A stretch of DNA of 42,547 bases from Desulfurococcaceae archaeon. Its GTDB lineage: Archaea > Thermoproteota > Thermoprotei_A > Sulfolobales > Desulfurococcaceae. The notes below the pieces were generated by a model. That model saw nothing but the letters and a program-made list of their open reading frames with translations. It ran no database searches and was not told the DNA's origin. Made by a program: the position numbers and the translations under genes. The stretch spans positions 1 to 42,547 of the forward strand of contig JAJHQQ010000005.1 of the NCBI GenBank assembly GCA_020833245.1. Direction: 5' to 3'. Of this stretch, positions 1 through 42,547 are shown one piece after another. Positions within the stretch are counted from its first letter, which is position 1. The number at the start of each line of letters is the position of its first letter.

Positions 1-46
1 GTCTCAGCTATATTCAACGTCATTTTAACCCTCTCTTCCACTATAG

Positions 47-1006
47 CTACTTCCACAGCTTATATATCTCATCAATAATGTCGCTCTTAATAACCTCTAC
101 TAGGTTAGAGTTCACTTGCAGGTACACATCTCCACGACCACTCTTAACTCTACCCACTAAGCTGTACGGCTTGTTTAGATCACTAAGCGCCCTCTCGAAT
201 TGACTTTTACAGTGCTCCGGTACAGTTGCTACTAAGCAACCACTACTTAGGAGCTTAAGGGGATCTAATTTAACAGCGGTAATTACGGCTTTAACAATAG
301 GGTCTAAGATCACGTTATCCAGGTTAATTACGATATCCTTACTGCTGGCAACGGCTATCTCGCGTACTGCCTGTAGAACACCGCCTTCTGTAGCGTCGTG
401 CACAGTATTCACGTAGTCTCTTATTTCTAGAGCTGTCTTCACGACACTGATATCGTGAATAAAGCTCTTAGCGCGCTCGATAATACTCCTGTCAACTCCC
501 AACTCTACTAGGAGGTGTTCAAAATCCCACGCGATAACCCCCGCACCCTCTCCTCCTACTCTGCCGATAAAGTAGACTAGATCTCCCTCTCTAGCGTCAC
601 GTGTCAGTATGACTCTAGACGTCGTGTAGCCCGCAGCCGTCATAGACACTATTGGCCTACTAAGCCCTGGAGTAGTCTCAGTGTGCCCGCCAACAACTAC
701 GCCGTCTATTTCTCGTAGAGCTCTGCCCATATCCCTAAATATCTCCTCAGCGTCCTCAGCAGTGTAGTTTTCTGGTAGTAGCACTACGGGTAAAAACCAC
801 TTGGGCTTAACACCTCTTACTGCAATGTCATTAGCTGCGACGTGTACAGCTAAGTAGCCGATACGCTTTACCCCCGCTGTTATGGGGTCACTGTGGATAA
901 CTAGGAAGCCGTCTCTAACTCTAATAACTGCGGCGTCTTCACCCTGAGCGGGCCCCACGATTAAGTCAACGTCGTCTGAGACTATGTGCTGTAGTAGCTG
1001 AGCCAT
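47..1006 (-). CDS. AIR synthase-related / HypE-like protein
   Basis: 319 aa ORF; GEDAAVI, ANDIAVRGVKP, HDATEGGVLQAVREIA motifs typical of the AIRS/HypE fold; lacks the C-terminal Cys motif of true HypE. Confidence 0.8.
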   Translation of the reverse strand: MAQLLQHIVSDDVDLIVGPAQGEDAAVIRVRDGFLVIHSDPITAGVKRIGYLAVHVAANDIAVRGVKPKWFLPVVLLPENYTAEDAEEIFRDMGRALREIDGVVVGGHTETTPGLSRPIVSMTAAGYTTSRVILTRDAREGDLVYFIGRVGGEGAGVIAWDFEHLLVELGVDRSIIERAKSFIHDISVVKTALEIRDYVNTVHDATEGGVLQAVREIAVASSKDIVINLDNVILDPIVKAVITAVKLDPLKLLSSGCLVATVPEHCKSQFERALSDLNKPYSLVGRVKSGRGDVYLQVNSNLVEVIKSDIIDEIYKLWK

Positions 1007-1042
1007 TAGAAGCCAATCTAGCTTCCCCGCTTTCAGCGTTGC

Positions 1043-1312
1043 TCACCTCGACACTACTTCACGAGCTCTCTTAAAGCACTCCACACACATATATTCCAGT
1101 TGCGACACCTTTACAAGACAGTCTTCACAGCAGTGTCTTCCACAGACAATACACGTTGCTAGAGAAAGACCCCTCTTACACACCTCGCATAGTGTTGCCT
1201 CGCAGACTGTGCAAACTCCCCTCTCAGCAATGTAGTCTTCTCTACACACTCTCCTACCACAGACTCTACACTTGTACTCGGCTGGATTAAGACCACAGAT
1301 CTCACAACTCAT
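1043..1312 (-). CDS. Small Cys-rich multi-zinc-finger protein (B-box/ZZ-like)
   Basis: 89 aa with many CxxC pairs (CEICG, CRVCG, CTVCE, CEVCK, CIVCGRHC, CVEC). Confidence 0.65.
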   Translation of the reverse strand: MSCEICGLNPAEYKCRVCGRRVCREDYIAERGVCTVCEATLCEVCKRGLSLATCIVCGRHCCEDCLVKVSQLEYMCVECFKRAREVVSR

Positions 1313-1325
1313 ATCGCACTAGTCC

Positions 1326-2177
1326 CTACGGTGGCTTTATATTCATGTACTTAACTACGTTGTCGACGAGTACTTTGTACGCTATTTCCTCGTTAATGGC
1401 GCCTCTCGTAATAAGCTCTCTAACTAGGACTGGTATGTCCCATGGATAAGCCGAAACCCCTGGTCTTCTAGGGTCATCTAGAAAGTCCGACTCTAACATG
1501 CAGTACTCTACTCTAATGCCTTTTAAATACTCCTCGTCAAGGCGTTTCACAGGGGCTGTGAATGGCAAGCCGTAATTACTAGCCCATAAGGCCGTGTCAC
1601 TACTTGCGTGGTGTAAAATAATGTGTTTTGCGTTTAAACCTAGGGTGTCAACTAGAGATCTAATAGAAAGCGCTGTTGCAAAGCCTCCCTGTTCTAAGTG
1701 TAATTGCACTGGTGCCCCCAGGCTCTTCGCGAGGACTAGGGCTTCGCGCATAATGATCTCCGAGAGAACAAATCTTTCCGGGCTTGTCGTGTAGTGTTGT
1801 CGACCAACTTCACCTATACCGTCAATTACGCCGCCCTTAAGGTTCTCTTCTATTAGCTTTAAAACACCACTTAGAAGAGAGTATAGTTTCTCGCCTTTAA
1901 CTCCACGCTTATAGTACTCGTCTATTTCGGCTGGGTGTATACCCATGAAGCTGGCAACTTCTAAGCCCTGTTCTCTAACTCTACTAGCTTCTCTAGCTAG
2001 TAGTTCACTCACGCGCTTGTAGGACTCTATTGAGAGGTCGTTAAAGCCGTAGTAGTAAGGCGGGAGTGCTACAATAGCGATAAACCAGCCTCCTTCTCTC
2101 TTGAACTTCCTAGCGATCTTCTCGGCACCTAGCCCCACTACGGGGTTTACATGTAAGTGTGCATCACTGTAAAGCAC
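1326..2177 (-). CDS. TatD-related metal-dependent hydrolase (archaeal)
   Basis: SDAHLHVNP, GIHPAEID, GIGEVGRQHY, HLEQGG, ILHHAS motifs of the TatD/amidohydrolase fold. Confidence 0.75.
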   Translation of the reverse strand: MLYSDAHLHVNPVVGLGAEKIARKFKREGGWFIAIVALPPYYYGFNDLSIESYKRVSELLAREASRVREQGLEVASFMGIHPAEIDEYYKRGVKGEKLYSLLSGVLKLIEENLKGGVIDGIGEVGRQHYTTSPERFVLSEIIMREALVLAKSLGAPVQLHLEQGGFATALSIRSLVDTLGLNAKHIILHHASSDTALWASNYGLPFTAPVKRLDEEYLKGIRVEYCMLESDFLDDPRRPGVSAYPWDIPVLVRELITRGAINEEIAYKVLVDNVVKYMNIKPP

Positions 2178-2247
2178 ACTATCACCAATGCTCTATAAAT
2201 TAATAGACTTTAAGAAAATAGTACACTAGAACTAGTGAGCTGGTATA

Positions 2248-2973
2248 TTGATGTCTGAGAGTAAGCGCGTAAAAGAGTTAAAACTAGACATTCCACTGGA
2301 CCTGTATAGTAAGCTAGAGAGACTAGCTCGCGAGGCGGGGTATAGTAATGTTTCAGAATACGTCTTGTCTACCCTAGTAAACATTATATCATCAACCACT
2401 AGTCAGTTACCAGAGGATCTCGCAAAGTGGCGATCTCGGTTTGAGAGATATATACAAGACGAGGTGAACAAAAGGCTCTCAATAATTGACACTCTACGGT
2501 CGCAAGTAGCTGAGCTATACGAGAGACTCGACTCTATTCAGCAAAAAATAACAGAGCTGGATTCAGAAATAAGAGAAATACGTATGCGGGGAGTGGAAGT
2601 AGCGGAAGAGGCCGGTGAACACCCGGGTACTAGGAAGCCGTATAAAACCGGTATAGAGAGGCTTAGAGAGGAGAAAGTAGTATTTGAAAGTAAGCTTCCA
2701 CTTAGAGTTCAACGAGACAGGCTATTCGCATACTTTGAGCGAGAAGGTGCTGTAGTGTTGAAGTTAGCAAAGGAGAGAGTAGCCGTAGACCCCGACTACT
2801 GGAGAGACTTTAAGCAGAAACTCCTAAGCCTCTCCTCTATTGTAGAGGAGGAAATTAAGAAGCAACTTGGAGACAAGGGCTTTGAGCTCTGGAAGACCTT
2901 ATATACAAGTAATGCAATCATATACGATTCCAGAGCAAGGAAGTGGAAATTCGTACTAGACGGCGTGCCTTGA
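2248..2973 (+). CDS. Ribbon-helix-helix N-terminus plus coiled-coil protein, putative regulator
   Basis: KELKLDIPLDLYSKLERLAREAGYSNVSEYVLSTLVNII is RHH-like; followed by heptad-rich region. Confidence 0.55.
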   Translation: MMSESKRVKELKLDIPLDLYSKLERLAREAGYSNVSEYVLSTLVNIISSTTSQLPEDLAKWRSRFERYIQDEVNKRLSIIDTLRSQVAELYERLDSIQQKITELDSEIREIRMRGVEVAEEAGEHPGTRKPYKTGIERLREEKVVFESKLPLRVQRDRLFAYFEREGAVVLKLAKERVAVDPDYWRDFKQKLLSLSSIVEEEIKKQLGDKGFELWKTLYTSNAIIYDSRARKWKFVLDGVP

Positions 2974-2988
2974 GTTGGGGATTAACTT

Positions 2989-4038
2989 GTGCGCACATCT
3001 ATAGAGTCGAAGTACTTGAAAAACATTGAAATACTGCCGAGGGGGGCTATTCTAGTAGGTAAAAATATTGTTATTGACGGCCACGCGAAGAGACCCGTAA
3101 GAGTAATTACGCACATTCACGCTGATCACATTGTCGACCTCGACAAGAGTATACGTGAGTGTAGCGAAATAGTCGCCACGGGGATAACACTAGATCTCTT
3201 GGAGGCACTAAATTACGTGGACTCCAGACTACTCACTGTGTTTAGGGCTAAGAGGAGGGCAGTGGGGTATCACGAGTGTCGCCTATATAACAGTGAGGAA
3301 GTGTGTCTTATACCAGTCGACCACATACCAGGAGCGGCACAGGTGAGTGTTGAAATAAGAGATGAGAAAATTAAAGTGGGTTATACTGGTGACTTTAAGT
3401 TAACACCTAAAACCGAAATTATGAAAGGCCTCGACGTCCTAATAATAGAGGCTACATATGGCCACCCAGTTTACAGGAGGCCCTTTAAAGACAGCATTAA
3501 TTCACTTCTAGTGGACTTTATTAGTGAAGGGCTTAAGACGTATAAGAAGGTTTACATATACGCGTATCACGGTAAAATACAGGAAGTCATGTTAACTCTA
3601 CGTGAACACGGAGTTCAAGCACCATACGTTGTTCCTAATAGAGTCTTCGAGGCCCTGAAACTCCTAGAGGAGAGGTACAACTTTAGTATCGGTAGCTACT
3701 ACAAGGACTCGGAGGCGGCGAGAATAAGAAGCAGTGAGGGCGTAGTGTTCTTTAAGCACTTTAATAGCGCCAGGTTTCGCAAACTAGACGGTAAAGCACT
3801 ACACATAGTCTTAACGGGGAGAGTACTAGCAGAAGAACCGTTTAAAAAACTCGACGACTATACATATGTCATTACGCTAAGTGATCATGGCGATTTCGAC
3901 GATTTAGTGAACTACGTGATTAAGGCTGATCCCAGACTAGTAGTTATAGATGGATCTCGCGGCGGTTTTGCTGAGAGCCTAAAAGAGCACTTAGTAGAGA
4001 GAGGATTTAACGCAATTGTACTACCAGAGGGCAGGTGA
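2989..4038 (+). CDS. Metallo-beta-lactamase-fold exonuclease-like protein
   Basis: THIHADHI (HxHxDH), GDFKLTPKTEI, EATYGHP motifs. Confidence 0.75.
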   Translation: MRTSIESKYLKNIEILPRGAILVGKNIVIDGHAKRPVRVITHIHADHIVDLDKSIRECSEIVATGITLDLLEALNYVDSRLLTVFRAKRRAVGYHECRLYNSEEVCLIPVDHIPGAAQVSVEIRDEKIKVGYTGDFKLTPKTEIMKGLDVLIIEATYGHPVYRRPFKDSINSLLVDFISEGLKTYKKVYIYAYHGKIQEVMLTLREHGVQAPYVVPNRVFEALKLLEERYNFSIGSYYKDSEAARIRSSEGVVFFKHFNSARFRKLDGKALHIVLTGRVLAEEPFKKLDDYTYVITLSDHGDFDDLVNYVIKADPRLVVIDGSRGGFAESLKEHLVERGFNAIVLPEGR

Positions 4039-4047
4039 CGGCGGCTC

Positions 4048-5154
4048 TTGAGTAGAATTATCTCTATAAAACACCACATGTTGAACGTTTCCTTTATGGG
4101 TCTTGGTGGTTCACAGTACTTAGCGTTAGAAATGGCTATTGCCTTTGCTGAGAGAGGATATGACGTTTATATCGACTCTCTCGCTCTAAGGTCTCGCGGC
4201 GACTTACTAGAGGTCGCGGATTTTTTCGGGGTGGGGAAGTCTGAGGTGGCAAATATAGGTTTAGGTGATCCTCCCGGTAAACCCTTAATTACAATAAATG
4301 CTAGTGGTGATGTGCTCTCGGGTATAGGAGACGCCATGTATGTTCACTACCCGGCATTTCTAGATCTACGAGTATACTACCCGGATTTAAGGGGGGTTCC
4401 ACGCCTGGTTGGGGAGCTCTACTCTCTGTTTAATATATTGATGTTTCCAGTGGTTAAAAAGCGCGTAAAGCTCTTCATAGCGAACTCGAAATTCACAGCT
4501 AATTTTCTAAGAAAAGCTCTCTCAGTTGAGCCTACAGTTGTTCACCCGCCTGTAAACCTCGACGACATTATTGCTAAGCCTATACTAGATCACGCTGAGA
4601 GAACAAGGAGAGTCTTAACCGTTGTGAGAATAAGTCCTGAAAAACACCCCGAGAGAGTGCTCTACTTGGCATGTTTACTGAAAAAACACAGGATAGAAAC
4701 TCTCCTCGTAGGCGCCCTCTCACGTAGTAATAAGCCTCTATACGATAAGCTCATCGAAACCGCTATAAAACTGGGTGTAGATGACTACTTTGACATTAAA
4801 GCCAACGTGCCTCGTAGCGAGCTAGTTGAACTCTATAGGAGCTCGTTAATTTACGTCCACGTAACCCCAAGAGAGCACTTTGGAATCAGCATAGTAGAGG
4901 CCATGGCGGCTGGAACGCCAGTGATTATACCACGAGACTCGGGAAGCTGGACTGACATAGCTCTAGGAGATGAGGGAGTAGCCGCCTCATACTTAGACCT
5001 CGTGGAGGCTGCTCGTAAAGCTATTATAATAGAGTCTAATTGGAATTTGTGGAGACAGATGAGCATAAGGGGGAGGCAGCGGGCTATTCAGCTAGACAGG
5101 AGGAATTTTAGAAGAAATATTTTTGAAGCTGTTAAACCACTTATCAATAAGTGA
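4048..5154 (+). CDS. Glycosyltransferase family 4-like (GT-B)
   Basis: FIANSKFTANFLRK, RISPEKHPERVL, VHVTPREHFGISIVEAMAAGTPVI signature. Confidence 0.85.
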   Translation: MSRIISIKHHMLNVSFMGLGGSQYLALEMAIAFAERGYDVYIDSLALRSRGDLLEVADFFGVGKSEVANIGLGDPPGKPLITINASGDVLSGIGDAMYVHYPAFLDLRVYYPDLRGVPRLVGELYSLFNILMFPVVKKRVKLFIANSKFTANFLRKALSVEPTVVHPPVNLDDIIAKPILDHAERTRRVLTVVRISPEKHPERVLYLACLLKKHRIETLLVGALSRSNKPLYDKLIETAIKLGVDDYFDIKANVPRSELVELYRSSLIYVHVTPREHFGISIVEAMAAGTPVIIPRDSGSWTDIALGDEGVAASYLDLVEAARKAIIIESNWNLWRQMSIRGRQRAIQLDRRNFRRNIFEAVKPLINK

Positions 5155-5209
5155 GATGAGGAGAAACCGCGAGTCTGATAGGTTAAGTGATGTTGAAGAG
5201 CCGTGCTGA
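5153..5209 (+). ncRNA. Candidate C/D box sRNA (2'-O-methylation guide)
   Basis: C-like GAGATGA 5153-5159, D' CTGA 5175-5178, C' GTGATGT 5187-5193, D CTGA 5206-5209; spacers of 15, 8 and 12 nt; flanks ATAA/TTAT could form a terminal stem. Confidence 0.55.
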
Positions 5210-5296
5210 TTTATGATTAGTTGCAATTAGTTGTGGATAGTTGCGAACGCTTCTCGCCTCGGGAAACCCGTTCCGATGGACTTTTATAGCGTATTA

Positions 5297-5950
5297 CTAG
5301 TCCTCGTGGTAACACCGCAGAGAGTTCTTTGTGCTGAGAATAAGTACTCTCGTGTCTTCTACTAGTCTAGATGCTACGTCGACTTTGTGCCTTACTCCAG
5401 GGATGAGTGAGTCTGGGTAGTTTAGCTCTCTAAGCCCCTCGTAAATGGTCTCCATGACCTTAAGGTACTTTTCAGCGTCATTTACACGAGTTTGATCTAG
5501 TAGTCTCACGACTAGTCTCCTTAACTCTCCAACGAGGTCTCCGAGACCCTGTAAGAAGGGGACTATGGGAACTCCGAGCTCCTTCATCGAGACGAGCTTC
5601 TGATCGACAACTACGGAGTAGAAGAGGGCAGCTTCAACGTACTCTCCTAGACTACTGTATACTAAACCAGTGTACTTTAAGTCTCCGTGGGGCTCAACGA
5701 GGTCTAGTAGTCTCTGAACCTGTGATCTCAGTGCGAGTAATACCCGCTCAGCCTCCTCGAAGTTTCCTTTGTGAACGCTACTGACTACGCGGCTACTCAA
5801 CCTTGTAATTTCACGCGTCAACTTAATAATCTCCTCTCTAACGCGGTCTTTCTCGCTCAGAATCGCAGTGACCTCCTCGAGGTCCCTCCAAAGAGTGCTC
5901 TGAATGTGATCAGGGGCACTCATATCAAACAATCCTCGCTCAGACAACAC
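5297..5950 (-). CDS. Translin family protein
   Basis: LREEIIKLTREITRLSSRVVSSVHKGNFEEA..., GLVYSSLGEYVEAALFY, DSLIPGVRHKVDVASRLVEDTR pattern; true start may be internal (MSAPDHIQS). Confidence 0.75.
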   Translation of the reverse strand: MLSERGLFDMSAPDHIQSTLWRDLEEVTAILSEKDRVREEIIKLTREITRLSSRVVSSVHKGNFEEAERVLLALRSQVQRLLDLVEPHGDLKYTGLVYSSLGEYVEAALFYSVVVDQKLVSMKELGVPIVPFLQGLGDLVGELRRLVVRLLDQTRVNDAEKYLKVMETIYEGLRELNYPDSLIPGVRHKVDVASRLVEDTRVLILSTKNSLRCYHED

Positions 5951-6008
5951 GGAAATTCAACTGTGAAAAGCTTTTATAGGCATTAATAAGAGATACACTA
6001 TTGAAAAA

Positions 6009-6094
6009 CCCGCCGTAGCTCAGCGGCAGAGCGCCCGGCTGTAGTGAGAGGGGCGGTTACCGGGTGGTCGGGGGTTCAAATCCCCCCGGCGGGA
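6009..6094 (+). tRNA. tRNA-Tyr (GTA) with 14-nt intron at 37/38 (6045-6058)
   Basis: Acceptor CCCGCCG/CGGCGGG, A73, D-arm GCTC..GAGC, T-arm GGGGGTTCAAATCCCCC; intron forms a canonical BHB (CUGU/GCGG central helix). Confidence 0.93.
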
Positions 6095-6105
6095 CTTCCT
6101 GTTTG

Positions 6106-6120
6106 AGATCACTGTGATCT
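6106..6120. repeat. Perfect inverted repeat AGATCAC-T-GTGATCT
   Basis: Direct reading; between tRNA-Tyr and tRNA-Val. Confidence 0.8.
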
Positions 6121-6188
6121 AGGAGATGTTAGCTGTGTATCTTTTTAAATGCCTTACTAGTCTTAATTTCATAGTGCGTAGACTAGCA

Positions 6189-6276
6189 GGGCCCGTCGTC
6201 TAGCCTGGTAGGACGCCGCCCTTACAAGCCCCTCTGGGAGAGGCGGAGGTCCGGGGTTCAAATCCCCGCGGGCCCA
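6189..6276 (+). tRNA. tRNA-Val (TAC) with 14-nt intron at 37/38 (6227-6240)
   Basis: Acceptor GGGCCCG/CGGGCCC, A73, anticodon stem CCGCC/GGCGG, T-arm CGGGGTTCAAATCCCCG; CUUA/UGGG BHB central helix. Confidence 0.92.
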
Positions 6277-6317
6277 CTTACTCTTGTTTTGTAGAGGTCT
6301 ACTTAGCCCGTAATATA

Positions 6318-6346
6318 CCTATATAAACCGAGTATGTTGTTAACAA
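6318..6346 (+). promoter_or_regulatory. Promoter of phoU/abrB gene: TATA box CCTATATAAACC plus palindrome TTGTTAACAA (6337-6346)
   Basis: Archaeal TATA-like element about 40-50 nt upstream of the start with a 10-bp perfect palindrome downstream. Confidence 0.5.
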
Positions 6347-6366
6347 ATGTGAATATATGTGTATAG

Positions 6367-7416
6367 ATGTGGGGGAACAGCTTGATTAGTGTAGAGAGGC
6401 GGAGAGTGCAGAGAACGGGTTCGTCATCATTCATTATTACACTTCCAAAGGAGTGGGTAGATTCGGTTAAATTAAAGAGTGGAGACTACGTTATTGTGGA
6501 GAAGTATGGGGATAAACTGGTAATAACTCCTCCTAGAGCTGAGCCATTAACGCTCAGAGCACACATCACGGTATATCCAGGTGTAGACCCGCAACAAGTT
6601 CTCAGAATGCTTCTCGCCGCGTACATAGCCGGCTACAACCTCATAAACGTCATATTCGACAAGAACATACCCAACTTAGCTAAGTTTATTAGTGAAGTTA
6701 AGAGTATCGCTAGGGCTAAGTTGGCGGGTATTGAAGTAGTTGAAGAGTCCTTTAACACCGTGGTGTTTAAAGTTCTAATTGATATTCGCGAGTTGCCTCT
6801 AATAAGCGCTATTAGGCGCCTACACTTAATAGTCAACAACATGATGAATGACTGCCTAGCACTCCTCAAAAACGGGGATATTAACTACGCGCACGCAATT
6901 ATACAGAGAGATGACGAGGCTGATCGCTTTCACCACATAATTGTAAGAGAGCTGTCACTAGCACTACTAGATGTTAGATCTCAACACGAGCTCGGTATAA
7001 CAAACATAGCTGAGGTCTTAAGTTACAGAATTATAGCTAGGAATCTAGAGAGAATAGCCGATCACATAGTTAACATAGCTAAGCGAGTTTTAAGTGCAGG
7101 GGGTATTCGAAACTACGAGCTAGTCTACGAGTTCCTCGAGAGAGATGAAAAGCTCTTTAATAGAGCCATGGAGGCTCTATATTATCTCAGTAGGAGGGCA
7201 GCTGAGGATGTCATAAGTGAGAGCAGGAGGATTGTTCAAGACGTAGAAGACGCTCTTCAGGGTAAAGTAATGCCTTCACAAATTGACGTTAAGGAGAAAG
7301 TAGCTATAACGCTAATACTAGACGGCTTAAAGAGAGTTGCTAGGTACTCAAATGGTATTGCCGAGGCATCATTAAACATTAAAGCATCGAAGTCAAACGA
7401 GCTAGATGTTAAATAG
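6367..7416 (+). CDS. PhoU-like regulator with N-terminal AbrB/SpoVT DNA-binding domain
   Basis: RRRVQRTGSSSFIITLPKEWVDSVKLKSGDYVIVEKYGDKLVI (swapped-hairpin AbrB) then helical PhoU (RNLERIADHIVNIAKRV). Confidence 0.85.
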   Translation: MWGNSLISVERRRVQRTGSSSFIITLPKEWVDSVKLKSGDYVIVEKYGDKLVITPPRAEPLTLRAHITVYPGVDPQQVLRMLLAAYIAGYNLINVIFDKNIPNLAKFISEVKSIARAKLAGIEVVEESFNTVVFKVLIDIRELPLISAIRRLHLIVNNMMNDCLALLKNGDINYAHAIIQRDDEADRFHHIIVRELSLALLDVRSQHELGITNIAEVLSYRIIARNLERIADHIVNIAKRVLSAGGIRNYELVYEFLERDEKLFNRAMEALYYLSRRAAEDVISESRRIVQDVEDALQGKVMPSQIDVKEKVAITLILDGLKRVARYSNGIAEASLNIKASKSNELDVK

Positions 7417-7615
7417 CGTCTAGTAGAAGACACTATTAAAGCTTACGTCGAGCTCGCCGAGAAACTCGGCGGATAGTTAATTACCATGTAAATTAAATTC
7501 ACTGCGAGTACTCGATTGAGGCGAGTTTACAGATCTCTGAGAATACAGCATCTTAGTACGTGCACTGAATAGTAGGAAAGAGTTTTAAGAGGAGTTATTG
7601 TATACTAAAATGGGC

Positions 7616-7706
7616 GCCGGGGTGGCCGAGCGGTCTAAGGCGGCGGGCTGCAGGGCTCTAGTGATAGATACCCGCTAAACCGCGGGTTCGAATCCCGCCC
7701 CCGGCT
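7616..7706 (+). tRNA. tRNA-Cys (GCA) with 16-nt intron at 37/38 (7654-7669)
   Basis: Acceptor GCCGGGG/CCCCGGC, U73, anticodon stem GCGGG/CCCGC, T-arm GCGGGTTCGAATCCCGC. Confidence 0.88.
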
Positions 7707-7913
7707 TTACTCAATAAATTTTATATTTTGACATTTGAGTTTTTTGAGAAAGTCGTCGAGGTTGCTTAGAGGTATTTTAATAGTATAGAGATATCTCCTT
7801 GTTCTCGCCTTTACTTTAGCTACTCCCTCATTTTCAAGTTTAACTACCCTGCACTCTACTGCGCGCTCTGATATCTTCACGAATTCCTCAGGGTCTTTTA
7901 CTTCTCTAGGCAC
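7707..7913 (-). CDS. rpl38e: Ribosomal protein eL38 (L38e)
   Basis: 68 aa MPREVKDPEEFVKI...VKARTRRYLYTIKI matches the eL38 pattern MPREIxDxxEFL...RxxRYLYTL. Confidence 0.8.
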   Translation of the reverse strand: MPREVKDPEEFVKISERAVECRVVKLENEGVAKVKARTRRYLYTIKIPLSNLDDFLKKLKCQNIKFIE

Positions 7914-8003
7914 ATCAACCCCCTCTAGAATTCAGGCACAAGTTAGCTCCTTAAAAATATTAAGCTCTACTACAATCAACAGACTGATCTACTCCAGTAC
8001 TGC

Positions 8004-8696
8004 TTGGCTGAAGGCGACATGAAATCTCAAGAGAGAGGTCTTCGCAAGAGCAGCTATGAGGACTACTTAGCGACCATATACAGGCTGAGGGAAGTTTATG
8101 GTCAAGCCAAGCTACTAGACGTCTCTAGAGAGCTCGGAGTTAAGCCCTCAACAGCCTCTAAAATACTCTCACAGCTCGAGAAAAAAAGCCTCGTTAAGAG
8201 GTATATGTATAAGGAAGTAGTTCTAACTAGTAAAGGTATTGACTTAGCAATTAGGATTATAAGGAAACACAGAATTGCCGAGGCTTTTTTAGCCCATAAA
8301 CTCGGAATAGACGTTTTCGATACCCATTACTACGCACACTACTTGGAGCACTTACCAGACGAGCTAATAGAGAGAATATACGTGATTACCGGCTCTCCCA
8401 AGATCTGTCCACACGGAAACATTATTCCAATAGTAGAGAACAGGGAGGAATCGCTGAGTCTCGAGCAAACCCATTACACCAGGCTCAGTGAGGCGACTCC
8501 GGGATTATATAGAGTCGAGCGAATAGCGGGAGAGCTCTCAACGATTCTCCCCGTATTAAAAGAACTGCAGATTAAACCAGGAGTTATGATTGAAGTGGTA
8601 CAGCAAACACCTCTTTACACAGCAATAAGATATGATCAAGCCTTAAAAGAAGTAGTTAAACATGTAGCTTTTACGGTTTTTCTGAAACCAATGTAA
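8004..8696 (+). CDS. DtxR/MntR-family metal-dependent transcriptional regulator
   Basis: SYEDYLATIYRLREVYGQAKLLDVSRELGVKPSTASKILSQLEKKSLV (wHTH), ICPHGNIIP dimerisation region, C-terminal FeoA/SH3-like domain. Confidence 0.9.
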   Translation: MAEGDMKSQERGLRKSSYEDYLATIYRLREVYGQAKLLDVSRELGVKPSTASKILSQLEKKSLVKRYMYKEVVLTSKGIDLAIRIIRKHRIAEAFLAHKLGIDVFDTHYYAHYLEHLPDELIERIYVITGSPKICPHGNIIPIVENREESLSLEQTHYTRLSEATPGLYRVERIAGELSTILPVLKELQIKPGVMIEVVQQTPLYTAIRYDQALKEVVKHVAFTVFLKPM

Positions 8697-8713
8697 TTTC
8701 TGTACCCTCCTTG

Positions 8714-8741
8714 AATTTAGACTTATCTAAATTTATAAACC
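8714..8741 (+). promoter_or_regulatory. feoAB promoter: 20-bp palindrome AATTTAGA-CTTA-TCTAAATT overlapping TATA box ATTTATAAACC
   Basis: Perfect 8-bp arms read directly, immediately upstream of feoA and downstream of the dtxR-like gene. Confidence 0.7.
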
Positions 8742-8794
8742 CTTGCAGAGTACGCTCTAGTTGGAGACATAAATACGCATAGAAACGGCACTAC

Positions 8795-9055
8795 GTGGTG
8801 AACACTGTAGTGGGAGAAAACAAAATCACGACACTAGATAAGGTTAGCGAGGGAAAAGAGGTCACACTGATCTCTATAGAGGCGGGCAGAGGACTACTCT
8901 CCAGATTGCTTAATATGGGCCTCGTACCGGGCTCTAAGATCAGGGTTCTCGTTAACAAGGGAGGAGGTGTTCTCGTAATCAGTGTTCACGACACTGAGAT
9001 CTCTATTAGCCGTGGTATAGCGCAGAAACTGCTAGTTAGAGTGGAGTCACCATGA
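8795..9055 (+). CDS. feoA: FeoA family protein
   Basis: 86 aa; LISIEAGRGLLSRLLNMGLVPGSKIRVL. Confidence 0.88.
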   Translation: MVNTVVGENKITTLDKVSEGKEVTLISIEAGRGLLSRLLNMGLVPGSKIRVLVNKGGGVLVISVHDTEISISRGIAQKLLVRVESP

Positions 9056-11112
9056 AGAGAATTACAGTTGCACTAATAGGTCAGCCAAACGTTGGGAAGT
9101 CTACACTATTCAACGCACTCACAGGAGGTAACGCGATAGTCACAAATTGGCCAGGCACTACTGTGAGTAAGAGTGAAGGAGTTATTAGACATTGCCAATA
9201 CGAAATCCACATAATCGATCTTCCTGGTGTTTACGGCTTAACGGCTTTCACGATTGAAGAGAAAATATCCAGGAACTTTATTGTTAACGAGAAGCCCGAT
9301 GTAGTAGTTGTACTCGTAGACTCGCTCTCTCTAATTAGAACACTCTACTTAGCCCTCGATGTACTTGAGCTTATAGACCGTGTTGTTATTGGAGTAACTA
9401 AGGTAGACGAAGCTCACAGTAGGGGTGTTCACATAAATTACAACTTACTAGAAAAACAGCTGGGAGTGCCAGTGGTGCCCCTCTCGGCTGTAAGAGGTGA
9501 TGGTCTAAGAGAGCTCGCTGAGAGGATTATCAGTGTCTATGAGGCTGGTAGAAGGGAGCATACAAAAGTCGACTATGGCGAGTTGAGTACTTACATCGAG
9601 TCGGCAGAAGCCCTTATAAGACAATGTGACCTAGGGCTCTCGCATAGGTGGCTAGCGGTAAAGGTCTTTGAGGGAGATCCCGAGACGCTCGAATTGATCA
9701 AGTCGAGGTGTACGAGTCTGTATGAGGATCTCGTAGAGCTGAGAGAAGAGGCGTCAAGGATACTAAAAGTAGACCCAGCTGTTATTGTAGCTCGTAGTAG
9801 ATTTAAGCACGCTGAGAGTATTGGCAAGACCTGTGTGATTCAAGTAGCTGTTAGGAAAAAAGCTCCATCTAAGCTATTTTACCACCCTGTCTACGCACCG
9901 CTTATAAGCATAGCCATAATACTAGCTGTCTTTACACTAGCGTTCAATCTGAATACGGGTTTCCCCGTAGCGAGTATTCTTGAAAGTGTAGGCTTTAGTG
10001 AACTAGCAGAGGCAATTGAAAATTACACTATTAGTTCATTAATTGAGAGGTTCCTAGAGTGGAGTTCCAGTACTCTCAAAGGACTTCTCGGTGAGAACGC
10101 TATTTCGCTATTCCTGAGCGAAGCAGTATTAGGTGGTGTAGGGGCTTTATTACTATTTCTCCCACTAATAATGACCGTATTAGCTACTATAGGAGTACTC
10201 GAGGATACGGGTCTTTTAACGAGATTAGCAGTAGGTGTTCACACGCTATTTGAAAAACTAGGCTTCTCGGGTCACGCACTATTTCCACTATCGCTTTCAC
10301 TGGGGTGTAATGTCCCAGGTTTACTAGTAGCTAGGGCTATTCCAAGTACGGCTGAGAGGGTCCGGCTAATAATGCTACTACCATTTATACCGTGTCAAGC
10401 TAGACTAGTAGTCTTACTAGCCCTAGCTACGGCTGTGAGGCAGGGCTTTCTACTAGTGGTTCTCAGCTATATTGTAGCCTTTGCGGCATTCTTTGCTCTG
10501 GGGTTTGCTTTATATAAGTGGAGTACTATGAGAAGTGAAAGCGTGGAGATCAGGTTATTGCTGGAACAGCCTCCTCTACATAAGCCTATACCTAGAGTTG
10601 TGTGGTGGTACACGTGGTGGCACACAAAGCACTTCTTAGTAAAAGCGGGGACAATTATAGTTCTAGCTAACATTCTATTTTGGCTACTATCACACGTAGG
10701 TCCCTCAATGAGCTTTACGGATGATCCAGGCGAGAGCATTGCAGCATCGTTCTCAAAGACACTAACACCAATACTTAAACCAATAGGTATAAGCGGGGAG
10801 GGATCCTGGATCATAGCACTGGCACTAATCGCGGGCTTTATAGCTAAAGAGATCTTTATTAGCACTCTACTAACTGTAACCGGTGCGAGCAGTGTCAAAA
10901 ACGCTTTTACTACTATAGGTGTCTCTGAGCAGTCAGTTATAGCACTGACTATTTTCGTCACGCTCTATGTGCCCTGCTTAGCGGCTCTTTCGACGATCTA
11001 CAGTGAAACTAGGAGTTTAAAGCTCGTAGCCGAAGCAGTACTACTAATGCTAGTGGTTGCCTACACGTCGGCCATATTGGCATATACTCTAGCACTTGTC
11101 TTAACACTATGA
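9052..11112 (+). CDS. feoB: Ferrous iron transporter FeoB
   Basis: GQPNVGKSTLFNALTGG, NWPGTTV, DLPGVY, TKVDE G-domain plus transmembrane core; overlaps feoA by 4 nt. Confidence 0.95.
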   Translation: MKRITVALIGQPNVGKSTLFNALTGGNAIVTNWPGTTVSKSEGVIRHCQYEIHIIDLPGVYGLTAFTIEEKISRNFIVNEKPDVVVVLVDSLSLIRTLYLALDVLELIDRVVIGVTKVDEAHSRGVHINYNLLEKQLGVPVVPLSAVRGDGLRELAERIISVYEAGRREHTKVDYGELSTYIESAEALIRQCDLGLSHRWLAVKVFEGDPETLELIKSRCTSLYEDLVELREEASRILKVDPAVIVARSRFKHAESIGKTCVIQVAVRKKAPSKLFYHPVYAPLISIAIILAVFTLAFNLNTGFPVASILESVGFSELAEAIENYTISSLIERFLEWSSSTLKGLLGENAISLFLSEAVLGGVGALLLFLPLIMTVLATIGVLEDTGLLTRLAVGVHTLFEKLGFSGHALFPLSLSLGCNVPGLLVARAIPSTAERVRLIMLLPFIPCQARLVVLLALATAVRQGFLLVVLSYIVAFAAFFALGFALYKWSTMRSESVEIRLLLEQPPLHKPIPRVVWWYTWWHTKHFLVKAGTIIVLANILFWLLSHVGPSMSFTDDPGESIAASFSKTLTPILKPIGISGEGSWIIALALIAGFIAKEIFISTLLTVTGASSVKNAFTTIGVSEQSVIALTIFVTLYVPCLAALSTIYSETRSLKLVAEAVLLMLVVAYTSAILAYTLALVLTL

Positions 11113-11184
11113 AAACGCGATGAGCGCAACCAATATGTTATAAATCTCTAACCATCTATTAATTCTATTGACTAGTAACTTGCG

Positions 11185-11460
11185 GTGAGTTTTGAAGTGA
11201 CAATATACTGGGAGAGATGCGACTTCTGCGGACTCTATAAGCCTACTCTTAGATGTGCGATGTTCCCGGAGCTCTCAGTGGACTTTATATGTTGTGTTAG
11301 TTGCCCTCTTAGAATAAGTAAGTGTAAATCACCTGCTTGGAAGTCGTCAATTGATCAGGGGCTTTTAACACCTAGAACTAGAGTTGTCAGTAGTGAAGAG
11401 AGAAAGAGGGTATTTGAAGAGCTCATGAAGGCGCTTGGAGGTAAGAGTGAAACCAGCTAG
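11185..11460 (+). CDS. Small Cys-rich conserved-type hypothetical protein
   Basis: 91 aa with CDFCG, CCVSC; GTG start; own TATA-like sequence GTTATAAAT upstream. Confidence 0.5.
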   Translation: MSFEVTIYWERCDFCGLYKPTLRCAMFPELSVDFICCVSCPLRISKCKSPAWKSSIDQGLLTPRTRVVSSEERKRVFEELMKALGGKSETS

Positions 11461-11476
11461 TACTTGGAATGAAAAA

Positions 11477-12238
11477 CTATAATCGAGGTACAAGCCAGTA
11501 TAGGAGTTTACTCCCATCGCCTATATCGTACTCTACTCGCATTGGCTTACCCGTATCAAATGATACGGTAATGTTTTTAGCTGCAGAGGCAGCTCTCGCG
11601 GCTTCAACCAGCAAGTCAATACTATATGAAGACCTAGCCTTCTCCACGGTTGAAGTTACGAGTATTAGAGGGTTTCCCTCGGCGAGGTCACACCTGTACT
11701 CTTTCTGCTGCTCTGTACTAATTATGGTTATTTTGCCTGCTTCATATATGAACGTGGCTTCGTCTCCAACGAGTTTAAGGTCGCCTACTATGTTCTTAAA
11801 GTCTTGAGAGAGCATTGTAAAAGTAACGCTTAAATCCACTTGTAGTTCTGGTAGTGGTTCAACGGGTTTAGGTACTAGGGGCACGCCTATTTCTCTCTCA
11901 AGTCCTGTTTTCCTGTCACGTAGAGTTAACTTGAGAACCCCACTCTCCCTGTCGAGCTCGAATATTGCTGCGTCGTTTCTACCAGCTCTCTTAACAGCTT
12001 TTTTCAACTCTGTACCAGTGACTATAAAGCTCTCCTCTCTTTCAACGCTGTAATCTTCAAACATAATACTAGGTGCTCTGTAAACGGCCATCACGGTCTT
12101 ATCTGGACTTATAACTTTCACTTCTAGAGCGTCCTGCGTGATGAAGAAAGGCACTTCGTCGCCAATTTTAACTAGAACTTGAAATACGCGTTTAAGTTTA
12201 GACGCATTTGGATGTGTAATTCTAAACACAAACACCAC
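11477..12238 (-). CDS. pcn: DNA sliding clamp PCNA
   Basis: 253 aa; VFRITHPNASKLKRVFQVLVKIGDEVPFFITQDALEVKVISPDKTVMA, DFKNIVGDLKLVGDEATF, C-terminal GDGSKLLYWLVPRL. Confidence 0.92.
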   Translation of the reverse strand: MVFVFRITHPNASKLKRVFQVLVKIGDEVPFFITQDALEVKVISPDKTVMAVYRAPSIMFEDYSVEREESFIVTGTELKKAVKRAGRNDAAIFELDRESGVLKLTLRDRKTGLEREIGVPLVPKPVEPLPELQVDLSVTFTMLSQDFKNIVGDLKLVGDEATFIYEAGKITIISTEQQKEYRCDLAEGNPLILVTSTVEKARSSYSIDLLVEAARAASAAKNITVSFDTGKPMRVEYDIGDGSKLLYWLVPRL

Positions 12239-12426
12239 CCATACACATAGACGGCGCTTTTCAGTTTAAAACGCGCTTTTAGGGCTACTAGACTATAATA
12301 CATTACGGAGGAATTTAAACAAGACATCTACGGTTTAGTGAATAGGGGTGTTCCTCGCGAACACTCGTAGCTAATTTACAAGTATGAGTTACTGAGTATA
12401 AGTGAAGACGCCACTACTTTTTTGTT

Positions 12427-12738
12427 TTAGCTTCTTTTCTCCTTCTTTTCTTTCTTCTTCTTTCTAGTCTTTTTGCTCTTTTCTTTTTTCCTAGTCTTCT
12501 TACTAGTTGCAGGTGTTTTGGCGCCCTTTGTGCTCTCGCGCATTGATAGTAGTACTTCTATCGGTAAGTTACCGTGAATAACGTCGTGCCATAGTCTACT
12601 GATATTGGCAAAGAACTTCAGCTGATCAATTGTAATCTCACCCACTTCCTCTTCCTCAGTAGTTTCTACAGCTTCGTGCTCTACCTCTTCGCTAATGTCT
12701 TCTTCTAGAACCACGCTCTCACCGGACTCTAAGAGCAC
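12427..12738 (-). CDS. Probable RNA polymerase subunit Rpo13-like protein
   Basis: Acidic N-terminus, central EITIDQLKFFANISRLWHDVIHGNLPIEVLLSM helices, Lys-rich C-terminal tail; about 100 aa. Confidence 0.5.
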   Translation of the reverse strand: MLLESGESVVLEEDISEEVEHEAVETTEEEEVGEITIDQLKFFANISRLWHDVIHGNLPIEVLLSMRESTKGAKTPATSKKTRKKEKSKKTRKKKKEKKEKRS

Positions 12739-12786
12739 TTTTCTTTTATTGTTAAATCTCGCTTTTTATACTCTTAGCTCCTTAGA

Positions 12787-14688
12787 CTACACTCTGCAAA
12801 TGTATATGTTCTCGGAGCCTGTAGCGTGTATTATGTAGTAATGTGGCTTAAGGGATCTTAGAGCCTCTGCTACGCAGGCAGCCTTTTCTCTAATAGCGCC
12901 TCCAATCACGTCTGTAGCTGCTTTTACGCTCTCGGGCTCGTTAAGCGTAAAGAACACTCTTAAACCAGCGTTATTGAGAAGTGCTTGAGGTATTCTCCTA
13001 ATATCCTGTGAAACCACTACTATTGAAAAACCAAATTTTCTGCTCTCCATGAACATTCTAGAGAGAAGCTCCATGCCCAGAGTCCTCGGCATTATGTGTC
13101 TAACCTCATCTATGACTAGTTGGAGAGGCATTCTCTTAGCGTGGTACATTTTACTTATCAACATGTACATTAAGGTCTCTACAAGTATTGCCTTTGTGAA
13201 ATCGCTTACAACTCTACTTAAATCAACTATACTACTGTCTTCTAGAAGCTCTTCAATGCTAAGGGGCTCTCCCTCGCCCATGCTCTCGCTAATTAAGTCT
13301 AAGTAAGGTTGAATTCTCGTAAACTCCTGGTTTACTTCACTCAGCTCTTTGCAGGCTGAGACGAGATCTCTAAGGGTAGGCGGATCCCTAGTCCACGTTT
13401 CAGGGTCATCTGTTATACCTCTCTCAGCGTATGCTTTTAGAATTACCTCTTCAAGAAGTCTCCTCTGTATAAATCCAAGCTTAAATATTGAGGCAATAAC
13501 GTGTGATAGCTGTAAAGCCCTATCTTTTGGCGAGGTCTTTTCGAGTACAAGGGGGTTAATAGTGTATTTAGACGCGTCGACTACTCTGCACTTAATGCTA
13601 GTACAAAGGTCTGAGTACTCGCCATGAGGGTCTACTACTAAGAAGCCGTAGCCGTAAGCTCTACTAAACTCTCGAATAATGTGTTTTACAAGTGTAGTTT
13701 TACCAGTACCCGACGCCCCCACGACTACTATGTGAGGAGTGTTCAGGTCTCCTAGTCTCACGTAAATAGGTTTACGTGCCTCTCTGAAAAACCAGGTCTC
13801 CCTAGTAGTAGAGCCGAGTATGTGTCCCTGTGAAACCTCAATATATACTCTGTGAGGCTCCCCATAGGCGATCTCGGCTTCTGCCAAGCCCATGAAGACC
13901 CCAGGTGGTTCACTGTAAAATACTCTTTCAACTCTCTGATAGTAGAGTTGTCCTCTTGAAGTAGCTACTAGCAGGGACGATATACCGAGTAATCCTGTTC
14001 CAGAGAAAAACCCAATTAATAACATCCTGCCGGCCTCCCTACTATGGGAGGCGTAGAGTGCTGAGAAGATTAATAGGAGTGGTTGCACACAGAGACTTAG
14101 TAGTAGTGCGTACGGGATTTCTTCAGTTTCCATGCCTCTAATAGCGAGTAGATAAGTAGTAAGTAGAATAAATACTGAGAAGCCAATACTGTGAGATGCT
14201 AGTAGAGTTGGAGCCACTTCTATGATATCTTTGAAACCTAGTCTTCTAGTCAAGGTGCTGAGAGGTGTCAGAGTACTCCTAGTCTTCTTAAAGTGCTCAT
14301 CGAGATAACCAGTCAATCCTAATAGCCGTGCAGCGAAAAGCGCTACTATGAGGCCAAAACACTCTCTACTTGCACTAAGTAGAGATAAATCTTCAAATCC
14401 GAGAAGTACTAGTTGTAAGTAGAGTATTAGTCTATTCAACATGCCGAGAATTATACTTGAAGTCAAAGCGGAAATTAACAGTACGTGTATAACTATGAGG
14501 ATCAGTAAGATTAGTGGCTTATAGAGAAACGCGTATAGATCCCTGAAGCTCTGAATACCTAGATTCACTAAGTAAGACCCACTCACATGTGTTGTTAAAG
14601 CGTAAAATATTAGGTTGACAACTAGTACGGCTATACTCCTACTAAACTTCTTTGAGACACTAATGAGTTGTGACATTTCTGCTAACAC
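12787..14688 (-). CDS. Membrane-anchored HerA/VirD4-like ATPase (DUF87-type)
   Basis: Multiple N-terminal TM segments, Walker A GASGTGKTT, DPHGEYSDL, Walker B LQLVIDEVRHIM, VVVSQDIRRIP. Confidence 0.85.
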   Translation of the reverse strand: MLAEMSQLISVSKKFSRSIAVLVVNLIFYALTTHVSGSYLVNLGIQSFRDLYAFLYKPLILLILIVIHVLLISALTSSIILGMLNRLILYLQLVLLGFEDLSLLSASRECFGLIVALFAARLLGLTGYLDEHFKKTRSTLTPLSTLTRRLGFKDIIEVAPTLLASHSIGFSVFILLTTYLLAIRGMETEEIPYALLLSLCVQPLLLIFSALYASHSREAGRMLLIGFFSGTGLLGISSLLVATSRGQLYYQRVERVFYSEPPGVFMGLAEAEIAYGEPHRVYIEVSQGHILGSTTRETWFFREARKPIYVRLGDLNTPHIVVVGASGTGKTTLVKHIIREFSRAYGYGFLVVDPHGEYSDLCTSIKCRVVDASKYTINPLVLEKTSPKDRALQLSHVIASIFKLGFIQRRLLEEVILKAYAERGITDDPETWTRDPPTLRDLVSACKELSEVNQEFTRIQPYLDLISESMGEGEPLSIEELLEDSSIVDLSRVVSDFTKAILVETLMYMLISKMYHAKRMPLQLVIDEVRHIMPRTLGMELLSRMFMESRKFGFSIVVVSQDIRRIPQALLNNAGLRVFFTLNEPESVKAATDVIGGAIREKAACVAEALRSLKPHYYIIHATGSENIYICRV

Positions 14689-14695
14689 GCCTCTA

Positions 14696-14721
14696 AGAAA
14701 TATATTCAGTAATATATTTCT
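14696..14721. repeat. 26-bp inverted repeat AGAAATATATT-CAGT-AATATATTTCT
   Basis: Perfect 11-bp arms; 7 nt upstream of the ATPase start codon. Confidence 0.85.
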
Positions 14722-14832
14722 AAAAGCCGTGTGCTCCGGGACTATATAAGGGTTGTTAATTCTGTATTAAATCGGTACACAATCTGGTATCTAGTGAGTA
14801 CTCTAGTAGTTGATATGTAAGGACTCTTAGCG

Positions 14833-17616
14833 ATGACTATGGGTGAAGTTTCTCGAATTGCAGAGTGTCTTAAGAAACTAGGATACGAGGAGTTAACGGA
14901 AATACAGCGTGAAAGCCTAAGGCACATTCTTAAAGGAGAGAATACTATAATTCTAGCTCCAACTGGCAGCGGCAAAACAGAGGCTGCTGTGTTTCCAGTT
15001 ATGCTTAAAATCTCTACTTTGAAGCTAGAGCCTATAGTCGCGATATACGTGACTCCTCTAAGGGCTTTAAATCGAGACTTAGAGCGGAGACTACAAGAGA
15101 TCGCGTTGTGTTTTAATCTACAAGTTGCTGTGAGACACGGCGACACTCCAGGTAGTTTAAGAAAACAGCTAGCTAAGAACCCCCCGCATATTTTGATTAC
15201 TACACCTGAGTCGTTTAATTACATAGTGCTAGATGAGTCTCTCAGAGAGAGGCTTAGAAACCTAGAGTTTATAGTTATTGACGAGTACCGGGAAGTTCTT
15301 GAGAGTAAACGTGGAGCTCTGTTACTTACGGTTATTAGTCTACTAGAGAACCTACTCCGCAAGAAAGTAGTTAAAGTAGCTTTGGCCGCTACTCTAAGCA
15401 ATATTGACTTAGCAGTTAAAATGCTGTCTCCGGAGGAAGATGTCGTAGTAGTCAAGGATCCTAGTCTAAAGGCCTTTAAAATAGAAGTAGTTGACCCTGT
15501 TGAGTGTACTAGTGAGGAGTGTAAACTAATCAGCGAGGAGACCAAAAACACACAGCTAGCTGCGAGAATTAGTACTATTCTAAGTATAGCTAGAAAACAC
15601 AAGCATATACTAGTCTTCACTAACACGAGGTCTCTCGCCGAGAGCCTCAACTACTTGTTGAGAAAGCTAAGCGGGATTCACAAACTCGAAGTTGATGTTC
15701 ACCATGGGAGCCTCTCAAGACAGCACAGAGAGAGCGTTGAGAGGGGGTTTAGAGATAGGAAAATAAACATACTAGTAGCGACATCAAGCCTAGAGCTCGG
15801 CATAGACATAGGTCACGTCAATCACGTAGTTCAGTACATGTCGCCTAGACAAGTAGTTAGACTAGTACAGCGTATTGGTAGGAGTAGGCATAGAATAGGC
15901 GACTTTAGTGAAGGCACTGTTATCGTAACAAGCAATGTACTCCACAAACTCGAGGTGGAGGCGCTAGTAGAGAGAGCTCTTAAAGGTGATATTGAAGAGG
16001 AGTATATACTCAACAAGCCGCTAGACGTTCTCGCTTACGCGGTTGCTTTATACGTCGCGGTTCACTCAGATGGAGTTGGCGTCGAGGACCTCTTTGAGAT
16101 AGTTAAGAGGACGCCTCTTTACGGTGATTTAACGCGCGAGGAGTACTTAAAAGTCATAGAGTACTTATCTTATACTCACGTGCTCAATCTTGTGAGTGGT
16201 GTTCTCAAGCCAACTAGGAAGACGAAGCTGTACCTGTACATTACTTCAATGATACCGTCAAGCAGGGAGGTTAACGTAATAGACATTACGAGTGACAGAA
16301 AAATTGGTACTCTAGATGAAGAGTACGTTGTAGTTAATATCTCACCGGGGGATAAGCTGATTCTCGCGGGTAGATCTTGGAGTGTTCTGAGTTACGATGA
16401 AAGAGACGCTAAGCTGTACGTAGAGCCGATAACCATACAGTTCTCTGAGGCCTTTATACCACACTGGGAGGGAGAAAACATACCGGTAGAGTACTCAGTT
16501 GCCACTATGGTTGGCGAGAAACTGAGGGCTCTCAAAAGCCAGTGCGCTGAAACTGACTATAGAGTTTCGAGCAGTTTACTAGATCAGGTTAGAGAACTAG
16601 GGGATGCTAGAAGTATTTATGTTGATTACGTCGAAGACATGAGAATAGTACTCATAAATGTATTTGGCGGTAGTCGAGTAAATAACGCGATTAGAGACAT
16701 CTTAAAGCACGTTCTGAAGTCAATGTACCCGCATGTTAGAGTAGAGACGCACTCTACACCATATGTTGTTGCTGTAAGATTTATTGATCCTGTAAGCCCG
16801 GTAATTGTAGAGCAAGTCTACAATGTAATTAGAGAGCTTTACAAATACACTACACCAGAGGTTATGCGGCGCGTCGCAACTAGTAGTAATACTGTACTCT
16901 GGAGGATTTACCAAGTAGGTCAGAGATTCGGGGCAATTTCACCGGGTGCACCGGTTAGCAGGAGGCTACTTGAGGCTTTCGTGGAAACGGTTATAGGTGA
17001 GGAGGCGCTGAAAGAGGTTTTAATAAGAGACTACGACATTAAGTCTTTGAGCAGACTCGCAGAGGAAATTTTAAACGGGTACATCAAAGTTGCTTTTAGG
17101 AAATATGGTACTCTTCAAAGTCACCACCTAGCTCTACTCGAATACGTTGAGACACCACTCACGAGGGAGTTGCCTCTACTAGATAAGTCCACTTATCTCA
17201 GTAAACTATTACGGAGAAGAGTCTTACTTGTTTGCATTAAATGTGGCTTCAGTATTGAGAGCTCTGTCAAGGAGATCATTGAGAATTTTAAAGAATACTC
17301 GTGTCTGAGGTGTGGGTATGCTACGCTAACACTAGTTAAAGGCGATGTAGATGTAGAGCTGGAAGTTCTCAGCAAGGCGAGAAGGGGTTTAAAAATAAGT
17401 GGAGAAGAGAGGAGGGTTTACGAGGATCTTGTGACGAGATCCACGTTATTGTACAAATTCGGAGATAAGGCTCTACTAGCTCTCGCTGCCAGGGGCGTGA
17501 GTACTAGTGAGGCGGCTAGAATACTCTCAAAAGTATTCACGGGGTCTGACATTATAGAAGAGATCTACGAGGCCGAGAAGAGATTTATCAGGGCAGGAGT
17601 ATTCAGAAGGAAGTAG
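14833..17616 (+). CDS. Lhr-type superfamily 2 helicase
   Basis: APTGSGKTEAAVFPV, TPLRALNRDL, TTPESFN, VIDEYREVLESKRG, TSSLELGIDIGHV, QRIGRSRHR; C-terminal zinc ribbon CIKCG...CLRCG. Confidence 0.88.
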   Translation: MTMGEVSRIAECLKKLGYEELTEIQRESLRHILKGENTIILAPTGSGKTEAAVFPVMLKISTLKLEPIVAIYVTPLRALNRDLERRLQEIALCFNLQVAVRHGDTPGSLRKQLAKNPPHILITTPESFNYIVLDESLRERLRNLEFIVIDEYREVLESKRGALLLTVISLLENLLRKKVVKVALAATLSNIDLAVKMLSPEEDVVVVKDPSLKAFKIEVVDPVECTSEECKLISEETKNTQLAARISTILSIARKHKHILVFTNTRSLAESLNYLLRKLSGIHKLEVDVHHGSLSRQHRESVERGFRDRKINILVATSSLELGIDIGHVNHVVQYMSPRQVVRLVQRIGRSRHRIGDFSEGTVIVTSNVLHKLEVEALVERALKGDIEEEYILNKPLDVLAYAVALYVAVHSDGVGVEDLFEIVKRTPLYGDLTREEYLKVIEYLSYTHVLNLVSGVLKPTRKTKLYLYITSMIPSSREVNVIDITSDRKIGTLDEEYVVVNISPGDKLILAGRSWSVLSYDERDAKLYVEPITIQFSEAFIPHWEGENIPVEYSVATMVGEKLRALKSQCAETDYRVSSSLLDQVRELGDARSIYVDYVEDMRIVLINVFGGSRVNNAIRDILKHVLKSMYPHVRVETHSTPYVVAVRFIDPVSPVIVEQVYNVIRELYKYTTPEVMRRVATSSNTVLWRIYQVGQRFGAISPGAPVSRRLLEAFVETVIGEEALKEVLIRDYDIKSLSRLAEEILNGYIKVAFRKYGTLQSHHLALLEYVETPLTRELPLLDKSTYLSKLLRRRVLLVCIKCGFSIESSVKEIIENFKEYSCLRCGYATLTLVKGDVDVELEVLSKARRGLKISGEERRVYEDLVTRSTLLYKFGDKALLALAARGVSTSEAARILSKVFTGSDIIEEIYEAEKRFIRAGVFRRK

Positions 17617-19554
17617 TCACGGGGTAAACTGGATCTTTCTTCTGCTCTTTCTCTTAAATGACTTGTAGTCTCCGAGAATAAGGGGTATTACGATTTTCTC
17701 CACGAGCTGGTCGCTCACCGGGCACACGTCGATGAAAATACGCGTGGACTTCTCGTCTAGTCGACTTAGCAGTCTCGGCCCCCCTGGCGTTAGCTTAACT
17801 GACCCACGTGGGGACCAGACTACACAGCTACCGCAAAATACACATGCTCGTAGTCTGTATACGCTCTTAATTACATCCACGACGTCTTCGAAATACCCAT
17901 TTTCAGGATATTGCGCTACTAGTATTCTGTCCCTTATAGTTATTTTTAAGCTCTCTTTTACTAACTCGACGCTGTTGCCTCGTGTAATAACACTGAAACC
18001 TGCTTTTTCAGCATTATTAGCGAAGAGGTCTTCGTGCCCGTCAGCCACGATCTTATCGTTGAACTCCACTGTAATACCTGATTCGCCCCTGCTAACTCTT
18101 ACAGGGTAAAAGCCGACCTTACTAGAAGCCAGTCTCTTCTCATACTCTTCCCGCCAGTTAACCTGGTGGTTCCCTAGCTGGGCTATAATTCTCTTCTTTG
18201 CTGTTGCAGGCGTAAGCCATCTCCACAGCCCCAGCTTACTCCACACTGGTGGTTGCTGTAGTCTCTCACGCCAAGATTCGAGTACGAGCCACCACTTAGA
18301 CCACAATTCAGGATATAGCCTCTCAATCTCCCTGTACTCAGCTAGCGCTGAGGACGGACACAAGTAGCATCCAAGCCTATTAAACCCCTCTTCGTAGAGC
18401 TTATTGAAAGGTAATCTATACTTGTAAATGTATAGCCAGCATGCTAGTTGACTCCAGTACTGGATTGGTGTAGTGCTGATCATGTGGGAGACCCACTTAT
18501 TACGCCACACTAGTGGACTACGTGCCCTGTCAAGGGACTCATACGCTCTCTGGCCAACGATATTAAGGGCTCCGCCGGGCCACATGGCTCGAGTTAACTT
18601 AGCTATAGGGGTTAACTTAGCTACTTTACAACACCACCTGTAGTCTTTTCCTGGTGGCCCGAAGACCTCTACTGCTCTCCAGAAAATATCTCCCGCAGAA
18701 GCAAAGTATACTTTGAAGTTGTAGTAGCGCGCTATTTCCTCAATGTTCTTTAAAGTCTCCGGCAATTCTAGTCCAGTGTCATTAAACACTATTTCAACTT
18801 CTCCGAACACTCTGCGAGCTAAGTCTAGAGCGACGAGGCTGTCTTTACCGCCTGAGCATGAAACTACTGGTTTTAAATTAAATCTCCTGCTCAATCTCTG
18901 GAGAAATCCTATTGACTTTTCTTCTAGGCTGTTTAAGCCCTCAGTGTTACGGGAGAGAACGAGGTCTATATTAGCTGTTTTCTCACTAGTCTCAATTGGT
19001 AAGACTCTCTCGTAGAAAGTCTTAGTGATAACTATGTTGTCTCCTCTCGCTTCTCCGACAGCGCGGATGTTTCCGCGCTGATCTAGCACTACTACTTGTC
19101 TAGCTGAGCCAGCGTATTTACCTGTAATTACCCGGTCTACATAGAATGGGGGAGTACTCACAATGGTCTCGACGTAGCCTAGTTGAACAGCTAAGTAGGC
19201 TCCTTGATACGTTAGTCTAAATCTCCACTTTTCTCTAAACGGATCATAGTATAGTTGGCCAATTACGTTTCCGGATACTACGACCTCGTACATTAAGTCC
19301 CAGTGAGGCACTTTATTAAGCAGTATAAACTTACCACTAATGTACTTATCGTATAGCTTGAGGTCTCCGAACTCGTACTTTAACGCTTCTTTAAGCCTCT
19401 CTAAGTCGCCTTTAAAAGCTGGTTGAGCATCACACGGCTCAGTAAGCTTTAAAGCGTAGAATAGGTCTATTTCTTCTTGTTTCGGCCTAATAACCGGTAT
19501 GTTTAACCAGGTATCCCAGTATATCTTGACGACTCTAGGCCACAGTCTTCTCAC
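17617..19554 (-). CDS. PAPS reductase-like PP-loop protein with N-terminal PUA-like domain and C-terminal Cys-rich region
   Basis: VVSCSGGKDSLVALDLA, FNDTGLELPET, WCCKVAKLTP, CYLCPSS, CVFCGSCVVWSP; GSARQVVVLDQRGNIRAVGEAR PUA-like. Confidence 0.75.
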   Translation of the reverse strand: MRRLWPRVVKIYWDTWLNIPVIRPKQEEIDLFYALKLTEPCDAQPAFKGDLERLKEALKYEFGDLKLYDKYISGKFILLNKVPHWDLMYEVVVSGNVIGQLYYDPFREKWRFRLTYQGAYLAVQLGYVETIVSTPPFYVDRVITGKYAGSARQVVVLDQRGNIRAVGEARGDNIVITKTFYERVLPIETSEKTANIDLVLSRNTEGLNSLEEKSIGFLQRLSRRFNLKPVVSCSGGKDSLVALDLARRVFGEVEIVFNDTGLELPETLKNIEEIARYYNFKVYFASAGDIFWRAVEVFGPPGKDYRWCCKVAKLTPIAKLTRAMWPGGALNIVGQRAYESLDRARSPLVWRNKWVSHMISTTPIQYWSQLACWLYIYKYRLPFNKLYEEGFNRLGCYLCPSSALAEYREIERLYPELWSKWWLVLESWRERLQQPPVWSKLGLWRWLTPATAKKRIIAQLGNHQVNWREEYEKRLASSKVGFYPVRVSRGESGITVEFNDKIVADGHEDLFANNAEKAGFSVITRGNSVELVKESLKITIRDRILVAQYPENGYFEDVVDVIKSVYRLRACVFCGSCVVWSPRGSVKLTPGGPRLLSRLDEKSTRIFIDVCPVSDQLVEKIVIPLILGDYKSFKRKSRRKIQFTP

Positions 19555-19644
19555 TTAGACACCTTCAACTAGTTACACGCCTTTGTAATACTTTTACTCA
19601 ACTCTCTACTTTTTACCCTCTACTCACGTTACTAGGGGGCTTTT

Positions 19645-19911
19645 GTGGCCGACTTAGTTGAGTTCATTAAGGGGTTAATTACGCTAATTGTAGTAGTAGC
19701 GTGGTTTGTGTTTCTACTAGCTTGGATTATTGGGTGGCTTATTAGAGGCTTACCAATACCGTTTCTTAGAGTCAAGAAGTTGGGTAATAAGTTCATAGAA
19801 GACGCTGTGTGGGCGGCTTTCTGGCTGGCTATGGGTACAACGGTCTTCGCGATTATAGCTTATGTAACGTCATCTCTACAACTCCCAATGCCTCAGCCCC
19901 CAATTCCATGA
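19645..19911 (+). CDS. cedA1: CedA1-like 2-TM pilin subunit (TrbC/VirB2-like)
   Basis: 88 aa, two hydrophobic helices joined by a short basic loop RGLPIPFLRVKKLGNKF; adjacent to CedA- and CedB-like genes. Confidence 0.65.
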   Translation: MADLVEFIKGLITLIVVVAWFVFLLAWIIGWLIRGLPIPFLRVKKLGNKFIEDAVWAAFWLAMGTTVFAIIAYVTSSLQLPMPQPPIP

Positions 19912-19956
19912 TTACTTATACTTAAATATCCCCAAGTTTATGGCGAGTGAGGCTCT

Positions 19957-21321
19957 ATGGATCTTCTCTCTACTGCTTTCTACTTGTCTGTACTCTCCTA
20001 TTGTCTCGGGGCACTACTTCGAGCTCTACCTCTACCATTTTTCTCGTTGAAAAAGCTCGGTAAGACTCTAATGGTTGACAGTGTCTTCTCAGCCACACTA
20101 GTATTTTCTTACCAGACTCTCCTATCGATCATTGACTACCTAGGAAGCGTGCTGAACACAGACTGGACAAGTTTCTCAGCGTGGGTTTCTGAGAGATCTA
20201 CAATACTCTTACTACTACTAACCGCGTTTAAGGCTATTGGAGTTTTAGTGGCCAAAATCGGCTTAGGCGCGGTGTTCTCCGGCATACTCTCGTCTATTAC
20301 GAGTTTAATTACGACTTCACTAACAACACTTCTCTCAGTCTGGATATTGTCCCTAATGATAAGAGCGGCCTCCGGTTTTCTCATGGCTATTGGAATACTC
20401 CTCATTTCAATACCATTTAGACTCGCAAGGGGGGCCGGGGCCGCGATTATAGCTGTAACCGTGGTCTTCTCTATAGGCATGCCTTTAATGCCTCACTTTA
20501 TTTCAATTGTCTCAAGTGGAACAGTGGTTAGCATTGGCCTCAGTGAGCCTTTGTGCTCAGGTACTTTACAGTTAGTGGATGCTCGAGGAAACCCGGTGGG
20601 GCAGGCTGTTATTGAAGGGTATAGGGGGAGAGATCTCCTTTACAGGTATGTTTTTAACAACAATGGATTACTAGTAGTCGGCAAAACTACCGGCGGCCTT
20701 CCCTGTGGTGAGCACGTAGCTAAGATCGAGATAGCCGGATTTAAATACAGCTATATTGTACCAGCTCGTGGACCAGCAGATTTCTCGAATATTACTTTTC
20801 AGCTTCCAGACATCCTGGTGTTAGATACTAGAAGGCTTTTTGAAGTTGGAAGAGGAGTTCAAGTAGTCAACTACTCTAAGTCTGAGAGTGGAGTAGTCCT
20901 TCAGCTAGAATCGAGTGGAGACTCGTACTTTGCAGTTTATACAGAAGCATCCGATACCCTAGTAGTGACTATTAATGGCGTAGAAGTTAGAGAGTCCACT
21001 GTAATTAAGTATACTTGGCATAATATTAACTACACTGGCTTTAAGTACAATCTCGCTCCGGGCACTTATCTGGTTAATGTAACTGTGTATATTCAGTCCA
21101 CAACGCCGCTAGACGTGCCAGTAGAGCCATTCGTGATTAAGGCTTTTAACCTGGACCCTCTCGCCCCCGAGACTGTGTTCGCGTACTTAACGTACCTGTT
21201 TGTAGAGCTGACTATTCTGCCGCTTATTTACGTAGCCATCTTAATGACGATCTCCTACGGGGTTGCCCGCTTACTCGGGGGAGTCTCAGTTAACATTGCG
21301 AGATACATGGTGATGGTGTAA
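19957..21321 (+). CDS. cedA: CedA-like polytopic membrane protein with large extracytoplasmic domain
   Basis: 454 aa; N-terminal RALPLPFFSLKKLG module like CedA1, several TM segments to about residue 185, soluble beta-rich region, C-terminal TM. Confidence 0.65.
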   Translation: MDLLSTAFYLSVLSYCLGALLRALPLPFFSLKKLGKTLMVDSVFSATLVFSYQTLLSIIDYLGSVLNTDWTSFSAWVSERSTILLLLLTAFKAIGVLVAKIGLGAVFSGILSSITSLITTSLTTLLSVWILSLMIRAASGFLMAIGILLISIPFRLARGAGAAIIAVTVVFSIGMPLMPHFISIVSSGTVVSIGLSEPLCSGTLQLVDARGNPVGQAVIEGYRGRDLLYRYVFNNNGLLVVGKTTGGLPCGEHVAKIEIAGFKYSYIVPARGPADFSNITFQLPDILVLDTRRLFEVGRGVQVVNYSKSESGVVLQLESSGDSYFAVYTEASDTLVVTINGVEVRESTVIKYTWHNINYTGFKYNLAPGTYLVNVTVYIQSTTPLDVPVEPFVIKAFNLDPLAPETVFAYLTYLFVELTILPLIYVAILMTISYGVARLLGGVSVNIARYMVMV

Positions 21322-21492
21322 TTGAAAAAGCCCACACTTATTCTCATTGTATTAACTATTCTCTATGGATTTCAAATGGTATTGTTAACTTCGAGTATAG
21401 TACACCTACTAGTTCCTACAGCGCTCTCAGTGCTCTTAGTACTAGTAATGAGAGTGGTGAAGAGGAGTGAAACTAGTCAAAAAGGCTCTTGA
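21322..21492 (+). CDS. Small 2-TM membrane peptide, candidate CedA2 (below ORF-track length cutoff)
   Basis: TTG start directly after the cedA stop: MKKPTLILIVLTILYGFQMVLLTSSIVHLLVPTALSVLLVLVMRVVKRSETSQKGS*; overlaps the cedB start by 26 nt. Confidence 0.55.
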   Translation: MKKPTLILIVLTILYGFQMVLLTSSIVHLLVPTALSVLLVLVMRVVKRSETSQKGS

Positions 21493-23098
21493 CTTCCTAC
21501 AGGATTTTCTACCACGAGACTTTAAACTCTCACTTGAACCCCCAGACGTAGTAGTCCAGTACTCTGGGAGAGTAGTAATTAAGCGTGTTTTAGTTTGTAG
21601 AGATGTAGATTACTCGCTCGACGACTTATCTGAGGCTTCAGCGAGAACTCTCTTAGAGGCTTATACTGCACTGCTTCAATCGCTGCCCGAGGGCGTTCAC
21701 ATACACATATTTAAAGAGGAGTTTAACATAGAGGGCTACATGAAGAGGCTTGTAAATGATATTTTAAATACGCAGGTGGATCTTGAAAGTACACGCGACG
21801 AGGTGCGTAGAGTTAAACTCGAGGCTAAGTTGCACAAGCTTAAAAGCATATATGAGGCTCTCGTAAAGGGAAAGCCATTTATTAGGTCTACGCTGGTAGT
21901 AGCGTTTTCTGTTAGCGATTCGAGTCTAAGTAGAGCTAAGAGCCTCGCAGACTACTATGAGGCTCTTATCACTGACTTGTTTCAGAAAAACCTTAATTTT
22001 CAGCTTAGTAGAGCTACTCGCAACGAGATAGCCAAGTATATACTTGAATTTCTCGGTTTAAGTAAACACTCACATAGTAGCCCAGTTATCCTAGAGGCTA
22101 GCAAGCTCTCTGCTTTTCAGCCCCTAGTCTTAGACAAGTTCACGCCTATTAGCGGAGTAGTTGTCATCGGGTTTTCCAAGGACACCTTACACCCCATTGG
22201 GCTGAGACCGGAGGACTTCTACTATCACTTAGCCGTAATCGGCCCGACTGGGAGGGGTAAAACGACTCTACTTGCAGGAATAATTGAGCAAGTACTAGCC
22301 GACTCGAATACGAGGGTTTTTGCTGTTGACTTTAAAGGCGACTTAGAAAGCTATTTACAGCCAGGCATCGTGGAGGTAGCTAAGCCCGAGGACATGCCTC
22401 TAAACTTCTTGAAGACTCCTCCGGGAGTTAGCTCTATTGACTGGAGGGGTGTCGTCTTAGACGCGCTCTCCCACGTGACTAGTCTACCCCCCGACAAGGT
22501 CTCGAGGGCGCTAAGCTCGCTGGAGAGGTCTAGTAGTCTCGAGTACGCTTTGAAATCTCAAGTAGCATCACTTCTTATTCACTTCCTCGAATTTGTAGGG
22601 GGAGAAGTAGACTACACGAGGCTTCAAGACGTATATAGAAGGGGGGTTGTTGTCAGTTTAAAGAGTAGAGGAGTAGTGTTTCAGAACACGTATGCATCGC
22701 TCTTCATAGGACTACTCCGCTACGTCTTGCTAAGAGAGAGTAGTGATCACGGCGCGCTACTCGTACTCGACGATGCGTGGAGAGTTCTAAAATCGAGGTT
22801 TATTGTTGAACTAGTTCGAGAGGGTAGAAGTAGAAAAGTCGGAGTTGTGATCTCGACGCAGACGCCCGAGGACATGCCAGTTGAGATTCTCGAAAACGTA
22901 AATCACTACGTGGTTTTCGGCTCGAGGAATAGAGATTACATTGATAAAATAAGGAGAATTTTAGGCCTTAAAGAGGAGCACGCAAACGCTCTATTTAAAC
23001 TAAGCGTGGGTGAAGCAGTATACGCAAACACCATTACGAGGAGAACCGAGATCATCACCACTGCTAAACCCTACAAGTTAGCTAAGTCTCCGAGCTAG
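21467..23098 (+). CDS. cedB: CedB-like HerA/VirB4-type ATPase
   Basis: Walker A GPTGRGKTTLLAG, VFAVDFKGDLESYL, Walker B ALLVLDDAWRVL, VVISTQTPEDMP. Confidence 0.75.
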   Translation: MKLVKKALDFLQDFLPRDFKLSLEPPDVVVQYSGRVVIKRVLVCRDVDYSLDDLSEASARTLLEAYTALLQSLPEGVHIHIFKEEFNIEGYMKRLVNDILNTQVDLESTRDEVRRVKLEAKLHKLKSIYEALVKGKPFIRSTLVVAFSVSDSSLSRAKSLADYYEALITDLFQKNLNFQLSRATRNEIAKYILEFLGLSKHSHSSPVILEASKLSAFQPLVLDKFTPISGVVVIGFSKDTLHPIGLRPEDFYYHLAVIGPTGRGKTTLLAGIIEQVLADSNTRVFAVDFKGDLESYLQPGIVEVAKPEDMPLNFLKTPPGVSSIDWRGVVLDALSHVTSLPPDKVSRALSSLERSSSLEYALKSQVASLLIHFLEFVGGEVDYTRLQDVYRRGVVVSLKSRGVVFQNTYASLFIGLLRYVLLRESSDHGALLVLDDAWRVLKSRFIVELVREGRSRKVGVVISTQTPEDMPVEILENVNHYVVFGSRNRDYIDKIRRILGLKEEHANALFKLSVGEAVYANTITRRTEIITTAKPYKLAKSPS

Positions 23099-23210
23099 GA
23101 GAAAAGGGAGCAGCTTCGAGGCATTTGTAGTAATATAGATTTAATAAGTGTAATTCTCATTAAGAAGCCTGGGAAGTGAAACGGCGTGAGTGCTTATAGT
23201 GGTGAACTTT

Positions 23211-23315
23211 ATGGGCGGTAGACAGAAGACTACTTTATTTATTATTAAGGAGAGAGCTCAAAAGGGAGGACAGCCCAGTAAGGAGGAAAAGAAGCCACGT
23301 AAAGAGGGCAAATAG
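23211..23315 (+). CDS. Tiny basic protein, possible orphan eS25 N-terminal-tail-like ORF
   Basis: MGGRQKTTLFIIKERAQKGGQPSKEEKKPRKEGK*; alternative in-frame GTG start 9 nt upstream. Confidence 0.35.
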   Translation: MGGRQKTTLFIIKERAQKGGQPSKEEKKPRKEGK

Positions 23316-23337
23316 CGTAGATTAGCCGTGAAACTTA

Positions 23338-24162
23338 ATGGTAATGATCAGGGTGGCTCTTCCGACAAGCATACTAAGCGTGGAGCAGACTCCCCTATTA
23401 AAAGCTATTAGAGTTCACCAAGTAGCCCGCTGGACATCTATTTTTGCAGTTAGCGAAGTAGTCTTCTACAAGGAGCCGTTGACTGGAAGCACAGAGTTCC
23501 AGGAGCACGAGAGGTTTATTAGAGCTTACTGGAACTACTTCTTCACACCTCCATATTTAAGAAAGCTCCTTATACCACGTAACCCCGTTCTAAAATATGT
23601 CGGTGCCCTACCCCCTGTTCGCTTAGTAGCTTTCGACGTGTCTAAGAGGCCGAGAAGTGGAGAGATCAGAGTTGGCTATGTATTTAGAGACACTAACGGC
23701 AGGCTCCGCGCTCATATTGGCGACAAAACACCGTACACGGTCTTAAACAAATGTGAAGAGGGACTTAGGACTATCAGTGTTGTTAGCGCGGAGAGAAAAT
23801 TCGTGGAGTGTGTTGATAGTAAACTATACCTCGGCCCGCAGCTCGCTTTTTATAGTAGTTTACTCGAAGTGCTTACAAGGGCTAGAAGATCATCTCGCTG
23901 TATTATAGCAACTGACAAGAAGGGCGAGCTCCCCAGTAGCAGTACTCTGTGTGGTACTTGCCGTGGTGATGTAACAGTTCTATTTGGTAGCCCGAAATAC
24001 GATTTATTTGAAATATCCCAGCAAGAGGGAGTAGAGCTGCGAGATTACGTTGACTACGTCTGGAATACTGTGCCTGAGCAGAGAGTTGTGAGTGTTAGAA
24101 CAGAAGAGGCTTTGATCGTGACATTGGGAATTATAAACATGTACTTGAACACCTGCGAGTAG
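23338..24162 (+). CDS. SPOUT-superfamily RNA methylase (COG2106-like)
   Basis: Position immediately upstream of rpl3 and motifs VALPTSIL, THKTYKIG-like region, VLFGSPKYDLFEI. Confidence 0.7.
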   Translation: MVMIRVALPTSILSVEQTPLLKAIRVHQVARWTSIFAVSEVVFYKEPLTGSTEFQEHERFIRAYWNYFFTPPYLRKLLIPRNPVLKYVGALPPVRLVAFDVSKRPRSGEIRVGYVFRDTNGRLRAHIGDKTPYTVLNKCEEGLRTISVVSAERKFVECVDSKLYLGPQLAFYSSLLEVLTRARRSSRCIIATDKKGELPSSSTLCGTCRGDVTVLFGSPKYDLFEISQQEGVELRDYVDYVWNTVPEQRVVSVRTEEALIVTLGIINMYLNTCE

Positions 24163-24251
24163 AGCGAGGAGAACTACTTTAAAAAGGGCGGTGTCTAGTA
24201 TATAGTCAAAGTGCTAGTGCTTACACATCTTAGAGTAAACAGGTGTGTGAA

Positions 24252-25445
24252 GTGGGTCACAGGAAAACCAGTGCGCCTAGACATGGGAGCCTGGGGGTTA
24301 GGCCGCGTAAGAGAGCTGAGGATCTAACTCCCAGAGTAAAGTCGTGGCCTGAGAAGAGCTGGATAGATTTACTCGTCGAGAAGTACGGCGAGGAAGCGTC
24401 AAAGAAGGGTATTACAGCGAAGCCCGTTCTCTTAGCGTACCCCGTGTATAAAGCCGGCATGACGCACGCTCTAGTAGTAGAGGATCGGCCGAATACCCCA
24501 TTTACTGGAAAAGAGAGGTTTACGCCTATTACGGTGTTAGATGCTCCTCCAGTTGTGGTTATTGGTTTAAGAACCTACACGAGGGACTACACTGGTGCTC
24601 TAAAACCACTTGGCGAGGTTTGGACTAGTCCGGTTGACGCGGTTATTAAAGCTGTTGAGGACTTCTATGGCTCGAATCCACTTTGGAGTCTTAAACCCGA
24701 GGGCGTAGTGCGTAAATACCTGTCAGGGCTACGTAAAGTAAATCACGGATTAGTAAAACCTGATCCTAGTGGAGAATTCGGGTTTAAATTTGTAGCTGAG
24801 AGTAGTGAAGAAGACGTTAAGAAAGTCCTTAGTGGAGACATCGTTGACATTAGAGCAATCGTTACAACAATCCCGGTGTTAGCGGGGTTTGGTAAGAAGA
24901 AGTGTGAAATTCTCGAAGTAAAAATCCACGGGAGTAGTATAGAGGAGAGATTAAAGTACGCGAGTAGCATATGGGGGAAGTACATTACGCCGTTTGACGT
25001 CTTCGTGGAGGGCCAGTACGTAGATGTAATTGGAGTGACTAAGGGTCACGGTTTCCAGGGTGTTATAAAGAGGTTTGGTGTAAAGGAGCTTCCGAGGTGG
25101 CATAAGCACAGAAAAGGCAGTAGAAAAGTTGGTGCTAGAAGCCCGGCTTTCACGTACTCAATGAGCGAGGTTCCTCAGCCTGGTCAAATGGGCTTTCACA
25201 GGCGGACGGAGTACAATAAGAGAATAATTAGAATTGGTAGAAACGGCTATGAGGCCACGGTTAAAGGAGGCTTTCTACACTACGGGCTAGTGTATGGGCC
25301 ATACATTCTAGTAAAGGGGTCTCTCATAGGGCCCCCCAAGAGGCTTTTAGTACTGAGACACCCAATAAGGCCTAACTTGAAGTTTATACCTCTCTCAGCT
25401 CCACAAGTAGTCTACTTAAGCCTAGAGAGTAAGCAGGGTGCGTGA
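24252..25445 (+). CDS. rpl3: Ribosomal protein uL3
   Basis: [39 protein letters not shown]; start re-assigned from 24243 to the GTG at 24252. Confidence 0.95.
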
Positions 25446-25456
25446 GGTGGTAATGT

Positions 25457-26284
25457 GTGATGGTGCTTGTGGGAATTAAAGACCCACATTTAGAGGTGCA
25501 GAGACTCGTAGTCCCAGTATTTGACGTAAATGGCAGTGTAATCAGGGAGATTGACTTACCCAGTTTATTCTACTACCCGGTTCGAAAAGACCTAATTAGA
25601 CGGGCTTTTCTATCGGCGTTTACGGCGATGCTTCAGCCTAAAGGCAGAGACCCGCTAGCTGGTAAGAGGACTACTGCTAGGTACTGGGGTGTTGGGTACG
25701 GCTTAGCTCGAGTTCCCAGGTTGCCTGATGGTACAGCTAGATTTGTAGTATCTGCTAGGAAGGGGCACATAGCGTTTCCACCTAGACCAGATAGGAGAAT
25801 TCACGAAGAGGTGAATAGAAAAGAGCGCGTAACAGCCATCGTCTCGGCTCTCGCGGCTACTTCCAGAGTAAGTCTAGTTAGAGAGAGGGGTCACGTGTTT
25901 GCTTGCGAGAAGCTACCAGTAGTAATAGACAGTAGTGTAGAGAGCGCTATTTCCAGGGCTAAAGAGGCGAGAGAGTACTTGGAGAAAATAGGTGTGTGGA
26001 GTGATATTGAGAGGAGCTATGAGAGAGCGAGAGTTAGGGCTGGTAAGGGCAAAATGAGAGGACGAAGGTACACTGAGCCGAGGAGCGTCTTGTTTATACT
26101 CTCGAGCTACACTTCTCTACTAGCTAAGGCCGTTAGGAACTTCCCCGGCGTAGACGTAGCTACACCCAGTAATCTTAGTGTACTGCACTTAGCGCCGGGA
26201 GGAGTTCCAGGTAGGCTCACAGTTGTCTCTACTACAGCCTTAGAGGAGATCGCGGAAAAGTACGAGGTGAAGTTTATTGAGTAG
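25457..26284 (+). CDS. rpl4: Ribosomal protein uL4
   Basis: [24 protein letters not shown]; archaeal L4 in conserved position. Confidence 0.95.
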
Positions 26285-26549
26285 TGCTGACTGGGCATTT
26301 AAAGTAATAAAGAGACCTGTTCAGAGCGAGAAGGCACTAATGCTCGTCGACAAGCAGAACACGCTTACATTTATAGTTGACATTAAAGCTAGTAAACACG
26401 ATGTTAAGAGAGCTGTTGAGCTCTTATTCAACGTGGAGGTAGAGGGGGTTAGGACTCTAGTAACTCCAAGAGGCGAGAAAAAGGCCTACGTTAAGCTTAA
26501 ACCTGAATACAAGGCATCTGAGGTGGCTTCGAAACTAGGATTAATGTAG
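26277..26549 (+). CDS. rpl23: Ribosomal protein uL23
   Basis: [45 protein letters not shown]. Confidence 0.95.
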
Positions 26550-27275
26550 GTGCTGGGTATGGGTAAGAGGATAATTGTTCAGAGGAGGGGTCGTGGAAGC
26601 CCAACTTGGCGCACACCAGACCACTTACACATAGCTCCCGCGAAGTACCCTCTACTAGACTCGAGTAGAACCTACAAGGGGATAATTCACGACTTAATTC
26701 ACGACCCAGGGAGGTGGACTCCGCTCGCGGAAGTAGAGCTGGAGACCGGCGAAGTCTTCTACATTCCAGCTGTTGAGGGCATGTACGTTGGGCAAGTCAT
26801 TGAGATAGGGTCCCAGGCCAGAATAGCCAATGGTAATATTCTGCCACTAGGAGCCATACCTGAGGGGGTTCAAGTGGCTAATGTCGAGAAAACACCCGGA
26901 GATGGTGGTAGATATGCGAGGTCGAGTGGGACGTACGCAGTAGTCATGGGCAAGTCGGGAGACAAGGTGAAGGTTCTACTACCGAGTGGAAAAACAGTGG
27001 AAGTATCAGCAATGGCCAGGGCAACTATAGGCGTTGTCGCCGGTGGAGGTCGACCGGAAAAGCCCCTCTTAAAAGCTGGAGCAGCGTACTGGAAGTGGAG
27101 TGCTAAGAGCCACTGGTGGCCGCGCGTCAGGGGCCTCGCAATGAACCCTGTTTCCCACCCACACGGAGGAGGTAGACACGTTGGTAGACCCACGACGGTA
27201 TCTCGAAACACACCACCCGGTAGAAAAGTGGGTCACATTGCCGCGAGGAGAACTGGTAGAAAGAAGAGTAAGTAG
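26550..27275 (+). CDS. rpl2: Ribosomal protein uL2
   Basis: VRGLAMNPVSHPHGGGRHVGRPTTVSRNTPPGRKVG. Confidence 0.97.
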   Translation: MLGMGKRIIVQRRGRGSPTWRTPDHLHIAPAKYPLLDSSRTYKGIIHDLIHDPGRWTPLAEVELETGEVFYIPAVEGMYVGQVIEIGSQARIANGNILPLGAIPEGVQVANVEKTPGDGGRYARSSGTYAVVMGKSGDKVKVLLPSGKTVEVSAMARATIGVVAGGGRPEKPLLKAGAAYWKWSAKSHWWPRVRGLAMNPVSHPHGGGRHVGRPTTVSRNTPPGRKVGHIAARRTGRKKSK

Positions 27276-27353
27276 TGATTGTGTATGTTTAGAGCTAAAA
27301 AGTGCATTTATACTTCATGTAGTTCTAGTAGCGTGCTTAGAGGATGATACCCG

Positions 27354-27806
27354 GTGAGCCAGGCACAGAGCCTACCACCGCACTTACAGGACGCGCCGCT
27401 CGAGTGGAGGAAGTTTAGGTATAGAGGTAAGACTCTAGAAGAGCTACTCAACACGTCACTGGACGACTTTGTCAGGCTTCTTCCAGCTAGGCAGAGGAGA
27501 AGCCTTACACGTGGATTTACAAAGGCCCAGATAAGGCTCTTAGCCAAAGTGAGAAGGATTATTAAGGACCCAGAGCTCGCCAAGAAGAAAGTCGTGAAGA
27601 CACATGTTAGAGACATGATTATACTCCCAGAAATGGTTGGGTTAACCTTCGCCGTGTATAATGGCAAGGAGTATGTGCAGTTTAAAGTTACACCAGAGAT
27701 GATTGGGCACTACTTAGGGGAATTTAGCCCTACAACTAAGAAAGTCTCTCACGGAGAGCCGGGTCTCAAAGCTACGAGGAGTAGTAGGTTCATAGCTATG
27801 AAGTAG
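27354..27806 (+). CDS. rps19: Ribosomal protein uS19
   Basis: [32 protein letters not shown]. Confidence 0.96.
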
Positions 27807-27817
27807 GTGCTTACGCT

Positions 27818-28291
27818 ATGCCTACTTGGCACTACTCTCTGAAACTAAGAGACGAGTCCAAAGTAGCTAAGGGAGTATCGTTTGACATACCAGTATCAAT
27901 AAAGTACATGAGGGAGATCGCGGCTACTCTAAAGGGCATGAGGGTTAGCGAGGCGGAGAAATTCCTCGAGGACGTGATTAAGCTTAAACAGCCGGTTCCA
28001 TTTAGGAGGTATTACGGGAAAGTAAGCCATAAGCGGGGGTTAGCGGACAAGTTTGCTTGGCCTATTGGCAGGTACCCGGTTAAGGGAGCTAAATATACAT
28101 TGAAATTACTTAGAAGCGTTAAAGCTAACGCTGAGAATAAGGGGTTAAACGTAGAGAAACTAGTTATAGTTCACATAGCTGCTCACAGAGGGCCTACGCT
28201 GAAGAGGTATATGCCGAGAGCGTTCGGCCGGGCAACTCCAAAATACAGGAGGACGAGTCACCTCGAAATAGTAGTCAGAGAGGTTGATTAG
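27818..28291 (+). CDS. rpl22: Ribosomal protein uL22
   Basis: HIAAHRGPTLKRYMPRAFGRATPKYRRTSHLEIVV. Confidence 0.95.
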   Translation: MPTWHYSLKLRDESKVAKGVSFDIPVSIKYMREIAATLKGMRVSEAEKFLEDVIKLKQPVPFRRYYGKVSHKRGLADKFAWPIGRYPVKGAKYTLKLLRSVKANAENKGLNVEKLVIVHIAAHRGPTLKRYMPRAFGRATPKYRRTSHLEIVVREVD

Positions 28292-28955
28292 ATTGGTTGG
28301 ACCCAAGATAAAGAGCTATTTTCTCTCACTAGGCTTGACAAAGGTCATGGTCGACGAGATCTTAGCGTACTACTTTAAGGACTCCGGCTACGCCGACGTG
28401 GAGATATACAAAACTCCTCTGGGTTACAGAATAGTCATATACGCCGAGTACCCTGGGAGGCTAATTGGCCGCGGTGGCTCTGTCTTGAAGAAAATAGCAG
28501 CAGTTCTCCAGGCTAGAGCGGGCTTAGAGAATGTCAGTATAACTGTGTCTCCAGTTGTCAATCCAGACCTCAATGCGAGAGTAGTGGCTTTTAGAATAGC
28601 GAGGCTCCTAGAGAGGGGAGTACCTTACAGGAGGCTAATGCTGTTCACTTTGAGGAGAATTATGGAGGCTGGTGCACTAGGGTGCGAGATAATAATAAGC
28701 GGTAAGTTGCGTGGTGAGAGGGCCTCTTTCGAGAAGCTCCGCGCAGGAAAAGTCTACAAGGCTGGAGAGATAGTTGACCACATAGTAGACAGGGCAGTAG
28801 CTCACGCGCTCCTCAAACCAGGTATATATGGAATAGAGGTGATCATAGTTAAGCCTGCCACGAATTTACCAGACCAGGTTGTCGTGAGGGAGCTCCAGCC
28901 GGCAGAAGTCGATAAGGTAAAAGAAGAGGTGAAGATGACTCTTGAAGCCAAGTGA
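28284..28955 (+). CDS. rps3: Ribosomal protein uS3
   Basis: KH-domain GRLIGRGGSVLKKIA, GALGCEIIISGKLRGERA. Confidence 0.96.
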   Translation: MIRLVGPKIKSYFLSLGLTKVMVDEILAYYFKDSGYADVEIYKTPLGYRIVIYAEYPGRLIGRGGSVLKKIAAVLQARAGLENVSITVSPVVNPDLNARVVAFRIARLLERGVPYRRLMLFTLRRIMEAGALGCEIIISGKLRGERASFEKLRAGKVYKAGEIVDHIVDRAVAHALLKPGIYGIEVIIVKPATNLPDQVVVRELQPAEVDKVKEEVKMTLEAK

Positions 28956-29136
28956 AATTAGGAGTATGAGCCGGGAGGAGAGGCTCAAGAAGCTCGAAGA
29001 GCTGAGATCAGAGCTAGTTAAACTTAAACTACAGGCTAAAATGGGATTACTGAAAGACACTGCTAGAATAAGGAATGTAAAGAGAGCTATTGCCCGCATC
29101 TTGACAATAATGCGAGAAGAGGAGGCCGAAGGGTGA
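28942..29136 (+). CDS. rpl29: Ribosomal protein uL29
   Basis: MKPSEIRSMSREERLKKLEELRSELVKLKLQ; TTG start. Confidence 0.93.
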   Translation: MKPSEIRSMSREERLKKLEELRSELVKLKLQAKMGLLKDTARIRNVKRAIARILTIMREEEAEG

Positions 29137-29143
29137 TCTCCGC

Positions 29144-29434
29144 GTGAGGATTACACCTGGTAACATTCTCTGCCACGAGTTAATAGGGCTTGAGGTTAGG
29201 GTTAAGCAGTACACAGACCCCAAGTTAATTGCGTTATCAGGTGTAGTTGTAGATGAGACGCTTAAGTCCCTGATTATTGAGGAGAGTAGTGGGAGGAGAG
29301 TGCGCGTCTTCAAGGCTAATGGCGTCTTCGCGTTTAGGTTACCTAGTGGCGAGGAAGTAGATGTCGCGGGTGTAGATATTCTTGGAAGACCGTGGGATAG
29401 ACTTAAGAAAAACATTGAGAAGTGCGGGGTGTAA
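29144..29434 (+). CDS. rnp1: RNase P protein component 1 (p29/Pop4)
   Basis: ELIGLEVRVKQYTDPKLIALSGVVVDETLKSLII, conserved position between uL29 and uS17. Confidence 0.9.
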   Translation: MRITPGNILCHELIGLEVRVKQYTDPKLIALSGVVVDETLKSLIIEESSGRRVRVFKANGVFAFRLPSGEEVDVAGVDILGRPWDRLKKNIEKCGV

Positions 29435-29437
29435 GTT

Positions 29438-29818
29438 GTGAGTCAAGCTGGAGGCGCTTTCAAAACACCTCGAAATATAGGAATTCCCGGAGTAAAGCCA
29501 CCCGAGAAGACGTGTAATGACCCAAAGTGCCCTTGGCACGGTCACTTAAAAGTTAGGGGTGTACTAATTGAGGGCATGGTTGTAAAGACGAGGGGTCGCA
29601 AAACAGCCATTATACTCCACGAGTACTTACACTACGTCTCGAAGTACATGAGGTATGAGCGTAGGAGGAGAAAAATACACGTTCACGTCCCACCGTGTAT
29701 TGACATTCGAGAGGGAGATAGAGTTCTACTCGCTGAGACGCGTCCACTGGCTAAGACCATCGCGTTTGTAGTTATAAGTGTCCTTGGAAAAAAGGAGAGT
29801 AGTCAGGGTGGTGCTTAA
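29438..29818 (+). CDS. rps17: Ribosomal protein uS17
   Basis: [41 protein letters not shown]. Confidence 0.94.
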
Positions 29819-30246
29819 TGGGTGCTAAGAGAGCTACTGCTTCGAAGCCTACTTACTCGAAGAGACACTTAGCTACTGGACTTCAAGTCATGTCTAGAGT
29901 TAAGGTCACTGATAATAGCGGCGCAAAGGAGGCGGTGATTATAGGTGTTCCTGGCTACCATGGTCGACTCCGGAGAGTTCCCCCGGCATGTGTAGGAGAC
30001 ATAGTAGTTGTGAGTGTTAAGAAGGGGACACCAGAGGTTAGGAAAAAAGTGTTTAAAGCAGTAATTGTAAGACAGAGAAGACCCTACAGAAGGCCAGATG
30101 GCACGTGGATAGCTTTTGAAGACAACGCTGTCGTGTTATTAACACCTGAAGGCATGCTTAAGGGCACTGAGATACGCGGACCAGTAGCTAGAGAAGCGGC
30201 TGAGCGGTGGTCTCAAGTTGCTAATGCGGCGTCAATAATAGTGTAA
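29818..30246 (+). CDS. rpl14: Ribosomal protein uL14
   Basis: [50 protein letters not shown]. Confidence 0.96.
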
Positions 30247-30257
30247 GGTGATTCTTA

Positions 30258-30677
30258 GTGCCCTTGAGGTCCTCTATTCAGCCTAGAGTGCAGAGAAAAC
30301 AACTACGCACAATGCCCCTCCACCTGAGACATAGGCTATTTAATGCGCCGCTCTCAAGAGAGCTCCGAGAGAAGTATGGTGTCAAGAGACTGCCTGTACG
30401 AGTAGGTGATACTGTTAGAATAATGAGGGGAGACTTCACGGGAACAGAGGGGAAAGTCGTCAACGTTGACTTAAAGCGCGTCAGAGTATTCGTAGAGGGT
30501 GTGCAAATTAAGAAAGCAGATGGAACCCCAGTATACTACCCTATACATCCAAGTAAAGTAATGATCGTTAAGCTCGATCTCTCCGATAAGTACAGGGTGA
30601 GAATAATAGAGAGGAGGAAAGGAAAGGCCGAGGCCCTCACTGAGAGTAGAGGAGAAGAGCAGAGAGGTGGCGAGTAG
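30258..30677 (+). CDS. rpl24: Ribosomal protein uL24
   Basis: KOW motif [36 protein letters not shown]. Confidence 0.94.
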
Positions 30678-31435
30678 TGGCCAGAATGGGTGGATCTAGG
30701 CACTTAAAAGCGCTTGCAGCGCCAGAGTTCTGGCCTATACTGAGAAAGGAGTATAAATGGGTTGTTAAGCCAAGCCCTGGCCCCCACCCAATTGAGAGGT
30801 GTATACCGCTCCTCATTCTAGTGCGCGATGTCTTTAAGTACGCTAAGACTGGGCGGGAGGCAAGGAGACTCATAGGTGAGGGTCACTTTAAAATTGATGG
30901 TAGAATAGTGAGAGACTACAAGTTTCCAGTAGGATTAATGGACGTAGTTGAGATCATTGATACAGGCGAGGCGTATAGAGTCTTGCCAACCCCTACGAGG
31001 GTTTTGTGGCCGCATAAAATACCAGTAGAGGAGGCTTCTATTAAGCCTTGTCAAATAAGGGGAAAGACTACTGTAAAAGGAGGGCACATACAGCTCAATT
31101 TACACGATGGCAGAAATATACTCGTGAGAGTCGCTGATCCACGCAACCCTGTGGAAGACGTCTACGAGACTAATGGCACAGTTATAATATCACTAAAAGA
31201 CCGCAGCGTGCTAAACTACATCCCCCTCAAAGAGGGAGTTATTGTTATTGTTACAGGTGGCAGAAACGTCGGCCGCGTGGGTAGAGTAGTCGAGATAATA
31301 CCCAGTGCTCTCAAGAGGAGAAAGCACATTGTAACACTAGAGGATAGTGCTAGTAGGAGATTTCAAACGAGTCTAGAGTACGTGTTTCCTATAGGCGTTG
31401 AGAAACCCGTAATTTCTCTCTACGAGGGTGCGTAG
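30677..31435 (+). CDS. rps4e: Ribosomal protein eS4
   Basis: GGSRHLKALAAPEFWPILRKEYKWVVKPSPGPHPIERCIPL. Confidence 0.95.
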   Translation: MARMGGSRHLKALAAPEFWPILRKEYKWVVKPSPGPHPIERCIPLLILVRDVFKYAKTGREARRLIGEGHFKIDGRIVRDYKFPVGLMDVVEIIDTGEAYRVLPTPTRVLWPHKIPVEEASIKPCQIRGKTTVKGGHIQLNLHDGRNILVRVADPRNPVEDVYETNGTVIISLKDRSVLNYIPLKEGVIVIVTGGRNVGRVGRVVEIIPSALKRRKHIVTLEDSASRRFQTSLEYVFPIGVEKPVISLYEGA

Positions 31436-31437
31436 CA

Positions 31438-31998
31438 GTGACGGTTTTAACGCCAGAAGTTGAAAGCGCTATTCTCAAGAAGTGGGAGAGTAACCCAATG
31501 CTTAAGCCGAGAATAGTTAAGGTTACTGTTAACGTGAGTATTAACCCGGATTTCGAGAGGCTAAAGAAAATTGTAGCCGTACTAGAGGAGATAACCGGGT
31601 CGACACCCTCACTTAGAAAGGCAAAGAGAACTATTAGGGAATTTGGCGTGAAGAAGGGGGATTACATAGCGGCAGCTGTGACTCTACGGAGAAACCTTGC
31701 AGTAGAGTTCTTAAAGAGGGCTCTCGACGCTATTGGATATCGCCTTAAAGCCTCTAGTTTCGACGACTACGGCAATGTGTGTTTCGGCGTTAAAGAGCAC
31801 ATACATCTTCCCGGAGTGAAGTACGACCCTGAAATAGGGATCTTCGGCATGGACGTCTGTATAACAATTGAGAGACCCGGCTACAGGGTCATGCGAAGAA
31901 GGCGCTGCAAGTCCACCGTTCCGAGAAGACACAGAGTGAGTAAACTAGAGGCCATGGTTCTACTTAAAAACCTCTTTGGAGTTGAAATTGTTAAGTAA
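31438..31998 (+). CDS. rpl5: Ribosomal protein uL5
   Basis: IREFGVKKGDYIAAAVTLR..., GVKYDPEIGIFGMDVCITIERPGYRV. Confidence 0.95.
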   Translation: MTVLTPEVESAILKKWESNPMLKPRIVKVTVNVSINPDFERLKKIVAVLEEITGSTPSLRKAKRTIREFGVKKGDYIAAAVTLRRNLAVEFLKRALDAIGYRLKASSFDDYGNVCFGVKEHIHLPGVKYDPEIGIFGMDVCITIERPGYRVMRRRRCKSTVPRRHRVSKLEAMVLLKNLFGVEIVK

Positions 31999-32009
31999 TA
32001 GGTGTGCTT

Positions 32010-32174
32010 ATGGCTAAGTTCAAGCAGCCTAAACAGTACAGGTATGGTCGAGGGGTCCAGGAGTGCAGGAGGTGTGGGTCAAGAGACGCGGTTATACAAG
32101 CCTACGGAGTATATCTCTGTAGGCAGTGTTTTAGGGAAATCGCGGCTACGCTCGGCTTTAGGAAGTACAGTTAA
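32010..32174 (+). CDS. rps14: Ribosomal protein uS14 (zinc-binding; missing from ORF track)
   Basis: [54 protein letters not shown], 54 aa; CxxC...CxxC. Confidence 0.95.
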
Positions 32175-32188
32175 CAGTGGTGTTAAAC

Positions 32189-32590
32189 ATGGTTACAATG
32201 GACCCACTCGCTAACACTCTCTCCGCAATATACAACGCCGAGGTTAGAGCTAAGAAAGAAGTTGTTACGTGGCCAGCCTCTAAGCTAATTCTAAACGTGC
32301 TAAAAGTCCTACAGAGAGAAGGCTACATCGGTGAATTCGAGTATATTGATGACGGCAGGTGGGGCAAGATTAGAGTTCAACTACTGGGCAGAATAAACAA
32401 GGTAGGTGTAATAAAGCCTAGGTACCCGGTTAAATACACAGACTTAGTGAACCCCCCTCACTGGTTGAAGAAGTACCTCCCATCATATAATATTGGTATA
32501 TTAATAGTCTCAACCTCTCAGGGTGTAATGTCACATAGAGAAGCAGTTGAGAGGAGAATAGGGGGAGTGCTTCTAGCATACTGCTACTAG
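32189..32590 (+). CDS. rps8: Ribosomal protein uS8
   Basis: [34 protein letters not shown]; start re-assigned from 32177. Confidence 0.94.
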
Positions 32591-32601
32591 TAGCAAACTA
32601 G

Positions 32602-33168
32602 GTGAGGGGTGTGGCGAGAATTATTCACGTTGAGGAGCGCGTTCAAATCCCTGAGGGTGTCAGGGTTCAAGTAGATAGCTCGAGAGTGCGTGTTGAGGGC
32701 CCTCGTGGGGTAGTTGAAAGAGACTTCTCCCACGCTAGGGGCATTCTCATATCACTTAGAGACAGCGAGGTGGTTGTAGAGGCCTACATGGCTGATAGGA
32801 GAGTTAAAGCCCTAGTTGGGACGATAGCGTCACACATTAGGAACATGATTACTGGTGTTACCAAGGGGTATAGGTACAGGCTTAAAATAGTCTACTCACA
32901 CTTCCCCGTAACAGTCGTTTACGATAAGCAGAACAAAGTTGTGAGAATAAAGAACTTTATAGGGGAAAAAGCCGACCGCGTTGCGAGAGTCTACGGTAAT
33001 GTAGATGTGCGAGTAGAGGGGAGCGACGTGATCGTAGAGGGCGTAGACATAGAAGAAGTGGGGTTAACTGCGGCGTCAATAGAGAGGGCTACGCGAGTAA
33101 AAGACCGCGATAGGAGGGTTTTTGTAGACGGCATTTACATTTACAGTAGAGAAGTCGCTGGTGAGTAG
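32602..33168 (+). CDS. rpl6: Ribosomal protein uL6
   Basis: IPEGVRVQVDSSRVRVEGPRGVVERDF; TKGYRYRLKIVYSHFPVTV. Confidence 0.95.
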   Translation: MRGVARIIHVEERVQIPEGVRVQVDSSRVRVEGPRGVVERDFSHARGILISLRDSEVVVEAYMADRRVKALVGTIASHIRNMITGVTKGYRYRLKIVYSHFPVTVVYDKQNKVVRIKNFIGEKADRVARVYGNVDVRVEGSDVIVEGVDIEEVGLTAASIERATRVKDRDRRVFVDGIYIYSREVAGE

Positions 33169-33580
33169 CGTGGTGGAGAGTAAAAGCCTAGATTACTACT
33201 TAAAGCTACGTGAAAAAATAAAGCAGAAAATGCCCGATTTTCTCAGACACCTATGGTGGAAAAAGCCAAAGTTTAAAAACGAACCTAAGTGGCATAAACC
33301 TAAAGGCATAGATAACAAGATGAGACTCCAGCTTAAAGGATACCCCCCAATCGTGAAAGTGGGGTATAGAGTACCAGCAGTAGTTAGGGGTCTTCACCCG
33401 AGCGGTCTCAAGCCCGTGGTTGTTCATAGCGTTGAGGAACTAGATGACTACAATCCCAGCGAGCACATAGTGTACATCGGGAGCAGTGTTAGCTTGAGAA
33501 AAGCCACTTTAATCTACAAGAAGGCTGTTGAAAAGGGCTTTAAAGTAGCTAATCCACCAAGAGGAGTTGAAGCCTCATAG
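33161..33580 (+). CDS. rpl32e: Ribosomal protein eL32
   Basis: FLRHLWWKKPKFKNEPKWHKPKGIDNKMRLQLKGYPPIVKVGYR. Confidence 0.94.
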   Translation: MSSVVESKSLDYYLKLREKIKQKMPDFLRHLWWKKPKFKNEPKWHKPKGIDNKMRLQLKGYPPIVKVGYRVPAVVRGLHPSGLKPVVVHSVEELDDYNPSEHIVYIGSSVSLRKATLIYKKAVEKGFKVANPPRGVEAS

Positions 33581-33592
33581 TGGTGATCACAC

Positions 33593-34048
33593 GTGAGCGA
33601 CCTCACACTGCAAAAGAAACTCGCTGCGGAGATTCTCGGCGTAGGAGTCTCCAGGATTAGAATAGACCCTGCTAGAATCAGTGATGTGGCGCAGGCTATC
33701 ACGAGAGAGGACGTGAAAAAGCTAATAAAAACCGGGGCTATCTGGGCTGAGCAAGAACGCGGAGTGACGGGGTACTCCTCCAAGATAAGGAGAAAACAGC
33801 GTGTAAAGGGGCGAAGTAGGGGTCATGGTAAGCGCGAAGGCGGTAAGTACGCGCGTAGCGACCCGAAGGAGGCGTGGATGAATAGAATTAGAAAGATCAG
33901 GGGGTACTTGAGGTACCTGAGAGACCACGGTATCCTAGACGCGAGGACTTATCGGCACTTATACATGCTAGCAAAAGGAGGGTACTTTACATCTCTCGCT
34001 TCGCTACGACTGTACCTCAAGGAGAGGGGTATATTAAAGGAGACGTAG
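33593..34048 (+). CDS. rpl19e: Ribosomal protein eL19
   Basis: [49 protein letters not shown]. Confidence 0.95.
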
Positions 34049-34058
34049 AGGTGGTTTT

Positions 34059-34679
34059 GTGGCAAGGGGTCCTAGGTACAGAGTTCCGCGCAGGAGGAGG
34101 CGAGAGGGGAAAACGGACTACTATAAGCGCTACAGGATGGTGCTCTCTGGGCACCCGAGATTTACTGTTAGGAGGACACTGAATTACATATGGGTTCAAG
34201 TAGCCGTGGCTAAGCCGAAGGGTGATCACATATTAGCGGCTGCTCATTCGAGAGAACTCGTAAAGAAATTTGGGTGGAAGGGTGGTACAGCTAACACCCC
34301 AGCGGCTTACTTGACTGGTCTACTAGCGGCTCTACGAGCACTCGAAAAGAACATTAAGTACGCCGTCCCGGATATCGGGCTACACAGGCCGACTAAGGGC
34401 AGTATGGTATTCGCTGCTATTAAGGCGGCTAATGACGCTGGGTTGAAAGTACCTATGAGCGAGGAAGTAGCGCCCTCGCTAGATAGAATTAGGGGTGTTC
34501 ACATCGCCGCTTACGCTAAAATGCTAAAAGAAAAGGGGTTAGATAAGACGAGGTTTTCAAAGTACTATGAGAGGGGACTAGACCCTGAGGCGCTACCCTC
34601 TCACTTTGACGAGGTTAAAAAAACTATTCTAGCCTATTACAGCTCAAGGACTAGTGTAAGAGAAGGCGAGCAGGTGTAA
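34059..34679 (+). CDS. rpl18: Ribosomal protein uL18
   Basis: [45 protein letters not shown]. Confidence 0.95.
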
Positions 34680-34684
34680 GCGTC

Positions 34685-35338
34685 GTGTCGTATACCTTCA
34701 TGCCAGCACTAGACAAGGCAGCCTTGGAGAAGTGGAGTCCGCGCACGAGGACAGGTAAACTAGTACTTGAGGGTAAAGTGACTAGTCTAAACGAGATATT
34801 TAGTAAGAACATGCCACTACTAGAACCTGAAATAGTAGACTACTTCTTGCCGAATTTAAAATACGCTGTAATAGATAGAAAACACGTTCAGAAAATGACA
34901 GATGCTGGTAGAAGAACAAAAATTCAAATAGTAGTTATAGTTGGAGATGAGAGTAGCTACGTGGGTATTGGAATAGGTAAAGCGAAGCAGTACACAGACG
35001 CACTAGCAAAGGCACTTCGAGACGCAAAGCTCAATATTAGGCCAATTAGAAGAGGTTGTGGTAGTTGGGAGTGTAGGTGTGGAGAGCCCCACTCTGTGCC
35101 ATTTACTGTTACAGGCTTTTCTGGGAGTGTTAGAATAACTCTAAAGCCGGCGCCAAAGGGTACTGGACTAGTAGCTGGAGACATAGCTAAAATTGTGCTT
35201 AGATTAGCCGGTATTAGAGATGTCTGGACTCAGAGCATGGGGGAGACGAGGACAACACTAAACTTCGCAAAAGCGGCTGTCAATGCGCTTCACAACACGT
35301 ATAAGTTTGTAACACCACTAGACTGGATTAAAACGTAG
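34685..35338 (+). CDS. rps5: Ribosomal protein uS5
   Basis: VVIVGDESSYVGIGIGKAKQYTDALAKALRDAKLNIRPIRRGCGSWEC. Confidence 0.95.
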   Translation: MSYTFMPALDKAALEKWSPRTRTGKLVLEGKVTSLNEIFSKNMPLLEPEIVDYFLPNLKYAVIDRKHVQKMTDAGRRTKIQIVVIVGDESSYVGIGIGKAKQYTDALAKALRDAKLNIRPIRRGCGSWECRCGEPHSVPFTVTGFSGSVRITLKPAPKGTGLVAGDIAKIVLRLAGIRDVWTQSMGETRTTLNFAKAAVNALHNTYKFVTPLDWIKT

Positions 35339-35344
35339 AGTCTC

Positions 35345-35866
35345 GTGGTGAGTTGCGTGAACGCTGTAGGAGAGTACACCCCAGTATACGCAATTATTAG
35401 AATTCGCGGAGTCGTCAACAGCCCAAGTGATGTTAATTACACGTTAAAACTACTACGATTACACAAAAAATACCACTGTGTGCTATACCCGGCCTCTCTC
35501 CCCGGGTTAAAGAACATGTTGTTAAAAATAGCTAGTTGGGCTACATGGGGAGAGATCGACAGAGACACGTTAATTCTACTACTAAGAGAGAGGGGTGCTG
35601 TGCCTGGAAACAAAAAGCTGACAGACGACTACGTAGATAAGTACCTTGCTCAGTACGGTATTCGCGGCGGCATAGAAGCGTTGGCTGACGCCATTCTACA
35701 GGGTAAAATAATGCTTCACAGAGTGGACCACTTAGTTAAGCCAGTCTTTAGACTACACCCGCCTCACGGTGGATTTAAGAGGTCTACGCGGAAACCATTT
35801 AGTCAAGGCGGGGAGCTCGGGTATAGGGGTCCAGCTATAAATGATCTCTTGAAGAGAATGATCTAG
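35345..35866 (+). CDS. rpl30: Ribosomal protein uL30
   Basis: YAIIRIRGVVNSPSDVNYTLKLLRLHKKYHCVLYP; HPPHGGFKRSTRKPFSQGGELGYRG. Confidence 0.94.
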   Translation: MVSCVNAVGEYTPVYAIIRIRGVVNSPSDVNYTLKLLRLHKKYHCVLYPASLPGLKNMLLKIASWATWGEIDRDTLILLLRERGAVPGNKKLTDDYVDKYLAQYGIRGGIEALADAILQGKIMLHRVDHLVKPVFRLHPPHGGFKRSTRKPFSQGGELGYRGPAINDLLKRMI

Positions 35867-35876
35867 GTGAGTAGGT

Positions 35877-36332
35877 GTGGTTGTTAGGCGTGAGAAAAAG
35901 AGCCGTAAGCTACGAGGTAGAACTAGGACAATGGGCTGGGGTAGAATAGGACAGCACAGAAAGAGCGGATCTCGAGGAGGCTTCGGGGCGGTTGGCTTTC
36001 ACAAACACAAGTGGATGTGGCTTATAAAGTACGCTCCAAACTGGTATGGTAAACACGGCTTTGTGAGCTCCAGGGGTCTCCGGAGAGAGATTAGGGCTAT
36101 TAACGTGGGGGAGTTAAATGAGCTTGCACTGCAACTCATCTCACAGAACCAGGCTGTGAAGGAAAACGAGCTCGTAGTCATTGACACGGTTGAAATGGGT
36201 TATGACAAGGTTCTCGGTAGAGGAAGTGTTACAATTCCATTAAAAGTCATAGCTAAGAGTGTCTCGGAGAAGGCTAAGGAAAAGATCGAGAAAAGAGGAG
36301 GAGTAGTAGTTATAGTCGAGAACACGAAGTAA
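35877..36332 (+). CDS. rpl15: Ribosomal protein uL15
   Basis: [36 protein letters not shown]. Confidence 0.95.
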
Positions 36333-36494
36333 ATGACCCTTTAAAAGCTGTTTTCGGGATGGCTGGATTTCGTGATAGGGAGTTGTAGTTTTTAACCGGG
36401 AAATCTCTATAGAGACATAGTCACAAGTACCTAGTATAAGTCCACAGGTGGCTTTCGAGTAGCTGGGTGAGAATGCTTGGGAGCGCTTTCAGTA

Positions 36495-37901
36495 ATGGCC
36501 GAGGTCGCGAAATATATACCAACTGTCCCTAAACCGCTGAGGAGGCCGGGTCTCGGAGAGAGACTAGTTTGGACTTTTCTAGCACTACTAGTCTACCTGT
36601 TAATGGCTCACACACCACTATACGGTATACAGGCGACAGCACCTGAACAGTTCTTATTAATTCAGGTAATCTTTGCAGCTCACAGTGGAACACTAATGGA
36701 GCTTGGCATAGGCCCTATAGTTACCGCTGGATTAATAATGCAGATCTTAGCTGGGGCGAAGATAATAGATATCGATTTAACTGATCCTGAGAAGCGGAGG
36801 GAGTTTACAATGGCTCAGAAAACTCTAGCACTAGTTCTCACAGCGTTTCAGGCCGCAATGTACTCTTTAGCATGTAGATACTGGAATTTCGTTGGGAGCC
36901 CGATCACGGGCTGTTTTGCATCTTCGAGTATTAGATTAGCTGTTGCACTTCAACTATTCTTAGCTACGTTTCTCATAATGATTCTCGACGAAATGATTCA
37001 GAAAGGGTGGGGGATAGGGTCGGGAGTATCTCTTTTTATTCTAGCAGGTGTAGCTACAACTGTCTTCTGGAATATGTTTAGCCCGCTCAGAGTCCGCGGA
37101 GAGTATGTTGGATTTATACCACACCTCATAGACGCCTTCTTCAACCGCAGAGACCTCGCCGAAGTGTTGATTAGGCCTGGTGGGCGAGACCTTGTAGGAT
37201 TAATAGCCACAATAACGATCGCCGTGATACTAGTATACTTGAGTAGTATGAGAGTAGAAATACCAATCACGTCACCAAGGCTGTACACGATTAAGAGTAG
37301 AGTCCCACTGCAATTCCTCTACGTGAGCAACATACCAGTCCTGTTTATAGGCATTTTGTACTCTAACATAATAGTGTTTGCCGCTTTAATGAGAAACTAC
37401 TTGCGAAACATAATGCCTGCCAGCGTAGTTGACTTCTTGGTTCAGTACGATGCGCAGGGCAGAGTAGTAGGTGGATTAGCATACTACCTGTCTGGGCCAG
37501 GTAGCTTGTACAGTGCATCACACGACCCTGTTCACACAATTATATACAGTGTGCTAGTCTTAGTGTTCGCTGTAGTATTCGGATTAATGTGGGTTGAAGT
37601 TGCAGGCTTAAACCCGTCTGCTCAAGCTCAGCAACTAATAGACAGCGGCTTCGAGGTGCCTGGATTGAGACGTAATCCAAAAATACTAGAGCAGGTTCTC
37701 GCGAGGTATATTTACCCACTGGCAATTCTCTCGTCAATAATCGTGGCGGTAATAGCTATAGTCGCAGATATACTTGGAGCTTACGGAACAGGAATGGGGC
37801 TTCTCCTAGCAATTGGTATACTACAGCAGTATTACGCATCAATAGCCTACGAGAGAGCGCTTGAAGCATATCCCCTACTAAGGAGATTAATTGGAGAGTA
37901 G
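36495..37901 (+). CDS. secY: Preprotein translocase subunit SecY
   Basis: Ten-TM SecY/Sec61-alpha pattern; IGPIVTAGLIMQILAGAKII, GWGIGSGVSLFILAG; ATG at 36495 preferred over the upstream TTG at 36477. Confidence 0.93.
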   Translation: MAEVAKYIPTVPKPLRRPGLGERLVWTFLALLVYLLMAHTPLYGIQATAPEQFLLIQVIFAAHSGTLMELGIGPIVTAGLIMQILAGAKIIDIDLTDPEKRREFTMAQKTLALVLTAFQAAMYSLACRYWNFVGSPITGCFASSSIRLAVALQLFLATFLIMILDEMIQKGWGIGSGVSLFILAGVATTVFWNMFSPLRVRGEYVGFIPHLIDAFFNRRDLAEVLIRPGGRDLVGLIATITIAVILVYLSSMRVEIPITSPRLYTIKSRVPLQFLYVSNIPVLFIGILYSNIIVFAALMRNYLRNIMPASVVDFLVQYDAQGRVVGGLAYYLSGPGSLYSASHDPVHTIIYSVLVLVFAVVFGLMWVEVAGLNPSAQAQQLIDSGFEVPGLRRNPKILEQVLARYIYPLAILSSIIVAVIAIVADILGAYGTGMGLLLAIGILQQYYASIAYERALEAYPLLRRLIGE

Positions 37902-37906
37902 CCCTC

Positions 37907-38356
37907 ATGATAACTACTCTAATAGTCACATGTACTCTGATCTTGACGGCAATATACCTGTTTTTAGCTAGGTTATTTAAGAAAACACGACTCTACAGAG
38001 AAGTCTACTCTCTCCGCCAAGTAGTAGTGAGTGTGCCGCATGAGCTCAGATCTAAGAGAGATGTGAGAAAGTACAGGAAGCTCAGACCTTACATTAAAAT
38101 TCTCCGTAGAAGGGCAATAGTAGTTACACTAGTCAACACGTCTCTGTTTCTAGTAGTTTACTTAGGAAGCATAATTATGACGTGGTGGATTGGATTGGTG
38201 TTTAATAGGGTGTGGGCTGAATCGCCGGTGGGGATACCACTACTGAGCTTCCAGGACAGGGAATCAGGCCGCTTCGTTACCCCCATCTACGTGATCACGG
38301 TATTAGCTCTCACGGGAGTGTTATATGTATTTGTGCGGGAAGCTAGACTAGACTAG
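37907..38356 (+). CDS. EMC3/DUF106-like (Oxa1-superfamily) membrane protein
   Basis: Three hydrophobic segments, conserved spc-operon position between SecY and eL34. Confidence 0.7.
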   Translation: MITTLIVTCTLILTAIYLFLARLFKKTRLYREVYSLRQVVVSVPHELRSKRDVRKYRKLRPYIKILRRRAIVVTLVNTSLFLVVYLGSIIMTWWIGLVFNRVWAESPVGIPLLSFQDRESGRFVTPIYVITVLALTGVLYVFVREARLD

Positions 38357-38425
38357 TTGTTATAGGGGGACTAAATTTATTTAAAAGACTCGCACGTGAA
38401 GTATGATTTATAGAGGTGCTTAACA

Positions 38426-38716
38426 ATGCCTAGACCCATGTACAGGTCGAGGAGCTGGAGGAGAATTAAGAGAGTTACCCCTAACGGAGGGGTCGTAGTG
38501 CACTATGAGAAGAGGCGTCCTAGTAGAGCGCGGTGTGCTATTTGTGGTAAAGAGCTCAATGGTGTTCCATCTTTAAGACCATTTGAACTAAGTAAACTCG
38601 CTAAGACAATGAAGAGGCCTGAGAGAATGTATGGAGGGGTTGTGTGTCCGCAGTGCCTTGCTAGGGGGTTAAGAGAGAGCGTGCGGCTATCTCTCGGTAC
38701 TTTTTCAGCGGAGTAA
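38426..38716 (+). CDS. rpl34e: Ribosomal protein eL34
   Basis: MPRPMYRSRSWRRIKRVTPNGGVVVHYEKRRPSRARCAICGKELNGVP. Confidence 0.94.
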   Translation: MPRPMYRSRSWRRIKRVTPNGGVVVHYEKRRPSRARCAICGKELNGVPSLRPFELSKLAKTMKRPERMYGGVVCPQCLARGLRESVRLSLGTFSAE

Positions 38717-38758
38717 TATGCACTTTTCAATCTGGACTTTCCCAGACTCTAGATTCAG

Positions 38759-39295
38759 GTGTGCTTAATGGTGAGAGTAGTTATTAGTGGTCCTCCGGGT
38801 AGCGGTAAAACGACGCAGGCTAAGCTAGTAGCTGAGCACTTCGGGTTAAAGTACTTCTCTGCTGGTAGGCTATTTCGCGAAATAGCCCTAAAGCGTGGTG
38901 TGGGACTCGAAGAGCTGAGTATTATTGCTGCTAGAGATTCAAGTATTGACATAGAAGTCGACAAGAAAACCTTTGAGGCAGCTCGCGAAGACAATATTGT
39001 AATAGACGCGCACCTGGGTGCTTGGATCGTTAGTGATATTGTTGATGTAAGAATTTACGTGTTCGCTCCGTTTAGTCTCAGAGTTCTAAGAATCGCGGCG
39101 AGGGATAATAAACCGGTAGAGAGTGCTTTAAAAGAGACGCTAGTGAGAGAGTTGAGTCAAAAGAGGCGCTTCATGGAGTTCTACGGGATAGATATAAGCG
39201 ACTTGTCTATATTTGACGTCATAGTGAACACGAAGAACATTAACGCGGAGAGAGCATTCAAGATCATAAAGGGGGCAGTAGAAAATAGTGTTTAA
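38759..39295 (+). CDS. cmk: Cytidylate kinase
   Basis: VVISGPPGSGKTTQAKLVAEHFGLKYFSAGRLFREIA. Confidence 0.9.
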   Translation: MCLMVRVVISGPPGSGKTTQAKLVAEHFGLKYFSAGRLFREIALKRGVGLEELSIIAARDSSIDIEVDKKTFEAAREDNIVIDAHLGAWIVSDIVDVRIYVFAPFSLRVLRIAARDNKPVESALKETLVRELSQKRRFMEFYGIDISDLSIFDVIVNTKNINAERAFKIIKGAVENSV

Positions 39296-39337
39296 AAACC
39301 ACTAGTTGTTGTCTAAAAGAGTAGGATTTACAGAGAG

Positions 39338-39637
39338 GTGTTTACAGTGCCAGCTATAGAAGTCGGTAGAATATGCGTTAAAGTAGCTGGGAGAGAGGCT
39401 GGAAGAAAGTGTGTTATAGTTGACATTGTAGACGAGAACTTCGTCCTCGTTACTGGCCCTAAGCAGTTAACAGGAGTTAAAAGGCGCAGAGTCAACATAA
39501 AGCACATAGAGCCGACCGACAAGACTATTGAAATACCTAGAGGGGCTAGTGACGACGAGGTTCTAAAATCAATAGAGAAAAGTGGTCTAGTTGAATACTT
39601 GAAGGAAATAGTAAAGCCAAAATTAAGCAAAATATAG
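39338..39637 (+). CDS. rpl14e: Ribosomal protein eL14
   Basis: [56 protein letters not shown]. Confidence 0.93.
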
Positions 39638-39779
39638 AAATACATTTTTCTTCTTTTCTGCAAAAACTCTAGTTAATACTCCACTACTCTCACAAGCTCT
39701 AAGTCAATTTACATTAAAGCAGAGCTCAAAGTCTTATATTGAAGTAATACCTTAAGTTTGCAATTTTCCATGTAAAAAT

Positions 39780-39812
39780 TTATAAACCACCATAGCCAAA
39801 AACTTATATACC
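39780..39812 (+). promoter_or_regulatory. Tandem TATA-like elements (TTTATAAACC and ACTTATATACCC) upstream of the 127-aa membrane protein
   Basis: Two archaeal TATA-box matches within 30 nt in a long AT-rich intergenic region. Confidence 0.5.
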
Positions 39813-39847
39813 CGCCTTAGAAATGAGAAAGACTAGGTGTAAAAGAA

Positions 39848-40231
39848 ATGCCAGAGAGGCCTATCTCAGCGTTCGCTCTAGTACTAATTGGCGGAGCTAT
39901 AATCCTAATAACTAGCGTATTAGTGCTAGCAGAGTACTTCACGGGTAGAGTTCGCGTCATTGACGTATTAAACCCAACAATTCCGCCATTTATCAGGGAT
40001 AATATCGGCAATATGGAGATCGGAATAATAGGGTCAATATTCGGAATACTAGTAATAGTTGGCTCAATACTAATTGTAACTGGTAACATTGCGAATATAA
40101 GGGGAGGTGCTATAGAGGCACTATTCTTCGCTATTCTCAGCTTATTCATAGTAGCTGGCGGATTCTTCCTAGGATTCCTGCTAGCATTTGTTGGAACAAT
40201 AATGGCCCTACTCTGGAAACCCCCATCATAG
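39848..40231 (+). CDS. Small polytopic membrane protein of unknown function
   Basis: 127 aa with about three to four TM helices; dedicated promoter upstream. Confidence 0.65.
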   Translation: MPERPISAFALVLIGGAIILITSVLVLAEYFTGRVRVIDVLNPTIPPFIRDNIGNMEIGIIGSIFGILVIVGSILIVTGNIANIRGGAIEALFFAILSLFIVAGGFFLGFLLAFVGTIMALLWKPPS

Positions 40232-40405
40232 CTAGCTTGAAATAAAATAGTTTTTTTAACTTTACTTTTAACTTCTTCATAATATCTCACAACCCTGTGT
40301 TCTGCGGGGCGTGTTCACCTCTACTTTGAAAAGAGCTAGATGACTATGTCTTTGTAATGTTATAGTTATAAGCCTCTACTCGCTCACGTTTTTCAGGGTA
40401 AACTT

Positions 40406-41483
40406 ATGGGTTTAGCTGAAAAAGGCTTAGCTTTTATTGACGAGATCACTGAGAGAGCTGGGTATAAGAATTACTGGATTAAACTCCGAGAAGCAGATAC
40501 TGATCAAGGCTATGGAACCCTCCCATATAGCAGGAGAGTGGAAGACCTCATACAGTTTGGTGTTATAAACCTAGATAAACCACCAGGACCCACGAGTCAC
40601 GAGGTAGTGGCGTGGGTTAAGAAGCTGTTTAATGTGAGTAAAGCCGGTCACGGGGGGACCCTAGAACCTCTTGGTAGTGGGGCGGGGAGACCCCAAGGTG
40701 ACCGGTGTACTTCCAGTTGGCTTAGCTCACAGTACCAAAGTTATTGGGAGTGTAGTTCACAGTATAAAAGAGTACGTTGTGCTAGTTCAGCTTCATGAAC
40801 TCGTGCCTCTGAGCAGTATTGAGAGAGCATGTGAGTACTTCAAGGGTAAGATATTTCAGAAGCCCCCGTTAAGGTCGAGTGTTAAGAGAACTGTGAGAGT
40901 GAAGACTATATATGATATTGAAATACTAGATCACTACGAGAAGTATGTCTTACTGAGAGTTCTCTGCGACCCCGGGACATATATGAGAAAACTAGCACAC
41001 GATCTCGGCTTGATTCTGGGAGTAGGTGCGCACATGAGGGAATTGAGGAGGACTAGAACAGGGCCTTTTAGAGAAGACGAGACACTAGTAAGGCTTCAAA
41101 CTATTAGTGAAGCAATCTACTTGTGGAAGACTAGTGGCAGAGAGGACCTTTTGAGGAAGATCGTGCTGCCAGTTGAAGTGTCCGTAGTGCACTTACCTAA
41201 AGTAGTCATAGTGGACACGGCTGTAGACGCTATTGCGCACGGAGCCGATCTCGCGGCGCCGGGTGTGGTAATGCTCACTGGTGACGTTAAGGCTAACAGT
41301 AGAGCCGCAGTATTCACACTAAAAGGAGAACTAGTAGCACTAGGCAGGGCTCTCAGAGATGCGGAGGAGATAGCTAAGATGGAAAAGGGCATTGTAGTTA
41401 AGACTACGAGAGTCATAATGCCACGTGGAGTTTACCCTGATTACTGGAGGCGTAGAAAAACAGGCACGGTGTTATCCAAGTGA
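40406..41483 (+). CDS. cbf5: Cbf5/TruB-type tRNA/rRNA pseudouridine synthase, interrupted by an archaeal BHB intron; join(40406..40664,40690..41483)
   Basis: Exon 1 ...VSKAGHGGTL and exon 2 DPKVTGVLPVGLAHSTKV... rejoin in frame after removal of 25 nt; C-terminal PUA. Confidence 0.93.
40665..40689 (+). other. 25-nt pre-mRNA intron in cbf5 (bulge-helix-bulge type; cut position has a 3-nt ambiguity from AGA repeats)
   Basis: Exon stem CCGGTCAC (40644-40651)/GTGACCGG (40698-40705); AGA bulges at 40663-40665 and 40688-40690; CCCU/GGGG central helix. Confidence 0.85.
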
Positions 41484-42061
41484 CACACTACTATAAGGGT
41501 GAAGCCCGTGGAAAGAAGGTCTTAATCCCCCTGTTTATACGAGGAGTCACTCTACAGTTTATATCGTATACTAGTCTCTTCTCTGGTACGGAGGTAGATG
41601 AGGGCACGAGGCTGCTACTAGAGAGCATTGTGCTACCCGAAGAGGGTAGCGTGCTAGATGTGGGGTGTGGGTATGGGGTAATAGGAATTACCGTCGCGAA
41701 GTTAAATCCTAGGCTTAGAGTTTACATGACGGATATTAATCCACTGTGTGTTAAAGTTGCGAGAATTAACGCTAAATTAAATAACGTTGAAAGTAGAGTA
41801 GTTGTTCTTCAGGGAGATAGGTATGAGCCCGTAAAGGGATTAAAATTCAATGCAGTGTACTCTAACCCACCACTATCAGCGGGCATGAGCATAGTTGAGG
41901 ACATTGTGCTAGGCGCTAGAGAGCACCTAGTTGAAAATGGCTTCGCGCAGTTTGTCCTAGCTAAGGGGGGAGAGTACTTAGCTAGTGAAGCCAGAGAAGT
42001 ATACCGGAGCGTGAAGACCACTAGTAAAAAGGGTTATATTATCCTACACGTAGAAGTATAG
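41480..42061 (+). CDS. Class I SAM-dependent methyltransferase (RsmC-like)
   Basis: VLDVGCGYGVIGITVAKLNP, VYMTDINPLCVKVARINAKLN, VYSNPPLSAG (NPPL/F). Confidence 0.85.
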   Translation: MTHYYKGEARGKKVLIPLFIRGVTLQFISYTSLFSGTEVDEGTRLLLESIVLPEEGSVLDVGCGYGVIGITVAKLNPRLRVYMTDINPLCVKVARINAKLNNVESRVVVLQGDRYEPVKGLKFNAVYSNPPLSAGMSIVEDIVLGAREHLVENGFAQFVLAKGGEYLASEAREVYRSVKTTSKKGYIILHVEV

Positions 42062-42067
42062 TTTAGA

Positions 42068-42151
42068 GCCGGGGTGCCCGAGCGGACTAAGGGGCCGGCC
42101 TTGAGAGCCGGTGGGGAAAACCCCGCGCGGGTTCAAATCCCGCCCCCGGCG
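42068..42151 (+). tRNA. tRNA-Ser (TGA), no intron
   Basis: Acceptor GCCGGGG/CCCCGGC, anticodon stem CCGGC/GCCGG with loop CTTGAGA, long variable arm TGGGGAAAACCCCGC, G73. Confidence 0.92.
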
Positions 42152-42257
42152 CTTAATGAGGTTAAAATGTCTTGTACTTAACACCATTATTAGTATTAGG
42201 CATTTAGCGAGTTATTTCTCGTGAGAGCTTTCAAGTACTCACCGCTCTTCTTGAGCG

Positions 42258-42547
42258 TTAAATTGGCTTTGTAGTACCCCACTTTTCGAGTGCTCTTGCT
42301 AATTCGCGGTGTGTCTTAGCGTACTCCTCTAGTGGTATACCCTTACTAATAGCTTCTAGTGCCTGCCTGACAGCTGTGGCGCCTGCACGTGGGCCGTCTG
42401 GGTGTCCTATTACTCCGCCTCCAATTTGTATTACTAGGTCTGTTCCGAGAGCCTCTATTACTAGTGGTAGTGTACCTGGGTGTAAGCCGCCGGAGGAGAC
42501 GGGCATTGTTGGCTTAATATGGTACATTGGCTGCTCAAGGTGAAACT
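42258..42547 (-). CDS. rbcL: RuBisCO large subunit (archaeal, form III-like), C-terminal part; truncated by window edge
   Basis: MPVSSGGLHPGTLPLVIEALGTDLVIQIGGGVIGHPDGPRAGATAVRQALEA; reading frame open to the right edge. Confidence 0.88.
   Translation of the reverse strand, partial: FHLEQPMYHIKPTMPVSSGGLHPGTLPLVIEALGTDLVIQIGGGVIGHPDGPRAGATAVRQALEAISKGIPLEEYAKTHRELARALEKWGTTKPI

Follow-up and report, generated by a model that had tools for sequence, protein, structure and literature searches.

A Compact Ced-Type Gene Cluster with a Probable CedA2 in a Desulfurococcaceae Archaeon

Among the closest described relatives of the locus examined here is the Ced system of Sulfolobales, which consists of the four originally defined components CedA, CedA1, CedA2, and CedB, plus CedD and CedE; CedD was reportedly described in 2025. 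The Ted system of Thermoproteales (TedA, TedB, and TedC) is likewise a domesticated set of pilin, VirB6-like, and VirB4-like proteins, of which TedC, a substrate of signal peptidase, displays no recognisable sequence similarity to CedA1 (PMC9905601). Ced has been shown to make pili in Desulfurococcales, the CedA1 pilus of Aeropyrum pernix having already been solved (PMC9905601), and is therefore not new in this group. CedA2 has been described as not conserved between species (PMC9905601) and as absent from A. pernix (PMC11868833). The latter study also states that VirB3 is absent from archaea and leaves open which motor powers DNA export from the donor.

Gene order and chromosomal setting

The window is the whole stretch of DNA that was analysed, 42,547 nucleotides from a Desulfurococcaceae archaeon (JAJHQQ010000005.1); it corresponds to contig 22 in a draft assembly that comprises 862,650 bases in 78 contigs and is ~78% complete. 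An earlier note, made from the letters and their open reading frames, had identified four consecutive plus-strand genes encoding a pilin-like protein, a polytopic membrane protein, a small two-TM peptide, and a HerA/VirB4-like ATPase, and had assigned the set to Ced with all components in one cluster. The four ORFs were confirmed at these coordinates (Table 1), and a purine-rich, Shine-Dalgarno-like stretch lies directly 5′ of each of the four starts. The TTG codon of the third gene abuts the stop codon of the second, while its 3′ end overlaps the fourth by 26 nt.

Table 1. Coordinates of the cluster genes, the CedA ectodomain, and the linked ATPase gene in the window
Feature	Positions	Strand	Product	Description
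cedA1	19645..19911	+	88 aa, GTG start	two-helix conjugative-type pilin
cedA	19957..21321	+	454 aa, ATG start	polytopic VirB6/CedA-type channel protein
CedA ectodomain coding part	20551..21090	+	residues about 199-378	predicted beta-sandwich (Ig/transthyretin-like)
cedA2 (probable)	21322..21492	+	56 aa, TTG start	two-TM peptide
cedB	21467..23098	+	543 aa, GTG start	FtsK/HerA-superfamily DNA-translocating ATPase, VirB4-like
candidate Ced partner	12787..14688	-		polytopic membrane FtsK/HerA-superfamily ATPase, DUF87/TraG P-loop

Relatives retrieved through the pilin carry the annotations Desulfurococcaceae, Desulfurococcales, Thermosphaera, and Staphylothermus. The genome search grouped genomes into anonymous families f1-f11, with f1 being the family of the window, f9 being Sulfolobaceae, and f3 including A. 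pernix. Many related genomes share a recurring order: membrane HerA-like ATPase, Lhr-type helicase, PAPS-reductase-like protein, CedA1, CedA, small ORF, ATPase, RNA methyltransferase, and ribosomal protein L3. Recurrence of the same order with the same neighbours in so many relatives shows that the cluster is not a chance arrangement. The locus is chromosomal, common to relatives, and occupies a fixed place beside ribosomal protein genes.

Three of the surrounding genes were recorded individually. The PAPS-reductase-domain protein (17617-19554, minus strand) is divergent from cedA1 and stays its neighbour in many Desulfurococcaceae. The Lhr-type DEAD-box helicase (14833-17616) adjoins the membrane ATPase gene, and does so in Sulfolobaceae too, there at a greater distance from the ced genes. 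A basic ORF of 41 aa (23190-23315) lies between cedB and the RNA methyltransferase gene and is perhaps a small ribosomal protein.

Identities of CedA1, CedA, CedB, and CedD

Comparison of the 88-aa protein with the NCBIfam model Ced_CedA1 (NF041797) gave 111.2 bits against a curated equivalog cut-off of 100, and the pilus chain 8dfu_B of A. pernix was matched with an E value of 4e-24. By these sequence matches the first gene is CedA1, in agreement with its earlier pilin-like reading. CedA1 exceeds the same NCBIfam cut-off in 170 of the 214 genomes of the order and is present in 172 of them; in a sample of the phylum it is hardly present outside the order. In one Sulfolobaceae genome, an in-frame TAG breaks the CedA1 match (G200:C1:117749-117974).

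The 454-aa protein matches NCBIfam Ced_CedA (NF041796) with an E value of 4e-40 and 138 bits, below the cut-off of 330; the model spans 259 positions and does not include a long ectodomain. At the N-terminus it shows homology to CedA1 (hhalign 96%, E 1e-9), which has been reported as a trait of CedA (PMC9905601). Thus both membrane proteins, for which a lack of CedA or CedA1 similarity had been named as grounds for abandoning the Ced reading, display that similarity, and the second gene is CedA, its product bearing an extensive beta ectodomain. In the AlphaFold2 model (pLDDT 85.8), helices at residues 2-192 and 404-441 flank a beta region at 199-378, which is predicted to form, probably, two domains. 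A Foldseek search with the model matched the ectodomain alone, and weakly, to the pilin BcpA, to transthyretin-like and Ig-like sandwiches, and to SlaB; VirB6 was absent among the 50 matches listed. Comparisons with single R388 sequences, the CedA profile with VirB6 and the CedA1 profile with VirB2, gave no signal, an outcome that says little with one sequence on the bacterial side. CedA measures 252-329 aa in Sulfolobaceae (f9) loci versus about 447-532 aa in other families of the order, and the beta ectodomain is missing from Sulfolobaceae CedA. A. pernix is without Ups aggregation pili (PMC9905601). From this one phylogenetic contrast, we speculate that the ectodomain might replace Ups in partner contact where Ups is absent.

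The ATPase was placed by phylogeny. In a tree of 78 ATPase cores, the protein from the window, 23 locus-mates, and 13 CedB proteins (Sulfolobaceae and f2) form one clade with SH-aLRT support of 99; CedD and HerA fall outside it, as do the membrane HerA-type proteins. Since it shares this clade with CedB sequences, the ATPase is CedB and does not fall into an unrelated HerA clade, the outcome that the earlier note had named as contrary to its proposal. Iterated HMMs for the two ATPases had merged into each other, and the tree was used instead. Walker motifs are present, and the motifs GPTGRGKTT and DDAW are conserved. The protein scores 68.5 bits to the NCBIfam CedB model, far under the cut-off of 700, and across the genome set CedB exceeds that cut-off in 26 of 122 genomes, though CedA1 is far wider. 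Ced_CedA and CedB models exceed their cut-offs solely in Sulfolobaceae-type proteins; these cut-offs delimit a Sulfolobaceae-type subfamily, not the Ced system. Sulfolobaceae CedB opens with a TM hairpin, whereas CedB in the window has no TM segment. At three loci of families f2 and f6 (L211, L208, and L209), CedB consists of a separate N-terminal-domain ORF and an ATPase ORF.

The earlier claim that all components sit in one cluster holds for the four originally defined components; CedD lies on another contig and is split into two ORFs. Its ATPase part (G000, contig 6, 8384-9364; match at 8351-9361) scores 230 bits, below the cut-off of 600, and falls in the CedD clade of the tree, while its N-terminal domain is carried by a separate 108-aa ORF, a split common to several relatives. 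Just 5′ of the split CedD gene (L142, 7446-7796) is a 116-aa ORF whose relatives in several families likewise lie near CedD, possibly a further partner. Contig 19 contains a HerA-like gene followed by an apparent NurA gene, labelled by eye.

The small CedA2 gene and the linked membrane ATPase

The 56-aa protein itself has no match to the NCBIfam Ced_CedA2 HMM (NF041798), and Pfam and PHROGs leave the small genes without a useful name. In 50 of 69 loci, part of which are redundant, a hydrophobic ORF of 40-70 aa begins at the stop codon of CedA, versus 0 of 510 other ORFs of at least 250 aa. The Sulfolobaceae ORF in this place scored 74.6 bits to Ced_CedA2 at one locus (L137; cut-off 80), and two further Sulfolobaceae counterparts gave E values of 5e-7 and 2e-5. 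Profile-profile comparison (hhalign) of the Desulfurococcaceae small-ORF set with the Sulfolobaceae CedA2 set yielded 74% with an E value of 3e-5 over 43 columns, rising to 87% with all non-Sulfolobaceae sequences, whereas seven TM hairpins used as controls, drawn from the membrane ATPase, CedA, and CedA1, reached at most 1.1%. On their own, the f7 and f8 sets matched weakly, up to 7%, and codon comparison of close pairs, with few substitutions, adds little. From position and profile match, CedA2 is the most probable identity of the 56-aa gene. Given the recurrent ORF at the CedA stop and the profile match to Sulfolobaceae, CedA2 probably extends well beyond that family into several families of the order.

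Some lineages manage without it: f3 and f4 have no CedA2 beside CedA. The A. pernix locus (G012/L113, with a pilin that matches the compared 73-residue stretch at every position) has no CedA2 ORF after cedA, so that for this species the published descriptions are right; CedB there opens with a TM helix. That CedA2 or a CedB TM helix occurs in each lineage without exception was rejected as a rule, given that two loci (L058 and L059) apparently have neither; a tendency remains.

In divergent bacterial systems, VirB3 is marked by a size of 10-15 kDa, two TM helices, and a gene beside virB4, overlapping it in pCF10 (PMC12857230). CedA2 shares the two TM helices and the location directly 5′ of the virB4-like cedB; at 56 aa, or about 6 kDa, it falls short of that size range (PMC12857230). 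The arrangement cedA-cedA2-cedB with its overlap is that of prgH(B6)-prgI(B3)-prgJ(B4) in pCF10 (PMC12857230). Membership in the VirB3 family was rejected: a scan of the genome with Pfam PF05101 finds nothing at the locus, and hhalign gives 1% against five VirB3 sequences. Because of this result and its smaller size, the comparison is limited to function, and that CedA2 works like VirB3 is conceivable by analogy, if somewhat doubtful. Separately, VirB3 matches on an IncX4 plasmid (L219) and in Campylobacter fall inside VirB4-annotated genes and represent VirB3-VirB4 fusions.

Upstream of the cluster, the candidate partner gene encodes a polytopic N-terminal region followed by an FtsK/HerA ATPase domain, for which no curated family name was found. 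The family is conserved in the order and forms its own clade (SH-aLRT 93 for 18 of 19 rows in the 78-core tree). Among the 44 genomes that carry this gene and cedA1 on one contig, the two lie within 25 kb in 29, including all 20 outside Sulfolobaceae and 9 of the 24 within. By hand count, CedA1 occurs in 55 of the 57 genomes with a strong copy of the ATPase (Fisher p 0.006 for co-occurrence, a value that ignores relatedness). Family f3, including A. pernix, has CedA1 and no clear copy. The best Foldseek matches are DndH-C, VirB4, and HerA; the N-terminal half of the AF2 model is unreliable. Among FtsK/HerA ATPases the VirD4 coupling protein is not its nearest match, with hhalign giving 99% for both CedD and HerA versus 78% for TrwB. 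The protein may be a Ced-associated motor or may merely share an old neighbourhood; in the former case it is a candidate for the donor-export motor. As a tentative extension, somewhat doubtful as a whole, CedA2 might be the VirB3 equivalent that docks CedB to CedA, making Ced a minimal four-part B2-B6-B3-B4 machine, with the linked polytopic HerA-type ATPase as an undescribed Ced-associated motor, possibly an export ATPase.

Assignment, alternatives, and known systems

The CedA1 score above cut-off, the CedA match, the CedB clade, the position and profile match of CedA2, and CedD and a HerA-like gene elsewhere in the genome together support the original assignment, which we uphold: the cluster is very probably Ced, a type IV secretion machine that has been domesticated and would import DNA from neighbouring cells. 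Experiments on relatives also back this reading (PMC9905601, PMC11868833). Counting against it are the CedA and CedB scores, both well short of their equivalog cut-offs, the missing HMM match of the 56-aa protein to Ced_CedA2, and the lineages with no CedA2 beside CedA. Gene identities, gene order, conservation, and ATPase clade are direct observations; the likely roles are taken from genetic work in Sulfolobus and from the solved pilus of A. pernix. CedA1, exported uncleaved, would build, together with lipid, a hollow pilus of the conjugation type, at the base of which CedA would form the membrane channel, with its beta-sandwich head extracellular. CedB would act as a hexameric ATPase of the VirB4/HerA type, held at the membrane, as gene order suggests, by CedA2 as its adaptor. 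CedB and CedD would then draw single-stranded DNA inward from the partner cell for recombinational repair.

It is generally appreciated that pilin, VirB6-like, and VirB4-like genes form the core of conjugation machines (PMC12857230), and the cluster might accordingly be viewed as the conjugative system, of the usual VirB4 type, by which an integrated mobile element exports the DNA of that element. This is highly improbable. The neighbours are constant in many genera beside ribosomal L3, and such conserved synteny largely refutes a mobile element; no relaxase or integrase gene was noticed among the flanking genes read; the ATPase belongs to the CedB clade; and CedA and CedB have zero matches in 72,556 plasmids, which, together with the fixed chromosomal place, is as expected for a domesticated system. 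An unlikely reading, though less remote, is that the pilus is of Ced type and serves mainly another use than DNA import, such as adhesion or DNA export as a donor. The large adhesin-like ectodomain of CedA would suit such a use, and tests of transport direction are not known from outside Sulfolobaceae. Deletion of CedA1 in Saccharolobus lowers export too; against this, CedB and CedD, both of which Saccharolobus needs for import only, are both present here (PMC11868833).

The remaining alternative concerns the small gene alone. The TM hairpin that opens Sulfolobaceae CedB is missing from CedB here, and the peptide gene overlaps the cedB start, so the peptide could be that hairpin in detached form instead of CedA2. 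We regard this as fairly unlikely, because the profile match to the CedB hairpin is 3%, far below that to CedA2, and Sulfolobaceae carry the hairpin plus a separate CedA2. The contiguous and compact operon could be moved or expressed as a single unit.

Set against Ced of Sulfolobales, the window shares the four original components, the CedA1-CedA-CedA2 order, and a genomic CedD. It differs in that cedB is joined to the cluster and lacks the hairpin, CedA is about 200 aa longer with its beta ectodomain, and CedD is distributed over two ORFs. The A. pernix locus (PDB 8dfu; G012, L113) displays a chromosomal CedA1-CedA-CedB run as in the window but differs in having no CedA2 between CedA and CedB and an initial TM helix on CedB. 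Sequence similarity of CedA2 to VirB3 and of CedA to a single VirB6 went undetected, and neither VirB7-VirB11 genes nor a relaxase gene were noticed in the flanks, whereas roles and order resemble those of the bacterial VirB2-VirB6-VirB3-VirB4 core, as in R388 Trw and pCF10 Prg. The probable wider occurrence of CedA2 brings Ced, in one respect, closer to bacterial type IV secretion. Within the Ced family the cluster is ordinary, though well formed; what it adds is the wider reach of a probable CedA2 in the VirB3 position, the CedA ectodomain, and the linked membrane ATPase.
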